Shown piece after piece: positions 1 through 64,000 of a DNA stretch of 64,000 bases. Every line of letters begins with the position of its first letter. The stretch's first letter is position 1. Source of the DNA: Spartobacteria bacterium. GTDB lineage: Bacteria > Verrucomicrobiota > Verrucomicrobiia > Chthoniobacterales > UBA10450. The position numbers were made by a program, and so were the translations under genes. The notes under the pieces were generated by a model that was not told the origin of the DNA, did not search any database, and saw only the letters and a program-made list of their open reading frames with translations. The stretch is taken from NCBI GenBank assembly GCA_003134785.1, contig PLCN01000011.1, forward strand, positions 62,001 through 126,000, given 5' to 3'.

Positions 1-1370
1 TTCTCGGCGCGCAAACCCAGATCGATGAAATCGAGCCGGCCGATGTGCAGTTGATCACGCGCGAAGGCCATTACGCACTGGTCACAAATCGAGCCGGTAA
101 GCTGAAGCTGCGAATCAAGTTCGCGGTAAAATTGACTGGCACTACAGATGGCGCGCATTTCCGCCTCGCCATCTCGCCCGCGGCGATCAACACGCTCGCA
201 GTTGCGGGGATTCCCGAAAAGCAGACGCTGCGGCTCGCGGACGCGACTCAGCTTTCCTCCGAGAAGGATCGCGCCAGTTTCCGGTTACCGGCACAAGAAC
301 AACTGGATTTCGATGTGATCCCGGAGAAGGCGCTCGTGCCGCCCACGCCGAGCCGATGGAAACTCGACGCGCAAGCGCTCGTGCAATTCGGTGATGGCAA
401 ACTAAACTACATCGCGCATCTCGCCGCGAATACCGATCACGGTTCCGGCCTGGCCATGGAGCTGGAATTTCCGGCGGGTGTCGACGTCACTAAGATCACC
501 GGCCCCGATCTTGGAGACTGGCAGGCGACTACCGGCGAGAACCAAAGCCGCCGGGTGCATTTGCGCTGGCAAACCCGCGACGTTCTCCGGCGCGAACTGG
601 AGATTGAATACGATTTCCCGCAGCCCTTGACCGGCGGCGAATGGAATCTGAAATCCCCACGGTTGGTCGATGGCGAAAACAATCCGCCGCTTTTTGTTGT
701 CGTGCCGGTGGAAGGACTGGAGCTGACGGCGGCGACCCAAGCCGCCGTGCCGCGGCAGTTACCTCTCTGGCTGGTCGAGAAAGCGGACGGAAAAAATCAC
801 CTGGTCTTTCTCGGCGACGCGCCGCTCACCGCAAAGTGGCTGCCGCTCGTGGAGACGGCGCAGGCTGTCGTCGAGACCGCGATCGCGAAAACGAGAATTG
901 TTTCGGACGGAGCGCTGCTGACCGAGATCAACTATACGATTCGGCACGAGCGCGCGTTGCGTTGGAGCGTCGATCTTCCGGAAGGTTGCGAGTTACTTGC
1001 ATCGAATGTTGAGAAACAGCCCGTCAAGCCAATCGACCGAGGCGGGCACGTGATCGAGTTCTCGCTTCCAAGTGGGAAAGGAGTGACAGCAGTAGCTCTC
1101 TCTTACACCGCGAAGAAACCCGCCTTCAAGCCGATCTCAGGGCAGATCGCGGTCGAGTTGCCACAGACCGATCTGCTGGTGCACTGGATCGATTGGGAGC
1201 TGCGCATCCCCGTTGCGTATGAAATCGCGGCCTTCGAAGGCAACGTCGAATCGGCGCCTTCCGGCAAAACGGACGGCGCCTCCCGCGCCATTCAATTGCA
1301 CAAGGAGCTTTGCAAGAAGGAGCACCCGCGCGCCGAGTTCTTCTACCAGAAACCACAACCTAACAAGTAA
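1..1370 (+). CDS. Hypothetical beta-rich protein, 5' end outside the window
   Basis: The reading frame is open from the first full codon of the window (base 3), so this is the C-terminal part of a longer protein; the first possible in-window start, a GTG at 45, is probably internal. About 440 residues are visible, with alternating hydrophobic and charged stretches typical of beta-sandwich repeats. I see no membrane segment, cysteine cluster or catalytic motif, and I do not recognise the family. The stop is only four bases before a 39-residue basic ORF, which in turn overlaps the start of a CreD-like membrane protein. The three probably form one transcription unit, suggesting that this is an envelope or periplasmic partner of the membrane protein. 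That role is inference from context only. Confidence 0.75.
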   Translation, partial: LGAQTQIDEIEPADVQLITREGHYALVTNRAGKLKLRIKFAVKLTGTTDGAHFRLAISPAAINTLAVAGIPEKQTLRLADATQLSSEKDRASFRLPAQEQLDFDVIPEKALVPPTPSRWKLDAQALVQFGDGKLNYIAHLAANTDHGSGLAMELEFPAGVDVTKITGPDLGDWQATTGENQSRRVHLRWQTRDVLRRELEIEYDFPQPLTGGEWNLKSPRLVDGENNPPLFVVVPVEGLELTAATQAAVPRQLPLWLVEKADGKNHLVFLGDAPLTAKWLPLVETAQAVVETAIAKTRIVSDGALLTEINYTIRHERALRWSVDLPEGCELLASNVEKQPVKPIDRGGHVIEFSLPSGKGVTAVALSYTAKKPAFKPISGQIAVELPQTDLLVHWIDWELRIPVAYEIAAFEGNVESAPSGKTDGASRAIQLHKELCKKEHPRAEFFYQKPQPNK

Positions 1371-1374
1371 TCAC

Positions 1375-1494
1375 ATGAGACTCACTCACATCGAAAAACG
1401 TCTCGAGCGTCTGCTCGCTCGCACGGGCAAGCGTCCTCGTCCCTTACCCTCCAAGAAACACAAGCTCCGTAAAAGAAAGGCTTCACGATCATGA
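1375..1494 (+). CDS. 39-residue very basic protein, translationally coupled
   Basis: A short ATG-to-TGA frame sits four bases after the preceding stop, and its own stop overlaps the next start codon in an ATGA arrangement. The product begins MRLTHIEKRLERLLARTG and its second half is almost entirely Lys, Arg, Ser and Pro, so it is strongly cationic. I recognise no family. The tight spacing on both sides argues for real translation, either as a small nucleic-acid- or membrane-binding peptide or as a coupling leader for the next gene. It could also be a spurious frame filling a 120-base gap, since no strong ribosome binding site is visible before it. Confidence 0.5.
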   Translation: MRLTHIEKRLERLLARTGKRPRPLPSKKHKLRKRKASRS

Positions 1495-2702
1495 CTCTGA
1501 AACGACTTATCTGTATTGGTGGCATCATTGTTTGCACCGCTGTCGGCTGGTTCATCCTCGGATCGAGCGTGCTGGTCCGCTCGGGAGTATCCTTGAACCG
1601 CTGTGCTCCCGAAGTAACTGGCGGTTGGGGGCCCGTGATGACACAACCGCATCCGGTCATTTACTATAACTCGCCCGGCAGCGCGAACGGGCGGCATCTG
1701 ATCCAACCATCCCAAAGCGATGTTGCGGTTTCCTTGCGCTACGAGCCAAAGAGGAAGGGACTTCTCTGGTATCGGACCTACCTGGTGGATTTCCACGGCG
1801 ATTACAGCCTGCAGAATCCCACTCAGATCACACAGACTATCTACGTCCGTTTCGAGTTTCCCGCGGCGGATGCAAGCTACAGTGATTTCTCGTTCGTGAT
1901 CGAGGGGACGCCTTCCACCGAGAACAACAAGACGGCCGAAGGCATCACGGAAGCCGTCACCCTTGCGCCCGGGCAAAGCGCGAAGTTCACCGTGGCTTAC
2001 AAGTCACGCGGCACCGATCGGTGGGGTTACTCCTTTGGAGATACGACCCGTATCCGGAACTTTCGGCTGGCGATGGCGACGGACTTCTCTGAGTTCGATT
2101 TCCCCGCCGGCACCGGCTCGCCCACGGAGCGGGTGCGGACAACGAACGGATGGAATTTCATCTGGTCCTATCCGGACGTGATCAATGCCCAGGCTATTGC
2201 CATGGGCATGCCGTCAGTCGCAAACCCCGGGCCGGTGGCTTCGCGAATGTCGTTCTTTGCGCCGGTCTCGCTTTTGTTCTTCTTTGCCGTGCTGGTCCTG
2301 ATGGGGATGGTCTGGGGAGTGAGCCTGCATCCTATGAACTATTTCTTCCTCGCTGCCGGCTGCTTCGCCTTCCAGCTTCTCTTCGCCTACCTGGTCGATC
2401 TGATTCCGCTTCCGATCGCGTTTGCGATCTCAGCCGCTGTGTCGCTCGCGCTGGTCTCAGGTTACTTGTTTGCTGCTGTAGGCCGGCGCTTTGCTCAACT
2501 GGCGGTGCTCGCTCAGTTCGCTTATATGGTTCTGTTCAGCTACAGCTTCTTCTTTGAAGGGCTAACAGGCCTGACCATTACCATCGGCGCGATAGTCACG
2601 CTCGCGCTACTGATGATCGCGACAGCCAAGGTGAATTGGGCCGACAAGTTCGCGTCGAAGCCAACGCTTCGCGGCTTCCCACCACCCATCCCAACTGCAT
2701 GA
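1491..2702 (+). CDS. CreD-like inner membrane protein
   Basis: The 403-residue product has one N-terminal membrane helix (about residues 5-26), a large soluble loop of about 220 residues predicted to lie outside the membrane, and a block of five or so hydrophobic helices from about residue 254 to 385, followed by a short polar tail. This layout, and the last helices ending in a Lys-Val-Asn-Trp motif, resemble the CreD (Cet) inner-membrane family of roughly 400-450 residues. In enterobacteria CreD belongs to the CreBC regulon and affects colicin tolerance; no creB or creC is present here. A GAAAGG motif lies 10 bases before the ATG. The start overlaps the stop of the 39-residue ORF. The family call is from topology and partial motifs, so it is moderate. 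Confidence 0.6.
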   Translation: MTLKRLICIGGIIVCTAVGWFILGSSVLVRSGVSLNRCAPEVTGGWGPVMTQPHPVIYYNSPGSANGRHLIQPSQSDVAVSLRYEPKRKGLLWYRTYLVDFHGDYSLQNPTQITQTIYVRFEFPAADASYSDFSFVIEGTPSTENNKTAEGITEAVTLAPGQSAKFTVAYKSRGTDRWGYSFGDTTRIRNFRLAMATDFSEFDFPAGTGSPTERVRTTNGWNFIWSYPDVINAQAIAMGMPSVANPGPVASRMSFFAPVSLLFFFAVLVLMGMVWGVSLHPMNYFFLAAGCFAFQLLFAYLVDLIPLPIAFAISAAVSLALVSGYLFAAVGRRFAQLAVLAQFAYMVLFSYSFFFEGLTGLTITIGAIVTLALLMIATAKVNWADKFASKPTLRGFPPPIPTA

Positions 2703-2710
2703 GGTAGATT

Positions 2711-2733
2711 GGAGACGGCCTGCCCTCAGGCCG
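2711..2733 (+). repeat. Intergenic palindromic repeat, GGAGACGGCCTGCC family, copy 1
   Basis: The motif GGAGACGGCCTGCCC followed by TCAGGCCG contains a GGCCTG/CAGGCC inverted repeat. Close copies lie near 12176, 15262 and 46425, always between genes. This copy lies between two convergent genes and could act as a transcript end. Confidence 0.7.
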
Positions 2734-2750
2734 TTGCGCTTCGAGTCAAA

Positions 2751-4430
2751 CTATTTGTGAGGTCCGTTTTCCGGGCTGGGGGCAGCCCGGCTCCAGTCGT
2801 TCGCCACAAAAATACGCACGCCCGCTACCTCTTCCCTCATCGTGTAGTGCTCACGCACGAAGGCCGCGAGAAGGGGAAAGCTCTCGATCCCTTGGGTAGC
2901 TCGATCTTTGTAATTGAATGCTCCAGGCGCGAAGGCGTCGACAATAACCGACGGTGGATTCGCCTTGAGATCCGACATGAACCGCTTGCGAAAATATTCG
3001 CGATAGCGAAATGATTCCACGACCTCTCCTATGCTCGGATCCCTTGTTCCCATGATAGTCTTCGTCTTGACGTAATATTCCGGTCGCCAGGCCCAAACTA
3101 CCATCCGATCTCCGGGCTTCGCGTAGCGGGCGATGGCTAAGACCTCTTGGCGCATAGGAACCATGGCCTGACGACTGAAATCATTAGTGGAGGCGAGTGC
3201 GGCGTATCCGATTGGAAGGAGGAACAAGACGGCAAATAAACTCCGCGCCAACACGGTTCGACCTTTGCCCAGATTTATTTGGTGCAAGAGGCCGATTACG
3301 TTGGCGACGCAGAAGCTCACGGGAATAATGGAGAAAAGCAGATAGTGCGGGAAGGGACGATGCGCGCGGTAGATGGCAAAGAACGAGGCTAGGAGCAAGA
3401 CGATGGAGCAAAGCGATGCCCAGAGAGAGAGCCGAGTCAACTTCACCCGCGAATAAAGAGCTACTCCGCCGAAGACAGTAACCACGAGCGAGGCGAGTAG
3501 GAAATAGTCATACTCTGGGACAGTAACAAAGAAGAAGGAGAGACCGACGGATTCTCCACCCCGAATGTAGAGCAACGCCCTCTTGTAGTAAGAGATCACT
3601 GCATCGTCGAACATGCCGGTTGCGCAGAGAATAATCAACGCGACCGAAGGGATGGCCACCAAGCCCGCTCCTGAAACCAAAAGCTCGGTTCTCCTCTGAT
3701 TCGACGAACGGAAAGGCGTGATGAAGATGGCTGCCGCAAGGGAGGCAACTACCACCGCAGCGATAGGCATCGCCTGGAGTTTCGCCAGGACCGGAAAGGC
3801 GAGAAATAGCCCTGCTGTTGCGCAGGCTATCACGCGGGAGGACTTGGAACCGGCGCCGCGTGCGAGATAGGCCACCGCGGCCAGGGCAACGGTAGTAAGG
3901 AATATGGATAGGTGTTCGCTGGAATAGCTAAGGAAGTCGGAGGTTTTCGTTAGGGAAAACAGCAGCACCGGCGGCACAATCGATAAGCGGGCCGCCCCCT
4001 CGCCGTAGATCCATCTTACCGTGTAGTAGAGAGCGCAGATGGCTCCTGCGATCAAACAAAACCCGACGACGCGCGCGGAGAAGAATCCGATCTCCGCTCC
4101 GAAAAGAGCAGGGAGCGTGAGAACGTAGCAATTCAAGGGTCCGCTACTGCCGGCATCGAACCCACGCCAGGGAACCCAGTCGACCGTGGCTTTCATGGCG
4201 CAAGCGATAAAGGTGCCCTCATCCACGTTGAGCGGGTCGGGCCAGAGAAAAGTGGGCCAGCGGCAGGCGAAGAGCGCTACGCACGCCGAAAGAAGAAACG
4301 CGGCTTCAAGCTTCGCTCCTCCAGAAGCACGTCGGAATGGAATCGCGCCAAGCCCGACAAAGACGGTGAGTGCTGTGCCAGCGACCAGATAGTAAATGAC
4401 GGGCTGCGCGCAATGGAGGGAGAGAGCCAT
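2751..4430 (-). CDS. GT-C-like multi-pass membrane protein (putative glycosyltransferase)
   Basis: The 559-residue product is dominated by hydrophobic helices, about eleven or twelve, from residue 10 to about 410, followed by a soluble C-terminal domain of roughly 150 residues. Between the second and third helices is the sequence DPLNVDEGTF, resembling the acidic first-loop motif of GT-C glycosyltransferases that use polyprenyl-phosphate sugars in the outer leaflet. The GT-C call is based on topology plus this motif; the donor and acceptor cannot be told. It is transcribed alone, convergent with the CreD-like gene. The ATG at 4430 lies just before the first membrane segment. It could alternatively be an O-antigen ligase-like or other dolichyl-phosphate-mannose-type membrane protein. 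Confidence 0.65.
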   Translation of the reverse strand: MALSLHCAQPVIYYLVAGTALTVFVGLGAIPFRRASGGAKLEAAFLLSACVALFACRWPTFLWPDPLNVDEGTFIACAMKATVDWVPWRGFDAGSSGPLNCYVLTLPALFGAEIGFFSARVVGFCLIAGAICALYYTVRWIYGEGAARLSIVPPVLLFSLTKTSDFLSYSSEHLSIFLTTVALAAVAYLARGAGSKSSRVIACATAGLFLAFPVLAKLQAMPIAAVVVASLAAAIFITPFRSSNQRRTELLVSGAGLVAIPSVALIILCATGMFDDAVISYYKRALLYIRGGESVGLSFFFVTVPEYDYFLLASLVVTVFGGVALYSRVKLTRLSLWASLCSIVLLLASFFAIYRAHRPFPHYLLFSIIPVSFCVANVIGLLHQINLGKGRTVLARSLFAVLFLLPIGYAALASTNDFSRQAMVPMRQEVLAIARYAKPGDRMVVWAWRPEYYVKTKTIMGTRDPSIGEVVESFRYREYFRKRFMSDLKANPPSVIVDAFAPGAFNYKDRATQGIESFPLLAAFVREHYTMREEVAGVRIFVANDWSRAAPSPENGPHK

Positions 4431-4502
4431 CTGCCTAGGGACTGAACAACGAAGGGTGGTTCGAGACCTGCCCTTCCTTGCCCGAGCAGGTACAGCGCGA
4501 AA

Positions 4503-4952
4503 CTACTTCACGGTCGCTGGGACTGGGATGACGTATTTGCCATCTTTCTCCGCGATGAAATTTTCGCTCGAACTCGAAGAACTTCCGTTGGCATCCTTTG
4601 TCTCGACCGTAATCTTCAGTTTCTTTGTCGGTTTGAGCGACAGCTGCGCCTTGGAACCGTCCGGGCCCGTTTGGACTTCCGACGCTTTCTTGACGTCATC
4701 CGGAGTGAGCTCGACCAGCTCGATCTTGGAGATTTTGCCGCCAGCTTCGGCCGTCATCATCATCTTGTAGAACTCGAGCGCCATCGGGTTCGCGTCCTTG
4801 GTATAAAGGAACGATTCGAGCGTGGCTTTGTCACCCTTTTCGAAGGCAGCTTTATATTTGTCGACGAAGTCTTTGTCCTGCGCGGGCGTGCCTGCTTGAA
4901 GGGTGATTGCGCACAGCGGCGTGAGGATGAGAGTGAGGAGCTTGATTTTCAT
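4503..4952 (-). CDS. Small secreted protein of unknown function
   Basis: I place the start at the ATG giving MKIKLLTLILTPLCAITLQAG, which is a clear signal peptide (cleavage around Gln-Ala-Gly); a longer frame starting 14 codons upstream would hide that signal. The mature protein is about 130 residues, lysine-rich and charged, with a run of six serines near residue 125 and the tail ending in VIPVPATVK. It has a helical N-terminal half resembling small DUF4878-like or NTF2-like periplasmic domains, but I see no defining motif. It is divergent from the GFA-family gene and has no obvious operon partner. Confidence 0.7.
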   Translation of the reverse strand: MKIKLLTLILTPLCAITLQAGTPAQDKDFVDKYKAAFEKGDKATLESFLYTKDANPMALEFYKMMMTAEAGGKISKIELVELTPDDVKKASEVQTGPDGSKAQLSLKPTKKLKITVETKDANGSSSSSSENFIAEKDGKYVIPVPATVK

Positions 4953-5020
4953 GTGAAGTCTTTCAATTCTGGCAATGAACCGGACTGCATTCATTGCGGC
5001 CCCGCCATCGCCGCACGGAG

Positions 5021-5088
5021 TTAGCTTTAGTCCGTCGCGGGCGACAAGCTAAAAATTGCCAGCGTGGCGTGGCAGAGCCTGCCACGCC
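5021..5088. repeat. Two adjacent short palindromes
   Basis: Two inverted repeats lie between divergent genes: one built on GTTAGCTTTAG...GACAAGCTAA (about 5021-5054) and one built on GGCGTGGCAG...CTGCCACGCC (5066-5088). They could form hairpins in RNA of either strand. They add to the set of intergenic palindromes in this window. Confidence 0.6.
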
Positions 5089-5153
5089 GTTGCCTTGCAG
5101 ACGAGCGTTGGGCGTTGGAAGTTCTTCCGCCGGTGATGAGGAAGGAGTCTGTT

Positions 5154-5570
5154 ATGAGTGAAAAATTTCGGGGGAGTTGCCTTTGCGGCGGAGTACGATT
5201 CGAAGTCGAGCCGCCTTTTATCCGGGCGAACCATTGTCATTGCGATCGCTGCCAGAAGCATTCCGGCACGGCCGTTTGCACCCAGGCCCGCGTGCGAAAA
5301 GAGCAGTTCCATTTGCTGCAAGGCGAGGAACTGATCCGCGTTTATGGAAAAGGCGAAGGCGCGGTGAAGGCTTTCTGCGTCACTTGTGGCTCGAGCTTGT
5401 TCGGCGGGGAACGGCCGGATGGCCCGCAAGTCTCCATACGCATGGGAGCATTCGATGATGATCCCGGCATCCGACTGCAATTTCATACTTACGTGGATTC
5501 GCGCGCGCCTTGGGATACAATCACGGACGCTCTGCCGCAGTTTGGCGAGGCGTGGACGGCCCAAACCTAA
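5154..5570 (+). CDS. GFA-family (glutathione-dependent formaldehyde-activating-like) zinc protein
   Basis: The product of 138 residues has the GFA/CENP-V fold cysteine pattern: GSCLCGGVRFEV near the N-terminus, CHCDRCQKHSG around residue 27 and FCVTCGSSLF around residue 80, which together would bind two zinc ions. The family is named for a formaldehyde/glutathione reaction in one member, but most bacterial members have no proven substrate. I use the ATG at 5154, preceded by GAAGGAG at good spacing, rather than an ATG 30 codons upstream that lies in a palindrome. The gene is followed after 20 bases by an unknown ORF and then fumarylacetoacetase. Confidence 0.85.
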   Translation: MSEKFRGSCLCGGVRFEVEPPFIRANHCHCDRCQKHSGTAVCTQARVRKEQFHLLQGEELIRVYGKGEGAVKAFCVTCGSSLFGGERPDGPQVSIRMGAFDDDPGIRLQFHTYVDSRAPWDTITDALPQFGEAWTAQT

Positions 5571-5590
5571 ACATCGCAATTAACCGACTA

Positions 5591-6505
5591 ATGCCAGCCG
5601 CTTCTCTTCGCGCTCTCCTCGAGCACTCGATTGATTACGCCGGACTATTTCCGCCGTGCGGTCTCGAACTCGAGCCCGCGCTCACGAATCAGGCCGGCTA
5701 CGTTCGTTTGCCCGACAGCTGGATGCTCAATGCGTTCGTTCTGCCGGTTGGGCAGTTCGATGCCGCGAAGCAATTCCTTCCGCAGTTCGATCCGATGCGC
5801 CCCCTCCGTATATCCGCGCTCGGACCAAAGACGGAGAATGCGGCCGCATTTCGTGACGCGCTCCTAAAGACGGATGCGGCCATTCGTTCGTTATCGGCCC
5901 ACAATGTCGATCTGGTCTCGATCAGCCAGCTGGAAATGTTTTTGCCCGCCGAGGTGGATTCAAGCCTTTTGGAAGAGGCGCGATCGATTGTGGGAAGTTT
6001 ACCGGTGTTCTGGGAAGCGCCGGCGGAGAGGGCGGAACGAACCATTGCTTTACTCTCCGAGCACAATTCCAACGCCAGCCATCCGACCTTCGGTTACAAA
6101 ATGCGCACGGGCGGAGTAACAGCGGATGCATTTCCGACATCGGCGCAGATCGCTTCGGCCCTGGTCGTGCCCGCAACGCACCTGGTGCCGATCAAGTTCA
6201 CGGCCGGTCTGCATCACCCGCTTCGACAGTATCGCGAGGAAGTGCAAACGAAGATGCACGGCTTTCTCAATGTGCTCGGCGCGGCGGTGCTGGCGGCGGA
6301 ACACAGGTGGGACGCCGCGCAGACGACGGCGATGCTCGCGGACGAAGCGGTGAACTCATTCAAATTCGATGACGAATTCTTCGGCTGGCGGGACTGGAAG
6401 ATCGACTTCGAGCGGATAAGAGACCGGCGAAGGTTTGTGACTTCATTCGGCAGTTGTAGCTTCGATGAACCGCGCGAAGATTTGCGCGCGTTGAAACTCT
6501 TGTAG
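5591..6505 (+). CDS. Conserved-looking protein of unknown function upstream of fahA
   Basis: The 304-residue product begins MPAASLRALLEHSIDYAGLF, has no signal peptide or membrane helix, and looks like an alpha/beta cytoplasmic protein. Features that look functional are a KMRTGG motif near the middle, KFTAGLHHPLR about 20 residues later, and FGSCSFDEP near the C-terminus. I do not recognise the family. It lies 20 bases after the GFA-family gene and 149 bases before fumarylacetoacetase on the same strand, so a role linked to aromatic amino acid or short-chain ketoacid breakdown is possible; that is inference from position. A longer start 27 codons upstream overlaps the previous gene and is less likely. 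Confidence 0.7.
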   Translation: MPAASLRALLEHSIDYAGLFPPCGLELEPALTNQAGYVRLPDSWMLNAFVLPVGQFDAAKQFLPQFDPMRPLRISALGPKTENAAAFRDALLKTDAAIRSLSAHNVDLVSISQLEMFLPAEVDSSLLEEARSIVGSLPVFWEAPAERAERTIALLSEHNSNASHPTFGYKMRTGGVTADAFPTSAQIASALVVPATHLVPIKFTAGLHHPLRQYREEVQTKMHGFLNVLGAAVLAAEHRWDAAQTTAMLADEAVNSFKFDDEFFGWRDWKIDFERIRDRRRFVTSFGSCSFDEPREDLRALKLL

Positions 6506-6529
6506 CCGCAAAGCTGAATTTTCTCCTGG

Positions 6530-6606
6530 TAGGGCGAGACTCCGTCGAGCCGAACCAGCGATTCCGTCGAGCCGAACCCAGCAGCTCCGCAGAGCGTCGC
6601 CCTGCC
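6530..6606. repeat. Intergenic inverted repeat before fahA
   Basis: The arms GGTAGGGCGAGACTCCG and CGCAGAGCGTCGCCCTGCC face each other around two direct copies of TCCGTCGAGCCGAACC. The element occupies most of the gap between the unknown gene and fahA. Confidence 0.65.
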
Positions 6607-6654
6607 ATCTTTTAGGTTGAGCGCAGTCCATTATTTGTGCGATGGCTTTAGCCC

Positions 6655-7920
6655 ATGCCAGCCGCGCTCAAATCTTTCATCGAAGTCGCCCCTGAATCGC
6701 ATTTCCCGATCCAGAATCTTCCTTACGGAATTTTCAAGCCCGCTCAGGGCGCAGCGCGCGTCGGCGTCGCGATCGGCGAGTTCGTCCTCGATCTCTCGGT
6801 TCTCGAGGAGCTCGGACATTTCGAATCCTCCGAGTTCCAGAATCGCCGCGTGTTTTCCGAGGGCGCTCTGAATGCTTTTCTCGCGCTCGGCCGGCCGGCC
6901 TGGCGCAAGGCGCGGGAAGTCCTGCAACATTTGCTCGCGGCGGAGACCGCCACGTTGCGCGATGACGCCGCACTGCGCGGCCGCGTTTTCCACGCGCGGA
7001 AAGATGTCACGATGCAACTGCCGGCGCGCATCGGCGATTACACGGATTTCTATTCGTCCTATCACCACGCGCACAATGTCGGCACGATGTTGCGCGGCCC
7101 GGAAAACGCGCTAATGCCAAATTGGAAATGGCTCCCGGTCGCTTATCACGGGCGCGCCAGTTCCATTGTAGTGAGCGATGCCGACGTTCGGCGTCCGCAT
7201 GGGCAGACCAAGCCGCCGGATGCAGCGGCGCCGATTTTCGGACCCAGCCGCAGCTTCGATTACGAACTCGAAACCGCCTTTCTTATCGGACCCGGAAACG
7301 TCCTCGGCCAGCCCGTCCCGATCGATCGCGCGACCGATCACATCTTCGGTCTCGTCCTGATGAATGACTGGAGCGCTCGCGATGTGCAGGGTTGGGAATA
7401 CCAGCCGCTCGGCCCTTTTCTGGCGAAGAATTTTTGCACGAGCATCTCGCCCTGGGTGGTAACCCTCGAGGCGCTGGAAGAGTTTCGGAAACCTCTTCCG
7501 CCTCAGGACCCGGAGCCGTTGCCCTACTTGCACGCGGCGAGTGATTTTACTTACGACATCCAGCTCGAAGCGCGTTTGCAAACGGCGGCGATGAATGAGT
7601 CGCACGTTATTACGCGGACGAATTTTCAAAATCTTTATTGGAGCATCGCGCAACAACTGGCGCACCACACCGTCAACGGCTGCAATCTTCAGCCCGGCGA
7701 TTTGCTGGCGAGCGGCACCATCAGCGGACCGACGGAAGAGTCGCGCGGCTGCATGCTCGAGCTGACCTGGCGCGGCGCAAAGCCATTGACTCTGCCCAAC
7801 GGCGAAACGCGAAAGTGGCTGGAAGACGGCGATGGCCTAACGATCACGGGCTGGGCGCAAGGCGACGGATACCGGGTCGGCTTCGGCGAAGTGGCTGGGC
7901 GCGTACTTCCGGCCTCGTAG
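6655..7920 (+). CDS. fahA: Fumarylacetoacetase
   Basis: The 421-residue protein matches fumarylacetoacetase over its full length, including the N-terminal SH3-like domain and the catalytic FAH domain. Recognisable motifs are DYTDFYSSYHHAHNVGTMLRG near residue 125, the substrate pocket PVAYHGRASS, the metal-binding region ELETAFLIG, and NDWSARDVQGWEY. It hydrolyses 4-fumarylacetoacetate to fumarate and acetoacetate, the last step of tyrosine and homogentisate breakdown in the cytoplasm. No homogentisate dioxygenase or maleylacetoacetate isomerase is in the window. No strong ribosome binding site precedes the ATG. The upstream unknown protein is the likeliest cotranscribed partner. Confidence 0.96.
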   Translation: MPAALKSFIEVAPESHFPIQNLPYGIFKPAQGAARVGVAIGEFVLDLSVLEELGHFESSEFQNRRVFSEGALNAFLALGRPAWRKAREVLQHLLAAETATLRDDAALRGRVFHARKDVTMQLPARIGDYTDFYSSYHHAHNVGTMLRGPENALMPNWKWLPVAYHGRASSIVVSDADVRRPHGQTKPPDAAAPIFGPSRSFDYELETAFLIGPGNVLGQPVPIDRATDHIFGLVLMNDWSARDVQGWEYQPLGPFLAKNFCTSISPWVVTLEALEEFRKPLPPQDPEPLPYLHAASDFTYDIQLEARLQTAAMNESHVITRTNFQNLYWSIAQQLAHHTVNGCNLQPGDLLASGTISGPTEESRGCMLELTWRGAKPLTLPNGETRKWLEDGDGLTITGWAQGDGYRVGFGEVAGRVLPAS

Positions 7921-8020
7921 TTGCCGTCCTCTCTGACGCGGCAGCCCGCTCTCGCGGCCTAACGATGGCGCAATCCGCGCGCACCTTTGATGGAAAATAA
8001 GGGTCGGCAGGAATGCTTTC

Positions 8021-8029
8021 TGCTATAAT
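8021..8029 (+). promoter_or_regulatory. Extended -10 promoter element
   Basis: TGCTATAAT, a perfect extended -10 (TGnTATAAT), lies 61 bases before the start of the secreted module protein. No good -35 hexamer is seen at the usual distance, which is compatible with extended -10 promoters. The stretch from 7921 to 8089 otherwise holds nothing I can identify. Confidence 0.5.
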
Positions 8030-8089
8030 TTCCATAACTCGACGTTTTTCTCCGGGCGTCAAAACGCAGTAAAAAATTCAAAACAAACA

Positions 8090-9229
8090 ATGAAATTCAT
8101 TCCTAAACAGATCGCTAAACTCATTTGCTTGAGTGTGTTCGTAGGACTTCCGGTTCATGCCGAACCGACACCTACTCCTCATTCAGAGCCATCGGCCACC
8201 CCGACGCCAACCCCGCATCACGAACCAACGCCCACGCCAACTCCCCCTGACGACGATCACGGCGCAGTAAGTCTGCGTGGTTTCTATGGAAGCACGACAC
8301 CGACTGGCTCACTCGTCGTTTTTTACATCGAGAAAAATACGCACGTGCAAATTCATCTGCTCGACATCGCGGGCCAGGCGCTCGGCTTTGCTGAAGGCGC
8401 ACTGACAAACGGATCGTTCGCGCTCACTCTCACCACTGGCCAGGCTGTCATCGGCACTGCTAACGAGAACGGCATCGCTTTTACCCTTGCGGGACAGCCA
8501 TTCCAAGCCTCGCGTTTCGCAACCTTCGGAACCGATTCTGGAATCGCGGGCGGCTACTTTGGAGTCGCGCATGGTTCGACAGGTGAAAGCCAGGTCATGT
8601 TCATCATCGATGCGAGCGGACACATCATTATGATTCAGCGCACCGGCACGGTTTTGAGCGGCGGCTTTGGCACGGTCACCGCGCCAGTCGCGCCTGCGAC
8701 TCAATACACGTTCACCCTCGATCACGTCATCGGAAGCAACACCAACATTACCGGCAACTTTACGATCACAGACGGCGTCTTCACCGGCACCTTCCAGACC
8801 AGTGCCGGAACATTTACGGTCAACACCTTCAAGAGCTCGCTCTTCAATCGCATGGCGAATATTTCGACCCGCGCGATGGTGGGCACCGGACAAGGCCAGT
8901 TGATCGGCGGTTTCATTATCACCGGAGGCCCCAAGCTCGTCCTGATCCGCGCGCTGGGACCATCGCTCGCGGCCTTTGGCGTCTCGCCGGTCCTCGATAA
9001 TCCTGCGGTCGAGCTCTTCTCGGGCTCAACTTCGCTGGCCTCGAACGATGACTGGAAGACCAATACTAACGCGGCGCAGATCGTGGCGAGTGGTATTCCG
9101 CCGAAGAATGATCTGGAATCCGCGCTGCTTCTGCGTCTCGAACCCGGCGCCTATACCACGGTGGTCACTGGCGCCGGTGGGTCGACGGGAATCGCGCTCG
9201 TGGAAGTGTACGAGATGGGTTCCGATTAA
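8090..9229 (+). CDS. Secreted protein with one C-terminal LANISTR-type module
   Basis: The 379-residue product has a signal peptide (residues 1-24, ending PVHA), then a proline/threonine linker of repeated TPTP units to about residue 55, a glycine-rich beta domain to about residue 250, and a C-terminal module of about 125 residues starting MANISTRAMVGTG. This module, with motifs LIRALGPSL, NDDW, ESALLLRL and a final LVEVYEMG, recurs as pairs in three large secreted proteins at 38-45 kb. The middle domain has about three glycine-rich beta repeats and no enzyme motif that I can see. The gene is monocistronic: an extended -10 element precedes it and a terminator follows. I expect it to be exported to the cell surface or outside. 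Confidence 0.8.
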   Translation: MKFIPKQIAKLICLSVFVGLPVHAEPTPTPHSEPSATPTPTPHHEPTPTPTPPDDDHGAVSLRGFYGSTTPTGSLVVFYIEKNTHVQIHLLDIAGQALGFAEGALTNGSFALTLTTGQAVIGTANENGIAFTLAGQPFQASRFATFGTDSGIAGGYFGVAHGSTGESQVMFIIDASGHIIMIQRTGTVLSGGFGTVTAPVAPATQYTFTLDHVIGSNTNITGNFTITDGVFTGTFQTSAGTFTVNTFKSSLFNRMANISTRAMVGTGQGQLIGGFIITGGPKLVLIRALGPSLAAFGVSPVLDNPAVELFSGSTSLASNDDWKTNTNAAQIVASGIPPKNDLESALLLRLEPGAYTTVVTGAGGSTGIALVEVYEMGSD

Positions 9230-9248
9230 CTTATTCGATTATTAATCG

Positions 9249-9284
9249 AAAGGCCTCGCGTCGAAAGCCGGCGCGGGGCCTTTT
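9249..9284 (+). terminator. Rho-independent terminator
   Basis: The hairpin AAAGGCCTCGCG...CGCGGGGCCTTTTG is followed by a T-rich stretch, 20 bases after the stop of the secreted protein. It may also serve the convergent aldo/keto reductase gene, since the stem is nearly symmetric. Confidence 0.85.
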
Positions 9285-9307
9285 GCTTTTCTTCCCCGCT
9301 GCGAGAC

Positions 9308-10270
9308 CTACAGCTTCGAAACCGCGTCGACCATGCGACGCCTTAAGTCCGGGTCAGGAAGACGGCCGACGCCCGCCTGCATGTTATCTTCGAGATGACG
9401 CGCGTTGCTCGTGGCTGGGATAACGCAGGTCACCGCGGGGTGCGCGGCGATCCATTTCAAAAGGAACTGCGCCCACGAACGACAATCGAATTCCGCGGCC
9501 CAATCTGGCAGTGGTTTCTGGCGCACGCGCGAGAAGAGGTCGCCGCCGCCAAATGGGCGATTCACGATGACAGCCACCCCGCGATCCTGCGCGAGCGGCA
9601 GAATTTCTTTCTCCGCCTCGCGTTCGAGCAGTGAGTAGTTGATCTGGACAAAATCGAGCTTCTCGGTACGCAGAAGCTTCGCCACTTCAGGGTAGGCACT
9701 GGAAACGTAGTGAGTGATCCCGAGGTAACGGACGCGGCCCTGCTGCTTCCAATCGCGCAGAGTGGCGACATGAGTCTGCGCATCCACGAGGTTATGAACC
9801 TGCATCAGGTCGATGCGCTGGCACTGAAGTTTCGCGAGCGATTTTTCCATCGACTCAATGCCTTGCTGCTTTCCCGTCGTCCAAACTTTCGTGGCGAGGA
9901 AAAGCGATTTGTGCAGATCGAGTTTCGTGGCGATGTCGCCGATCACTTGCTCGGCCCGTCCGTACATCGGCGATGAATCGACTACGCTGCCGCCGAGTTT
10001 TACAAAAAGCGCGAGCACTTCTTCGAGTGGTTGGCGCTCTGCCGCGGACGAGCCGACATCGAAGGCTTGCCATGTGCCCAGCCCGATCACGGGAAGCGAT
10101 TCGCCCGAGGAAGGGATCGTGCGTTGCAAGAGCGCGAGCTTACCGGTGTTTTTTCGGTCCATCTCTTCAGCGCCTAGCGCAGCGCGGGTTAGAAGCAAGC
10201 CCGCAGCGCTTCGAGCCAGCAAACGCGCCGCCTCGCGTCTCGAAATTTTCTCGTCTCGTCCTTCACGCAT
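9308..10270 (-). CDS. Aldo/keto reductase with Tat-type signal
   Basis: The 320-residue protein starts with a twin-arginine-like region, ISRREAARLLARSAAGLLL, ending near ALGAEE at residue 35, so the enzyme is probably exported to the periplasm already folded with its cofactor. The aldo/keto reductase tetrad is intact: Asp98, Tyr103 (SPMYG), Lys128 (LATKVW) and His159 (MQVHN). The C-terminal NADPH-binding region is present (CVIPATSNARHLEDN). The substrate is unknown. It is one of three aldo/keto reductases within 8 kb, but belongs to a different subgroup from the other two. It stands alone, convergent with the module protein. Confidence 0.85.
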   Translation of the reverse strand: MREGRDEKISRREAARLLARSAAGLLLTRAALGAEEMDRKNTGKLALLQRTIPSSGESLPVIGLGTWQAFDVGSSAAERQPLEEVLALFVKLGGSVVDSSPMYGRAEQVIGDIATKLDLHKSLFLATKVWTTGKQQGIESMEKSLAKLQCQRIDLMQVHNLVDAQTHVATLRDWKQQGRVRYLGITHYVSSAYPEVAKLLRTEKLDFVQINYSLLEREAEKEILPLAQDRGVAVIVNRPFGGGDLFSRVRQKPLPDWAAEFDCRSWAQFLLKWIAAHPAVTCVIPATSNARHLEDNMQAGVGRLPDPDLRRRMVDAVSKL

Positions 10271-10387
10271 GAAACCTTAGAATAGAAAAGGGTTTGCCCA
10301 AATAGAAGCAAAGAGAATGAGCGTTCCGAAATAACAGCCGCGCGCTACGTCGCATTCTTAAGAGCCGCCTTGCAGTGCGAGAGCTGG

Positions 10388-11002
10388 ATGACTACAACGG
10401 AGACAATGCCTGCCAACGGATCCGCGGAAAGAACGGGTAGCAAGAGTGTCGCACTGATTCTCGCCGCCTGGTTTTGTCTTGCTGCCGGCAGCGGAATAGC
10501 TGGATGGCTGGAGCCGGCTTCCGCTCCAATCATTGCGATAATAGTATGGAGTTTAACGGCCCTGGCCCTGCTCTCGTGTTGGAAAGTTCCAATGCTCAAA
10601 GAGTGGACGATGAAGGTCGACCTCCGCTGGCTGGTGTTGCTGCACGTGTCACGGTTCGTTGGGTTCTATTTCTTCTACCTTTGCAGCAGGGGAGAACTGC
10701 CGTTCGACTTTGCGGCGCCGGCAGGATGGGGGGATAACGTCGTCGCGACCCTGGCTATTTTGCTCCTGGCCTTATCGGGCGCGCGGAGATGGAAAATGCT
10801 CATCGCCTGGAACACGATCGGACTTACCGATATTCTTTTTGTGGTGATGACCGCGCTCCGGCTTGGGTTGGAGGACCCGCAATCGATGCATGCTTTGCGC
10901 GAATTCCCGCTTAGCTTGCTGCCGTCTTTTCTCGTGCCGCTGATTATCGCGTCGCACGTTCTGATTTTTTTCCGAGCGGCTCGGTTGAAATCGGGCTCCT
11001 AA
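10388..11002 (+). CDS. Integral membrane protein of unknown function
   Basis: Starting at the ATG at 10388 (a TTG six codons upstream is also open), the product has 204 residues and about six hydrophobic helices, with a short charged C-terminus. An Arg-rich loop (SGARRWKM) lies near the middle. There are no motifs that name a transporter or enzyme. It is divergent from the Tat-linked aldo/keto reductase and is followed by a palindromic repeat. Function unknown. Confidence 0.65.
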   Translation: MTTTETMPANGSAERTGSKSVALILAAWFCLAAGSGIAGWLEPASAPIIAIIVWSLTALALLSCWKVPMLKEWTMKVDLRWLVLLHVSRFVGFYFFYLCSRGELPFDFAAPAGWGDNVVATLAILLLALSGARRWKMLIAWNTIGLTDILFVVMTALRLGLEDPQSMHALREFPLSLLPSFLVPLIIASHVLIFFRAARLKSGS

Positions 11003-11004
11003 TT

Positions 11005-11074
11005 CCTGTAGCCGCTTCGCTATGCGAAGCGCGGGAACACGCACCGCTCTACAAACGAGCGAAGCGGCTACAGG
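11005..11074. repeat. Long inverted repeat, CCTGTAGCCGCTTCGC family, copy 1
   Basis: The left arm CCTGTAGCCGCTTCGC, continuing with its own hairpin TATGCGAAGCG, faces the right arm GCGAAGCGGCTACAGG. A second copy with the same left arm lies at 36200-36278. It begins two bases after the stop of the membrane-protein gene and could end transcription from either side. Confidence 0.8.
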
Positions 11075-11097
11075 AGCAGGAGCACGAGTAGGAAGCC

Positions 11098-11502
11098 TCA
11101 GTACCGAAACTCATAGTCGGCGCGAGACAGATTGCCGACATGAGTTAGACCGCTGGGCATGATCACGTAGCCCCGCAATCTCCGGCGATCCCGTTTCTCG
11201 ACGAAGATGCCTCCATCGTAGGAGAGGCCACCGGAAAATGAATGCTGCCTGATCTTTTGGGGCGCTCGATAATAGTAGCCCTTGTCGTCCACTGCATTCA
11301 GAACATAGATACCGCGCGGAAAATGGAGCGTGGACGCGGAACGCTCGGAACGCAGTTCAAGGTAAGGCGCTGCTGAAGTCGTCTCGGCGGCGCTGGTGAC
11401 GCGAAAGTTGTGACCCCCGCCGCATGAGCCCAACAGTGACGACGCGATGACCAGGCCGGCCATCATCGCAATTGCCCGCAGGGGACCGTGTGTTACTTCC
11501 AT
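11098..11502 (-). CDS. Small lipoprotein
   Basis: The 134-residue product has an N-terminal hydrophobic helix ending in LLGSCGGG, a plausible lipobox with the lipidated cysteine at about residue 27. The mature part is short, basic and beta-rich, with FPRGIYVLNAVDDKGYYY near the middle. It starts within the last bases of the upstream membrane-protein gene (10-base overlap), so the two are cotranscribed. No family is recognised. An envelope role is inferred from lipidation. Confidence 0.7.
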   Translation of the reverse strand: MEVTHGPLRAIAMMAGLVIASSLLGSCGGGHNFRVTSAAETTSAAPYLELRSERSASTLHFPRGIYVLNAVDDKGYYYRAPQKIRQHSFSGGLSYDGGIFVEKRDRRRLRGYVIMPSGLTHVGNLSRADYEFRY

Positions 11503-11798
11503 CCGTGCAAGACGCCGCCTATGATCATTCCGCCGAGCGAGCCGATAATCAAAATCGGAGCGTAAGCCTTGGTTATCAACGCATCGGGAATGCTAAGAAG
11601 CAGCCCGAAGACAAGGCCGATGAGCCATCCCGGCCAGGGCAATTGAACGCAGCCGATGACCAGGCCCACGCCGAACCGGCTGATGAAGGCGGCGATCAAT
11701 GCCGTCGTCTTATTCGGGAATTGCATCGGGAGCATCGTCCCCACCACGACGGCGCCGAAGATCAAACCGCTGATTAATCCACCAGTAAGATTTCCCAT
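11493..11798 (-). CDS. Small four-helix membrane protein
   Basis: From the ATG at 11798 the product has 101 residues: MGNLTGGLISGLIFGAVVV at the start, then about three more hydrophobic helices rich in Gly, and the tail GGVLHGWK. An upstream ATG (11834) would add 12 polar residues. It resembles in size and glycine-rich helices the broken membrane gene at 46.5 kb. It is coupled by overlap to the downstream lipoprotein gene. Function unknown. Confidence 0.65.
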   Translation of the reverse strand: MGNLTGGLISGLIFGAVVVGTMLPMQFPNKTTALIAAFISRFGVGLVIGCVQLPWPGWLIGLVFGLLLSIPDALITKAYAPILIIGSLGGMIIGGVLHGWK

Positions 11799-11834
11799 GC
11801 GCTGATTCCAGCGCGCTTGGTGCGAGCTAGTCAA

Positions 11835-12326
11835 CCATAATTGCAGATGGCGGCTTCGTGACCAAGTAGCGAAGTCTGTTGTTCTCGCGATCGGCCTTCA
11901 CCCCAGACCTCTCCCAATGGGAGAGGGAGGAGTGTTTTCGACATGGCTTTGACCCAAGTCTTTCCTTTGGTCGGAGACGGATGGGTTTTTGCGGTCGACC
12001 CTCACGCTAGCTCTCTCAATCGAACGGAGTTGCTTTCCAAGGAGCGGCGCTTTCCAAACCGCCGGTGGTCTCTGCCGGCGGTCTGAAGACCGCCGCTCTA
12101 TCGCCGTCGAGCATCAGCGGGCACGTTCGGCGGTCATAGACCGCCGCTACAGGCAGAATCCGCAATTAGCGAGCCGGCCTGCCCTCAGGCCGGACGCATC
12201 GTGGCGTATCCACCGTTACGGTGCGAGGGCGGGGCGTCTCTAGAGTCCGAGCGTCTCCAAGACCGCATGTCATGTGGCGAGGAGGTTGCAGTCATCCCAC
12301 GGTTGCGCTTCTCGAAAAGGCCGATC
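11835..12326. repeat. Gene-free stretch filled with palindromic repeats
   Basis: This gap of nearly 500 bases holds at least three palindromic elements: CCTCTCCCAATGGGAGAGG at 11908-11926; a larger structure at about 12040-12153 with arms around GGCGGTCTGAAGACCGCCGC and GGCGGTCATAGACCGCCGC; and a GGCCTGCCCTCAGGCC copy of the GGAGACGGCCTGCC family at 12176-12191. The frames crossing it look like translations of the repeats. I see no gene. Confidence 0.75.
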
Positions 12327-13484
12327 ATGCTTCCGCTTTCCATGATATCCGCTACGAGAAGAAAATTCATCAAGCTCTCGGTTGCTGCCGGAGGAGCGTT
12401 AGGTCTTGGGTTACAAACGGCCGCAAGCGCGGGGGAAGAGACAAAGAAATCGTTGCGCCTTCTGATTCTGGGAGGCACCGGATTCACCGGGCCGTTTCAA
12501 GTCCGTTACGCACTCGAGCGCGGACACAAGGTCACGGTTTTTAATCGCGGCAAAACTCACGCGGGCGAAATGCCCAAGGAGGTCGAGCAACTCATCGGCG
12601 ATCGGAATGGCCAGCTCGATGCGCTCAAGAATCGCAAGTGGGATGTAGTGATCGACAATCCAACTTCGGCGCCCGTCTGGGTGCGCGACGCGGCCCAGAT
12701 TCTCAAAGGCAATGTCGATCGTTACGTTTTCATCTCCACGATTTCAGTTTACGCGGATACGAGCAAGCCGGGCACGGATGAGACGGCGCCGCTCGCGAAA
12801 TACAATGGTCCGGATGCGATGAAGGAATCGCGTGAAAGCATCATCGCGTCGAAGTTCCAGCTCTATGGACCGCTAAAGGCTCTGTCCGAACAGGAGGCCG
12901 AGAAATGGTTTCCGAAACAAACGCTGATCGTCCGTCCCGGACTCATCGTGGGTCCGCGCGATGAGACTGATCGCTTCAGCTATTGGCCGGTGCGCATCGA
13001 TCGCGGTGGTGAAGTCATGGCACCGGGCGAGCCGAGCGATCCCGTGCAATTTATCGACGGGCGCGATTTGGCGGAGTGGATCATTCGCATGGTCGAAAAA
13101 CGCGAGACCGGCATCTACAACGCGACCGGACCCGACAAGACACTCGGGGTAGGTGCGATGCTGGAAGGCATCAAGACCGCGAACAAATCGAATGCGAACT
13201 TCACCTGGGTGAACACCGATTTTCTCGAAGCGCAGAAAGTGGCGCCTTGGTCGGACATGCCGGTGTGGGTTCCGCCGCGCGGCGAGGAAGCAGGGATGGG
13301 GCGCCTCAGCATCCAGCGTGCATTAGCGAAAGGTCTCACGTTCCGCCCGCTGGCTGATACTGCGCGGGATACGCTCGCGTGGTTCAAGTCACAGCCAGCC
13401 GAGCGGCAGGCCAAGCTCAAGGCCGGCCTGTCCCCCGAACGCGAAGCGGAAGTGCTAGCGGCATGGCACAAAAAAGCTTCCTAA
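12327..13484 (+). CDS. Tat-exported NAD-dependent epimerase/dehydratase-like protein
   Basis: I use the ATG at 12327, preceded by AAAAGG; a start 42 codons upstream would run through palindromic repeats. The 385-residue product begins with a twin-arginine signal, SATRRKFIKLSVAAGGALG, cleaved near ASAGEE. The mature part is an extended short-chain dehydrogenase: LLILGGTGFTGPFQVRYAL is the nucleotide-binding glycine loop, and VFISTISVYAD is the usual serine strand. The catalytic Tyr-x-x-x-Lys appears as YGPLK near residue 220. C-terminal substrate residues look like those of isoflavone reductase or UDP-sugar epimerase relatives. Substrate unknown. Export with cofactor fits the Tat route. Confidence 0.8.
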   Translation: MLPLSMISATRRKFIKLSVAAGGALGLGLQTAASAGEETKKSLRLLILGGTGFTGPFQVRYALERGHKVTVFNRGKTHAGEMPKEVEQLIGDRNGQLDALKNRKWDVVIDNPTSAPVWVRDAAQILKGNVDRYVFISTISVYADTSKPGTDETAPLAKYNGPDAMKESRESIIASKFQLYGPLKALSEQEAEKWFPKQTLIVRPGLIVGPRDETDRFSYWPVRIDRGGEVMAPGEPSDPVQFIDGRDLAEWIIRMVEKRETGIYNATGPDKTLGVGAMLEGIKTANKSNANFTWVNTDFLEAQKVAPWSDMPVWVPPRGEEAGMGRLSIQRALAKGLTFRPLADTARDTLAWFKSQPAERQAKLKAGLSPEREAEVLAAWHKKAS

Positions 13485-13589
13485 CCGTAGCCGTCCCGCT
13501 CTGTCGGATGCCCTGGCAAAGTAATGTGACCGGCGTTGGTCTGGCGGAAATTTACAATATCCATTGGACCTGAGCCAACGCCCTGAAGT

Positions 13590-13988
13590 ATGAAACACGT
13601 AACTGGCATCGGTGGGATTTTCTTTAAGGCGGTGGATCCGGAAAAGCTCGGCGCTTGGTATCGCAAACATCTCGGGTTGGAGGTGGAAGAATACGGCGGC
13701 GTTACTTTTCGCGAGGGTGAAAGTCCCGTTGGCCCCAAGCGCCAGGCTTACACGGTCTGGTCGCCCTTTGCGGCCGACAGCGATTATTTTGCGCCGAGCC
13801 AGAAGCCGTTCATGATTAATTTTCGGGTGACTGATCTCGATGCATTGCTCGCGCAACTTCGACGCGACGGAGTGACCGTAGACGAGCGGACCGAGAAATC
13901 GGAGTTTGGTTACTTTGGCTGGGCGATGGATCCCGAAGGCAACCGGATCGAGCTTTGGAAGCCGCCGGAAGTTCAAACCATTTCGTAG
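13590..13988 (+). CDS. VOC-family (glyoxalase/bleomycin-resistance-like) protein
   Basis: The 132-residue product is a single vicinal-oxygen-chelate domain pair: MKHVTGIGGIFFKAVDPEKLGAWY begins the first beta-alpha-beta unit and MINFRVTDLDALLAQLRRDG the second, ending in DPEGNRIELWKPPE with the usual metal-binding glutamate. The N-terminal metal histidine position is replaced by GGIFF, so activity is uncertain. Such proteins bind small molecules or act as isomerases or dioxygenases; the substrate cannot be told. It stands alone between the epimerase-like gene and the convergent cytosine deaminase. Confidence 0.85.
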   Translation: MKHVTGIGGIFFKAVDPEKLGAWYRKHLGLEVEEYGGVTFREGESPVGPKRQAYTVWSPFAADSDYFAPSQKPFMINFRVTDLDALLAQLRRDGVTVDERTEKSEFGYFGWAMDPEGNRIELWKPPEVQTIS

Positions 13989-14059
13989 AAGCCGGAAGAA
14001 TAGATCGAGACTGGGACCGTGCCCGCCGGGACTCGCGTAACGCGAATGAGCATCAGCTC

Positions 14060-14500
14060 CTATCGTCCAATATCTTCATTCCATAACGCCGGCTGCTCTG
14101 CGATAAAACTTCGCATCATCTCGACGCACTCAGCCAGATCCAGATCGATAACTTCCACGCCATGAGAGCGCATGAAGTCGCGTGCGCCCGCGAAGGTGCG
14201 GCTCTCTCCCACCACTACTCTCTTGATCCCGAACTGCACCACTGCGCCGGCGCAAAGGTAGCACGGCATTAAGGTCGAATAGAGAATCGTCCGTTGGAAA
14301 CCACCGATCCGTCCAGCCCGACGAAGACAGTCTATTTCGGCATGAGTCACAGGATCATTTTCCTGAACCCGCTTATTGTGCCCGACCGCAATTAATTCAT
14401 CGTGCAGCACCAGCGCGGAACCAATCGGAATCCCGCCTTCCGCGCGGCTCTCTTGCGCTTGTGCGATGGCGGCGCGCATGAACTGATCGATGACTGGCAT
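14060..14500 (-). CDS. Cytosine deaminase, yeast Fcy1 type
   Basis: The 146-residue product has the zinc-dependent deaminase signature: HAEIDCL (zinc His plus catalytic Glu) near residue 53 and PCYLCAGAV near residue 79. Unlike tRNA adenosine deaminases or guanine deaminases, it ends in ALWNEDIGR, which parallels the Trp-x-Glu-Asp-Ile-Gly ending of yeast cytosine deaminase, and it shares GGIPIGSALV and VGHNKRVQ. It would convert cytosine to uracil for pyrimidine salvage in the cytoplasm. This is from memory of the family and not from alignment. It is next to tRNA-Val on the same strand. Confidence 0.75.
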   Translation of the reverse strand: MPVIDQFMRAAIAQAQESRAEGGIPIGSALVLHDELIAVGHNKRVQENDPVTHAEIDCLRRAGRIGGFQRTILYSTLMPCYLCAGAVVQFGIKRVVVGESRTFAGARDFMRSHGVEVIDLDLAECVEMMRSFIAEQPALWNEDIGR

Positions 14501-14580
14501 GAGAATGATGAACGAGGAAGCCGGAGCGGGTATTATTACGTAGGCGATTGGAATCGGCGCGCCATGAACCTGTGAAAGAA

Positions 14581-14652
14581 TGGGCGGTGAGGGTTTCGAA
14601 CCCCCGACCTACTGGGTGTAAACCAGCCGCTCTACCACTGAGCTAACCGCCC
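14581..14652 (-). tRNA. tRNA-Val (anticodon UAC)
   Basis: On the minus strand the sequence starts GGGCGGTTAGCTCAGTGG and folds as a full cloverleaf: acceptor stem GGGCGGT/ACCGCCC, anticodon loop TTTACAC giving UAC, and T-loop GGTTCGAAACC with its stem. The discriminator base is A; CCA is not encoded. A TATAGT element lies about 14 bases upstream and could be its -10 box. Confidence 0.95.
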
Positions 14653-14806
14653 GCCGAAAGTGATGCACTATAACTACGCCGAAGCAGTCGTGCCTATATT
14701 TTATTTTTGATCCTCTTCTACGTTCATTCAGTAACTTTATTTTTTCTCTTAAGTTATTGTAGTATTTCGCTTGCAGTTATTCCTGACTGAGCTATCTAGG
14801 GGGCCT

Positions 14807-15181
14807 ATGGACTTGTCTCTTAACAAACTAACGGAAGCTCTTTCAATAAGGAACCAGATCAACACGCTCGAGCGGCGGTTGTCTTCGATCTTCGGAGGCG
14901 GTGGTTCCTCAACCAGTTCAACCAGCTCGGGTGGCGCTACCACAAGACGTCGCCGCTCGCGCAAGCGCAAGCCAATGTCTCCCGCGACTCGCGCGAAGCT
15001 TGCGGCCGCAGCGAAAGCTCGCTGGGCCAGACGGAAGGGGACCACGACGAGTGCCCCAGCCGCCAAAGCCAAAGCGCCGGGCAAAAAGAGAGGCGGACTT
15101 ACTGCCGCGGGCAGAAGGAAGCTTTCTGAAGCGATGAAAGCGCGCTGGGCGGCGAGACGTAAAGCTGCCGGCAAGAAATAA
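14807..15181 (+). CDS. Histone H1-like basic DNA-binding protein with repeated KARW motif
   Basis: From the ATG at 14807, preceded by AGGGGG, the product has 124 residues. An N-terminal coiled-coil-like stretch (LTEALSIRNQINTLERRLSSI) is followed by a Gly/Ser/Thr linker and a tail rich in Lys, Arg and Ala. The tail holds two copies of a motif: SPATRAKLAAAAKARWARRKG and TAAGRRKLSEAMKARWAARR, separated by an Ala/Pro/Lys linker. Such tails are typical of bacterial nucleoid proteins that bind DNA through charge. The coiled coil suggests dimerisation. A hairpin terminator follows. The exact family name is not known to me. Confidence 0.8.
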   Translation: MDLSLNKLTEALSIRNQINTLERRLSSIFGGGGSSTSSTSSGGATTRRRRSRKRKPMSPATRAKLAAAAKARWARRKGTTTSAPAAKAKAPGKKRGGLTAAGRRKLSEAMKARWAARRKAAGKK

Positions 15182-15211
15182 CACAGCTTCCTAGCTGAAG
15201 CTTTTGCATTG

Positions 15212-15245
15212 ACGCGAGCCTTCCTAACGGGAGGCTCGCGTTGAT
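15212..15245 (+). terminator. Hairpin terminator
   Basis: CGCGAGCCTTCC-TAAC-GGGAGGCTCGCG forms a 12-pair stem with one wobble, 31 bases after the stop of the histone-like gene. The following TTGATCATTT is only weakly T-rich. Confidence 0.65.
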
Positions 15246-15261
15246 CATTTGTAGCAACTAT

Positions 15262-15284
15262 GGAGACGGCCTGCCCCCAGGCCG
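15262..15284. repeat. GGAGACGGCCTGCC family repeat, copy 3
   Basis: GGAGACGGCCTGCCC followed by CCAGGCCG, a near-identical copy of the element at 2711. It lies between the histone-like gene and the convergent aldo/keto reductase. Confidence 0.75.
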
Positions 15285-15367
15285 CCCTTGGCTCAATCGA
15301 AATCTTTCTCGGAGACTAGGCGTAGCTGTTTGCTCGCCGCCTTAAATAAGGCGACCGTGTGCCGCTT

Positions 15368-16353
<986 letters not shown>

Positions 16354-16357
<4 letters not shown>

Positions 16358-17253
16358 GTCTGGCCGATCCAGGTCGCCGGACCAACATCATCCCAGCGCT
16401 CGCGGATCGCTGCGAAGTCGGTCTCACTTAGCAGACCGCCTTCGATGACCTTCGCATTCTGAAGCCAGCGCTCGGGTTTGGTGGTGCCAACGATAGCGGT
16501 GTGAACGCCCGGAACACTTAGCGTGAAGCGCAAGGCATGCGCGATCGATTGTTCCAGCGGACGTTCTCGAATGAATTCGTAATGGAGCTTCTTGAGCCGA
16601 TCCCAATAGACGTGATGATAAGAATCGATCGGTTTGTGCGGCTCCTTCCAGGCCGCATTCGCGATGGGCCGTTTGGCGATGACGCCCATCTCTCGTTTGC
16701 GCGCGAGCGGCAAGGTCAGCTCGAGTGCCTCCTGGTCCGCGATGCTGATGGATGTTTGCAGAACATCGAATGCTCCACATTCCACCGCATACTTGGCCGC
16801 GAGACTATCTCCGCTGTAGCCAAGGTAGCGGGCCTGGCCTTTGTCTCGCGCGGTTTGGAGAGCGGCGATTGCTTCCCCTTTTCGCAGGACGGATTCCGAA
16901 CAGCTATGCAGTTGAATTAAATCGAGGCGATCCGTTTTCAATCGCCGCAAGCTGCGCTCGATACTTTCAAGCAGAGAAGGAGTCGACCAATCTTCACTAC
17001 CGATGCCGCGCGGGTGACCGCATTTGCTGAAGAGATAGAATTGGTCGCGACGCGCGCTGGCTGTCTTGCCGATTAGTTCCTCGCTGCTTTCATAACACTC
17101 GGCCGTGTCGATGACATTGAGCCCGGCATCGAGCGCGCTGTTGAGTAAGCGCTCCACGGTTTCCTCGGGCGCGCCTTCGTACCCGATCTCGGACCCGCCG
17201 AAGCCGAGCACCGAGACCTGCATGTCCGTTTTGCCAAGCCGCCGCTGTTCCAT
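16354..17253 (-). CDS. Aldo/keto reductase (cytoplasmic, upstream partner)
   Basis: The 299-residue protein has Asp and Tyr in [17 protein letters not shown], Lys in LFSKCG and His in IQLHSCSE, the usual aldo/keto reductase tetrad. It belongs to the subgroup with a bacterial L-glyceraldehyde-3-phosphate- or aryl-alcohol-type layout. C-terminal cofactor residues [15 protein letters not shown] are intact. The downstream aldo/keto reductase begins inside its stop codon region (ATGA overlap), so the two form an operon. The pair may act on related carbonyls; this is inference. Confidence 0.9.
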
Positions 17254-17290
17254 CTTTGAATTGTAGAGCGTTTCCGTGAAACGCCAATTG

Positions 17291-17325
17291 GAGAAGGTGG
17301 GCGGTTTGGAAAGCGCCCCTCCTTG
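17291..17325. repeat. Short palindromic element between AKR and purM
   Basis: GGGCGGTTT...AGCGCCCCTCCTT resembles one arm of the GGGCGGTTTGTAAAC element at 52874-52937. It fills the gap between purM and the aldo/keto reductase pair. Confidence 0.45.
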
Positions 17326-17329
17326 ATGC

Positions 17330-18352
17330 TCAGAACATTAGTTGCGTCTTCCCAATTCCACGCTCGATTCGGCCAATCTGTTTCGCCTTCAACTGATGCG
17401 CTACGGTTTTTGCGTCCTTTGCCGAAACGATCGCGACCATCCCGATACCCATGTTGAATACTTGATAGATCTCAGACCGAGGAACCCTTCCGTTTCGTTG
17501 CAGGATGTCGAAGATGGGTGGAACTCGCCAGCTTTTGATCTCGATTACCGCGTCACAAGTTTTCGGCAGAACGCGCGGCAGGTTATCGACCAATCCACCG
17601 CCGGTGATATGAGCCAGGCCGTGAATCGTTCCGGTGGGGATTTTTTGCAGCAACGGTTGATAGCTCCTGTGCACCCGCAAAAGCTCCTCGCCTAACGAAT
17701 GCTTTATTCCGTCGATCTTGGACGAAGGCTTTAGCCGCATCTTCTCAAACAGAATTTTGCGCGCGAGCGAGTAACCGTTCGTGTGCAGACCATTCGAGGG
17801 AAGCCCAAGAATGACGTCGCCCGGTCTTATTCTGCTTCCGTCGATTATTTTCGATCGATCGACCACACCGACGATGCAGCCGGCGAGATCGTACTCGCCT
17901 TTGCGATACATTCCGGGCAGCTGTGCGGTTTCACCGCCAATCAAAGCGCAACCTGCCGCGCGGCATGCCTTCGTGAAACCCGAGAGCAATTGATCGAACA
18001 CTCGCGGCTCCAATTTCTCCGCGCCGATATAATCGAGAAAAAAAAGGGGACGCGCACCCAGGACCGCGATGTCGTTCACACAATGGTTCACGAGATCGGC
18101 GCCGACGGTGTCGTGTCGGTCGAGCGCGAACGCGATCTTCAACTTTGTTCCAACGCCATCAACACTCGCGACCAGGACCGGCTCGCGCATGCCGGAAAAA
18201 TTCGGCGCGAAGAGTCCCCCGAATCCTCCGATTTTTCCGAGCACCTCGGGACCATGCGTGCTTTTAACGCGGGCCTGGATTCGTTGCTTTACGAGGTTGC
18301 CAAGGTCGACGTCCACTCCAGCGCGCGCGTAGGCCTTCTTCTGTTTTGTCAT
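17330..18352 (-). CDS. purM: Phosphoribosylformylglycinamidine cyclo-ligase
   Basis: The 340-residue product carries the AIR synthetase features: YARAGVDVDLGNLV at the N-terminus, VASVDGVGTKLKIA with the ATP-binding glycine, DLVNHCVNDIAVLGA, and LIGGETAQLPGMY. It closes the imidazole ring of AIR in step five of purine synthesis using ATP. It is downstream of purF on the same strand, separated by a palindromic element of about 60 bases. Length is normal (about 340-350 residues). Confidence 0.97.
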   Translation of the reverse strand: MTKQKKAYARAGVDVDLGNLVKQRIQARVKSTHGPEVLGKIGGFGGLFAPNFSGMREPVLVASVDGVGTKLKIAFALDRHDTVGADLVNHCVNDIAVLGARPLFFLDYIGAEKLEPRVFDQLLSGFTKACRAAGCALIGGETAQLPGMYRKGEYDLAGCIVGVVDRSKIIDGSRIRPGDVILGLPSNGLHTNGYSLARKILFEKMRLKPSSKIDGIKHSLGEELLRVHRSYQPLLQKIPTGTIHGLAHITGGGLVDNLPRVLPKTCDAVIEIKSWRVPPIFDILQRNGRVPRSEIYQVFNMGIGMVAIVSAKDAKTVAHQLKAKQIGRIERGIGKTQLMF

Positions 18353-18380
18353 GCCGGTCGGACTTTGGACATTTCTAGAT

Positions 18381-18437
18381 GTAGAGGCGCTTGTGCCAAG
18401 CGCCTATTTATGCGGTTCGGCGCTGGGCACAAGCGCC
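18381..18437. repeat. Palindromic repeat between purF and purM
   Basis: GAGGCGCTTGTGCCAAGCGCC and GGCGCTGGGCACAAGCGCC face each other; each arm also folds on itself. It could attenuate or stabilise purF-purM mRNA. Confidence 0.7.
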
Positions 18438-18476
18438 GCGACATCGTCGGTCGCGGAACGCGCTGATCCAACAGAC

Positions 18477-19973
18477 TTACTTCAAATCCGCGAACAGAGT
18501 CGGGTGCGCTTCCTCGGCGGCAAGAGCCTTGGATCGGCCTTCGCGTTTTTCCATGATGTATTTGTCCAGCTCTGGATCGACGGGAAGGGGATAGTTGCCG
18601 GTGAAACACGCGAGACAAAATTGGTTCACCGGTTTTCCCGTGGCGCGCACCATTCCTTCCACGTCCAGATAACCGAGACTATCGACCCCGAGATACTTGC
18701 AGATCTCTTCCATCGGCATCTGGTTGGCGATCAGCTTTTCCGGATCGGGGAAATCGATTCCGTAATGACAGGCGAAACGATGCGGCGGACAACTGACCCG
18801 CATGTGCACTTCTTTCGCGCCGGCTTCGCGCAGGTTCACCACGCGCGCGCGGGCGGTCGTGCCGCGCACGATCGAGTCGTCCACCACCACGACGCGTTTC
18901 CCTTCGACCGCTTCCTTGATCAAATTTAGTTTCACTCGCACATCGAAATCGCGAATGAGCTGGCTCGGCTGGAGAAAGGTGCGCCCGATGTAGTGATTGC
19001 GCACGAAAGCATGTTCGTAGGGAATGTTTAGCTCATGCGCGAATCCCAGCGCCGCATAGTTTCCTGAATCGGGGACCGGCACCACGATGTCTGCTTCGAC
19101 GGGAAACTTTCTCGCCAGCTCGCGCCCCATTTCGGTGCGGACCTTCGCGACGTTTATGCCACCCATGATGCTGTCCGGCCGGGAAAAATAAACATACTCG
19201 AACATGCAAAAAGCCTGCTCTTCGGGCGGGAACGGCCTTTCGGACCGGATTCCGTCTTCGCTGATGATGACCACTTCGCCAGGCTCCACCTCGCGAATGA
19301 ATTCCGCGTGCACGAGATCGAACGCGCACGTTTCCGACGCAAGGATGTAAGCGCCGTCGAGCTTGCCGAGAACAAGCGGCCGGAAGCCAAACGGGTCGCG
19401 CACTCCGATAATCTCGCTCTCGCTCATGATGATGAGACTGAAGGCGCCCTCCAGCCGCCGCAGCACACTCAGCGGGCTCCCGCCATTTTTCGACGGTTGC
19501 GCCAGAAGATGCGGAATGATTTCGCTGTCGGCGGTCGTTTGAAAAATCGAGCCCTTGCTTTCCAACTCATCGCGCAGCACGGCGGCATTGATCAGGTTCC
19601 CGTTGTGCGCCACCGCGATCTGCCCGCGGAAACAATCGACCACGAACGGCTGCGCGTTTTTTAACGTGCTCGAGCCGGTGGTGGAATAACGCGCATGCCC
19701 GACCGCGCGCGTCCCCTTCAAGCGCTCCAGTTCGTCGGCCCCGAAAACCTGCGAGACCAACCCCATATCGCGATGGAGTTGGAAGGTGGAGCTGGGTCCT
19801 TTGCTGGTGACGATACCGGCGCTTTCCTGCCCGCGATGTTGCAGGGCAAAGAGGCCGTAATAAGTCAGGACGGCCGCGTTCGGATGCCCGAAGACGGCGA
19901 AGATGCCGCACTCGTGCTGCGGCAACGGATCCGTCTCGGGTGTTCGAATTTGCCTCGGGAAGTCAGCAGACAT
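18477..19973 (-). CDS. purF: Amidophosphoribosyltransferase
   Basis: I start at MSADFPRQ; a GTG or ATG five codons upstream is also possible. Of 498 residues, the first about 20 form a propeptide before ECGIFAVFG, where Cys is the N-terminal nucleophile of the glutamine amidotransferase half. The PRPP-binding half holds VVVVDDSIVRGTTARAR. Cysteines in RVSCPPHRFACHYG and NQFCLACFTGNYP match the iron-sulfur-containing Bacillus type. It makes 5-phosphoribosylamine from PRPP and glutamine, the first committed step of purine synthesis. Transcribed with purM. Confidence 0.97.
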   Translation of the reverse strand: MSADFPRQIRTPETDPLPQHECGIFAVFGHPNAAVLTYYGLFALQHRGQESAGIVTSKGPSSTFQLHRDMGLVSQVFGADELERLKGTRAVGHARYSTTGSSTLKNAQPFVVDCFRGQIAVAHNGNLINAAVLRDELESKGSIFQTTADSEIIPHLLAQPSKNGGSPLSVLRRLEGAFSLIIMSESEIIGVRDPFGFRPLVLGKLDGAYILASETCAFDLVHAEFIREVEPGEVVIISEDGIRSERPFPPEEQAFCMFEYVYFSRPDSIMGGINVAKVRTEMGRELARKFPVEADIVVPVPDSGNYAALGFAHELNIPYEHAFVRNHYIGRTFLQPSQLIRDFDVRVKLNLIKEAVEGKRVVVVDDSIVRGTTARARVVNLREAGAKEVHMRVSCPPHRFACHYGIDFPDPEKLIANQMPMEEICKYLGVDSLGYLDVEGMVRATGKPVNQFCLACFTGNYPLPVDPELDKYIMEKREGRSKALAAEEAHPTLFADLK

Positions 19974-20121
19974 CGTGAGTGGTACCATCCATCAAGCGAG
20001 CGCAGGTTCAATCACTCGTTCGCGCTCGCGATCGTCAGCAGGCCGGGACCGCGTACGACGGAGCGAGCGCAATAAAATTTCAGGCTGGCTTGAACAATAA
20101 TATCCCGTTACGACAGAAGCC

Positions 20122-20646
20122 ATGAGCCACGATTTCTCCCCGACCAAAGTGACCGCGCCCATTGTGACCGCCGGACAAAACTGCTGGCAGATCGGGAACT
20201 ATTACGTGACAGCGCAGCCGACCGAAGCAGGATTGGCGGTAGCACAAAACCTCGGAATCAAATCCGTCATCTGTCTCCGGGACGCTTTGGAGACAACCTA
20301 TCTTGAATTCCTGCCTTTCGATCCCGAGGAAGACAGGACGCTCACCACCTCGTTGGGAATGAGTTTCGTCAACATCCCTTTTCCTCATAGCCCCACAGAT
20401 CCCGCCTTCAATATCCCGCAGGATCAATTTGACATCCGAGCCGGCGCGGTGCTCGCCGTCCTCAAACACCTTCCGCAACCGATTTTGCTGCATTGTTCCA
20501 GCGGCGATCGGGCTTCGGCATTGTGGGCCGTTCATCTTATCGTCAATTGCGGACTCACAGTCCAAAAAGCCATCGGCTACGCGACGACAAGCGGCCTCGC
20601 CGTCTTCACTCCATACGTGCAGAAGTACGCGCCGCAGTCGCCTTGA
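20122..20646 (+). CDS. Tyrosine-phosphatase-fold protein (BLH/DUF442-like)
   Basis: The 174-residue product shows the phosphatase loop HCSSGDRAS (pattern His-Cys-x5-Arg) near residue 132, and ITAQPTEAGL-like entry in YVTAQPTEAGLAVAQNLGIKSVICLR, the layout of beta-lactamase-hydrolase-like or dual-specificity phosphatases. The general-acid aspartate is not obvious. It could dephosphorylate a small molecule or protein. It is the only plus-strand gene between purF and purL, which are both on the minus strand, so it is convergent with purL; a purine link is not shown. Confidence 0.75.
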   Translation: MSHDFSPTKVTAPIVTAGQNCWQIGNYYVTAQPTEAGLAVAQNLGIKSVICLRDALETTYLEFLPFDPEEDRTLTTSLGMSFVNIPFPHSPTDPAFNIPQDQFDIRAGAVLAVLKHLPQPILLHCSSGDRASALWAVHLIVNCGLTVQKAIGYATTSGLAVFTPYVQKYAPQSP

Positions 20647-20668
20647 TCGGCGGCAGTTTGATCGCGCA

Positions 20669-22960
20669 TCAGTCCGCGGCGAGAGATCGTTCGATGGAAT
20701 AATACCAGTCGTCGTACAACTCATCGACCGGCCAGCGGAACGATTCCTGGTTGACCTCGATCGAAAGAAATTCATCGCCGACAACGCCCAGCCGCATGGC
20801 CGGAACGCCGGATTTCTTGAGCAGGTCGAACGTAGCGGCCGCGTTGCTTTCCCCGACCGAGATCACAATGCGCGATTGCGATTCGTTGAAAAGGACCTGG
20901 TCGATTCGTGAAGGCGCGTTGCCGAAGCGAATCTCGGCGCCGAAATGTCCTGCGGGATTGAAACAACATTCCGCGAGCGCGACGGCGAGGCCGCCCTCAG
21001 AACAATCGTGCGCACTTTTGACGAAGCCTGCACGAATCAACTCGCGCACGGATTTTTGCACCGCAAGCTCACGCTGCACATCGAGCCGGGGAGGGAGCCC
21101 TTCTTTCCGGCCGTGGCATACTTTTAGAAAATGGGTTCCGCCTATTTCGTCGCCGATCTCGCCGACCAGAACGATCCCGTCCCCGGCTTCCTTGAAGAAT
21201 TGCGTTGTGATGTGCCGTTCGTCTTCGATTAGTCCGACCATCGCAACCGTCGGAGTAGGATCTACGACTCCGGCGGGGCTCTCATTATATAGAGAGACAT
21301 TTCCGCCGACGACTGGGGTGCCAAAGGCGCGACAGGTTTCGGCGACGCCCTCCACCGCCTCACGCAATTGCCAGAAGTTTTCCGGCTTGTAGGGATTTCC
21401 GAAATTTAGATTGTCGGTCACCGCGAGTGGCATCGCGCCGGAGCAGGTCAGATTTCGCGCGGCTTCCGCCACCGCGATCCGGCCGCCTTCGCGCGGATCG
21501 AGCCGGCAGTAGAGGGAATTGCAATCCGTCGTCGCGGCCAGAATCTTGTTCGCTTCGCGCACGCGGAAGACCGCGGCGTCCGAGCCCGGCGGGACAACCG
21601 TGCCGGTGCGAACCATGTGATCGTATTGGCGGTAGACCCAGTTCTTGGAGGCGATCGTCGGATCGCGCAGCAATTGCCGCAGCGCTTCGCGATTATCGAT
21701 TTCAGGAATGCTGGCTAAATCGATCGTTGGCGTTGGCGCTGGCGCCTCGGTTTCGCGGGAATAAAGCGGCGCTTCATCGGCGAGCGGTTTCGCCGGAATT
21801 TCGGCCGCGAGTGTTCCGTTGTTGCGCACGCGCATCATGCCGTCATCAGTCACGCGACCGATCTCGGCGCAAGGCACGTCCCATTTTTCGAACACATCGC
21901 GCACGATCTTTTCCTGGCCGCGCTTCGCAATGATCAACATCCGCTCCTGCGATTCGCTGAGCAGGATCTCATACGGCGTCATACCCGGCTCACGCTTCGG
22001 CACTTTAGCCAAATCAATTTCGACGCCGGTCCCACCGCGGCTAGCCGTCTCGCACGTCGAACAGGTGAGGCCGGCGGCGCCCATATCTTGAATGCCCGCC
22101 ACGGCATCGGTCGCGAGCAATTCGAGACACGCTTCGAGCAATAATTTCTCCTTGAATGGATCACCGACCTGCACAGCCGGGCGATCTTCGCGTGATTCTT
22201 CCGTCAGCTCGCGTGACGCAAACGCCGCCCCAGCCAGACCATCGCGTCCCGTCTCCGCGCCAACGTAAAAAACCGGATTGCCGACACCGCTCGCCGCGCC
22301 CCGTGCCAGTTGCTCGTGCCTCAGCACTCCAAGACAAAAAACATTGATCAGCGGATTTCCTTCGAAGCTTTCGTCGAAATAAATTTCCCCGCCAATCGTC
22401 GGCACACCGATGCAGTTGCCGTAATGCGCGATGCCCGAAATCACGCCTGTGAATAAACGGCGGTTGTTCTTAACTTCGGACTTCGGATTTCGGATCGCGG
22501 AAAGCGTTTCTTTCCGGTTTCCGGTATCCGGTATCCGCGATTCGGTGATTGGTCCGAACCGCAACGAGTTCATCAAAAACTCCGGCCGCGCGCCCATTGT
22601 AAAAATATCGCGAATGATCCCACCCACGCCAGTGGCTGCTCCCTGAAATGGCTCAATCGCGCTCGGGTGATTGTGACTTTCGATTTTGAACGCCACCGCC
22701 CAGCCGTCGCCGATATCGACCACGCCGGCGTTTTCTTCACCGGCTTTCACCAGAATGTTCGGCCCGGAGGTCGGGAATTTTTTCAGCTCTTTTCTCGAGT
22801 TCTTATAGGAGCAATGCTCGCTCCACATGACCGAGAAGATGCCAAGCTCGGTGAAGTTCGGTTCGCGGCCGAGGATTTTCTCGATGCGCTCGAATTCTTC
22901 CGGTGTCAGCCCATGTTTGGCGACCAACTCGGGAGTAATTTTCGGATCGGGCGCCGGCAT
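20669..22960 (-). CDS. purL: Phosphoribosylformylglycinamidine synthase II
   Basis: The 763-residue protein is the small-type PurL (about 740 residues in Bacillus). It contains [16 protein letters not shown] with the catalytic His near residue 47, [25 protein letters not shown], and two ATP-grasp-like AIR-synthase repeats. It makes FGAM from FGAR using ammonia supplied by PurQ with PurS; neither gene is in the window. Between MNSLRFG and [14 protein letters not shown] about 25-27 residues are inserted that the family lacks; these are encoded by heptanucleotide repeats (see 22467-22551). The rest of the frame is intact, so the enzyme is probably active. Confidence 0.96.
22467..22551 (-). repeat. 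Heptamer repeat array inserted in frame within purL
   Basis: Read on the minus strand, this stretch is four degenerate copies of a heptamer like GGATACC (GGATACC, GGATACC, GGAAACC, GGAAAGA), a short spacer, then copies of a second heptamer like AATCCGA (GATCCGA, AATCCGA, AGTCCGA). It translates as a polar segment from [11 protein letters not shown] to NPKSEVKNN, which sits between conserved PurL motifs. Borders are approximate. Confidence 0.8.
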
Positions 22961-23042
22961 TGAGATCGCACGTTAGCCGACCCGATTAGGTTGCACAATT
23001 CCGGCGACGAAAATCGGCTGTGATTGACCGAGCGCGAAATTT

Positions 23043-24143
23043 TCAGCGACGCCGCATGACTACGAGGTCTTGATGCCCGGCGATCACCGCATCAATCACA
23101 TCGACGATTTCGAAATAGCGGCTCCAATGTTCGTAGATGTAACGCCGACTGTGGAAAACGTTTTTGTAATATTCGCTTTCCTTCATTTCCGGCATGACGT
23201 CATCGAGATCGGAGCAGCGCCCGTAGACGTAGAACCCATCTTTTTCCAGCGCGAGGAATCGCTGAAAGTCGCCGTCCGCCCGAAAAAAAGCGATCTCGCT
23301 TTGGATCGACATCAACACCGCTCCGCCCGGTTTGGTGATGCGCTGCAACTCCGCCAGCCACCGATCCTGGTCGATCTCGGCCAGGTGCGTGAAGACGGAG
23401 ACTCCGTAAACCAGATCGAAAGTTTCGCCGGCAAACCGAGTCGGCGGATCGAGAGCGATATGAGCAAACTCCCCCTGCGCGATATTCTTTTGGCACCACT
23501 GGATATTGTCCGGATCAATATCGATGCCGACTAGCTTTCGCGGCCCGAATTCCGTGACGAAACGCGCCACCCGCGCACAACCGCAACCCCAATCCAGAAT
23601 CGCCTGATAGTCCGTGTAGTCGCGATCGAAATATTCGCGCAACGCCCGACGCATTGCCAGGCAGACAGAGATGCCCATCGATTCGAACAGGATAGGATCG
23701 GCCGTGGCGGCGACCCGAACCCGCCGGCTAGTGTCTGCTTGCGCTCGCGGCGTCAAACGCAAATACCAATCTTGATACGGCGACAGTTCGCGGCCGGTCC
23801 CCGGGCGAAATTCGATCCGAAGATTCTCCGCTCGGCCGAGTTGATCCATCGGCATGGCGCAACGAAAGGTGTAGCGAGTTGAGGCGCCGCTCAGTCCGAA
23901 GCGTTTCACTACCAGTTCCACCGCCTCGTTCGCCGGCTGTTCTATCACCGGACATTCGATTCCATTCACAAACAATCGCAGCTGCATCGGCAGATCGCGC
24001 GGCGGAATCGCGAAGCCCTCGAAAAGAAGTTTGCCGTCCTCCTCGCGCGCAAGCCACAAAGTCCAGAGGCCGCGCGGGAGTAACGCCCATCGCGCGGCGC
24101 GGTAGGAGTCCTCGAGATCGGAAACATTGGCCAGGTCGGGCAT
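23043..24143 (-). CDS. Class I SAM-dependent methyltransferase with N-terminal domain
   Basis: The 366-residue product has an N-terminal beta-rich domain of about 150 residues, then a Rossmann methyltransferase domain: ILDWGCGCARVARFV is motif I, LVGIDIDPDNIQWC is motif II, and FDLVYGVSVFTHL is motif IV. The C-terminal third is rich in aromatic and charged residues. Substrate is unknown; similar architectures occur in methyltransferases of surface-polysaccharide or secondary-metabolite clusters, but no such genes adjoin. It is divergent from the aminotransferase gene. It lies 82 bases downstream of purL's start on the same strand direction, without overlap. Confidence 0.8.
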   Translation of the reverse strand: MPDLANVSDLEDSYRAARWALLPRGLWTLWLAREEDGKLLFEGFAIPPRDLPMQLRLFVNGIECPVIEQPANEAVELVVKRFGLSGASTRYTFRCAMPMDQLGRAENLRIEFRPGTGRELSPYQDWYLRLTPRAQADTSRRVRVAATADPILFESMGISVCLAMRRALREYFDRDYTDYQAILDWGCGCARVARFVTEFGPRKLVGIDIDPDNIQWCQKNIAQGEFAHIALDPPTRFAGETFDLVYGVSVFTHLAEIDQDRWLAELQRITKPGGAVLMSIQSEIAFFRADGDFQRFLALEKDGFYVYGRCSDLDDVMPEMKESEYYKNVFHSRRYIYEHWSRYFEIVDVIDAVIAGHQDLVVMRRR

Positions 24144-24465
24144 CCCTCGCGCACGTTAGTCGCTGTGACCGAAGGCTCAACTCGCGAAAGCTTTGCTGTC
24201 CCTTCGCCAATTTTTTTCGAGCTACGGTTGGATACGGAACGGACGGTTCCCTAAGCGTGTCATCCCGAGCCGCGTTAGACGGCGAGGGACCTCACAGTTG
24301 CAATGGCGATTTGCTTGCGCCCCCACAGCCTCGAAAGCAGGGGCAACGTGTAATCCGTGCGAGCGTGCCGGGTGGCCAATTGTGAGGTCCCTCGCCGTCT
24401 GCGCGGCTCGGGATGACAGCGTCGTGCACGTTGCGTTTCGGCTCCATATCGGCTACACGATTCCC
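24144..24465. repeat. Gene-free divergent region with long inverted repeat, TGTCATCCCGAGC family copy 1
   Basis: Between two divergent genes lie arms at about 24258-24300 and 24378-24418: TGTCATCCCGAGCCGCG...GACGGCGAGGGACCTCAC on the left and the matching GTGAGGTCCCTCGCCGTC...GCGGCTCGGGATGACA on the right. They are separated by about 77 bases of unique spacer. A second copy with the same arms but another spacer lies at 34546-34700. The frame open through this region is a byproduct of the repeat, not a coding extension. Confidence 0.85.
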
Positions 24466-25884
24466 ATGGCGTTTGATCTGAAGGAGATGGTGGCTGCGCG
24501 ACTCGGGGAGAACTATCAACTGCACGAGCGCCACCTGAACCGCACGTTGGTGGCGGCGCAGCGCGTAATCGGTTTCGACAAGGTCTATGCCCGGGCCGAG
24601 GGCGCCTATCTGTATGATATGGATGACGCGCCGTATCTCGACTTCCTGAGCGGTTACAGCGTTTTCAATATCGGGCGCAACCATCCGGCGGTGAAAAAAG
24701 CGATTCGCGACATCCTCGATCTTGATCTGCCTAACATGGTGCAGATGGATTGTTCGCTTCTGAGCGGGCTGCTCGCCGAGGCGATTACAAAACGCACGCC
24801 GCCGCATCTCGACGCGGTTTTTTTCTGCAACTCGGGAACCGAAGCGATGGAGGGCGCGCTGAAATTCGCCCGCGCAGCGACGCAGCGAACGCGCGTTATC
24901 TCGCTCGAAAGCGCGTTCCACGGGCTAAGTCTCGGATCGCTCTCGTTGATGGGCTGCGAAAGTTTTACGGAAGGCTTCGGGCCGCTCATGGAAGGCTTCG
25001 AGACGCGCGTGGCGCTCGACGATATCGAGGCACTCGAGCGCGAGCTGTCGAAACGCGACGTGGCCGCTTTCGTGATCGAGCCGGTGCAGGGCAAAGGTTG
25101 CAAGTCGCCGAAGACCGATTTTTTCCAGCGCGCGCAGGAGCTTTGCCGGAAGCACGGAACGTTGTTGCTCTGCGACGAAATCCAGACTGGCCTCGGACGG
25201 ACGGGGAAGATGTTCGGGTTTGAACATTGGAATCTCGAGCCGGACATCATCACACTCGCGAAAAGCTTGAGCGGCGGTTACGTCCCCTGCGGCGCGATCG
25301 TGACCCGGCGCGAGATTTATCAAAAGACCTTCAGCCGCATGGATCGCTGCGTGGTCCATTCAACTACCTTCGGCCGCAATAACCTGGCCATGGCTTGCGG
25401 ACTCGCCGCACTCGAAGTCCTCGATGACGAGAAGCTGATCGAAAATTCGGCGCGAATGGGTGCGCTGTTGATGGAGCGAATCGACGCGCTCCGGCCGAAG
25501 CATTCCTTTATTAAAGAAGTGCGCGGCAAAGGCCTCATCATCGCGATCGAATTCCATGAGCCGACCGAGTTCAAATTGAAGATGGGTTGGAAGCTCCTCC
25601 ACAAAGTCGACAAGGTCCTCTTCGCGCAAATGGTCGTGACCCAGATGCTGAGCAAGCACCGCATCCTCACGCAGGTCGCCGGCCACGCGATGGACGTGGT
25701 GAAGATTCTGCCTCCGCTCACCATCGGCGAACGAGAAGTCGAAATGTTCGTGAACGCTCTCGATGACGTCCTGACCGAATGCCGGAAATTCCCCGGCCCG
25801 ATGTGGGAAATTGGGCAGAATTTTGTGCGGCACGCCCTCGGCTCGAAGCGCTCTGCTGACGATCGCCGGCCCGTTTCGGCCTGA
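24466..25884 (+). CDS. Class III aminotransferase (PLP-dependent)
   Basis: I start at MAFDLKEMVAARLGENY; the open frame extends 91 codons further up through an inverted repeat, which is not credible coding sequence. The 472-residue enzyme has CNSGTEAMEGALKFARA for phosphate binding, LLLCDEIQTGLGRTGKMF with the PLP aspartate, and ITLAKSLSGGY with the Schiff-base lysine. It belongs to the ornithine/acetylornithine/putrescine-type group; the N-terminal region FLSGYSVFNIGRNHP resembles HpnO-like and related enzymes of unclear substrate. No hopanoid or arginine genes adjoin, so the substrate stays open. It is followed by transaldolase on the same strand after about 110 bases. Confidence 0.88.
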   Translation: MAFDLKEMVAARLGENYQLHERHLNRTLVAAQRVIGFDKVYARAEGAYLYDMDDAPYLDFLSGYSVFNIGRNHPAVKKAIRDILDLDLPNMVQMDCSLLSGLLAEAITKRTPPHLDAVFFCNSGTEAMEGALKFARAATQRTRVISLESAFHGLSLGSLSLMGCESFTEGFGPLMEGFETRVALDDIEALERELSKRDVAAFVIEPVQGKGCKSPKTDFFQRAQELCRKHGTLLLCDEIQTGLGRTGKMFGFEHWNLEPDIITLAKSLSGGYVPCGAIVTRREIYQKTFSRMDRCVVHSTTFGRNNLAMACGLAALEVLDDEKLIENSARMGALLMERIDALRPKHSFIKEVRGKGLIIAIEFHEPTEFKLKMGWKLLHKVDKVLFAQMVVTQMLSKHRILTQVAGHAMDVVKILPPLTIGEREVEMFVNALDDVLTECRKFPGPMWEIGQNFVRHALGSKRSADDRRPVSA

Positions 25885-25958
25885 CGGGGTGGGGTTGGAA
25901 CGACGGAGCCCGACTTTGCTATTGTCGGACCTTTTAGCGGGCGCTACCGTTTAGGTGA

Positions 25959-25980
25959 ACCGAAGTCATTCTACTTCGGT
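25959..25980 (+). other. Hairpin in the leader of the transaldolase gene
   Basis: ACCGAAGT-CATTCT-ACTTCGGT forms an eight-pair perfect stem ending 18 bases before the start codon. It may affect mRNA stability or translation; it lacks a T-run so is not a clear terminator for the aminotransferase. Confidence 0.45.
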
Positions 25981-25998
25981 CAATCGGAACCAAATGTC

Positions 25999-26997
25999 AT
26001 GACTACCGCCACTGCCGAACAAGAAAAGACCGGAACGAAACTGAGCCAGCTCGATCAACTGAAGAAATTCACGATCGTGGTGGCCGATACGGGCGATTTC
26101 CAGAGCATCAAGGAATTCAAGCCGCGCGATGCAACCACGAACCCGAGTCTGATCTATGCGGCCACGCAGAAGGAGCAGTATTTCCATTTGCTCGATGAAG
26201 TGTTGGCCGATCGGAAATCCTCAGGCCTTTCGGGTGGGGCGCAGATCGAGGACGTCATCGATCATCTGCTGGTTAAGTTTGGCTGTGAGATTTTGAAGAT
26301 TGTGCCCGGTCGTGTCTCGACCGAAACGGACGCGCGGCTCTCGTTCGACACGGAAGGCTCGATCAATAAGGGGCGGCAGTTGATTAAGCTCTATGAGGAG
26401 AAGGGGATCGACCGGCAGCGGGTGCTGATCAAGATCGCGTCGACTTGGGAGGGGATCAAAGCGGGCGAAGTCCTGGAAAAGGAAGGGATCAATTGCAACC
26501 TCACGCTGATGTTCTCGCTTCCGCAAGCTGTGCTGTGCGCGGAGGGCGGCATCGAACTCATCTCGCCTTTCGTCGGCCGAATTTACGATTGGTTTAAGGC
26601 GGCGAACAAGCGCGAGTACACCGGGGCTGAAGATCCAGGCGTGCAATCGGTGGAGGAGATTTATACCTACTACAAGAAGTTCGGCCACAAGACGGAGGTG
26701 ATGGGTGCGAGCTTCCGCAACGTGAGTCAGATTATCGAGTTGGCCGGTTGCGATCTGCTCACGATCAGTCCCGATCTCCTGGAAAAATTGGCGGAATCGG
26801 ATGGTCTCGTGGAGCGAAAGCTTGACCCGGAAAAAGCGAAGAGCGCCAATATCGAAAGGCTTGAGCTCGATGAGAAGAAATTCAGATATTTGTTCAACGA
26901 CAATGCGATGGCCACCGAGAAAACCTCGGAAGGCATTCGCAAGTTCTCCGCTGATATCGTGAAGCTGGAAAAATTCGTCGCGGGCAAACTGGGCTAA
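25999..26997 (+). CDS. tal: Transaldolase
   Basis: The 332-residue protein is a full-length TalB-type transaldolase. [14 protein letters not shown] carries the catalytic Asp, DATTNPSLI is the substrate loop, and [19 protein letters not shown] holds the Schiff-base lysine. It moves a dihydroxyacetone unit between sedoheptulose 7-phosphate and glyceraldehyde 3-phosphate in the non-oxidative pentose phosphate pathway. The ATG at 25999 gives a short Thr/Ala-rich leader before the domain. The next gene, trmL, follows after about 80 bases on the same strand. Confidence 0.97.
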
Positions 26998-27004
26998 TAA
27001 CTCT

Positions 27005-27074
27005 TCCTCTTCCGCTACCTCTTCTTCTTAGCCGGAAATCGGAGACTAAGATTCAGCGGAAGAGGTAGAGGAAG
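27005..27074. repeat. Imperfect inverted repeat between tal and trmL
   Basis: Arms TCTTCCTCTTCCGC...ACCTCTTC and AGCGGAAGAGGTAGAGGAAGA face each other around TTAGCCGGAAATCGGAGACTAA. Purine and pyrimidine runs are strongly asymmetric. It could be a transcript end for tal. Confidence 0.55.
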
Positions 27075-27080
27075 AATAGG

Positions 27081-27527
27081 GTGTTCAACGTCGTCCTGAT
27101 TGAGCCCGAGATTCCGCCGAATACGGGGAACATCGGCCGGCTCTGTCTCGCGACCGGTTCCACGCTGCATCTGGTCAAGCCGCTCGGGTTCTCGATCGAC
27201 GATCGCGAATTAAAGCGCGCCGGCCTCGACTACTGGAAGGAAGTGGACGTTCAGCTCTGGGATTCCTTCGAGGATCTACAGCGAGCGCAGGGACTGAACG
27301 GACGGCTGTTTTTTCTCACAACTAAATCAGACCGGGCCTATCACGACGTGAACTTTCGGCCCGGAGACTTTCTCGTTTTCGGGCGCGAAACCAAGGGTCT
27401 GCCCGAAGCGTTGCTAAAGAAGAATGCCCAACAACTGCTCACGATCCCCATGCGGGGAACGCGCAGTCTCAACCTGGCCACCGCGGTGGCGATCGTCTTG
27501 TTCGAAGCCATGCGCCAGCAGCGCTGA
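27081..27527 (+). CDS. trmL: tRNA (cytidine(34)-2'-O)-methyltransferase
   Basis: The 148-residue product (GTG start, MFNVVLIEPEIPPNTGNIGRL) is a complete SPOUT-class TrmL: the N-terminal IPPNTGNIGR loop, FLVFGRETKGLPE and the C-terminal knot MRGTRSLNLATAVAIVLFEA are all present. It methylates the wobble 2'-hydroxyl of tRNA-Leu isoacceptors. Length matches the family (about 155). A start codon of GTG with AATAGG just upstream is plausible. Confidence 0.95.
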   Translation: MFNVVLIEPEIPPNTGNIGRLCLATGSTLHLVKPLGFSIDDRELKRAGLDYWKEVDVQLWDSFEDLQRAQGLNGRLFFLTTKSDRAYHDVNFRPGDFLVFGRETKGLPEALLKKNAQQLLTIPMRGTRSLNLATAVAIVLFEAMRQQR

Positions 27528-27647
27528 GCGGCAATCGCTTGACGGGGATGAACGCTGGGGACAGCCAAAATCGACCGAGGCACGTATTGTTACCAAAGGG
27601 TATGAATAAAGGCGTGAGGCCACGGTCTAACTCTTTCGAGTACAATT

Positions 27648-28493
27648 ATGAAAACATTATTTCTGCTAGCCTTTTCTCTTACCACTGCCCTGACGCAGGT
27701 CGCCATGGCCGCGGATCAAGACCAGGCCAAGGCTCCGAACAAACACCCACAAGCGCCGGTGCGCCGGGTCATACAAACTCCCAGGGTGCGGCAGCCCGTG
27801 GTCACGAACCACGCTCCTCACGTCAACACGCTTCCACGCGTCAACACGGGTCCGCGCGTCAATACCTTGAGACGTTATCAGCCGGACCAGGTGCGTTCGC
27901 TGACGCCGCGGGTGCACACAAATCCTAATGTCGTTACGACACCGCGGACACCGACCACTGTGCAGTCGGATGTTAATGCGCGAAACCGCTTCGACCGGAC
28001 CGATCACAACCGCTTTGACCGGACTGACCGTAACCGTTTCGACCGAAATCGTACCACCACGAACACGAACGTGAACGCAAACCGGACGCGCCAGAACTTC
28101 AATCACCTTAATTGGGCGGATGCGCGCCGGAATCGTGACCGCAACCGTCACGACCGCGGTTGGTGGAGAAGCCACTTCAACCGGTTCGTCCTCTTCGGTG
28201 GCGGATATTACTACTGGGACGGCGGCTATTGGTACCCAGCCTACGGTTATGATGACGCCTACAACTCCTATTCCTACGACGAACCGATCTATGGTTATGA
28301 AGATCAGGATCCCAGCCAGACGATCTCGAGCGTTCAGACGGAGCTTCAGCGTCTTGGATACTATAAGTACGCCGTAGACGGCACGATGGGACCGGCGACG
28401 CGCGCCGCGATTGCAAACTATCAGCGCGATAACGGCCTATCGATCACCTCGGCGATCGATGAGCCTACGCTCCAGTCGCTCGGGTTGGGCTAA
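27648..28493 (+). CDS. Secreted protein with C-terminal peptidoglycan-binding domain
   Basis: The 281-residue product has a signal peptide (to VAMA at residue 21), a long Asn/Arg/Thr/Pro-rich region containing three NRFDRTD-type repeats, an aromatic Gly/Tyr-rich segment (GGGYYYWDGGYWYPAYGYDD), and a C-terminal PG_binding_1 domain beginning ISSVQTELQRLGYYKYAVDG and ending in SAIDEPTLQSLGLG. It would attach to or act at the cell wall. The repeats are low complexity and likely disordered. The gene is single, ended by a strong terminator. Confidence 0.82.
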   Translation: MKTLFLLAFSLTTALTQVAMAADQDQAKAPNKHPQAPVRRVIQTPRVRQPVVTNHAPHVNTLPRVNTGPRVNTLRRYQPDQVRSLTPRVHTNPNVVTTPRTPTTVQSDVNARNRFDRTDHNRFDRTDRNRFDRNRTTTNTNVNANRTRQNFNHLNWADARRNRDRNRHDRGWWRSHFNRFVLFGGGYYYWDGGYWYPAYGYDDAYNSYSYDEPIYGYEDQDPSQTISSVQTELQRLGYYKYAVDGTMGPATRAAIANYQRDNGLSITSAIDEPTLQSLGLG

Positions 28494-28511
28494 CAAATCG
28501 CAGTTCGTTTG

Positions 28512-28548
28512 AAAGCCGCACGATGGGAAACCGTCGTGCGGCTTTTTT
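28512..28548 (+). terminator. Rho-independent terminator
   Basis: AAAGCCGCACGATGGG-AAA-CCGTCGTGCGGCTTTTTT is a long stem with a six-T run, 18 bases after the preceding stop. It isolates the PG-binding gene from lolD. Confidence 0.92.
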
Positions 28549-28599
28549 CTGTTCCGGCGGATTGCGCGCGTCGTTTATCCGGCCAATGCTGAGAGCTCG

Positions 28600-29265
28600 A
28601 TGACTGAACCGCAACTTGTGGCCGCTGATCTGCGCCGATCTTTTCGGATCGGACCGCGCCGGATCGAAGTGTTGCGGGGAATCTCTCTGAACGTGGCACA
28701 CGGCGAAGCGGTCTTTCTTTGCGGCGCTTCGGGCGCGGGAAAAACAACGCTGCTCTATACCCTGGCAGGATTGGAGCGCCCGGAATCCGGCACGGTGGAA
28801 TTCGAAGGCCGCCGGCTTTACACCGGCAGCGCTTCTTCACAGGCGCAGCTAAGAAACAAGAAAATGGGTTTTGTTTTCCAGGGGTATTTTTTGCTGCCGG
28901 AATTGACCGCGCTCGAAAACGTCATGCTGCCGGGAATGATCAGCGGAAAAAGAAAACAAGCGGCGGCGGAAGCGAGCTTGAGCGATGTAGGTCTCGCCGA
29001 ACGGTTGCATCATTTGCCGGCCGAACTTTCCGGGGGCGAGCAACAGCGCGTGGCCATCGCGCGCGCCCTCACGAATGATCCGGACATCATTTTCGCGGAC
29101 GAGCCAACAGGCAACTTGGACTCAAAAACGGGCGACGCCATTATCGATTTGTTGCTTGCTCTGGCGCGCGGTCGCAAAAAAACCTTGCTGGTCGTGACGC
29201 ATGACTCGCGCCTGGCGGAACTGGGAGACCGGCAGTTGCGGATCGTGGATGGATTGTTGGAGTGA
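28600..29265 (+). CDS. LolD-like ABC transporter ATP-binding protein
   Basis: The 221-residue ATPase has Walker A GASGAGKT at about residue 48, signature LSGGEQQRV near 148, and Walker B IIFADEPTGNLDS near 168, all intact. The GNLDS ending and size match the LolD/MacB family that works with FtsX-type permeases for lipoprotein release or peptide export. No permease adjoins: upstream is a terminator, downstream is ilvE. So its permease partner is elsewhere; the ADOP-type permease at 56.7 kb is one candidate but that is conjecture. Confidence 0.85.
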   Translation: MTEPQLVAADLRRSFRIGPRRIEVLRGISLNVAHGEAVFLCGASGAGKTTLLYTLAGLERPESGTVEFEGRRLYTGSASSQAQLRNKKMGFVFQGYFLLPELTALENVMLPGMISGKRKQAAAEASLSDVGLAERLHHLPAELSGGEQQRVAIARALTNDPDIIFADEPTGNLDSKTGDAIIDLLLALARGRKKTLLVVTHDSRLAELGDRQLRIVDGLLE

Positions 29266-29365
29266 GCGTTAACATTTAACTCTTTTGCTTGAATTGCCTT
29301 CCGAACCACCGAACGTTTTTCCCGTGCTCACAAAAACTTCGACAGCTGGCGCTGGTGCATTGGTG

Positions 29366-30334
29366 ATGGATGAACCGAAACGGAGCGGCGCAACTCCGAA
29401 GGCCGCGGTCAAGCCCGCGATTGATAGCGATTCCATTTCGTCGAAAGCAGAGACGAAGGAATTGACGATTTACCTCGACGGGAAATTTGTTCCGGAAGCC
29501 GACGCGAAGGTGTCGGTCTTCGATCACGGTCTGCTTTATGGCGACGGAGTTTTCGAAGGGATCCGATTTTATAACGGGCGCGTTTTCCGATTGGAAGAGC
29601 ATCTTGAGCGGCTATGGGATTCCGCTCGCTCGATTTGTCTCGAGATTCCGATTGGCTGCGCCGAGATGACCGAAGCGCTGCTGGAAACGATCCGGCGAAA
29701 TGATTTGCGCGAAGGCTACATTCGCCTCGTCGTCACGCGCGGCGTCGGCAACCTGGGCCTGAATCCGACCCAGTGTAAGCGGCCGAGCGTCTTTATTATT
29801 GCCACCACCATCGCGCTCTATTCGAAAGAGGTTTGTGAGACTGGTTTGACGGTGGTGACTTGCGCGACGCGCCGGACCGGAGCGGCCGCGCTCAATCCGG
29901 CCGTGAAGTCGCTCAATTATTTGAATAACGTGATGGCGCGGATCGAAGCGAATCTCGCCGGCGCGGATGAAGCGCTGATGCTGAACGACGCCGGGAACGT
30001 GGCCGAGTGCACGGCGGACAACGTGTTCATCATCAAACGCGGTCAGATTTTTACGCCACCGATTGCAGCGGGGGCCTTGCGCGGTATTACTCGTTCAGTC
30101 GCTTTCGATATCGCGGCAGAATTGGGGGTCAAGATCACCGAGACGGACATCACGCGACACGATGTCTTTGTCGCCGACGAATGTTTCCTGACCGGTACAG
30201 CGGCCGAAGTGATTCCAGTAGTCAAAGCGGACGGGCGCGTTATTGGAAACGGAAAGCCAGGGTCGATCACGGTGAGAATGATCGGGCGCTTCCGGGAAAT
30301 GACGCGCGAAACCGGCACTCCGATTTTTGGGTAA
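29366..30334 (+). CDS. ilvE: Branched-chain amino acid aminotransferase
   Basis: The ATG at 29366 (MDEPKRSG) is taken; a TTG upstream adds 27 residues of unlikely sequence. The 322-residue class IV aminotransferase has VFDHGLLYGDGVFEGIRFY, PSVFIIATTI, and AVKSLNYLNNV with the PLP lysine. The extra N-terminal 40 residues are Ser/Ala/Lys-rich and probably disordered. It transfers amino groups between glutamate and the keto acids of Leu, Ile and Val; D-alanine aminotransferase and aminodeoxychorismate lyase share the fold but the GDGVFEGIR signature favours ilvE. It is followed 89 bases later by mcsA. Confidence 0.88.
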   Translation: MDEPKRSGATPKAAVKPAIDSDSISSKAETKELTIYLDGKFVPEADAKVSVFDHGLLYGDGVFEGIRFYNGRVFRLEEHLERLWDSARSICLEIPIGCAEMTEALLETIRRNDLREGYIRLVVTRGVGNLGLNPTQCKRPSVFIIATTIALYSKEVCETGLTVVTCATRRTGAAALNPAVKSLNYLNNVMARIEANLAGADEALMLNDAGNVAECTADNVFIIKRGQIFTPPIAAGALRGITRSVAFDIAAELGVKITETDITRHDVFVADECFLTGTAAEVIPVVKADGRVIGNGKPGSITVRMIGRFREMTRETGTPIFG

Positions 30335-30423
30335 CTCTGAGCGAATGCGCATTCGGCGCAGAAGGTGCTTGGCTAACTCCGGGGTTGAATTTTTCCGGCG
30401 TTTCGAGGTCTAATTCTACACAG

Positions 30424-30915
30424 ATGTTGTGCGACGTTTGCAAATGCAATGAAGCGACAGTTTTCCTGACCCAAATTCTTGAAGGCAAGATGCAGAAGGT
30501 GAATCTCTGCGACGCCTGCTCGAAAGAAAAAGGGGTGCAGGATCCGACTGGCTTTGCGCTGGCCGATCTGCTTCTCGGCATCGGCGCCGCGGAGGAAATC
30601 GAAAAGGGCGCGCCGTCGCAGAAATGTCCGGTTTGCGGTTTTACCCAAGCGGATTTCAAGAAAACGGGCCGGCTCGGTTGCAGCGGATGCTACGTTACTT
30701 TTGCGGAAGGGTTGGGGAGTTTGCTCAAGGCGATGCACAAAGGAACCGAGCATGTCGGCAAACTTCCACAGCGCGCTCATCGCGAAATCGAACTCGGTGA
30801 TCGCATGCGCGCCTTAACTGAAGATCTCGAGAAGGCGGTCGCGGACGAAAACTACGAGAGCGCCGCGGCGTTGCGCGATAAGATCAAACAGCTCGCACAC
30901 GAGAAGGCGATCTAG
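30424..30915 (+). CDS. mcsA: McsA-like activator of protein arginine kinase
   Basis: The 163-residue product has four cysteine pairs: CDVCKC and LCDAC in the N-terminal half, and CPVCGF and GCSGCY in the middle, as in McsA zinc-binding regions, and a UvrB/UvrC-type UVR motif at the C-terminus (LEKAVADENYESAAALRDKIK). In Bacillus McsA binds and activates McsB kinase. The ATG at 30424 follows a leader of about 90 bases after ilvE; the frame is open further upstream but within ilvE. mcsB starts four bases after its stop. Confidence 0.9.
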   Translation: MLCDVCKCNEATVFLTQILEGKMQKVNLCDACSKEKGVQDPTGFALADLLLGIGAAEEIEKGAPSQKCPVCGFTQADFKKTGRLGCSGCYVTFAEGLGSLLKAMHKGTEHVGKLPQRAHREIELGDRMRALTEDLEKAVADENYESAAALRDKIKQLAHEKAI

Positions 30916-30918
30916 ACG

Positions 30919-32043
30919 ATGAAATTTGAAAATGTTATGGCGACCGGCGGCGAATGGCTGCGCGGCGAGGGGCCGCACCACCAGATCGTGATCAGCAGCC
31001 GTGTGCGGCTCGCTCGCAATCTCAGGCAGCGCGCGTTTCCCGGCTGGGCGAAGAAAGCGGAGCGAACACAGATCCTCGAGTTGATCAAGCCGCGCGTGGA
31101 AGAGCTGACGGAAATGCAGGACTCGTTCTCGGAGTTGTTGCAGGATCTTTCGGCGCTGGAGAAGCAGGTGCTGGTCGAGCGCCATCTCATCAGCCGCGAG
31201 CATGCGGCGAAGAGTGTGGGCAGCGCGGTCATTATGAATCGCCGGCAGACGTTGAGCATCATGGTGAATGAAGAGGACCATCTGCGGATGCAATCGATCC
31301 GCTCGGGTCTTCAGTTGAAGAGCGCGTTCAAGCTCGTCGACAAAGTCGACAGCACGCTCGAGGGGAAACTCGATTTCGCCTACGACGCGCGCCTCGGTTA
31401 CCTGACTGCGTGCCCGACTAACGTCGGCACCGGCATGCGCGCGTCGGCGATGCTGCATCTTCCCGGTCTCGTTTTGAGCGAAATGATCAACCAGGTCATC
31501 CAGGCGGTGAATAAAATCGGTCTCGCGGTTCGCGGTCTTTACGGCGAAGGCACCGAAGCGATGGGAAATCTTTTTCAGATTTCGAATCAGACCACGCTGG
31601 GAGAAAAAGAAGACGAGATCGTCAGCCGTCTTAGCAAAGTGATCGAGACGATCATCGAGAAGGAACACGACGCGCGGCAGATGTTGATCCAGAAAAAATC
31701 CAACACGCTCTGGGACCAGATCGGACGCGCCTATGGCGTGCTGACCTTCGCGCACGCGATGACGTCAAAGGAAGCGCTAAATTTGCTTTCGATCATCAAG
31801 CTGGGTGTCGACCTCGGCGCGTTCCCGGAAGATCGGCGGCTGCCGATCGACGAACTGTTCATCGATACGCAACCGGCGCATTTGCAAAAGAGCTCTCAGC
31901 AAAAGTTGAATGCGGAGGAACGCGATCATTTGCGTGCGCAAATAATTCGCGAGCGTTTGCGGGTGTTCCCTAAACCTGATATCAGTAAAGTGGCACGGGA
32001 ATCGGAGAACGGATCGACGCCCGAGCCGCAAAACAATGAATAA
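30919..32043 (+). CDS. mcsB: Protein arginine kinase McsB
   Basis: The 374-residue protein shows the guanidino kinase signature: [17 protein letters not shown] at the N-terminus, [20 protein letters not shown] with the active-site cysteine, and [16 protein letters not shown]. McsB phosphorylates arginines on proteins to mark them for ClpCP. The C-terminal 20 residues are Glu/Ser/Asn-rich. It begins four bases after mcsA and ends inside the first codons of clpC (8-base overlap), so translation is coupled. No ctsR-like repressor precedes mcsA. Confidence 0.96.
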
Positions 32044-34516
32044 TTTCACACCGCGAGCTCAGCAGGTTTTGGCGCTGGCCCGCAAGGAAGCTGATCGCTT
32101 CAACCATAACTACGTCGGGACCGAGCATCTGTTGCTCGGCCTGATCAAGCTCGGGCAGGGCGTTGCCGTCAATGTGCTGCAGAAAATGGGTCTCGATCTC
32201 GAAACCGTGCGGATGGAAGTCGAGAAGCAAGTTGGCTCGGGACCGGAGACGAAGATGGTCGGCAACATTCCCTACACGCCGCGCGTGAAAAAAGTTCTCG
32301 CGCTGGCGGGCAAGGAGGCGAAGGCGCTCAATCATTCTTATGTCGGCACCGAGCATATTTTGCTGGGTCTGTTGCGCGAAGGCGAAGGTGTCGCGGCGCG
32401 CGTGCTCAAGAGTCTCGAGGTCGATATCGAGCGGACTCGCAACGAAATTCTCAAGGAGCTGGATCCTAATTTCACACCTCCGGAATCGGAACAGGAAATG
32501 GGAGGCGAGCCGTCCTCCGGCAAAAAGGATGTCAAGACGCCGGCCTTGCGTGCCTTTGGTCGCGACCTCACGGAATTGGCGAAGAAGAACGAGCTTGATC
32601 CGGTCATCGGCCGCCACAACGAAATCGAGCGCGTGATCCAGGTGCTCTGCCGCCGGACCAAGAACAATCCAGTTTTGCTTGGAGAAGCCGGCGTCGGAAA
32701 GACCGCGATCGCGGAAGGGCTGGCGCAGGAGATCGCGAACGGGAACGTGCCGGAATTATTGCGCGACAAAAAAGTGATCACGCTCGATCTGGCGCTGATG
32801 GTGGCGGGCACGAAATATCGCGGGCAGTTCGAAGAGCGAATCAAAGCGGTCATGGACGAGATCCGCCGCTCGAAGAACGTCATCCTTTTTATCGACGAAC
32901 TGCACACGATCGTCGGTGCGGGTTCGGCGGAAGGCGCGATGGACGCTTCCAATATTATCAAGCCGGCCTTGAGCCGCGGTGAGTTGCAATGTGTCGGCGC
33001 GACAACACTAAATGAATATCGCAAGTACATCGAGAAAGACGCCGCGCTGGAACGCCGTTTCCAGACGGTGAAAGTCGAGGCACCGACAATCGACGAAACA
33101 ATTTTGATCCTGAAAGGGCTGCGCCCGAAATACGAAGCGCACCATAAGGCGAAGCTCACTGACGAAGCGCTCGAGACCGCGGTGAAACTTTCCGAGCGTT
33201 ATATCACTGGCCGTTTTCTTCCCGATAAAGCGATCGACGTCATGGATGAAGCTGGCGCGCGGGCACGGATCAATGCGATGACGCGGCCGCCGAACGTGAA
33301 GGAGATCGAAAAAGAGATCGAGGAAATCCGGATCGAAAAAGAAGCGGCGATCAAAGCTCAGGATTTCGAGAAAGCCGCCGCGCTCCGCGACAAAGAGAAG
33401 CAAACCAAAGAGAAACTCGATGGAATTCTCGCGCGCTGGCGCGAGGAGCGGGAAGAGAAGGAAGTGCTCGTCACGGCCGATGACATGATGCACATCATCT
33501 CGAAGGTGACCGGCGTTCCGCTCCAAAGAATGGAGCAGAAGGAAACGCAGAAGCTGCTCGCGATGGAAGGGGAATTGAGGCAGCGGGTGATTGGCCAGGA
33601 GGAAGCGGTCACCGCGATCAGCAAAGCGCTGCGACGGTCGCGCGCCGATCTGAAAGATCCGAAGCGGCCGATCGGTTCATTTGTTTTCCTAGGGCCCACG
33701 GGCGTGGGCAAGACATTTTTGGCGCGCACGCTCGCGGAATTCATGTTCGGCGATTCGGACGCGCTCATCCAGATCGACATGTCGGAGTACATGGAGAAAT
33801 TCACCGCTTCGCGGCTGATCGGGTCGCCTCCGGGATATGTCGGTTACGAAGAGGGCGGACAACTTTCCGAAGCAGTGCGACGCCGGCCTTATTCGGTCGT
33901 GCTTTTCGATGAAGTGGAGAAAGCGCATCCGGATGTGATGCATCTGCTCCTTCAAATCCTGGAGGATGGCAAAGTGACGGACTCGTTAGGCCGGAAGATC
34001 GATTTCCGAAACACGATTATCATCATGACGTCGAACGCCGGTGCGGAGTTGATTCGGCGTCAGACCACGATGGGGTTCGGGGCGCCGAAGGACTCGCAGG
34101 ATTATGAGACGATGCGGGACAAGATTCTTGAGGAAACCAAGCGGGTCTTTAAGCCGGAGTTCCTGAATCGGCTCGATGAGATCATTGTCTTCCATACGCT
34201 GAGCAAGCCGGATCTGCTGAAGATCGTCGACCTGGAAGTCGACAAGGTGAAGCGGCGATTGAAGCTGAAGGAAATCGAGATCGTGCTCGATGAGCCTGCG
34301 CATGAATTCGTGATCAACAAGGGATACGATCCGACCTACGGAGCGCGTCCGATGCGGCGCGCGGTGGAGCGCTATCTCGAAGATCCGCTCGCGGAAGAGC
34401 TGCTCAAGGGAACGGTGAAAGCGGGCGACATCGTGGAAGTCACGGTGGCGGGTGATGACAAGTTAGCGTTCCATGTCGCGGAGCCGCACGGCAGCGCCGC
34501 GGCGAGCGCGAGTTGA
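32036..34516 (+). CDS. clpC: ATP-dependent Clp protease ATPase subunit ClpC
   Basis: The 826-residue chaperone has the double Clp N-domain (residues 1-145), AAA1 with GEAGVGKT near 219, a middle UVR-type coiled coil ([14 protein letters not shown] near 442), AAA2 with GPTGVGKT near 557, and MGFGAPKDS near 680 as the ClpP-contact loop. It unfolds proteins for ClpP, in this operon probably those bearing phosphoarginine. ClpP is not in the window. Length and domain order are those of ClpC rather than ClpA or ClpB. The start overlaps mcsB. A long inverted repeat follows the stop. Confidence 0.98.
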
Positions 34517-34545
34517 GCTTGACCGCGCTAGCGGTGGCCGCGGGC

Positions 34546-34700
34546 TGTCATCCCGAGCCGCGCAGACGGCGAGGGACCTCACAATTGCAGATCGATTCAC
34601 TCAATACATATGCGCGTGGCTTGACGTAAATGCGTGATGTAACGCGGGAGCGTAAGACCGCTTGCGAGGTCCCTCGCCGTCTGCGCGGCTCGGGATGACA
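34546..34700. repeat. Long inverted repeat, TGTCATCCCGAGC family copy 2
   Basis: Arms TGTCATCCCGAGCCGCG...GAGGGACCTCACAATTG and GCGAGGTCCCTCGCCGTC...GCGGCTCGGGATGACA (about 43 and 40 bases) match those at 24258-24418, while the about 70-base spacer differs. It lies between convergent clpC and xerC and could end both transcripts. Confidence 0.85.
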
Positions 34701-34725
34701 CGCAAGTTTTGGCGGGCGGATCAAA

Positions 34726-35625
34726 TTACGCGCGCGGATGGGCGTCGCCGTAGGCTTTCTTCAAGCGCTCGACGGTGACGTGGGTGTAGATCTGCGTGGT
34801 CGATAGGCTGGCGTGGCCGAGTAACGCCTGCACGCTCCGCAAATCGGCGCCGCTATCGAGCATGTGCGTGGCGAAACTGTGCCGCAATTTATGCGGACTA
34901 AGCGCGATCGGGATCGAGGTGTAACGCAGATAGCGCTTTAAGATCAGCCAGACCGAGCGCGGCGAAATCCGCCGGCGCGATTTGTTGATGAAGAGCGGTC
35001 CACTTTCAATTCTCGCCGCGAAGCGATAACGCGAAACCGCTTCCAACGCGGGTGCTCCCACCGGACAGACGCGCTCCTTTCGTCCCTTGCCGAGGACGCG
35101 GACCGACTCCGTGTAGATGTCCAGATCGGAAACGTTCAGGGACGCCAGCTCGCCCAGGCGCAACCCGCTGCTGTAAAACATTTCCATGATCGCTACGTCG
35201 CGCTCCCGCATCCAGGCCGGCGATTGCCGCTCGATCTTCACTTTCATCGGCGCGGCGAGCAGCTCGTCGATTTGCTGGCGCGTCAGAACGAGCGGTAATT
35301 TTTTCTCCGGCTTCGGCAGTTGGAGCTCGCGTACCGGATCTTTTGGGAAATTTCTTCGTTCGACCAAAAAGCGATAGAAGGTGCGGAAGGCGGAAAATTG
35401 AAGGCGGATATAAGAGCGGGCCTGTTTCTTTTTCATCAGCTCGAACAGGTAATCGCGGAAATCATCCGCCCGGCAGTTCCGCCAGGAGCGAACATCTTTT
35501 TGAGCGCGGAAATCTCCCAGCGCCTGCCGGTAGGCGACAAGCGTGCGCGGCGAAACGTTCCGCTCGACTTCGAGATAGCGCAGAAATTCCTCCGCGAGCG
35601 GATCCCGGGAGTGACGCGCAGACAC
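34726..35625 (-). CDS. xerC: Tyrosine recombinase XerC
   Basis: The 299-residue recombinase has the SAM-like N-domain (FLRYLEVERNVSPRTLVAYRQ) and a catalytic domain with Arg in SSGLRLGELASL, His-x-x-Arg in SPHKLRHSFATHML, His in LLGHASLSTTQ and Tyr in IYTHV. The tail AYGDAHPRA is XerC-like rather than XerD-like. It resolves chromosome dimers at dif with XerD; no dif is evident here. There is no integrase-specific N-terminus, cassette or att repeat nearby, so I see it as a housekeeping gene. It ends at the palindrome shared with clpC. Confidence 0.9.
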   Translation of the reverse strand: MSARHSRDPLAEEFLRYLEVERNVSPRTLVAYRQALGDFRAQKDVRSWRNCRADDFRDYLFELMKKKQARSYIRLQFSAFRTFYRFLVERRNFPKDPVRELQLPKPEKKLPLVLTRQQIDELLAAPMKVKIERQSPAWMRERDVAIMEMFYSSGLRLGELASLNVSDLDIYTESVRVLGKGRKERVCPVGAPALEAVSRYRFAARIESGPLFINKSRRRISPRSVWLILKRYLRYTSIPIALSPHKLRHSFATHMLDSGADLRSVQALLGHASLSTTQIYTHVTVERLKKAYGDAHPRA

Positions 35626-35630
35626 AGCGG

Positions 35631-36131
35631 CTACTCGGGTTTTTCTATTTGAGTGCGTTTCATCGCGGCGCGAGCGCGATCGCTATACTGGCTTTTAAAA
35701 ATCGGCGCCGGATTGGTGGAAATGAGTTCGTATTTCTTCAGGACGAACTCCGGAAAGAAATTATTGCTGCCCGATTCGTAAACTTTGTCGCCGCTGAAAT
35801 TGCCCCAGAGTTTGTATTCGTAATTGTTGTCGCCGCCGAAATTGAGCGCTTCGCGATCTGGCGCCAGTTTTTGCTTTTCGTTGAAGACGACCAGCTGCGC
35901 CGTGCTCCACGGCTGACCGGGACGGCGCACGTAGCCCCAGAACTTGAACTCCGGGATTTTGAAATAGCGGCGCCCGATGAAATAATCGCCGGGCTCTTCC
36001 GTTTGAATATGTTGCGCGGCGGTGATGCGGGCCTGCTGAATTCCCGGTGAAACGGTGTCGCAGCCGGCGAGGAAGATAGCGGCGAGAAAAAGGTCGATTG
36101 TCAGGGCGAAGCGAAGCGCGCGATTGGTCAT
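35631..36131 (-). CDS. Lipoprotein of unknown function
   Basis: I place the start at MTNRALRFALTIDLF; the longer frame begins inside a palindromic repeat. The 166-residue product has a signal ending FLAGC, a lipobox at about residue 24. The mature part has YFIGRRYFKIPEFKFWGYVRRPGQPW and a C-terminus rich in charged residues. I know no family. Its stop is only a few bases from xerC's start on the same strand, so they may be cotranscribed. Confidence 0.75.
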   Translation of the reverse strand: MTNRALRFALTIDLFLAAIFLAGCDTVSPGIQQARITAAQHIQTEEPGDYFIGRRYFKIPEFKFWGYVRRPGQPWSTAQLVVFNEKQKLAPDREALNFGGDNNYEYKLWGNFSGDKVYESGSNNFFPEFVLKKYELISTNPAPIFKSQYSDRARAAMKRTQIEKPE

Positions 36132-36199
36132 GACAAGTTCCTTTATCGCAGACCAGTCCCGCGCGCAATCGTATCTGTAGATTCGTGTCGTTCGAAGAA

Positions 36200-36278
36200 C
36201 CTGTAGCCGCTTCGCTATGCGAAGCGCAAACTCGACCACGTCACGTCACGGCGCCGCCCATAGGGCGGCGGCTACAGG
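36200..36278. repeat. Inverted repeat, CCTGTAGCCGCTTCGC family copy 2
   Basis: The left arm CCTGTAGCCGCTTCGC with its TATGCGAAGCG hairpin is identical to the copy at 11005; the right part is GGCGCCGCCCATAGGGCGGC followed by GGCTACAGG, so only the outermost ends still match. It lies upstream of the small gene before mlaE. Confidence 0.8.
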
Positions 36279-36339
36279 AACAACTGCTACAGCGATTCAA
36301 GTTTTGCATCGTGATCGTGTCGCTCCTAAAATACCGGGC

Positions 36340-36603
36340 GTGCTCGAATTGGAAGTCTATGCGGCCGGTGTTCGCGATTTGAACAAGATCCTCGAATTGG
36401 AACATGAGATCGAGGCCGTGCCGGGATTGCGTTACAAAGTCGATCGCAACCACGACATTGGCGACATGGAGTTCAAGGAACGCGCGGTGACTTTCCGAGA
36501 AATTCGATCGATGTTTCGCAAACCCGGCCTTGAACCGAAATTCCACGGCGCGATTCCGCCGGAGCTTCAGCCGAAAACAAAGACGCAACTCCTGGAGGCC
36601 TAG
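36340..36603 (+). CDS. Small protein of unknown function before mlaE
   Basis: Starting at the GTG at 36340 gives 87 residues, MLELEVYAAGVRDLNKILELEHEIEA by start-codon convention; a TTG at 36304 would add 12. The frame is open upstream through a palindrome, which I do not count. It reads like a small ferredoxin-fold alpha/beta domain (LEVYAAGVRDLNKIL, GLRYKVDRNHDIGDMEF) with a Pro/Lys-rich tail. The family is not known to me. It lies 37 bases before the MlaE-like permease and may be its partner. Confidence 0.5.
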   Translation: MLELEVYAAGVRDLNKILELEHEIEAVPGLRYKVDRNHDIGDMEFKERAVTFREIRSMFRKPGLEPKFHGAIPPELQPKTKTQLLEA

Positions 36604-36640
36604 CGCCTCGAACACCGTCGCCGAGGCGCTGCCAGGCCCA

Positions 36641-37438
36641 ATGTTCACTCGACTCTTCACGGCCTTTGGCGCCCCGGTCGTTTCGTTCTTCAACCACGTC
36701 GGTGAAGTCGTGCTGCTGGCGACTGAAACTTTCGCGTCGATCATCATGCAGAAAATTCGGTGGCGATTATTTCTTCACCAAATTGTCGAGATCGGATTGC
36801 GCTCGCAGCTCGTGGTCGTGATCACCGGTGCGTTTACGGGAGCGGTCTTTGCCGCCCAGACATTTTTCCAATTCAACAAGCTCGGGATGGGATCGGCCGT
36901 GGGTGCGGTGGTTTCCGTTTCCATTTGCCGCGAGCTGGGACCAGTTCTCACGGCGCTAATGGTGACGGGGCGGGTGGGCGCATCGATGTCGGCTGAGATC
37001 GGAACGATGAAGGTGACGGAACAGATCGATGCCTTGCGCGCGCTCGCGGTGCATCCGATCGATTATCTGGTGGTGCCGCGCACGCTCGCGATGATGCTTT
37101 CGATGCCGCTGCTGGTGGCGGAATGCATCGGCATCGGAATCCTGGCCGGATATTTCGTGGCGATTTTTCTCCTGGAGGTGAACGGCACTTATTACATGGC
37201 GAACATGGTGCGCTGGACGCAAATGCGCGACATCATCATGGGTCTCTCGAAGGCGTTTTGCTTCGCGCTCTTGATCGTCTTCATCAGTTGCCACAAGGGT
37301 TTGACCAGTCGCGAGGGCGCGGTCGGGGTAGGAAAGGCGACGACTGAAGCCGTGGTGGACTCGTCGCTCGCGGTCCTGATTTTCAATTTCTTTCTTACGA
37401 TGGCGCTCAACATCATTTTTCCGGCGGGGTATCAATAA
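36641..37438 (+). CDS. MlaE-type ABC transporter permease
   Basis: The start MFTRLFTAFGAPVVSF is chosen because the longer frame overlaps the previous gene. The 265-residue product has about five or six helices and the MlaE/YrbE motifs ITGAFTGAVFAAQTFFQF, RELGPVLTALMVTGRVGASMSAEIGTMKVTEQIDAL and AVGVGKATTEAVV. These permeases move phospholipids between inner and outer membranes with the ATPase MlaF and the MCE protein MlaD. Neither is adjacent: the next gene is on the other strand. So the rest of the complex is elsewhere. Confidence 0.93.
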   Translation: MFTRLFTAFGAPVVSFFNHVGEVVLLATETFASIIMQKIRWRLFLHQIVEIGLRSQLVVVITGAFTGAVFAAQTFFQFNKLGMGSAVGAVVSVSICRELGPVLTALMVTGRVGASMSAEIGTMKVTEQIDALRALAVHPIDYLVVPRTLAMMLSMPLLVAECIGIGILAGYFVAIFLLEVNGTYYMANMVRWTQMRDIIMGLSKAFCFALLIVFISCHKGLTSREGAVGVGKATTEAVVDSSLAVLIFNFFLTMALNIIFPAGYQ

Positions 37439-37465
37439 CCGCGTAAACTCGGCGGCCGACGTTTT

Positions 37466-38275
37466 TCAATCCGGGCGACGGGCGTGGAACTGAGTTAATC
37501 CGGCCGCTGCCTCATCCTCGAACGGGGTTACTTCGTAGCCACTATCGCGCAATATCCGTTCGGCCGTGCCCGGCTCGATTCCGAGCGACGCCATCTTGCC
37601 CGAGTTTTCTTCGTACATGATGTGGGCGATGCGACGTCTCTGCAGTAGTTGGCGTGCTCCTTCCAAAACCCAGGTGTCCGCGCCTTCCACGTCGATTTTC
37701 AGGACGGCAATTTCCTTCTCATCGAGGAATACCTCGTCCAGTGTCGTGACCGTTACTTCAATGCCTTTCCAAAACGGCTCTTTGCTCAACCCGCCCCAGC
37801 CCGTTTGTTCGTCCGGGCCAACGTCGAAGCGCATCACACCGCTTTCGCGCCCGAGCGCCTGGCTTTCCGCCGCGATACGATTCGCGAGGCCATTCCGCTC
37901 CACATTGCGAATGAGCGCGGCGTGATTTCGCGGCGAAGCCTCGAATGCGATCACGGTATTTTGCGGATTCATTGCGGCCCACAGGAGACTGAAATATCCG
38001 TAGTTTGCGCCGACATCTACGAGCAGGCCGCCGCCCTTCGCCAGCGCGACGATCATTTTCGTGAGCGGCAACTCGTAAAATCCCGTGAAAGCAATGTGCG
38101 AGTGGCCTTCGTCGGTAGGAAGCAGCTCCATCCGAATCTTCGGCGCAAAGTGCAGAGCCGCGTTCTCGTAAAGTGCGCGCGCCTCGGCGGAATGGTTTCG
38201 ATAAAACCTATAGAACACCGGCATGCGCAACGCGGTTGGAAGAAGGCGCAGCAGAAGAGGCGGCCGAAAATTCAT
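37466..38275 (-). CDS. FkbM-family methyltransferase
   Basis: The 269-residue product starting MNFRPPLLLRLL has a Rossmann domain with LLVDVGANYGYFSLLW (motif I), VIAFEASPRNHAALI (motif II) and VLKIDVEGADTWVLEGA, the FkbM signature. These methylate hydroxyls of sugars or small molecules. The gene is convergent with mlaE and divergent from the CAP protein gene. An upstream ATG adding ten residues is possible. Substrate unknown. Confidence 0.88.
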   Translation of the reverse strand: MNFRPPLLLRLLPTALRMPVFYRFYRNHSAEARALYENAALHFAPKIRMELLPTDEGHSHIAFTGFYELPLTKMIVALAKGGGLLVDVGANYGYFSLLWAAMNPQNTVIAFEASPRNHAALIRNVERNGLANRIAAESQALGRESGVMRFDVGPDEQTGWGGLSKEPFWKGIEVTVTTLDEVFLDEKEIAVLKIDVEGADTWVLEGARQLLQRRRIAHIMYEENSGKMASLGIEPGTAERILRDSGYEVTPFEDEAAAGLTQFHARRPD

Positions 38276-38390
38276 TGTGACTACGGTAGCGAAGAGAGAG
38301 CGCAAAGAACTGCAATTTCAAGAGACATTATTCAGTAAAAAGACAAAAAAGTTCTTTCACTGGAAAGGAAATCGCGTAACGGTCGCTGGC

Positions 38391-40184
38391 ATGCGCTCAC
38401 TTGAATTTCCTGATCGCGAGTTTTTACAACGCAACTGGGGGAAAACCGCCGCTTTCTGCATCTTTGTTCTGGTCGCCAGCTTTTCACCAGCAAACGCCCA
38501 GACTCAGTACTCCATCGGCAGTCCCACGAACGAGCAGCAATACATGCTCGAGCTGATCAACCGCGCGCGCGCCGATGGCGGCGCCGAAGCGGCACGTCTC
38601 GGTTTGAGCGGGCTTCAGGAAGGCCCGCCCTCCGTGAACAATGAGCCTTGGACGATTCAGAATTCTGTCCAACCGCTTTCTTGGAACCCGCTTCTCTTTA
38701 ACGCCGCGCAGGGTCAGGCCGATATCTTGAATAATGGCGACCAATTCTTTTCCGGCCAGTCACCCCATACCTATCCAAATGGAACATCGAGCCCGCAACA
38801 GCGGATCGCCGCCGCCGGCTACTCAGCGGCGCAATACAATGGCCCGACGACCGCTCAAGGATTTTTCCCCGGGCCGGAAAACGTCGCCGAAGCTATAAGC
38901 CAGGGAAGCGGACCATACACAGGCGCGAAGTTGATTGCGGCGGTCTTGGATGCTCACAACGGACTGTTCACCGACCAGACCACGCAAGGTCGCGGCCATC
39001 GCGACACGACTATGCTGGCGTTCTTCCGCGAGATTGGCATTGGGGTCAGCACCGGGACAGACAATGACGGGCAGGGCACCATTTGGGATTCGCTTTACAT
39101 CGTGCAGGATTTCGGCACGCAGACCAATTCGACGCCGTTCGTTACTGGCGTTGTTTACCAGGATACTAACGGAAACGGATTTTATGATCCGGGTGAAGGC
39201 ATCGGCGGCGTGCGGGTCGACGTTTCGGGCTCGAACTTCTTTGCGGTGACCTCTTCTTCCGGCGGCTATTCTGTTCCAGTGGCCGGAAATGGTTCCTACA
39301 CCGTCATGTTCGGCGGCGGAGGAGTAACCACGGCGCAACGCAATGTCACCGTGGCGAACTCGTTGAATGCGAAGATCGATTTCATCACGAATGCGCCTAC
39401 GACACCGACTGTCCTCGCTAACATCTCCACGCGCCTTCGCGTGGACACGGGCGACAACGCTTTGATCGCCGGGTTCATTCTCACCGGAACGCAATCGAAA
39501 AAAGTAATCATCCGCGGGATCGGGCCTTCCTTGAACGTTCCGGATAAACTGGCCAATCCCGTCCTGGAGCTTCGTGACTCCAATGGCGGTTTGCTTGACT
39601 CAAACGACGACTGGCAACAGTCACCTAACAAACAGGCTATCATCGATAGCACCATCCCGCCCACTAACGACCTTGAATCCGCCATCGTCCAAACGCTCCC
39701 TGCTAGCACGAACGGTACGGCTTACACGGCGATCCTTCGGGGAGTGAATAACACTGCCGGCATCGGAGTTATCCAGGTCTACGATCTGGATACCTCAGCC
39801 AATTCGAAGCTCGCGAACATCTCTACGCGGGGATCCGTCCAGACCGGCGACAATGTTTTATTCGCCGGAATGATCGTCGTCGGCCAGACTCCACAAAAAG
39901 TCATCATCCGCGCGACTGGTCCCTCGCTTTCCGTTCCGGGGAAAATGGAGAATCCGACTCTTGAGTTGCGCGACAACAACGGGACGCTCCTGGAGGCGAA
40001 CGATGACTGGGTTAACAGTCCAAACAAACAAGCCATTATCGATAGCTCGATTCCGCCGACAAATGATCTGGAATCCGCCATCGTGCGCACCTTGCCCGCG
40101 GGCGGGGCCACCTACACCGCCATTGTGCGGGGCGTGAATAACACGACTGGCATTGCCGTGGTGGAAGTGTTTGCGCTGAATTGA
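38391..40184 (+). CDS. Secreted CAP-domain protein with two LANISTR modules
   Basis: From the ATG at 38391 the product has 597 residues: a signal peptide (to SPANA near residue 34), a CAP/SCP-like domain with EQQYMLELINRARADGG at its start and ENVAEAI and FREIGIGVS further on, an SdrD-type beta domain (VTGVVYQDTNGNGFYDPGEGI), and two C-terminal modules at about 39415-39807 and 39810-40181, each starting LANISTR. A longer frame would overlap the divergent gene. CAP domains occur in secreted proteases or lipid-binding proteins. The modules may be for surface anchoring or binding. The subtilisin-like gene follows on the same strand. Confidence 0.85.
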   Translation: MRSLEFPDREFLQRNWGKTAAFCIFVLVASFSPANAQTQYSIGSPTNEQQYMLELINRARADGGAEAARLGLSGLQEGPPSVNNEPWTIQNSVQPLSWNPLLFNAAQGQADILNNGDQFFSGQSPHTYPNGTSSPQQRIAAAGYSAAQYNGPTTAQGFFPGPENVAEAISQGSGPYTGAKLIAAVLDAHNGLFTDQTTQGRGHRDTTMLAFFREIGIGVSTGTDNDGQGTIWDSLYIVQDFGTQTNSTPFVTGVVYQDTNGNGFYDPGEGIGGVRVDVSGSNFFAVTSSSGGYSVPVAGNGSYTVMFGGGGVTTAQRNVTVANSLNAKIDFITNAPTTPTVLANISTRLRVDTGDNALIAGFILTGTQSKKVIIRGIGPSLNVPDKLANPVLELRDSNGGLLDSNDDWQQSPNKQAIIDSTIPPTNDLESAIVQTLPASTNGTAYTAILRGVNNTAGIGVIQVYDLDTSANSKLANISTRGSVQTGDNVLFAGMIVVGQTPQKVIIRATGPSLSVPGKMENPTLELRDNNGTLLEANDDWVNSPNKQAIIDSSIPPTNDLESAIVRTLPAGGATYTAIVRGVNNTTGIAVVEVFALN

Positions 40185-40266
40185 TGGAGCGGGCTCGAGC
40201 TGAGTTTGCCCATCGGGGCAAGAAGGTGATGAGTTACCTGTCCGAATACGGGCGACGGAATCCTTT

Positions 40267-42765
40267 ATGAAAACAAAGTGCTCCTTTCAATCCGGTTTCT
40301 ACCGTCCGCGTATCCTTCTTGGTTTTTTTCTTTGCTCGGTCGGCGTCCTATTGGCCCTGATTGGGTTTGGTGTGTCCTCCGGCACGTCGGTCTTAGCCCA
40401 AAGCGTGAGGCAGAACCAAGAGGATGGCAGCAAGATTGCGCCGCAAGCGCTGGCCGAAACAGCCGACGGCGCGATTGCCTCAGTCGTCATTCTTCTCGCC
40501 GATCAAGCCGATGTAAGCGCGGCTTATGAGATGAAGGATCAGGACGCCCGCGGCTGGTTCGTTTACAACACGCTGACTCAACATGCGGCCCGCACCCAGG
40601 TTGACCTCAAAGCCTTCCTCGAAGCGCAAGGCGTTAGCTACCAATCATTCTGGGCGGCTAACATGATTGTCGCCGCGGCCGATCGTTCGCTGGTCGAAAC
40701 TCTGGCCTCTCGCGCAGACGTAGCTCGCGTCGATTCCAATAAGCCTGCGCGTTGGATCGAAGACCCGGAGGTTGCCAATTTCGAAGTTACGCGGAACAGC
40801 CCCAATGTTCCCAATACGGTGGAGTGGGGCGTGAACAATGTTAACGCTCCGTCAGTCTGGGCGTTGGGGTTCACCGGCCAGGGCATGGTTGTTGGTGATC
40901 AAGATACAGGGCAGCGTTGGACCCATAACGCGCTCAAGCCCAAATATCGCGGCTGGAACGGTGTCGCTGCCGACCACAATTACAATTGGCACGACGCCAT
41001 TCACTCCGGTGGCGGCGTATGCGGTCCGGATACGCTCGCGCCTTGCGACGACGACACCAAGTATACTCACGGCACGCACACCGCCGGCACGACCGTGGGC
41101 GACGACGGCTTGGGCAACCAGATCGGGGTCGCTCCCGGTGCGAAATGGATTGGCTGCCGGAACATGGATCAGGGTAACGGCACGCCTGCGACTTACACCG
41201 AGTGCTTTCAGTTCATGATCGCGCCCACCGATTTGAATGGAAACAATGCGAACCCTGTGCTCCGCCCGCACGTGCTCAACAACTCCTGGGGATGTCCTTC
41301 GAGCGAAGGTTGTACTACCCGAGCCGAGCTAGAGACGATCGTAAACAACACGGAAACAGCGGGCATTTTTGTCGAAGTTTCAGCTGGGAACGATGGGCAA
41401 AACGGCTGCTCTTCGGTGGATGACGTGCCGGCGATCTATAGTGCTTCGTTTTCGACCGGCGCGATCGACATTAGCAACGCGCTGGCGAGTTTTAGTAGCC
41501 GCGGCCCCAGCACCTTTTACACTCCAAACCTGCTTAAGCCGAATGTTTCAGCGCCGGGTGTAAACGTACGCTCGAGCCAAGCCTTCAGCGATAGCAGCTT
41601 CGGCAACTTGAGCGGCACCTCGATGGCGGGACCTCACGTCGTCGGCGTGGTGGCGCTGCTTTGGTCGGCCCGCCCGGAGTTGGTGCGCGACATCGCTGCG
41701 ACCAAGTCGATTTTGCAGAATACAGCCAACCCGGGAGTAACTGTTGCTCCGGTGGAGAATTGTGGTGGAACTTCCTCGGCCCAGATCCCCAACAATTCTT
41801 TCGGTTATGGCCGCGTCGATGCCCTCGCCGCCGTCAACGCCACTCCCACCCCAACGCCCACACCTACAGCGACACCTAGCGCTACTCCAACAGCTACACC
41901 TGCTTCAACACCTACTCCGACCGCAACGGCAACCCCCACGGTAACTCCTGGTGCTACATCAACACCTACCCCGACTCCTGCGTCGACAACAACCCCGTCG
42001 ACTCTCGCTAACATCTCGACCCGTCTTCGAGTCGAGACAGGTGATAACGCGATGATCGGCGGATTCATCGTCACCGGCCCACAGGCGAAAAAGGTTATAA
42101 TTCGTGCGATTGGCCCATCGCTTGGGCTAGCGGACAAGCTGGCCAATCCGACTCTTGAGTTGCGCGACTCATCCGGCACATTGCTCGATCAGAATGACGA
42201 TTGGAAACAATCGGCCAACAAGCAGGCGATCATCGATAGCGGCATTGCACCAACGAACGATTTGGAATCGGCCATCGTGGCGACGCTGCCAGCCAACGGC
42301 GCATCCTACACAGCCATCATGCGTGGTGTGGGCAACACGACCGGGATCGGAGTCGTGCAGATCTACGATTTGGACAGCTCCGTCGATTCCAAGCTGGCGA
42401 ATATCTCAACGCGCGGACTGGTGCAAACGGGCGATAATGTGCTGATCGCGGGAACGATCGTGCTCGGCCAGACGCCGCAGAGAGTCATCATTCGGGCGCT
42501 TGGCCCATCTTTGAACGTCGCTGGGAAACTGATGGATCCGACCTTGCAGTTAGTCGATGCCAACGGTGCGCAATTGGCCTTCAACGATAATTGGCGGAGT
42601 GATCAGGAAGCGGAAATCATGGCGACGGCCATTCCGCCTCCGAACGACGCGGAAGCGGCCATTGTCCGGACTTTACCGGCCAACGGCGCATCCTACACGG
42701 CGATAGTGCGCGGCGTGAATGACACGACGGGCGTCGCCGTGGTGGAGATTTACGCGCTTAACTGA
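40267..42765 (+). CDS. Secreted subtilisin-like serine protease with two LANISTR modules
   Basis: The 832-residue product has a signal peptide (to about VLAQ, residue 42), an I9-type prodomain-like region to about residue 180, and an S8 peptidase domain: catalytic Asp in VVGDQDTGQRW, His in THGTHTAGTTVGD, Asn of the oxyanion hole in VLNNSWGCP, and Ser in LSGTSMAGPHVVG. A long Thr/Pro/Ala linker of about 55 residues follows (TPTPTATPSATPTATP type), then two C-terminal modules at about 42004-42390 and 42394-42762. All catalytic residues are present, so it is probably an active secreted protease held by or released with the modules. Confidence 0.93.
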   Translation: MKTKCSFQSGFYRPRILLGFFLCSVGVLLALIGFGVSSGTSVLAQSVRQNQEDGSKIAPQALAETADGAIASVVILLADQADVSAAYEMKDQDARGWFVYNTLTQHAARTQVDLKAFLEAQGVSYQSFWAANMIVAAADRSLVETLASRADVARVDSNKPARWIEDPEVANFEVTRNSPNVPNTVEWGVNNVNAPSVWALGFTGQGMVVGDQDTGQRWTHNALKPKYRGWNGVAADHNYNWHDAIHSGGGVCGPDTLAPCDDDTKYTHGTHTAGTTVGDDGLGNQIGVAPGAKWIGCRNMDQGNGTPATYTECFQFMIAPTDLNGNNANPVLRPHVLNNSWGCPSSEGCTTRAELETIVNNTETAGIFVEVSAGNDGQNGCSSVDDVPAIYSASFSTGAIDISNALASFSSRGPSTFYTPNLLKPNVSAPGVNVRSSQAFSDSSFGNLSGTSMAGPHVVGVVALLWSARPELVRDIAATKSILQNTANPGVTVAPVENCGGTSSAQIPNNSFGYGRVDALAAVNATPTPTPTPTATPSATPTATPASTPTPTATATPTVTPGATSTPTPTPASTTTPSTLANISTRLRVETGDNAMIGGFIVTGPQAKKVIIRAIGPSLGLADKLANPTLELRDSSGTLLDQNDDWKQSANKQAIIDSGIAPTNDLESAIVATLPANGASYTAIMRGVGNTTGIGVVQIYDLDSSVDSKLANISTRGLVQTGDNVLIAGTIVLGQTPQRVIIRALGPSLNVAGKLMDPTLQLVDANGAQLAFNDNWRSDQEAEIMATAIPPPNDAEAAIVRTLPANGASYTAIVRGVNDTTGVAVVEIYALN

Positions 42766-42903
42766 CCAGCCCGGACAACGTTCGCCAAGGCGTTAAGGAC
42801 TCTTGTCCGCCTTTGTGTTCTTGGTTGCAGCCTTTCCCGGATCATCCCTGTTGTTTCCCGATTCCCGGCAAATCTCGGCACCATTATTGCTAATTTTTAT
42901 GGG

Positions 42904-44763
42904 GTGGAAGGCCTCAACCCGGCACAGACACGTACATTGCGCCATCGCTTTGGTCCATTCTGGGGCGTGGCCTCTCTAGCCTTCGGGTCGATCTGCGGCC
43001 TTTCGTTCGCGCAAGTCGCACCGCCTCCTGCGCCACCCATCATTACGCAACCAGCCGCGACGTCGTCTCCCGAAAAAGCGGCATCGGCAACGTTCTCGCT
43101 CTATTCGATCGGCGATCCGACGTACGAAGAGCAGCTCTATCTGGAACTGATCAATCGCGCGCGAGCGAACCCTATTCTGGAAGGGGTTCGTCTGGCGACT
43201 ACGACCGATTCCAATGTGTTGGGCGCTTACGTCAGCTTCGGCGTGAATCTCGTTCTGATGCAGGCGCAGTTCGCCCTGATCCAACCTGCGCCTCCGCTCT
43301 CGATGAATTTGGTGCTGAGTTCCGCCGCCAGAGCGCACAGTCAGAACATGCTCCAGAATAATTATCAGGGGCATGACGGACCGGATGGCTCTCTTGTCAC
43401 TCGCCTGCAAAGCTATACCTCCGGCGCGAATGGCTGGTCGTTAGGCGAAAATGTTTATGCCTATTCCAAATTAGTCTTCTACGGACACGCCGGGTTTGAA
43501 GTGGATTGGGGTGGAATTATCGCGACTGGTGGTATGCAGTCGCCACCCGGACACCGGATTAACATTCACAGCGCACAGTTCCGCGAGGTGGGAATTGGAG
43601 TGGTGCTCGGAAGCAACGGTGGTTCCGGTGGCGTTGGGCCACAACTGGTCACGCAGGATTTCGGCAGCCGCGGAGATCTGCAGCCATTCATAACGGGCGT
43701 CGTTTATCGCGACCTCAATGGCAACGGCTTTTACGATTCAGGCGAAGGACTGGGCGGCGTCACAGTAAATGTGACTGGCGCCAGCTCTTACGCTGTCACC
43801 GCAAACTCTGGAGGTTACTCGGTCCCCGTTTCCGGTGATGGCTCTTATGTCGTTATCTTTAGCGGCGGATCAGTCGTGACGAATCAAAAGAACGTTAGCG
43901 TTGCCGGTGGCCAAAATGTAAAAGCGGATTACATCGCGACCGGGTTTACCTCTCCTACTCCGTCTCCCACCGCCTCGCCCAGCGCGTCTCCCGGCGCGAC
44001 TCCGGCCAACTCGTTGGGAAATATCTCGACGCGTTCGATGGTGGGCACGGGAGAAAATGTTTTGATCGGCGGGTTCATCGTCACAGGCACACAGCCGAAA
44101 AAAGTAATCGTCCGCGCCATTGGTCCATCGTTGCCGTTGCCGGACAAGGTGCTCGATCCCACGCTCGAGCTGCATGATTCTTCGGGCGGCGTGATCGCAT
44201 TCAATGACAACTGGCCCCAAAGCGCAAACCAGCAGGAATTCATCGACAGCTCGCTCGCGCCGCCGAATCCGAATGAGTCAGCGATCCTTCTGAGCCTCGC
44301 TCCCGGTTCTTACACGGCCGTCGTGCGCGGCGCGAATCAATCGATCGGGACCGCCGTGGTGGAAGTTTACGATCTCGATCCGGCGGCGGACTCAAAGCTC
44401 GCGAATATTTCCACACGCGCCTCGGTCCTGGGTGGTGACAATGTTTTGATCGGCGGGTTGATCGTAGTGGGACAATCACCCACGAACGTGATCATCCGCG
44501 CCATTGGACCATCGCTTACGGTCCCTGGCGCGATGGCCGATCCGACGCTGGAATTGTATGATGGGAATGGCGACGTGATCGGCTCGAATGACAACTGGCG
44601 GACGACCCAGCAAACGCAGATTATCGCCACGGGAGTGGCGCCAACGCAAGACGCAGAGTCAGCCATCGTCATTTCTTTGCCACCCGGCGCGTACACCGCA
44701 ATTCTTCGCGGAGCGGACGGAACGGCCGGCGTCGCCGTCATCGAAGCGTATCAGTTGAATTAG
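42904..44763 (+). CDS. Second secreted CAP-domain protein with two LANISTR modules
   Basis: GTG start; the 619-residue product has an N-terminal hydrophobic signal (ending near SFAQ, residue 37), then a CAP domain: EEQLYLELINRARANP, SSAARAHSQNMLQNN with the conserved His, and WSLGENVYAY and PGHRINIHSAQFREVGIGV. Then an SdrD-like repeat (ITGVVYRDLNGNGFYDSGEG), a Pro/Ser/Thr linker, and two modules starting at about 44014 and 44398. This CAP domain keeps the His-Glu-His-type residues more completely than the one at 38391. An ATG five bases upstream is in another frame. It ends before a CCGACGCG hairpin. Confidence 0.85.
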   Translation: MEGLNPAQTRTLRHRFGPFWGVASLAFGSICGLSFAQVAPPPAPPIITQPAATSSPEKAASATFSLYSIGDPTYEEQLYLELINRARANPILEGVRLATTTDSNVLGAYVSFGVNLVLMQAQFALIQPAPPLSMNLVLSSAARAHSQNMLQNNYQGHDGPDGSLVTRLQSYTSGANGWSLGENVYAYSKLVFYGHAGFEVDWGGIIATGGMQSPPGHRINIHSAQFREVGIGVVLGSNGGSGGVGPQLVTQDFGSRGDLQPFITGVVYRDLNGNGFYDSGEGLGGVTVNVTGASSYAVTANSGGYSVPVSGDGSYVVIFSGGSVVTNQKNVSVAGGQNVKADYIATGFTSPTPSPTASPSASPGATPANSLGNISTRSMVGTGENVLIGGFIVTGTQPKKVIVRAIGPSLPLPDKVLDPTLELHDSSGGVIAFNDNWPQSANQQEFIDSSLAPPNPNESAILLSLAPGSYTAVVRGANQSIGTAVVEVYDLDPAADSKLANISTRASVLGGDNVLIGGLIVVGQSPTNVIIRAIGPSLTVPGAMADPTLELYDGNGDVIGSNDNWRTTQQTQIIATGVAPTQDAESAIVISLPPGAYTAILRGADGTAGVAVIEAYQLN

Positions 44764-44849
44764 CGTTATTGGAGCCGACGCGCCCTCGCGTCGGTTCGAT
44801 CCGCTCCATGGCGTTTGACACCGCGAGCGTTTCCCGTTTTGCTGGAGGC

Positions 44850-45527
44850 ATGAACGGCAAACAAACTTTACTCTTCAGCTTCCTCTGTCTCGGGATCGCG
44901 GCCACGTCGCGCGCAGAATTGACCTGGGAAAAAACCGAACTGGATCTTCACCCTGCGCTCACCGCCCCCACAGCCGTGGGCGTTTTCAAGTACGAGAACA
45001 AGGGAGACAAGCCGATTCATTTCAAATCCGTGCACGCTTCGTGCGGCTGCACAACGGCTGCGCTGCAGAAGAATGACGTCGCCCCGGGGGAGAAGGGCGA
45101 GATCACCGCTACGTTCACGATCGGCGATCGCACTGGGTTGCAGGTGAAGACCGTCACGGTCGACACCGATGACGCACAGAAGCCGCAAACCATTCTCACC
45201 TTGAAGGCAACGATTTCGCAATTGCTCGAGTTGCAGCCGGCCCTGGTTTTTTGGCAGAGCGGCGAAGAGCCGAAACCAAAAACGATTGTGGCGAAGGCGG
45301 GGCAGGGGGTGACGGTCAAGAACCTCGAAGTCACTTCGTCGAGTCCGGACTTCACCACGAAAGTCGAGCCGGGACCTGCTGGAGAATTCAAGATTTCCGT
45401 TCAACCTCGCGACACCAGCCATCCACTAAACGCGGTCTTGACCATCAAGCCGGATAGTTCCGCCGGTGCGGCGAAGATTTACTCGGCGACCGCGCGGGTG
45501 ATTCCCGCCACCACGGCCGCGCACTAG
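44850..45527 (+). CDS. DUF1573-containing secreted protein
   Basis: From the ATG giving MNGKQTLLFSFLCLGIAATSRAE the product has 225 residues with a signal peptide. The conserved HASCGCTTAAL (two cysteines) and VAPGEKGEITATF segment mark a DUF1573 (Ig-like, MSP-domain-like) protein. A second beta domain follows. GGAGG lies only one base before this ATG, so an upstream ATG (44808) may be the true start. The rhodanese gene follows after three bases and the DoxX/MauE-like gene overlaps that one, forming a tight operon that suggests a role in periplasmic thiol chemistry. Confidence 0.88.
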   Translation: MNGKQTLLFSFLCLGIAATSRAELTWEKTELDLHPALTAPTAVGVFKYENKGDKPIHFKSVHASCGCTTAALQKNDVAPGEKGEITATFTIGDRTGLQVKTVTVDTDDAQKPQTILTLKATISQLLELQPALVFWQSGEEPKPKTIVAKAGQGVTVKNLEVTSSSPDFTTKVEPGPAGEFKISVQPRDTSHPLNAVLTIKPDSSAGAAKIYSATARVIPATTAAH

Positions 45528-45530
45528 CTC

Positions 45531-45962
45531 GTGAGATCGCTGCTTCGGCAGAGCCTGGTGATCCTCGGTCTGGCGCTATTGCCTGCCGGCGGTGAGGCTC
45601 TGTATTTGCGCGATAAGATTTCGTGGCACTCCCGCGTCGCGGAGTCGGACATGGTCTCAGTGGATCTGGCGCGGAACTGGGGCGCCAGCGTTATCTGGGT
45701 GGATGCGCGACCGGACGCTGAGTTTGAGCGCGACCATGTCCCCGGCGCGATCTTGTTAAACGAAGATCGCTGGAACGAATTGCTTCCACAGTTTCTCCAG
45801 CAGCAATGGTCGCCGGAAAAGAAGATTGTCGTTTATTGCAGCTCGCAAAGCTGCAATCTGGCCGGAGATGTCGCACGCCGGTTGCGCGAGGAAGCCAAGC
45901 TCCCAAACGAGATTCGCGTTTTGAAAGGCGGCTGGGAAGAATGGCTCAGCACGCGCAAATGA
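45531..45962 (+). CDS. Membrane-anchored or secreted rhodanese-like protein
   Basis: GTG start three bases after the DUF1573 stop. The 143-residue product has an N-terminal hydrophobic helix, then a rhodanese domain with WVDARPDAEFERDHVPGAI and VVYCSSQSCNLAGDVARRL, the catalytic loop with Cys. The N-terminal helix suggests action in the periplasm. It would move sulfane sulfur or act on thiols. Its stop overlaps the start of the next gene (ATGA). Confidence 0.9.
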   Translation: MRSLLRQSLVILGLALLPAGGEALYLRDKISWHSRVAESDMVSVDLARNWGASVIWVDARPDAEFERDHVPGAILLNEDRWNELLPQFLQQQWSPEKKIVVYCSSQSCNLAGDVARRLREEAKLPNEIRVLKGGWEEWLSTRK

Positions 45963-46396
45963 AAGTGGCCTGGCGCATTGTCGCTTTGCTTGTCGGAGTC
46001 GTTTTTGTCTTCGCGGGCCTGACCAAAATTGTCGATCTCCAGCCCTTTCGATTCCTCGATCCCATGGATTTCGCTCGCGACATCGACAACTACAAGATTT
46101 TGCCGTGGACGTTTAGCGTCTGGTTCGCATTCTATTTGCCCTGGCTCGAAGTAATTTGCGGGATTGCGTTGATCTTCCGGCGTTGGTACTCAGGGGCTCT
46201 TGCGATTCTGCTCGCTCTCCTGCTCACCTTCATCGGCGCGACCATCGCCGCGAAGGTGCGCGGGATCGATATCAGTTGCGGTTGCTTCGGCCACTTTAGC
46301 GATCAACTCAGCTTCGCCTGGCACCTGGCACTTGATTGCGTGATCCTTGCCGGCCTCTGCGGCCTCGTTGTGCGAAATCGCGCGCTGTCGGGCTGA
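45959..46396 (+). CDS. MauE/DoxX-like membrane protein
   Basis: The 145-residue product starting MKVAWRIVALLVG has four helices, with KIVDLQPFRFLDP after the first and GIDISCGCFGHFSDQ between the third and fourth. The CysGlyCys pair on the periplasmic-type loop is like that of MauE/vitamin K epoxide-like proteins. It likely passes electrons or assists disulfide formation, perhaps for the rhodanese or DUF1573 product. Start overlaps the rhodanese stop. Confidence 0.85.
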   Translation: MKVAWRIVALLVGVVFVFAGLTKIVDLQPFRFLDPMDFARDIDNYKILPWTFSVWFAFYLPWLEVICGIALIFRRWYSGALAILLALLLTFIGATIAAKVRGIDISCGCFGHFSDQLSFAWHLALDCVILAGLCGLVVRNRALSG

Positions 46397-46424
46397 GCGT
46401 AGCCCGGCCCCTTATGAGTCTCGT

Positions 46425-46448
46425 GGAGACGGCCTGCCCCTCAGGCGG
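46425..46448. repeat. GGAGACGGCCTGCC family repeat, copy 4
   Basis: GGAGACGGCCTGCCC followed by CTCAGGCGG. It lies after the MauE-like gene. Confidence 0.7.
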
Positions 46449-46508
46449 TTTTTGATTGTATTCGTTAGGCGCACTTTCTTATGCTGACAAATAGCCTCCC
46501 GTTATTCC

Positions 46509-46851
46509 ATGAACGTCTTCATAGTGTTGGTGATTGGCGTGGCGATTGGCGTGTTAGATGGAGTCGGCATTTTCTTCGCCCCGGGCGAGCCTTACAAACT
46601 TGAAATTTTTTCGCCGCGATCTGGAAGGAATGTTGGTCAGCCTCATTACCGGCCTTTCTTTGAAGAGGGACAGTCGATGGTGGCACGGAGCAGGTTATGG
46701 ATCGCTCTATGGTTTCGCTTTTGCCCTGGTCGTGTTTCTGGCGAAGGGCGCATTCAAATCCATGGTCGCTCCCTATGTCGTGCCGTCCGGTGTGGTCATG
46801 GGTTTGATCACGGGCGTGCTGGTCGCGAAATTCGCTGTTAGGGAATCTTGA
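46509..46851 (+). pseudogene. Small membrane protein gene, apparently frameshifted
   Basis: Frame one encodes MNVFIVLVIGVAIGVLDGVG, a membrane segment, up to about EPYKLEIF; thereafter its translation becomes basic nonsense. The other frame from about 46612 gives DLEGMLVSLITGLSL, then hydrophobic helices to LVAKFAVRES. The frames join at a run of six T (46606-46611): removing one base would make one protein of about 114 residues with four helices, similar in size to the gene at 11493-11798. It is either a true frameshift, a sequencing error in the homopolymer, or a programmed slip. Confidence 0.6.
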
Positions 46852-46866
46852 TCGAAAAGAAACGCG

Positions 46867-49611
46867 CTAGAGATCAGTGAACGGGTCGCGTTTTGCGATC
46901 GTGCCGCCGGTACCCTGCTGCTCGATCAATTTTGCGATGAGACCGGTCCAGCCAGTTTGGTGGCTCGCGCCCAATCCCGCGCCGCTGTCGCCGTGGAAAT
47001 ATTCGTGGAACCAATACAAGTCGCGATCGTGTTCGGCCTCGAGGGCATCGCCACTAGCCCGCGCGAACGGACGTGCTCCGTTCCCATCGCGCAGCCAGAG
47101 CTTGATCAAACGATTCGATAATTGGTTCGCGATTCCATCGAGCGTTTCGTAGTGCCCGGACCCCGTCGGGCATTCCACTTTGAAATCGTCACCGTAGTAA
47201 TGGTGAAACTTCTGGAGCGACTCGATCAGGAGATAATTGATCGGCAGCCAGATCGGCCCGCGCCAATTGGAATTGCCGCCGAAGATATTCGTTTGCGATT
47301 CGCCCGGATCGTAACTGACCACGCGATCGCCGCCCTCCTCATGCAGAACGTACGGATGCGCCCCGTGATATTTGCTGACGGAGCGAATGCCGTAATCGCT
47401 CAGAAATTCATCCGGATGAAGCATCCGGCGGAGCAGGCATTTCATGCGATGGCCGCGCGTCAATGAAATGAGGCGGCGCTCGCCGGCGCCGGGTTCCTGC
47501 CAGCGCGAGATGAGGCTCGCGAGATCGGGACGATCGTTCAAATACCATTCGAGGCGCTCCTTGAAGCCGGGCATCGCATCGAGCAGCTCGGGCTCGATCG
47601 TCTCCACCGCGAGCAGCGGCATCAATCCGACCAGCGAACGCACGCGCAACGGCAGGTAGCGATCGCCCGGCAGATGAAGCACGTCGTAATAAAATTCATC
47701 CGGTTCGTCCCACAGGCCGATGCCTTTTCCGCCGAGATTATTCATGGCGCCGGCGATCCCGAGAAAATGCTCGAAGAATTTCGTGGCGATATTTTCGTAA
47801 ACCGGATTGGCGCGCGCGAGCTCCAGCGCTATCCGCATCATGTTCAGGCAAAACATTCCCATCCAGCTAGTCCCGTCGCTTTGCTCGAGGTGTCCGCCAT
47901 TCGGCAGCGGCGCGCTCCGGTCGAAAACTCCGATGTTATCGAGACCGAGAAAGCCGCCCTCGAAAATATTCTTGCCCCCGAAATCTTTTCGATTCACCCA
48001 CCAGGTGAAGCCGATCAGCAACTTGTGGAAAACGGTCTCGAGAAAATCGCGATCGCCTTTGCCCGACTGCTTCTCCTCGATCTTGTAGACACGCCACGCG
48101 GCCCAGCCGATCACCGGCGGATTCACGTCGCCGAAGTTCCATTCGTACGCGGGCACCTGGCCGTTCGGATGCTGATACCATTCGCGCAAAATAATATCGA
48201 GCTGGGTTTTGGCGAAATCCGGATCAACCAGCGCGAGCGGCAGGCAATGGAACGCGAGATCCCACGCCGCATACCAGGGGTATTCCCACTTGTCCGGCAT
48301 CGACATGACGCGCTCGTTGTAGAGATGGCGCCACTGGGAGTTGCGGCCGTGCTGGCGCTCCGGCGGCGGAGCCGGCTGGCCCGGATCGCCATCGAGCCAA
48401 TGGTCGATGACGTAGTGATAAAATTGTTTCGACCAAAGCATGCCTGCCAGTGCCTGCCGATGGATGAGGCGGTGTTCCTCGCTCAAACAGGACGCTTCAT
48501 GCGCCGCGTAGAATTGATCCGCCTCGCGCTTCCTTTCTCTGAAGACGGAATCGAAATGCTCGAATGCCTCCTGGTCCAGGATCGAAACGCAAGTTGGCCG
48601 GGGCCTAATTCCAGGTTCGCCCGAAGTGTCCTCTTCGACCGCCTCTCCCACGCGGCCGAACCAGAGGCGCACCACGGCGCTCGCACCAGGCTCAATCGTG
48701 AAGGGGTAATGCGCGGCGGCCTTTGTTCCAACGCGTTCCGGATTCACCGCGCCAGTTCGGCCATCGACAATGAAGTCGTTTATGCCGTCTTTGACGAATG
48801 GGCTTTTGTTCGGTGACGAGAAGAGCCGTTCGGTGTTGGTTTCGTTTTCGGTGAAGAGAAGATCGCGCGCGTCTTCGCAGTGAAGCTTATATTCACCGAG
48901 CCCTGTATGACTGGCCTGGATCGTGAGACAATGGCCGGCCAGATCGGAACTCGCTCGAAGAGCCGGCCGCCGATCGTCCCGTCCCCAGGACCAGGTATTC
49001 CGAAACCACAGCGTGGGCAGGATGTGAAGTTCCGCGGCTTCGGGGCCGCGATTCGTTGCGGTCACGCGGATAAAAAAATCGTCCGGATCCACCTTGGCGT
49101 ATTCGAGTGAGATATCGAAGTAGCGGTGATCGCCCAGAATACCTGTGTCCCACAATTCAAATTCCGGCATCTGCTTCGGCCGGCCGTGATTTGCCGCCAC
49201 CAGTTCTTCGTAGGGAAAGCGCGCTTGCGGATAGCGGTAGAGCATCCGCATGTAGCTGTGCGTAGGGGTGCTATCCGTGTAGAAATAAACTTCTTTCACA
49301 TCTTCGCCGTGAGAACCCTGCGGACCGGTCACGCCGAAGAGGCGTTCTTTCAAGATCGGGTCGCGGCCGTTCCAGAAGGCGAAGGCCAGGCAAAGTCGCT
49401 CCTTAAAATCCGAGATGCCGCCGATCCCATCTTCGCCCCAGCGGAAGGCGCGCGAACGCGCGTGATCGTGCGGAAAATAATTCCACGCGTCGCCGTTTGC
49501 GCTGTAATCCTCGCGGACCGTGCCCCAGGCCCGCTCTGCCAGATAAGGGCCCCACAGATGCCACCGCGCATCCACGCGATTCTCGGCCAGGCGCTCTAGT
49601 TCCGCGTTCAT
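46867..49611 (-). CDS. GH63-type glucosidase
   Basis: The 914-residue protein has no signal peptide and matches bacterial GH63-like (alpha/alpha)6-barrel glucosidases: RAFRWGEDGIGGISD and LCLAFAFWNGRDPI in the N-terminal beta domain, WEYPWYAAWDLAFHCLPLALVDP, NGQVPAYEWNFGDVNPPVIGWA, FLGLDNIGVFDRSAPLPNGG, and GGNSNWRGPIWLPINYLLIE in the barrel. It would remove glucose from alpha-linked sugars, such as mannosylglycerate- or glucosylglycerate-type compounds or oligosaccharides. The cytoplasmic location is inferred. No sugar operon adjoins. Length is typical. Confidence 0.88.
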   Translation of the reverse strand: MNAELERLAENRVDARWHLWGPYLAERAWGTVREDYSANGDAWNYFPHDHARSRAFRWGEDGIGGISDFKERLCLAFAFWNGRDPILKERLFGVTGPQGSHGEDVKEVYFYTDSTPTHSYMRMLYRYPQARFPYEELVAANHGRPKQMPEFELWDTGILGDHRYFDISLEYAKVDPDDFFIRVTATNRGPEAAELHILPTLWFRNTWSWGRDDRRPALRASSDLAGHCLTIQASHTGLGEYKLHCEDARDLLFTENETNTERLFSSPNKSPFVKDGINDFIVDGRTGAVNPERVGTKAAAHYPFTIEPGASAVVRLWFGRVGEAVEEDTSGEPGIRPRPTCVSILDQEAFEHFDSVFRERKREADQFYAAHEASCLSEEHRLIHRQALAGMLWSKQFYHYVIDHWLDGDPGQPAPPPERQHGRNSQWRHLYNERVMSMPDKWEYPWYAAWDLAFHCLPLALVDPDFAKTQLDIILREWYQHPNGQVPAYEWNFGDVNPPVIGWAAWRVYKIEEKQSGKGDRDFLETVFHKLLIGFTWWVNRKDFGGKNIFEGGFLGLDNIGVFDRSAPLPNGGHLEQSDGTSWMGMFCLNMMRIALELARANPVYENIATKFFEHFLGIAGAMNNLGGKGIGLWDEPDEFYYDVLHLPGDRYLPLRVRSLVGLMPLLAVETIEPELLDAMPGFKERLEWYLNDRPDLASLISRWQEPGAGERRLISLTRGHRMKCLLRRMLHPDEFLSDYGIRSVSKYHGAHPYVLHEEGGDRVVSYDPGESQTNIFGGNSNWRGPIWLPINYLLIESLQKFHHYYGDDFKVECPTGSGHYETLDGIANQLSNRLIKLWLRDGNGARPFARASGDALEAEHDRDLYWFHEYFHGDSGAGLGASHQTGWTGLIAKLIEQQGTGGTIAKRDPFTDL

Positions 49612-49696
49612 TTCAGCCGAAGGGATAACGAACCGGGCTCAGCCTGTCGAACAGGAAGTCGCGGAATCGCGGTCGATGTGCCGACGAAATTTTGGA

Positions 49697-50074
49697 TTAG
49701 GATTTCTTCGCCCGATACTTCACCGCGTCGAAGCGTTTGAAATCAGCATCTTGCGTCCAAACGACCGCATGTTCGCTGCGGGCCGTTGCGATAATAATGC
49801 TGTCTGCCATCGGTAGTTTTTCGGAATCGCTTATTTTGGCCGCGTTGAAAGCAAGCCCGGCCGTCAGATCAATGATTCTCCCACGGTAAAGGATTGCCGA
49901 AGCCGCCAGAGCGGCCCTGTCATCCCGCTGTTGCCGGACGCGCTTGTAAACTTCGAAGAGCACGATGGTTGGCACGATCAACTCGCGCTGGTTTTCGATC
50001 GCGGCCGCGAAGAAAGAGGCGTTGGGCCCATCGGCGAAGTACTCCAGCCACGCGGAGGAATCGACGAGATTCAC
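49697..50074 (-). CDS. vapC: VapC-like PIN-domain toxin
   Basis: The 125-residue product begins MNLVDSSAWLEYF with the first PIN Asp, has Glu in LFEVYKRVRQQ, MADSIIIATA with the second Asp and WTQDADFKRFDAV at the end. PIN toxins cut RNA, often tRNA. Its start overlaps the upstream antitoxin stop by four bases (ATGA). All four acidic residues are present so it is probably active. Confidence 0.9.
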   Translation of the reverse strand: MNLVDSSAWLEYFADGPNASFFAAAIENQRELIVPTIVLFEVYKRVRQQRDDRAALAASAILYRGRIIDLTAGLAFNAAKISDSEKLPMADSIIIATARSEHAVVWTQDADFKRFDAVKYRAKKS

Positions 50075-50277
50075 ACGCGATCATTCTCGCGCGGAACATT
50101 GGTATCGATGCCCGTGAGAAATCCTCGCATTTGCCGGGCCGTGCGTACCGGCAGCAGCTCGATATGTCCATCATGCTCAATGACGTTGAAGACGTTGCCC
50201 GGTTTTAGCTTCATCGACGATCGAACTGCTTTCGGAATAACGACCTGGAATTTTGGAGAGAGTGTTGTCCGTGTCAT
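50071..50277 (-). CDS. vapB: AbrB/SpoVT-type antitoxin (VapB-like)
   Basis: The 68-residue product has the swapped-hairpin AbrB fold: TLSPKFQVVIPKAVRSSMKLKPGNVFNVIEHDGHIEL. The C-terminal part (RGFLTGIDTNVPRENDRV) would wrap the PIN toxin. Located just upstream of the toxin with overlapping stop and start. It probably represses its own promoter. Confidence 0.9.
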   Translation of the reverse strand: MTRTTLSPKFQVVIPKAVRSSMKLKPGNVFNVIEHDGHIELLPVRTARQMRGFLTGIDTNVPRENDRV

Positions 50278-50356
50278 AGATCGATAGGTCAGTCGTAAAA
50301 CGGTAGCACGATCGATACCCCAAACAAGGCTGTGCGGCGTGAATCGAAAAGTTGAA

Positions 50357-51952
50357 TCACTCCCACTCGATTGTGCTCGGCGGCTTGCTCGAGATGTCGT
50401 AGCAGACGCGGTTAACGCCTTTGACTTCGTTGATGATGCGGCTGGAAATCCGCGCGAGCAATTCGTAGGGCAACCGGACCCAATCCGCCGTCATGCCGTC
50501 CTGACTTTCCACCACCCGGAGCGCGATCGTGTTTTCATACGTGCGCTGATCGCCCATCACGCCGACCGAGCGCACCGGCAGCAGAACCGCGAACGATTGC
50601 CAGACGCGATAATACCAGTCGGACGCTTTCATTTCGCTCACGACGATGGTATCGGCATCGCGCAAAATCCGGAGCCGTTCCGGCGTCACTTCGCCCAGGA
50701 TTCGCACCGCCAGTCCCGGACCGGGGAACGGCTGGCGATAAACGATCTCTTTCGGCAACCCAAGCTGTAATCCCGCCTGCCGCACTTCGTCTTTGAATAA
50801 TTGCCGAACTGGTTCGACCAGCTCGAAGTGCATCTTCTCCGGCAACCCGCCGACGTTGTGATGGCTTTTGATCACGTGCGCCGGGTTTCCTCCGATCGCG
50901 ACGCTCTCGATCACGTCCGGATAAAGCGTGCCTTGCGCGAGGAAGTGGTAGCCGCCGTGTTCGGCCGATCCGTTGGCCTTGTCTTCCGCGAGTAGTTCCT
51001 CCGTTGCGTGCTCGAACACTTTTACGAATTCGTTGCCGATAATTTTCCGTTTCGTCTCCGGATCGGTCACGCCTTCCAGCAATTTGAGAAACCGATCCGC
51101 CGCTTCCACGTATTTGAGCCGCACGTGAAAGTTCTCCTCGAAAACTCGCTGGACCATTTCTTCTTCGCGCGAGCGCAGCAGTCCGTTGTTGACGAAGATG
51201 CAGGTGAGCTGGTCGCCGATCGCCTTGTGCAAAAGGGCTGCCGTGACCGACGAATCGACGCCGCCGCTGAGCCCGAGCACCACTTTTTGATCGCCCACTT
51301 GTCGCCGCACTCGTTCGCACGCTTCCTCGATGAACGAGCCCATCGTCCAATCCATCGCGCAGCCGCAAATGTGAAAAACGAAATTCTGGAGGATCTCTTT
51401 CCCGCGCGGTGTGTGCGCGACTTCAGGATGAAATTGCAGTCCGTAAAGTTTTCGCTCGGCATCTTCGATCGCGGCGAAGGCTGAGTTTTCCGTATGCGCC
51501 GCCGTCCGAAATCCTTTCGGCATGGCCGTGACCTTGTCGCCGTGGCTGCTCCAGATGTCGATCTGTTCGCCGATGCCGTCGAAAAGTTTCGACCCATTCG
51601 AGACGTGCAGCATACCGGCGCCGTATTCGCGTCGCGCGCTGAATTCCACCTGGCCGCCGAGATGATGTGCCATCAACTGCATCCCGTAGCAAATTCCCAG
51701 CACGGGAATGCCGAGGGAAAAAATCTTCGGGTCGACCTGCGGCGCGCGCTCGTCGTAGACACTCGCCGGCCCGCCCGAGAGCACGATGCCTTTCGGTTTT
51801 AGCTCCGCGACTTCCTCGGCCCCGATATCGAAGTGAACGATCTCCGAGTAAACCTGGCACTCGCGAATGCGCCGCGCGATGACCTGCGTGTACTGCGACC
51901 CGAAATCGAGGATGAGAATCTTGGAATGAGCGGAGGGCGCGGCAGTCTTCAC
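50357..51952 (-). CDS. guaA: GMP synthase (glutamine-hydrolysing)
   Basis: The 531-residue enzyme has the class I amidotransferase domain (Cys in [16 protein letters not shown], His-x-Glu in [10 protein letters not shown]) and the ATP pyrophosphatase P-loop [17 protein letters not shown], then the dimerisation domain ending in KPPSTIEWE. It converts XMP to GMP. The upstream lipoprotein gene ends four bases before the start, so the two are cotranscribed. Length is normal. Confidence 0.98.
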
Positions 51953-51955
51953 GGG

Positions 51956-52153
51956 TCAGGGATGCGAATCCGATACCGAAGGTTTGATGTAGGGATCGTC
52001 AGTGTGATCCATCGGGCCGAGTGTTCCTTCTCCTCGTATGCCGCGCTGGAATTTTTCACTCGCTTCCTGCGCGGGCGGTTTCTCGAGTGGATCGGCGCAA
52101 GCACCCAACAGGATCGCGCTCGCGATGCAAAAGGCGGCGGAGAGGGCTTTCAA
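51956..52153 (-). CDS. Small lipoprotein upstream of guaA
   Basis: The 65-residue product has a signal peptide with lipobox LLGACADP (Cys near residue 19) and a short, charged mature part ending VSDSHP. It lies just before guaA, with only three bases between. Family unknown. It resembles small verrucomicrobial-type lipoproteins but I cannot name one. Confidence 0.75.
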   Translation of the reverse strand: MKALSAAFCIASAILLGACADPLEKPPAQEASEKFQRGIRGEGTLGPMDHTDDPYIKPSVSDSHP

Positions 52154-52293
52154 GCATTGAGAATAAGGGGAGCGGCAATCCTTGGCAAGCGAGGAGTGAC
52201 GAGTGACCAGTGACTATTGACGAGTTTTGAAATGCGACGCCGTGGGATCTCTCTTTACTTGTCAGGCGCCACACGTGACTCGTCACTTCCCCA

Positions 52294-52866
52294 ATGATTG
52301 ATTCCGAAGTCTTGCTCCAGGGATACCGGCTCGGCGTCTTTCCCATGGCGATGGATGACGGCGAGATCGAATGGTTCTCGCCCGACCCGCGTGCGATTCT
52401 TCCGCTCGATGGATTCCATGTGCCGCACACATTGGAGCGGATCGTGCGCAAGAAGAGTTTCGAAATCCGAATCAACAGTTCGTTCGCCGAAGTGATGAAA
52501 GAGTGCGCGCAGCGCGCCGAGACCTGGATCAACGCCGAGATCATCGAAAGCTACACGCGCTTGCATCAGCACGGCCACGCCCACTCCGTCGAAGCCTGGC
52601 AGAATGATCAGCTCGCCGGCGGTCTTTACGGCGTCGCGATCGGCGGCGCATTTTTTGGCGAGTCGATGTTTCATCATGTGCGCGACGCCTCCAAGATTGC
52701 GCTGCTCGGCCTCGTGGAAAGATTGCGGCAGCGACGCTTCACGCTCCTCGACACTCAATGGCTCACGCCGCACCTGGCGAAATTCGGTGCCATCGAAATC
52801 CCGCGTGCCCGATATCTCCACCTTCTGAACACCGCCGCGAATCTTTCGCGACGTTTTATAGAATGA
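52294..52866 (+). CDS. aat: Leucyl/phenylalanyl-tRNA-protein transferase
   Basis: The 190-residue protein has GYRLGVFPMAMDDGEIEWFSPDPR, INAEIIESYTRLHQHGHAHSVEAW and GGLYGVAIGGAFFGESMFH, the Aat family motifs. It attaches Leu or Phe to N-terminal Lys or Arg so that the ClpS/ClpAP route can degrade the protein. It is slightly shorter than in E. coli (234). tRNA-Phe follows about 170 bases downstream on the same strand, though this may be coincidence. Confidence 0.95.
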   Translation: MIDSEVLLQGYRLGVFPMAMDDGEIEWFSPDPRAILPLDGFHVPHTLERIVRKKSFEIRINSSFAEVMKECAQRAETWINAEIIESYTRLHQHGHAHSVEAWQNDQLAGGLYGVAIGGAFFGESMFHHVRDASKIALLGLVERLRQRRFTLLDTQWLTPHLAKFGAIEIPRARYLHLLNTAANLSRRFIE

Positions 52867-52873
52867 TCCTACC

Positions 52874-52937
52874 AAGGAGGGGCGGTTACAAACCGCCCTT
52901 TTCGAACCTGTGGGCGGTTTGTAAACTGCCCCTCCTT
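52874..52937. repeat. Palindrome after aat
   Basis: AAGGAGGGGCGGTTACAAACC and GGTTTGTAAACTGCCCCTCCTT face each other, with internal GGCGGTT/AACCGCC pairing. It starts eight bases after the aat stop and is a candidate terminator without T-run. A similar half-element lies near 17291. Confidence 0.75.
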
Positions 52938-52996
52938 GATCTCGCAATCGACGCGGTCTAAACAGCAGGCGCGCGATCAACGACTCCGTTTCTCCC

Positions 52997-53024
52997 TTGC
53001 CCCTTCGACGTATTTTTGCATAGT
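52997..53024 (+). promoter_or_regulatory. Possible promoter of tRNA-Phe
   Basis: TTGCCC (52997) and CATAGT (53019) are separated by 16 bases, with the mature tRNA starting 10 bases after the second box. The match to consensus is moderate. Confidence 0.35.
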
Positions 53025-53034
53025 GCACGCGCGC

Positions 53035-53110
<76 letters not shown>

Positions 53111-53179
53111 CTTTTTCTGGAGCGGAAGGCGTGCTCGCCACTCCGAAACACAGCGAAGGCGATCGCCTGCGTTCGCTCG

Positions 53180-53644
53180 TCACCGTCCGAGAAGTCGCGG
53201 ATCGAATTCGTAATCGATCGGTGCCGCAATGCGGATGCGTTTGAAGTCCGGATGCTCCGGATTCAACAGGAAGTTTCTGTCATCAGGGCTGATTGCACTC
53301 GGCACGGCGAGAATCGCGGAGCGCTGCTCTCGGACCCAGCGATCGCCGATCGCGACCGTCTCCTCAGGCGGAGGAGAGGTTCTCCAGTTCCTCGGCCATT
53401 TCTTAATCGGAAGGTCTTCCATGAGACTATCGGGCCATTCCAAGCGAAAGGCTTTGTATTTCTCCGAGAGAAGCAACGGAACGGTGTGAACGAAAATCTC
53501 TAGCGCGGCCGTTGATTGGTGTTCGCTGACGTAAACGATGCGGACTCCGACGGAACTCCAGCGCCCACCATTGCGCCAGGCGCCTTCGCCGGAAAAGGCG
53601 GTGTTTGCTCGAGTCGCTCGGACAATCCGCCAAGCCGACACCAT
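53180..53644 (-). CDS. RES-domain toxin
   Basis: The 154-residue product has the RES family layout: WRIVRATRANTAFSGEGAWRNGGRW (Arg-x-Gly-Arg type motif), VYVSEHQSTAALEIFVH (Glu-Ser residues of the RES motif) and PEHPDFKRI near the end. RES toxins degrade NAD+. Its start overlaps the stop of the Xre-type antitoxin gene. No frameshift is seen so it is likely functional. Confidence 0.88.
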   Translation of the reverse strand: MVSAWRIVRATRANTAFSGEGAWRNGGRWSSVGVRIVYVSEHQSTAALEIFVHTVPLLLSEKYKAFRLEWPDSLMEDLPIKKWPRNWRTSPPPEETVAIGDRWVREQRSAILAVPSAISPDDRNFLLNPEHPDFKRIRIAAPIDYEFDPRLLGR

Positions 53645-54060
53645 CAGGAATAAACGCCGTAGTCGATGCGTCCCAATAATTTCTCGACTTCACGCGCGCC
53701 AATTTCCGTCTCGGCGTAATCCAGCGGAATGGCGCCGCCGAGTCCCCGCTGCGGGTGTTTCAACCACGCCCTGGCTTTGTCGATGTTGCCAAATATTTCC
53801 ACCGCCTGCTGGAGCAATCGAGCGAAGCGCGTCACTTTATCTGATTCAACCGGTGACAATCGTCCTGAGACCTTGCGCCGTTGCAGGGTCGATCGCGAGA
53901 TCGAAAGTTTTCCGGCCAACTGCTCGAGCGGCAGGTCGATGCTGGTTCGCAACGTCTCGAGTTCACGGAAAGGAAATCCATTCTGAATGCGACGAATTAC
54001 TTCATGCGGATGGTTTTTTTTGGGCGAGACAGGCTTCTTTTCCAAGATTGGAGTCTTCAT
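53644..54060 (-). CDS. Xre/MbcA/ParS-type antitoxin
   Basis: I use the start MKTPILEKKPVSPKK; the open frame upstream is not credible. The 138-residue product has a helix-turn-helix region LAGKLSISRSTLQRRKVSGRLSPVESDKVTRFARL and a C-terminal toxin-binding domain (IFGNIDKARAWLKHPQRGLGGAIPLDYAETEIG), as in antitoxins paired with RES toxins. It would neutralise the toxin and repress the operon. Confidence 0.9.
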   Translation of the reverse strand: MKTPILEKKPVSPKKNHPHEVIRRIQNGFPFRELETLRTSIDLPLEQLAGKLSISRSTLQRRKVSGRLSPVESDKVTRFARLLQQAVEIFGNIDKARAWLKHPQRGLGGAIPLDYAETEIGAREVEKLLGRIDYGVYS

Positions 54061-54221
54061 ACGTTTAGCTCCACCGGTTTCAATTGACACAATATGATGC
54101 TTCAAGTGAACAGTGTCAATTCCCAATCGGATAGTGCGGTTGACGCAGTCCGTGCCGCAAACCCAAAGTGAAACGACGCTTGGCACAACCGCCACGCAAC
54201 CTTTATTGATCGTTAACACCC

Positions 54222-55679
54222 GTGAGCATTGAACCAGTTCAGATTCGAAATTTTATCGACGACCGATTTGTTGAGCCGGTTGGTGGAAAGTATCTCGACA
54301 ACATCGAGCCGGCGACGGGAAAGGCATATTCGCAGGTTCCGGACAGCGACAGTCGCGATGTCGAGTTGGCCGTTGCTGCCGCCGAGAAGGCGTTCGGGGA
54401 TTGGTCTCGGACACCGGCGATGGATCGATCTGGCATCCTGCTGCGCATCTCCGACCTGATCGAGCGCGATCTCGAGAAGTTCGCGCGAGCGGAGTCGATC
54501 GACACCGGCAAGCCGCTCTCTCTCGCGCGCGGGCTCGACATTCCGCGGGCCGCGAGCAATTTCCGCTTTTTCGCGACCGCGATTCTGCACACCGAAAACG
54601 AAGCGCACGTCACCGATGGCATCGCCTTCAACTACACGCTGCGGCAACCGCGCGGCATCGCCGGATTGATTTCGCCGTGGAACCTGCCGCTCTACCTGTT
54701 GAGCTGGAAGATCGCGCCCGCGATCGCGTGCGGAAACACGGCCGTTGCCAAACCGAGCGAGCTGACGCCGATGACGGCCCACTTGTTGTGCGAAATTTGT
54801 CGGGAAGCCGGGCTGCCAAACGGCGTGCTCAATGTTGTACACGGCACGGGACCGAATGTCGGCGCCGCAATCACCGCGCATCCGAAGATCGGCACCATTT
54901 CATTCACCGGCGGGACAGTCACGGGACGCAAAGTGGCCGAAACCTGCGCGCCGATGTTCAAGAAAGTTTCGCTGGAGCTGGGCGGGAAGAATCCGAATAT
55001 CGTCTTCGCGGACGCCGATCAGAACGCGGCCATCGCCGGCAGTTTGCGATCATCGTTCGCAAATCAGGGACAGGTCTGTCTCTGCGGTTCGCGCGTTTTT
55101 GTCGAACGTTCGGCCTATCCCGAATTCGTCGAGCGTTTCGTTGCGGCAGCGTCGAAGCTGAAAATCGGCGACCCGCTCGAAGCCGCGACCGATCAAGGCG
55201 CGATCGTATCGAAGACGCAGCTCGACAAGGTGAAGTTTTATGTCGATCTCGCGAAGCAGGAAGGCGGAAAGATCGTGCTGGGCGGCTCGACGCCGAAGTC
55301 GATTAATGAGCGTTGCGAGACAGGTTATTTTTTCCCGCCGACGGTCATCACCGATTTGCCGGTCTCATGCCGCGTCAACCGCGAAGAAATCTTCGGCCCG
55401 GTCGTCACCATCACTCCCTTCGACAACGAAGAAGAAGTCATCGGCTACGCTAACGACAACGAATACGGTCTGGCCTCGAGCGTATGGACTCAGAACCTGA
55501 ATCGCGCGCATCGGGTCGCGGAGAAAATTCACACTGGAACAGTATGGGTAAACTGTTGGCTCGTGCGCGATCTGCGCGTTCCTTTCGGCGGCATGAAACA
55601 AAGCGGGGTCGGCCGCGAAGGCGGCGACGAAGCGCTCCGCTTCTTCACCGAGCCAAAGAACGTCTGCATTGCGAAGTAA
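54222..55679 (+). CDS. Aldehyde dehydrogenase, ALDH8/2-aminomuconic semialdehyde type
   Basis: GTG start; the 485-residue enzyme has LISPWNLPLYLLSWKIAPA, LELGGKNPN with the catalytic Glu, and NQGQVCLCGSRVF with the catalytic Cys. The segment VWVNCWLVRDLRVPFGGMKQSGVGREGG resembles human ALDH8A1 and bacterial 2-hydroxymuconic/2-aminomuconic semialdehyde dehydrogenases. These act in tryptophan/kynurenine or catechol meta-cleavage degradation. No such dioxygenase adjoins. A divergent promoter shared with the RES/Xre antitoxin is likely. Confidence 0.85.
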   Translation: MSIEPVQIRNFIDDRFVEPVGGKYLDNIEPATGKAYSQVPDSDSRDVELAVAAAEKAFGDWSRTPAMDRSGILLRISDLIERDLEKFARAESIDTGKPLSLARGLDIPRAASNFRFFATAILHTENEAHVTDGIAFNYTLRQPRGIAGLISPWNLPLYLLSWKIAPAIACGNTAVAKPSELTPMTAHLLCEICREAGLPNGVLNVVHGTGPNVGAAITAHPKIGTISFTGGTVTGRKVAETCAPMFKKVSLELGGKNPNIVFADADQNAAIAGSLRSSFANQGQVCLCGSRVFVERSAYPEFVERFVAAASKLKIGDPLEAATDQGAIVSKTQLDKVKFYVDLAKQEGGKIVLGGSTPKSINERCETGYFFPPTVITDLPVSCRVNREEIFGPVVTITPFDNEEEVIGYANDNEYGLASSVWTQNLNRAHRVAEKIHTGTVWVNCWLVRDLRVPFGGMKQSGVGREGGDEALRFFTEPKNVCIAK

Positions 55680-55700
55680 GGTTAGCGCGAACCTTCAGCC

Positions 55701-56447
55701 TCATTTCTTTGCGGGATGCTGGCGAAAAAACTCTACGGCCGCTGCGCGCACTTCGGTCATGGCGGCGGCACTGAAGACGTGTCCTTCTCCTGGAAAGAAC
55801 CGAGTTTTGACGATCCCGCCGCGCTGATGCAAGACCGCCAGCAGCGGCCGTGCGTATTTCTGGAATGGCACGCGGGCGTCCTCTTCTCCATGCACTATCA
55901 AAACGGGCGGCATCTGTTTGATGCGTTCGGTTTTGCCATTCCAAATTCCTCCGGCGTGTTCGACCTCCGCGCCGACCGCTGGATTGTCTGAGGCCGCGGC
56001 CAGCGCCAGGAAACCGCCGAGGGAGTAGCCATAAATTCCGATGGGCAATCCGTTCGCGTTGTCCTGCTGCACGAACTTGATCGCGTCACGGACGGTTTCG
56101 AGCCAGGCCGGGAAGTTCTTTTGCATGCCGGCGTCGAAGCCAAAGATCGTGCCGGTCCGGTTGAAATAATGGAGGAGATAAACCGTGTGGCCGGACTCCG
56201 CCAATTGACGAGCGACGCGACGCATTTCAGGTCCGTCCAGCAGAGTTCCTCCGGCGCCATGCAGAACCAGAATCGCGGGCCGCTTGGCGGTTTGCGACGC
56301 TTCGTACTTATCGATGCGGATGCGATGGCCACCGCTTTGCATCGAGATTTTTGAAACTGTTAGATGATTGGAATCCGCGGCAAATGTCATACAGGGGCCG
56401 AAACAGAGAAGAAGGAGCGCGATAGCCGCGAGGCTGGGTTTCGTCAT
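55701..56447 (-). CDS. Secreted alpha/beta hydrolase (dienelactone hydrolase-like)
   Basis: From MTKPSLAAIALLLLC the 248-residue product has a signal peptide (to FAAD), an alpha/beta hydrolase core with LVLHGAGG near the oxyanion hole, nucleophile Ser in YGYSLGGFLAL, Asp in VHGEEDARVPF and His in PGEGHVFS. It resembles dienelactone hydrolase-type esterases. It is convergent with the aldehyde dehydrogenase. The substrate is unknown. Confidence 0.87.
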   Translation of the reverse strand: MTKPSLAAIALLLLCFGPCMTFAADSNHLTVSKISMQSGGHRIRIDKYEASQTAKRPAILVLHGAGGTLLDGPEMRRVARQLAESGHTVYLLHYFNRTGTIFGFDAGMQKNFPAWLETVRDAIKFVQQDNANGLPIGIYGYSLGGFLALAAASDNPAVGAEVEHAGGIWNGKTERIKQMPPVLIVHGEEDARVPFQKYARPLLAVLHQRGGIVKTRFFPGEGHVFSAAAMTEVRAAAVEFFRQHPAKK

Positions 56448-56525
56448 GGAAACGCGACGTTCGTGTGTCGTAAAACGGAAGCAACCCACCCGCGGAAATT
56501 TGTCGTGCGGGATGGTCCTGCTTTT

Positions 56526-56656
56526 GGGGGCGCAGGCTGCCAGCCTGCTCGTCTCGGCAGCTTGCCGAGACGTCTGGGCTCGTTAAATCGCCCGAGCGCT
56601 CGTTAGGTGCGGCCGGCAAGCTGCCGGCTGCTGCAGGCTGGCCGCCTGCGCTCCCC
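56526..56656. repeat. Nested palindromic repeats in divergent region
   Basis: Contains GCAGGCTGCCAGCCTGC, GTCTCGGCAGCTTGCCGAGAC, GCCGGCAAGCTGCCGGC and a right arm GCAGGCTGGCCGCCTGCG. The outer arms pair with each other. It fills most of the 285-base gap between the hydrolase and permease genes. Confidence 0.8.
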
Positions 56657-56732
56657 GGAAAAGAAAGAAGAAACCGCCGCGACGCGTTAGATTTCTGAAT
56701 CCAATCATGGTAGCGATGGCATCTCATCCCAT

Positions 56733-59321
56733 ATGGTCCATGACATAAAGTTCGCGCTCCGGCAGCTGTGGAAGGCTCCGGGATTCACCATCGCGGCTGT
56801 GATCGTTCTCGCGCTCGGCATTGGCGCGAATACCGCCGTCTTCAGTCTCGTGCACACAATGTTGTTCGCGCCGCCCGGCTATGCGCGGCCTAACGAAGTC
56901 GTGCAGGTCTTTTCGCAGGACAAGAAGAATCCAAAAACCTTCCGCGGGTTTTCGTATCCGACCTATCGCGATATCCGGGAACAAAACAGCGTCTTTACCG
57001 AGGTGATGGCCTACAACCTGGCCATGATCGGCCTCGGGCAAAAAGGCGACACCCGCCGCGCGTTCGCGGCCACGGTGACCTCGAATTATTTCTCCGTGCT
57101 CGGCGTTCCGCTCGCCCAGGGTCGCGCCTTTTCGGCGGAAGAGGAAACTCCCGGCCACGCTGCGCCGGTGGCGATTGTCAGTTATGGTTACTGGGCGAAG
57201 CACTCCTTCGATCCGGCATTGCTCGGCTCGCCCTTGCTTATCAACGGCCACCCCTTCACGATCGTCGGGATCGCGCCGCGAGGATTCACCGGCCTGATGC
57301 AGGTGATCTCGCCTGAAGTGTGGCTGCCGCTCGGAGTTTACGATCAGGTGGCAAACGATTTTGCGAGCGAGAACACCACGAAGCTGGGCGACCGCGCCGG
57401 ACACCAACTTCTTATTGTCGGACGGCTAAAACCGGGACTGACAGCCGCGACCGCGGAGCCTTCATTAAAGGGGTTGGCGGCCAATTTGGAAAAAGCATTC
57501 CCAGTCGAGCAGAAGGATCAAACCTTCCAGACGACGCCGATCTCGCGCTTTTCCACCAGCACCAGTCCGTCGGGTGAAGGCGGAATATCGAAGCTCGCAC
57601 CGATGCTTCTCGGCATGTCAATCGTGGTTCTGCTGGTGGCATGTCTCAACCTCGCGAACATGTTGCTGGCGCGGGGCACCGCCCGTCGCAAAGAAATTGC
57701 GATTCGTCTCGCGCTCGGCGGCAGCCGTGGCCGCATCGTCCGCCAGCTTCTCACCGAAGGGCTGGTCCTGTCCCTTCTCGGGGGCGCCTGCGGACTCGTT
57801 CTCGGCCTTTGGTCGTCCGATCTTCTCGTGACATCGCTGGGGAAAATGCTCCCGCTCGACATAACCTGGCTGGGCGGACCGAATGCCGCCATTCTGGCCG
57901 CGACTTTCGGTTTTTGCGTGCTCGGCACGATTGGTTTTGCGCTTGGGCCCGCGCTCAAACTTTCGCGCAGTGCTGTCGTGGCGGATCTGAAGGAACAAGC
58001 GGGTGAGGACGTAATCCGGCGCCGCTGGAAATTTCTGCCGCGCAATCCGCTCGTCGTCGTCCAAATAGCGTTTTCACTCGCCCTGCTCACAGCGGCCGCG
58101 CTTTTCATCCGGGGTGCCGGCAAAGCCGCCTCGGTCGACACCGGTCTTCATCCGGGCGCAAGTTTTCTCATCGAAACCGACGCGAGCCTGGCCGGTTACG
58201 AACCGAAACGCGGGCAGGAACTCTATCGAAATCTGAACGAGCGGCTGGCTGCGTTGCCAGGGGTGGAGCGGACGAGCGTTTCCGCCACGATCCCTTTTGG
58301 AATGATCTCGCTGAGCAAAAATGTGCAGCGAGCCGGCTTGCAACCCGCACCCGATGCGAAGCCGGCCACGGCCGCCGAAGGTTTGGCCTTTAGCGCGGCT
58401 TGGAACAGCGTCGGTGCGGACTACTTCACCACGGTTGGATTGCCGATCTTGCGCGGCCGCGCCTTTAATGAAGCCGAGGGGACGCAATCCGGTGGTGCGG
58501 CCGTGGCGATCATTGACGAAGTGCTCGCAAAAAAACTTTGGCCCGAGGGCGACGCGCTCGGACAATTTGTTCAATTTGCGAGTGACAAAGCGCCCAGCGC
58601 GAAAGGGAACGACTCCCGCGTGGGAATGAGCGAAGACCTTAGCGGTGAAATCAAACCCGGTGAAACCATCGAGATTGTTGGCGTTGTGCCCACCACGCGT
58701 CAGGGCCTTTTCGAAAGCGATTCGAACGGTGCAATCTACGTTCCGTTCGGTCGCGGCTTCCAAAGCAACGTTTCCTTCTTCGTCCGGTTTCGCACACTTG
58801 CTCCCGGCAGTGAGACCGCGACCGCCGACTTATTGCGACGCACCGTGCGCGAGGTCGACTCCGCACTCCCGATTCTTTCGCTCAAGACTTTTGCGCAACA
58901 TCTCGACAGCAATTTCCAACTCTGGATCGTGCGCGCGGGCGCGGCGATGTTCTCCGTCTTCGGCGCACTCGCGCTAGGTCTTGCGGTCGTCGGGCTCTAT
59001 GGCGTGAAGGCCTATTCGGTCGCGCGCCGCACCCGCGAGATCGGCATTCGCATGGCGCTGGGCGCACAACGCGGCACGGTTCTGCGGATGTTTCTGCGGG
59101 AAGGTTCGGTCATGCTCGTTTGCGGACTCGTCCTTGGCTTGCTTCTGGCCGCGGGAACCGGAAAAATTCTGAGCGGAATGCTCTACGAAGTCGGCGCGCT
59201 GGATCCGGTCGCGTTCACGGTCGCGCCTGCTCTGCTTGCGGCCGCGGCGATTCTGGCGACGTGGCTTCCCGCCCGACGCGCCACGCGCATCAGCCCGATG
59301 GCGGCATTGCGCACTGAGTAG
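56733..59321 (+). CDS. MacB-like FtsX-type permease, ADOP family
   Basis: The 862-residue protein begins MVHDIKFALRQLWKAPGFT, the typical start of duplicated orphan permeases found in Acidobacteria and related soil bacteria. It has a helix near residue 20-40, MacB periplasmic domain, three helices with RKEIAIRLALGGSRGRIVRQLLTEGL, then a second copy ending with GIRMALGAQRGTVLRMFLREG and the FtsX ending LPARRATRISPMAALRTE. Its ATPase partner is not adjacent; such orphan permeases often lack one. Function unknown, possibly export or sensing. Confidence 0.93.
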   Translation: MVHDIKFALRQLWKAPGFTIAAVIVLALGIGANTAVFSLVHTMLFAPPGYARPNEVVQVFSQDKKNPKTFRGFSYPTYRDIREQNSVFTEVMAYNLAMIGLGQKGDTRRAFAATVTSNYFSVLGVPLAQGRAFSAEEETPGHAAPVAIVSYGYWAKHSFDPALLGSPLLINGHPFTIVGIAPRGFTGLMQVISPEVWLPLGVYDQVANDFASENTTKLGDRAGHQLLIVGRLKPGLTAATAEPSLKGLAANLEKAFPVEQKDQTFQTTPISRFSTSTSPSGEGGISKLAPMLLGMSIVVLLVACLNLANMLLARGTARRKEIAIRLALGGSRGRIVRQLLTEGLVLSLLGGACGLVLGLWSSDLLVTSLGKMLPLDITWLGGPNAAILAATFGFCVLGTIGFALGPALKLSRSAVVADLKEQAGEDVIRRRWKFLPRNPLVVVQIAFSLALLTAAALFIRGAGKAASVDTGLHPGASFLIETDASLAGYEPKRGQELYRNLNERLAALPGVERTSVSATIPFGMISLSKNVQRAGLQPAPDAKPATAAEGLAFSAAWNSVGADYFTTVGLPILRGRAFNEAEGTQSGGAAVAIIDEVLAKKLWPEGDALGQFVQFASDKAPSAKGNDSRVGMSEDLSGEIKPGETIEIVGVVPTTRQGLFESDSNGAIYVPFGRGFQSNVSFFVRFRTLAPGSETATADLLRRTVREVDSALPILSLKTFAQHLDSNFQLWIVRAGAAMFSVFGALALGLAVVGLYGVKAYSVARRTREIGIRMALGAQRGTVLRMFLREGSVMLVCGLVLGLLLAAGTGKILSGMLYEVGALDPVAFTVAPALLAAAAILATWLPARRATRISPMAALRTE

Positions 59322-59410
59322 GCATCGCCAAAAGCTCCGACAATTGCGCAGGTCTCTTCAGAGGGTCGATTTACCCGCTGAATAGGACAAGGGGTGGCAC
59401 TTTTCTCGCT

Positions 59411-60079
59411 ATGTCTGGAAGGGCTGTGCGCTGCGCATCGTCCATTCTCATTTTGGCTCTTGGCCTCGCTGCTGGATCCGCTCGGGCCCAGGTCGTAATC
59501 GAAGGCACCGTCACGCTGCCAAAACCGAGCTTCGATCGCGGGCTTAACCAGCGCTATTCGACCACCTCGGACGTGGCGATGGCCCCGACCAATCCGCCGG
59601 CGGCGGTGGTCTATCTCGAAGGCGATTTTCGTCCAAAGCCGACCGACGTTCCAAAATCGCCGGCGCAAGTGGCGCAGAAGAACATCGCGTTCGCGCCCGA
59701 TCTTCTGCCGGTCCTGGTCGGCACCGCAGTCGAGTTCCCGAACATGGACGACACTTACCACAATGTTTTTTCCTACTCGAAGACGAAACGGTTCGACCTC
59801 GGCCGCTATCGCAAAGACGAAAAATCTACGACGGTCGTTTTCGACAAACCGGGGGCGGTCACGATTCACTGCGAAATTCATGAGAGAATGCGCGGGACCA
59901 TTCTCGTCCTCGAGACGCCGCATTTTCAGAAAACGGACACTGCGGGCCGATACCGTCTCGAACATCTCCCGGCCGGCAATTACGTGCTGAAAGCGTGGGT
60001 GGCCGGCGACGACATCCGTCAGCGTCCCGTGGAGTTGAAAACCGGCATGACTCTGCATGTCGATTTTCCAGCGAGGTAA
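59411..60079 (+). CDS. Secreted cupredoxin-like protein
   Basis: The 222-residue product has a signal peptide (ending GSARA near residue 26) and a plastocyanin-like core: DDTYHNVFSYS gives the first His, and VTIHCEIHERMRG gives Cys-x-x-His-x-x-x-Met-type copper ligands. A C-terminal carboxypeptidase-like beta module follows (GRYRLEHLPAGNYVLKAW). It likely binds copper in the periplasm and carries electrons or metal. The histidine kinase gene follows in the same frame, with only a few bases between. Confidence 0.88.
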   Translation: MSGRAVRCASSILILALGLAAGSARAQVVIEGTVTLPKPSFDRGLNQRYSTTSDVAMAPTNPPAAVVYLEGDFRPKPTDVPKSPAQVAQKNIAFAPDLLPVLVGTAVEFPNMDDTYHNVFSYSKTKRFDLGRYRKDEKSTTVVFDKPGAVTIHCEIHERMRGTILVLETPHFQKTDTAGRYRLEHLPAGNYVLKAWVAGDDIRQRPVELKTGMTLHVDFPAR

Positions 60080-60133
60080 CCACCCATTAATTTCAAATAT
60101 AGTGTTACGGGAGCGCGCAGCTTCCGGGCGAAG

Positions 60134-62326
60134 TTGCTCTTAGCGATGATGCTCGTGGTCCTCGCGGTGACGACTGCGACCGTCTACCTCGCGGAAAAAA
60201 ATCGGCGCGCGAATCATCAGCTCCTGCTCGATGCGCAATTTCAAAATCGCGTCCAATCGTTCCTGAAAATTCAGGAGGCGCAATCAGAGGTCATCACCGA
60301 GAAATGTCTCGCGCTTTCACATGCGGTCAGGCTCCGCGCGGCGCTCGAGGAACGAGACGTTGATGACTTGTATCGAAACGCGCTGACGGAACTCGAAGGA
60401 ATATTGGACCGCTCCGGCACGTCGACCGAGTCCACACCCGACGGCATGCGCGCGTCGTTCTTTCGGTTCCTGGATGCGGACGGCCTCGTCTTGTCGCCTG
60501 AAAATCTTCCGGTCGGGATGACGGACCAGACGTCAATTCAGGAGGCGCTGTCCAGCATGGGCAAAGTGCTGCGCGAAGAGGATGATCAGGCGGTCGGCTT
60601 CATCGCTCTCGCTCGCGGAAATCGGCCCTCGGCTTTGTGCAAAGTGGTGCTGACAAAAATTCGCGATCGGTCCGGTAAGAGTTTGGGCGCGCTGGTGGTC
60701 GGCTTCCCCGTCAGCCATCTCGAGGACACGGAAAGCGATCGCGCGGGCGCGATCAAGAGCGGCATCTGGCTTAGCCCGCGCCTCTACATCGACACTTTGA
60801 CCTCGGCAGACCGGCGTCTCGTGGGTGAACGGGTCCGCGTAGCGTCCATCACGGAAACCGCCGGGCATTTTCCGATCGAGCTCGAAAGCGGTCCGCATCT
60901 TCTTTATTTCAAAGCGCTCGATCCGGAAACGCAATTCGCGCCGGCTTATCAGGTCTGCCTCTATCCTCTGGTCACATCGATTCGCGAGGAACAGGCGCTG
61001 CGCTGGAAAATCATCGCCTTCGGGTTCGTCGTTCTTTCCTTCGGGTTTGCGGCCAGTTTGTTCGTGGCCAAAGGGCTGGCCAAGCCGGTCGAGAAAATCG
61101 TGGCCGGTTCGGTGGAGAATCTGACCCGCCGCAAGCAGGCGGAAGATGATTTGCGGGAGAGCAATCGGGAGCTGGAGAAAGCGCTCGCCGAATTGAAGGC
61201 CACGCAACAACAGGTCATTCAGCAGGAGCGTCTCAGCGCCATCGGACAAATGGCCAGCGGCATCGCCCACGATTTCAACAATACGCTCACGCCGATTTTG
61301 GGATTCTCGGAGTTGCTCCTGGAAAATGACGCGTTGCTCGATAACAAGAAAGAGACGCGCCGCTGCCTCGAAATGCTGCGCACTTCGGCCAAGGACGCCG
61401 CCAACGTCGTCAGCCGTCTCCGCGAATTTTATCGCCCCGCCGACACGGATGAGGAATTTCCCGTTGTCGATCTGGCCAAGATCGTCCAACAAGCCGTTTC
61501 ATTGACCGAACCGAAGTGGCGCAGCCAGACGCAGGCGAGAGGATTAACTGTCGAGGTCATCGCGGTAGCGAAAGCGTCTCCCTTTGTCGCCGGCCAGGAA
61601 TCCGCGCTGCGCGAGGTGCTGACCAATCTCATTTTCAACGCCGTTGATGCGATGCCGGCAGGCGGCCGCATTTCACTCGAGACCTCGGCCGAAGGCGACG
61701 ACGCCGTCATTCGCGTCCGCGATACCGGGACCGGCATGACGGAAAGTGTCCGCCAGCGTTGCCTCGAGCCGTTCTTCTCCACGAAAGGCGAGCGCGGCAC
61801 CGGGCTCGGGCTTTCCATGGTTTACGGCATCGTCGAGCGGCATCGCGGCAAATTGGAAATTGAATCCACCGCGGGGGAGGGGACCACCTTCATCATTCGG
61901 CTGCCGCAGGCGGAATCTTCGCCGCTCCAAGCCGCGATCATTCCGGGCCTGAGATCGAAGTCGTCGCTGAATGTTCTCGTGGTGGATGACGAACCTCGCG
62001 TCCTCGAGGTGGTTTCGGCTTATCTGCGCTGCGACGGACATTCCGTTTCCACCGCGTCGAGTGGTCGTGAGGCTCTGGAGAAATTTCGGCGGAACCAGTT
62101 CGATCTCGTCGTTCTCGATCGCGTCATGCCCGAGATGACGGGTGATCAAACGGCGCGTTTTATCAAACAACTGAATCAGGACATCCCGGTCATCATGCTC
62201 ACGGGCTTCGGCGCTTTGATCGAAGTTACGGGATCACAACCGGAAGCCGTCGATGTCGTCCTCAGCAAACCGGTCACGCTCGACGCGTTGCGCCAGACCA
62301 TCGGCAAACTTCTCCATGCGGCGTAA
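60134..62326 (+). CDS. Hybrid histidine kinase/response regulator
   Basis: As read from a TTG, the 730-residue protein has a helix (residues 1-20), a periplasmic sensor region (about 25-285), a second helix near 295-312, then HisKA with phospho-His in MASGIAHDFNNTLTPILG, HATPase with ISLETSAEGDD and GTGLGLSMVYGIVERH, and a C-terminal receiver (LVVDDEPRVLEVVSA, Asp in LVVLDRVMPEM). The frame is open upstream to the cupredoxin stop at 60077-60079, with no ATG or GTG; an ATT at 60086 would add a basic leader (NFKYSVTGARSFRAK). So the start is uncertain. The outer-membrane barrel gene overlaps its end. Confidence 0.9.
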   Translation: MLLAMMLVVLAVTTATVYLAEKNRRANHQLLLDAQFQNRVQSFLKIQEAQSEVITEKCLALSHAVRLRAALEERDVDDLYRNALTELEGILDRSGTSTESTPDGMRASFFRFLDADGLVLSPENLPVGMTDQTSIQEALSSMGKVLREEDDQAVGFIALARGNRPSALCKVVLTKIRDRSGKSLGALVVGFPVSHLEDTESDRAGAIKSGIWLSPRLYIDTLTSADRRLVGERVRVASITETAGHFPIELESGPHLLYFKALDPETQFAPAYQVCLYPLVTSIREEQALRWKIIAFGFVVLSFGFAASLFVAKGLAKPVEKIVAGSVENLTRRKQAEDDLRESNRELEKALAELKATQQQVIQQERLSAIGQMASGIAHDFNNTLTPILGFSELLLENDALLDNKKETRRCLEMLRTSAKDAANVVSRLREFYRPADTDEEFPVVDLAKIVQQAVSLTEPKWRSQTQARGLTVEVIAVAKASPFVAGQESALREVLTNLIFNAVDAMPAGGRISLETSAEGDDAVIRVRDTGTGMTESVRQRCLEPFFSTKGERGTGLGLSMVYGIVERHRGKLEIESTAGEGTTFIIRLPQAESSPLQAAIIPGLRSKSSLNVLVVDDEPRVLEVVSAYLRCDGHSVSTASSGREALEKFRRNQFDLVVLDRVMPEMTGDQTARFIKQLNQDIPVIMLTGFGALIEVTGSQPEAVDVVLSKPVTLDALRQTIGKLLHAA

Positions 62327-63575
62327 TTCTGCCATCTTCGTTCGCCTCTTCCGCTGGCCCGCGCCGATCCTTGCCTTAATTCTGACGAGCTGCGTCATCG
62401 CCCGCGCTGATTCCATCGAAAAAATTCACGACGCGCTTTCCGTAAGTGATCCGCAGAATCGTTTTAATCTGCAGTTCAGCGGACTGGTCGATCTTGAAGG
62501 CTATTTCATCGATCAACCCACAGCCGCCCTCATTTTCAGCGAAAGGAATTTTCTCTTTAATCCGCGACTGACTTTGTTCGTCGATGCTCAGATCGGGACG
62601 AAGATATACGTCTTCGCCCAAACACGCGTGGACCGCGGCTTCGATCCGAGCGACGACGGCGCCCAGATCAGGTTGGATGAGTATTTTGTCCGCTACAGTC
62701 CGGCGAAGACAGTCAACGTTCAGATCGGACAATTCGCCACCGTCGTCGGCAACTGGGTCTCGCGGCATGACTCATGGCAAAACCCGTTCATCAATGCGCC
62801 GTTGCCTTACGAAAATCTGACCGGCCTTTGGGACACCGGTGCGCCGGACGACGCCGACGACGTTCTGGAATGGGGCCACGTCGGGGAATACGACAACGGC
62901 GACTACTCCGACAAGTACGCGCGCATCCCGATCATCTGGGGACCGAGCTACGCCAGCGGGATCGCGGTCTCCGGTTCTGTCGGTCGATTCGATTACGCCG
63001 CGGAAATGAAAAACGCGGCGCTCGCCTCGCGACCTGATTCCTGGAGCATCACTCAAACCGGTTTCGAATATCCCACGTTCAACAGCCGCGTCGGATTTCG
63101 TCCGAATGAAATGTGGAACGTCGGCTTTTCCACCAGCGCCGGTCCCTATCTCGTCTCCGAAGCCGCGCCGAGTCTGCCGGTCGGCCGGAACATCGGCGAC
63201 TATCGTGAGTTCGTGCTGGCGCAGGATCTTGCCTTCGCCTGGCATCATGTCCAATTGTGGGCGGAGTTTTTCGAGACACGCTTTCAGGTGCCTCGCATCG
63301 GCAATGCCGATGTTTTTTCCTACTACTTCGAGGCGAAATACAAAATCACTCCGCAACTTTTCGGGGCGTTGCGCTGGAACCAGCAGATTTTCGGAACCAT
63401 TCGCGATGAGGATGAACGCACGAAATGGGGCAATGATATCTGGCGGATCGACGCCGCGCTCGGCTATCGTTTCACCGATTACTTACAGGGGAAGGTGCAA
63501 TACAGTTTCAGCCATCAAGGCTCTTCTCCGGAAGCCGGACACCTGGTTGGCGTTCAGCTCACGGTGAAGTTCTAG
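62316..63575 (+). CDS. Outer-membrane beta-barrel (porin-like) protein
   Basis: From MRRNSAIFVRLFRW, 11 bases inside the kinase gene, the product has 419 residues with a signal peptide (to ARA near residue 33). The rest shows alternating aromatic/hydrophobic strands with short turns and ends in GVQLTVKF, with the C-terminal Phe typical of outer-membrane barrels. Motifs such as VQIGQFATVVGNWVSRHDSW resemble phosphate-selective porin-like proteins. It may carry a ligand sensed by the kinase. Coupled translation is likely. A start 21 codons upstream is also open. Confidence 0.85.
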   Translation: MRRNSAIFVRLFRWPAPILALILTSCVIARADSIEKIHDALSVSDPQNRFNLQFSGLVDLEGYFIDQPTAALIFSERNFLFNPRLTLFVDAQIGTKIYVFAQTRVDRGFDPSDDGAQIRLDEYFVRYSPAKTVNVQIGQFATVVGNWVSRHDSWQNPFINAPLPYENLTGLWDTGAPDDADDVLEWGHVGEYDNGDYSDKYARIPIIWGPSYASGIAVSGSVGRFDYAAEMKNAALASRPDSWSITQTGFEYPTFNSRVGFRPNEMWNVGFSTSAGPYLVSEAAPSLPVGRNIGDYREFVLAQDLAFAWHHVQLWAEFFETRFQVPRIGNADVFSYYFEAKYKITPQLFGALRWNQQIFGTIRDEDERTKWGNDIWRIDAALGYRFTDYLQGKVQYSFSHQGSSPEAGHLVGVQLTVKF

Positions 63576-63598
63576 CGAAGAGGCGATGCTGCCGGGAA

Positions 63599-64000
63599 CT
63601 AACGCGGACCCGATTGCATGATGGCCTTTCGAATCGGAGCGAGCGGCGCTCGGTCGTTGAATTCAACCTTGCCATTCCGGCGCACGATCCCGAGCTCGCT
63701 CCACAACGCTGGCAGATCGACCGGCGCGGGCGCGGCTTTCATTTTATCGTAAAGCTCGCGCAACACCGTGACGCCCGTTGCGCGATCGCCGATCTCGATC
63801 GTCCGCGCGAGCGGCCAATCCGACTCAATTGTTCCGCCGGCCTTGAGAATGGCACGGAGCGCGTCTTCGAGACCTTTCTTGTTTCCGGTGCGCTTGCGGA
63901 TTTCGATATCGGCCAGGAAACAAAAGAGCGCTCCGCCCCAATACGTCCGGCCCCAGGTCGGCGTGAAATCGAGACCGCGATCGCCGGACTGCGGCAATCC
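63599..64000 (-). CDS. C-terminal end of an M61-like peptidase, truncated by the window
   Basis: The frame runs to the end of the window without a stop, so only the last 133 residues are seen. TWGRTYWGGALFCFLADIEIRKRTG followed by LEDALRAILKAGG resembles the C-terminal part of M61 glycyl aminopeptidase-like proteins. The catalytic HExxH would lie outside the window. Call is tentative. It is convergent with the porin-like gene. Confidence 0.55.
   Translation of the reverse strand, partial: GLPQSGDRGLDFTPTWGRTYWGGALFCFLADIEIRKRTGNKKGLEDALRAILKAGGTIESDWPLARTIEIGDRATGVTVLRELYDKMKAAPAPVDLPALWSELGIVRRNGKVEFNDRAPLAPIRKAIMQSGPR

Follow-up and report, generated by a model that had tools for sequence, protein, structure and literature searches.

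Two-component systems in which a periplasmic accessory protein accompanies the sensor kinase include LuxP-LuxQ and TorT-TorS, and the Sco-type copper protein SenC/PrrC has been proposed to pass redox information to the RegB/PrrB kinase. Blue-copper proteins are textbook electron carriers. In Vibrio cholerae, the periplasmic protein DbfQ binds the sensory domain of its kinase directly (PMC12714742), and azurin and OprC have been put forward as a copper uptake system of Pseudomonas aeruginosa (PMC6907878), although the interaction between the two is disputed (PMC8610252).

We analyzed a window of 64,000 nucleotides (the whole stretch of DNA under study) from a Spartobacteria bacterium, in which a cupredoxin gene, a hybrid histidine kinase gene and a barrel gene follow one another consecutively on the + strand. 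The features of this locus are:

59411-60079, + strand: cupredoxin gene (Pfam, alignments, PDB profile matches)
59759-59761, + strand: copper ligand His117 (in DDTYHN), invariant in 111/111 distinct homologues
59870-59890, + strand: copper ligands Cys154, His157 and Met160 (C-x2-H-x2-M), invariant in 111/111; amicyanin match
60073-60088, + strand: ribosome-binding-like GAGGT, then the ATT with which the kinase probably starts (start-region comparison)
60086-62326, + strand: hybrid sensor histidine kinase gene (Pfam, orthologues)
60185-60970, + strand: predicted periplasmic dCache sensor region, flanked by two membrane helices (AlphaFold2, Foldseek, homology to dCache_3-bearing partners)
61244-61435, + strand: HisKA domain, phospho-acceptor His in IAHDFNN (Pfam, motif check)
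61595-61912, + strand: HATPase_c domain (Pfam)
61973-62302, + strand: receiver domain with acidic pocket VVDDE, Asp in VLDRVMP and Lys in LSKPV intact (Pfam, motif check)
62316-63575, + strand: porin-like barrel gene (sequence, AlphaFold2, Foldseek)

The locus resembles DbfQ-DbfRS, LuxP-LuxQ and TorT-TorS in that a predicted periplasmic protein is encoded beside a sensor kinase, but differs from all three in that this protein is a blue-copper protein, a barrel belongs to the operon, and some relatives have a cyclase in place of the kinase with the order unchanged; here, any contact between the blue-copper protein and the sensor is putative. With CusRS and CopRS the cassette shares the combination of an OmpR-type regulator and a sensor kinase as well as a periplasmic copper theme, but its sensor is of the predicted dCache type, its partners are a cupredoxin and a porin-like barrel, and no efflux or resistance genes were noticed in it. 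As with SenC/PrrC and RegB/PrrB, a periplasmic copper protein is proposed to inform a sensor kinase, but SenC/PrrC has a Sco fold instead of a cupredoxin fold, RegB is not known to have a dCache domain and no barrel is known to take part. Azurin and OprC likewise pair a blue-copper protein with an outer-membrane channel; however, OprC is a TonB-dependent receptor, unlike the porin-like barrel, and azurin-OprC is not known to share an operon with a sensor. A search of the open PMC literature, outside which most subscription journals lie, returned no description of the combination or of the DUF3034/methylamine-utilization neighborhoods discussed below, and within that literature the view of the sequence-only reading, that this is not a described system, is borne out. 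The cassette is apparently an undescribed variant of accessory-protein envelope sensing.

The three genes in the window are one coupled operon. The sequence-only reading had placed the kinase frame directly after the cupredoxin stop and the barrel start inside the kinase gene, and both placements held, with the starts now refined. The kinase frame is already open right after the cupredoxin stop, and the likely start is the ATT at 60086: a GAGGT lies 8 bases 5′ of it, a suitable spacing, and relatives start at the same position with ATT (L085 and L086) or ATG (L084). Plain-kinase relatives start at a GTG that overlaps the cupredoxin stop as GTGA. A TTG at 60134 is an unlikely start, since homologues keep a FRAK segment ahead of the first membrane helix. 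The longest barrel frame opens at ATG 62253, inside the kinase gene and 63 bases upstream of ATG 62316; the latter, with an 11-base overlap with the kinase stop, is most likely the barrel start. This coupling is not a matter of chance, since GTGA or ATGA stop-start overlaps recur at the cupredoxin stop in 70/79 relatives and at the kinase end in 54/61. Directly upstream of the operon (56733-59321) lies a gene for an ADOP-family duplicated permease (759 bits; cut-off 622), and few of the other cassettes have a related permease nearby. A recurring motif upstream of the operon was rejected as an operator, since it corresponds to the end of the coding sequence of an MMPL-like gene located there.

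The cupredoxin matches Pfam Cupredoxin_1/Copper-bind and has a C-terminal CarboxypepD_reg domain; a signal peptide, judged by eye, suggests that it is secreted or periplasmic. It has the His and Cys-x2-4-His-x2-4-Met ligand set of type-1 copper proteins, with all four ligands at amicyanin spacing (His117; Cys154-x2-His157-x2-Met160), and these ligands are kept in every homologue, some of which are just 22% identical to the window protein. This complete and invariant site agrees with the view of the sequence-only reading that this is a copper protein. A PDB profile search identified amicyanins, plastocyanins and the cupredoxin domains of nitrite reductases as its closest solved relatives, but the protein itself was rejected as an amicyanin (19.6 bits against the TIGR02657 cut-off of 110.2). 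Relatives carry the NCBI name "methylamine utilization protein", and no mau genes (for methylamine dehydrogenase) were noticed when the neighborhoods of the loci we read were viewed. We also discounted selenocysteine: the in-frame TGA flagged in many homologues is the terminal stop (seen in L026), and Cys154 is a normal Cys.

The window kinase matches Pfam HisKA, HATPase_c and Response_reg, and has the HisKA His, the HATPase_c domain and the receiver Asp of a hybrid kinase. Its N-terminal 366 residues have no Pfam match, including none to dCache. An AlphaFold2 model of the sensor, built with 51 relatives (mean pLDDT 77), has a long helix, two PAS-like modules and the second membrane helix, and its top Foldseek matches are dCache domains (3lie, 2p7j and 3lid); thus, the region models as a double-Cache domain. 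A redox disulfide in the sensor was considered and set aside: Cys74 is present in 36/51 sequences and Cys291 in 35/51, yet the two do not covary. The core of the kinase shares 47-52% identity with hybrid kinases that lack this sensor, and 72% with a hybrid kinase core without sensor, cupredoxin or barrel (L090:4137-5375; G003:C232), whereas the sensor is about 30-38% identical to the sensors of plain kinases, which indicates a domain exchange.

By sequence, the barrel has only a weak match to the porin-type Pfam family BBP2, and no solved structure proved to be related to it in sequence. When the AlphaFold2 model of the barrel (mean pLDDT 90) was compared with Foldseek, OmpF, OmpC and Omp-Pst porins matched with TM 0.5-0.7, and the protein thus models as a porin-like barrel of the OmpF/OmpC-type fold. 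DUF3034 was rejected as the counterpart of this barrel, with no homology (hhalign probability 1%), although the barrel in loci of the order barrel-cupredoxin-histidine kinase does share its C-terminal half.

The three-gene cassette is real and conserved, and is not peculiar to this genome. Using alignment A1, we found 80 named loci, all in Verrucomicrobiota, and the kinase lies immediately 3′ of the cupredoxin in 79 of them; in the remaining one (L196) cupredoxin and barrel directly adjoin. Wherever the contig has room, the barrel lies 3′ of the kinase, except in L161, in which it is upstream; other loci that our script called as lacking a barrel proved on inspection to be gene-model artefacts. 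The same order, sought in other genomes, was therefore found. One named relative (cupredoxin 85% identical) is a soil Verrucomicrobia bacterium, further relatives belong to Spartobacteria/Chthoniobacterales, Opitutaceae and others, and the linkage is maintained across several orders of the phylum. Contig C25 of the genome from which the window comes bears a further cassette (L081; G000:C25:250000-257500); its kinase is plain, and after the cassette come an OmpR-type regulator and one more kinase.

For an independent count we sampled 288 genomes across the phylum and searched for each component separately; in some cases the named loci overlap the genomes of this sample, such that the two sets are not independent of each other. 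All full-length barrels in these genomes adjoin a cupredoxin (17/17), G019 having a fragment only, compared to 13/19 sensors (6/19 have no adjacent cupredoxin). Thus, the cupredoxin-barrel pair is the tightest bond in the cassette. Furthermore, cupredoxin and barrel occur without an intervening sensor in L112, L113, L196 and L225.

Several observations concern the surroundings of these loci. Sensor-less pairs are also seen in L222 and L223 along with L225, and a long neighboring ORF in L223 and L225 resembles a Ser/Thr kinase by eye. G019:C3:6329-7538 (L130) appears to be a remnant, with an N-terminal cupredoxin fragment directly before the barrel and no kinase. Downstream of several cassettes lie genes for secreted plastocyanin-type Copper-bind proteins (L143:10679-13165, L182:10562-13006, L167:12776-14188, L201:11491-14271 and L198:8682-10160), two of which also contain a fused glucose/sorbosone dehydrogenase (GSDH) domain, and ferritin-like proteins are likewise encoded just 3′ of several cassettes. 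Secreted Ig-like proteins downstream of Opitutaceae cassettes were not accepted into the copper-domain family, which they had joined by single-linkage clustering alone. Distant cupredoxin relatives lie beside genes for heme-copper oxidase subunit I (L234:5213-6085 by Pfam; L126:1465-2181 by eye). Among the recurrent, sequence-clustered neighbors within ~7 kb around the 80 loci, none was recognized as a gene for copper efflux or a copper oxidase (cusCFBA, copA or copB).

Because the cupredoxin-barrel bond is the firmest and the sensor is sometimes used without a cupredoxin, we take seriously a rival reading, in which cupredoxin and barrel are a regulated effector pair that serves copper uptake or, across the outer membrane, periplasmic electron transfer, with the sensor responding to a small dCache ligand and only controlling their expression. 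The barrel's standing as the cupredoxin's most faithful partner and the existence of sensor-less pairs both favor it, as do the distant cupredoxins in cytochrome oxidase clusters (L126 and L234), which point to electron transfer, the secreted Copper-bind, Copper-bind+GSDH and ferritin-like proteins just 3′ of several cassettes, and the azurin-OprC copper uptake proposed in Pseudomonas, in which the interaction is disputed (PMC8610252). We regard this reading as possible, although its probability is clearly below even, and the partners that replace the kinase in other lineages weigh against it.

The hybrid kinase in the window is a minority form; most relatives, including the genome's own second copy, carry a plain kinase. 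Among plain-kinase cassettes with room on both sides, a response regulator adjoins 34/40 (33 by script plus L151, in which the kinase is split), compared to 0/6 of the hybrid-kinase cassettes. Opitutales-type loci have the regulator upstream, many Chthoniobacterales have it downstream, and the regulators examined have Response_reg and Trans_reg_C domains (OmpR-type). In L081, L100 and L183, the regulator may not be part of the cassette, since a second kinase lies beside it. When the kinase type is placed on a tree built from the other parts (sensor, cupredoxin and barrel), a minimum of two changes is required to explain the hybrid state. Since most relatives have a plain kinase, usually with an adjacent OmpR-type regulator, the usual output of the cassette is probably transcriptional, with second messengers in other lineages. 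The sequence-only reading had described a membrane sensor with its own receiver and no DNA-binding output, which is correct for the window kinase but not as a rule, the plain kinase with its regulator being commoner. Likewise, a linked regulator, which that reading had suggested looking for in relatives along with a phosphotransfer protein, was found beside most of the plain kinases but not beside the hybrids.

That reading had also proposed phosphotransfer to an output encoded elsewhere. Such transfer, through an Hpt protein or another kinase to a distant regulator, is compatible with a sensory role for the cupredoxin and is conceivable for the hybrid form, in which the catalytic residues of the receiver are intact and no regulator gene adjoins. 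However, no Hpt protein had a Pfam match in this genome, while control genomes gave matches, and possible alternative roles of the receiver are to tune the kinase or to serve as a phosphate sink. We consider distant phosphotransfer rather unlikely.

The output also changes in kind. In L216 (G242), the cupredoxin is followed by a sensor with HAMP and adenylate/guanylate cyclase domains and then by the barrel, an order repeated with a cyclase in G269 (L111), and cyclase partners were also found in L217, L218, L219, L226, L228, L230 and L232. The partner in L221 is a Ser/Thr kinase with dCache_3, and L220, L229 and L231 have the order barrel-cupredoxin-hybrid kinase. On plasmids of Caballeronia, Comamonas and Novosphingobium, a cupredoxin named "methylamine utilization protein" precedes an EAL-domain protein, which in the two that were scanned has the architecture dCache_3-HAMP-GGDEF-EAL; in most of these plasmids DUF3034 and a truncated hemoglobin accompany the cupredoxin. 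The Pseudomonadota plasmid loci are L131-L133, L135, L239 and L240, several of which join DUF3034, a group 1 truncated hemoglobin, the cupredoxin and an EAL-domain sensor, with no mau genes visible nearby. Like the cassette, these neighborhoods encode a homologous cupredoxin in which the ligands are the same and, after it, a dCache sensor joined to a cytoplasmic output, but they differ in that the output is c-di-GMP turnover, DUF3034 is not homologous to the barrel and the truncated hemoglobin is extra. The sensor regions of the histidine kinases, cyclases and GGDEF-EAL proteins are related by profile comparison (96-98% probability), but because these scores include the membrane helices and were obtained with no unrelated dCache as a negative control, they show that the regions are kin as dCache domains, not that they form a subfamily of their own.

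These exchanges bear on the rivals. If cupredoxin and barrel were merely regulated effectors, the cupredoxin would not be expected to stay beside cyclases and GGDEF-EAL proteins, enzymes with no promoter action of their own. Another alternative is that the locus combines an ordinary two-component system with a porin as regulatory bookkeeping, the cupredoxin having an unrelated housekeeping role. Porins under OmpR-type two-component control are common, which counts for this view; in contrast, the tight translational coupling, the linkage across several Verrucomicrobiota orders and the analogous arrangements in Pseudomonadota all argue against it, and we judge it improbable.

We tentatively propose, as a reading that falls a little short of even probability, that the operon is a modular envelope-signaling cassette that takes its input from the cupredoxin, through its copper or redox state, and exchanges its outputs. 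The outer-membrane barrel and the periplasmic blue-copper protein would cooperate with the dCache membrane sensor, the barrel probably admitting copper species, or a reductant or oxidant, that act on the cupredoxin. Metal import, which the sequence-only reading had suggested together with sensing, is conceivable. The signal would enter through the cupredoxin, which would dock differently on the dCache domain depending on its copper loading or redox state, and this docking would determine how active the cytoplasmic output is. That output is a HisKA-HATPase kinase with a built-in receiver in the window. Relatives mostly have a plain kinase, as a rule accompanied by a DNA-binding regulator of the OmpR type, or else an adenylate/guanylate cyclase, and the output of wider relatives is a Ser/Thr kinase or a GGDEF-EAL protein. 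We infer the cupredoxin-sensor contact, the identity of the signal and the role of the barrel; the cupredoxin is taken as the input because a partner that is retained while the output changes is what is expected of an input component. As counterpoints to this input model, 6 of 19 sensors in the 288 genomes have no adjacent cupredoxin, and cupredoxin-barrel loci exist without a sensor (L112, L113, L196 and L225). The cytochrome oxidase neighbors (L126 and L234) and the downstream copper-domain or copper-domain/GSDH proteins are compatible with a redox theme. The wider generalization, that there is a class of signaling systems in which the copper/redox state of a blue-copper protein serves as the dCache ligand, an outer-membrane channel as the gate, and the output is interchangeable (phosphorelay, cyclic nucleotide, Ser/Thr phosphorylation or c-di-GMP), is speculative and, in our estimate, doubtful.

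A cassette that locks a blue-copper protein to a sensor with exchanged outputs would mean that blue-copper proteins can also act in sensing. Soil Verrucomicrobiota carry the family widely, and since one of its carriers, Chthoniobacter flavus Ellin428, is in culture, the role is testable. Furthermore, correcting the label "methylamine utilization protein" in Pseudomonadota would point many genes to signaling.
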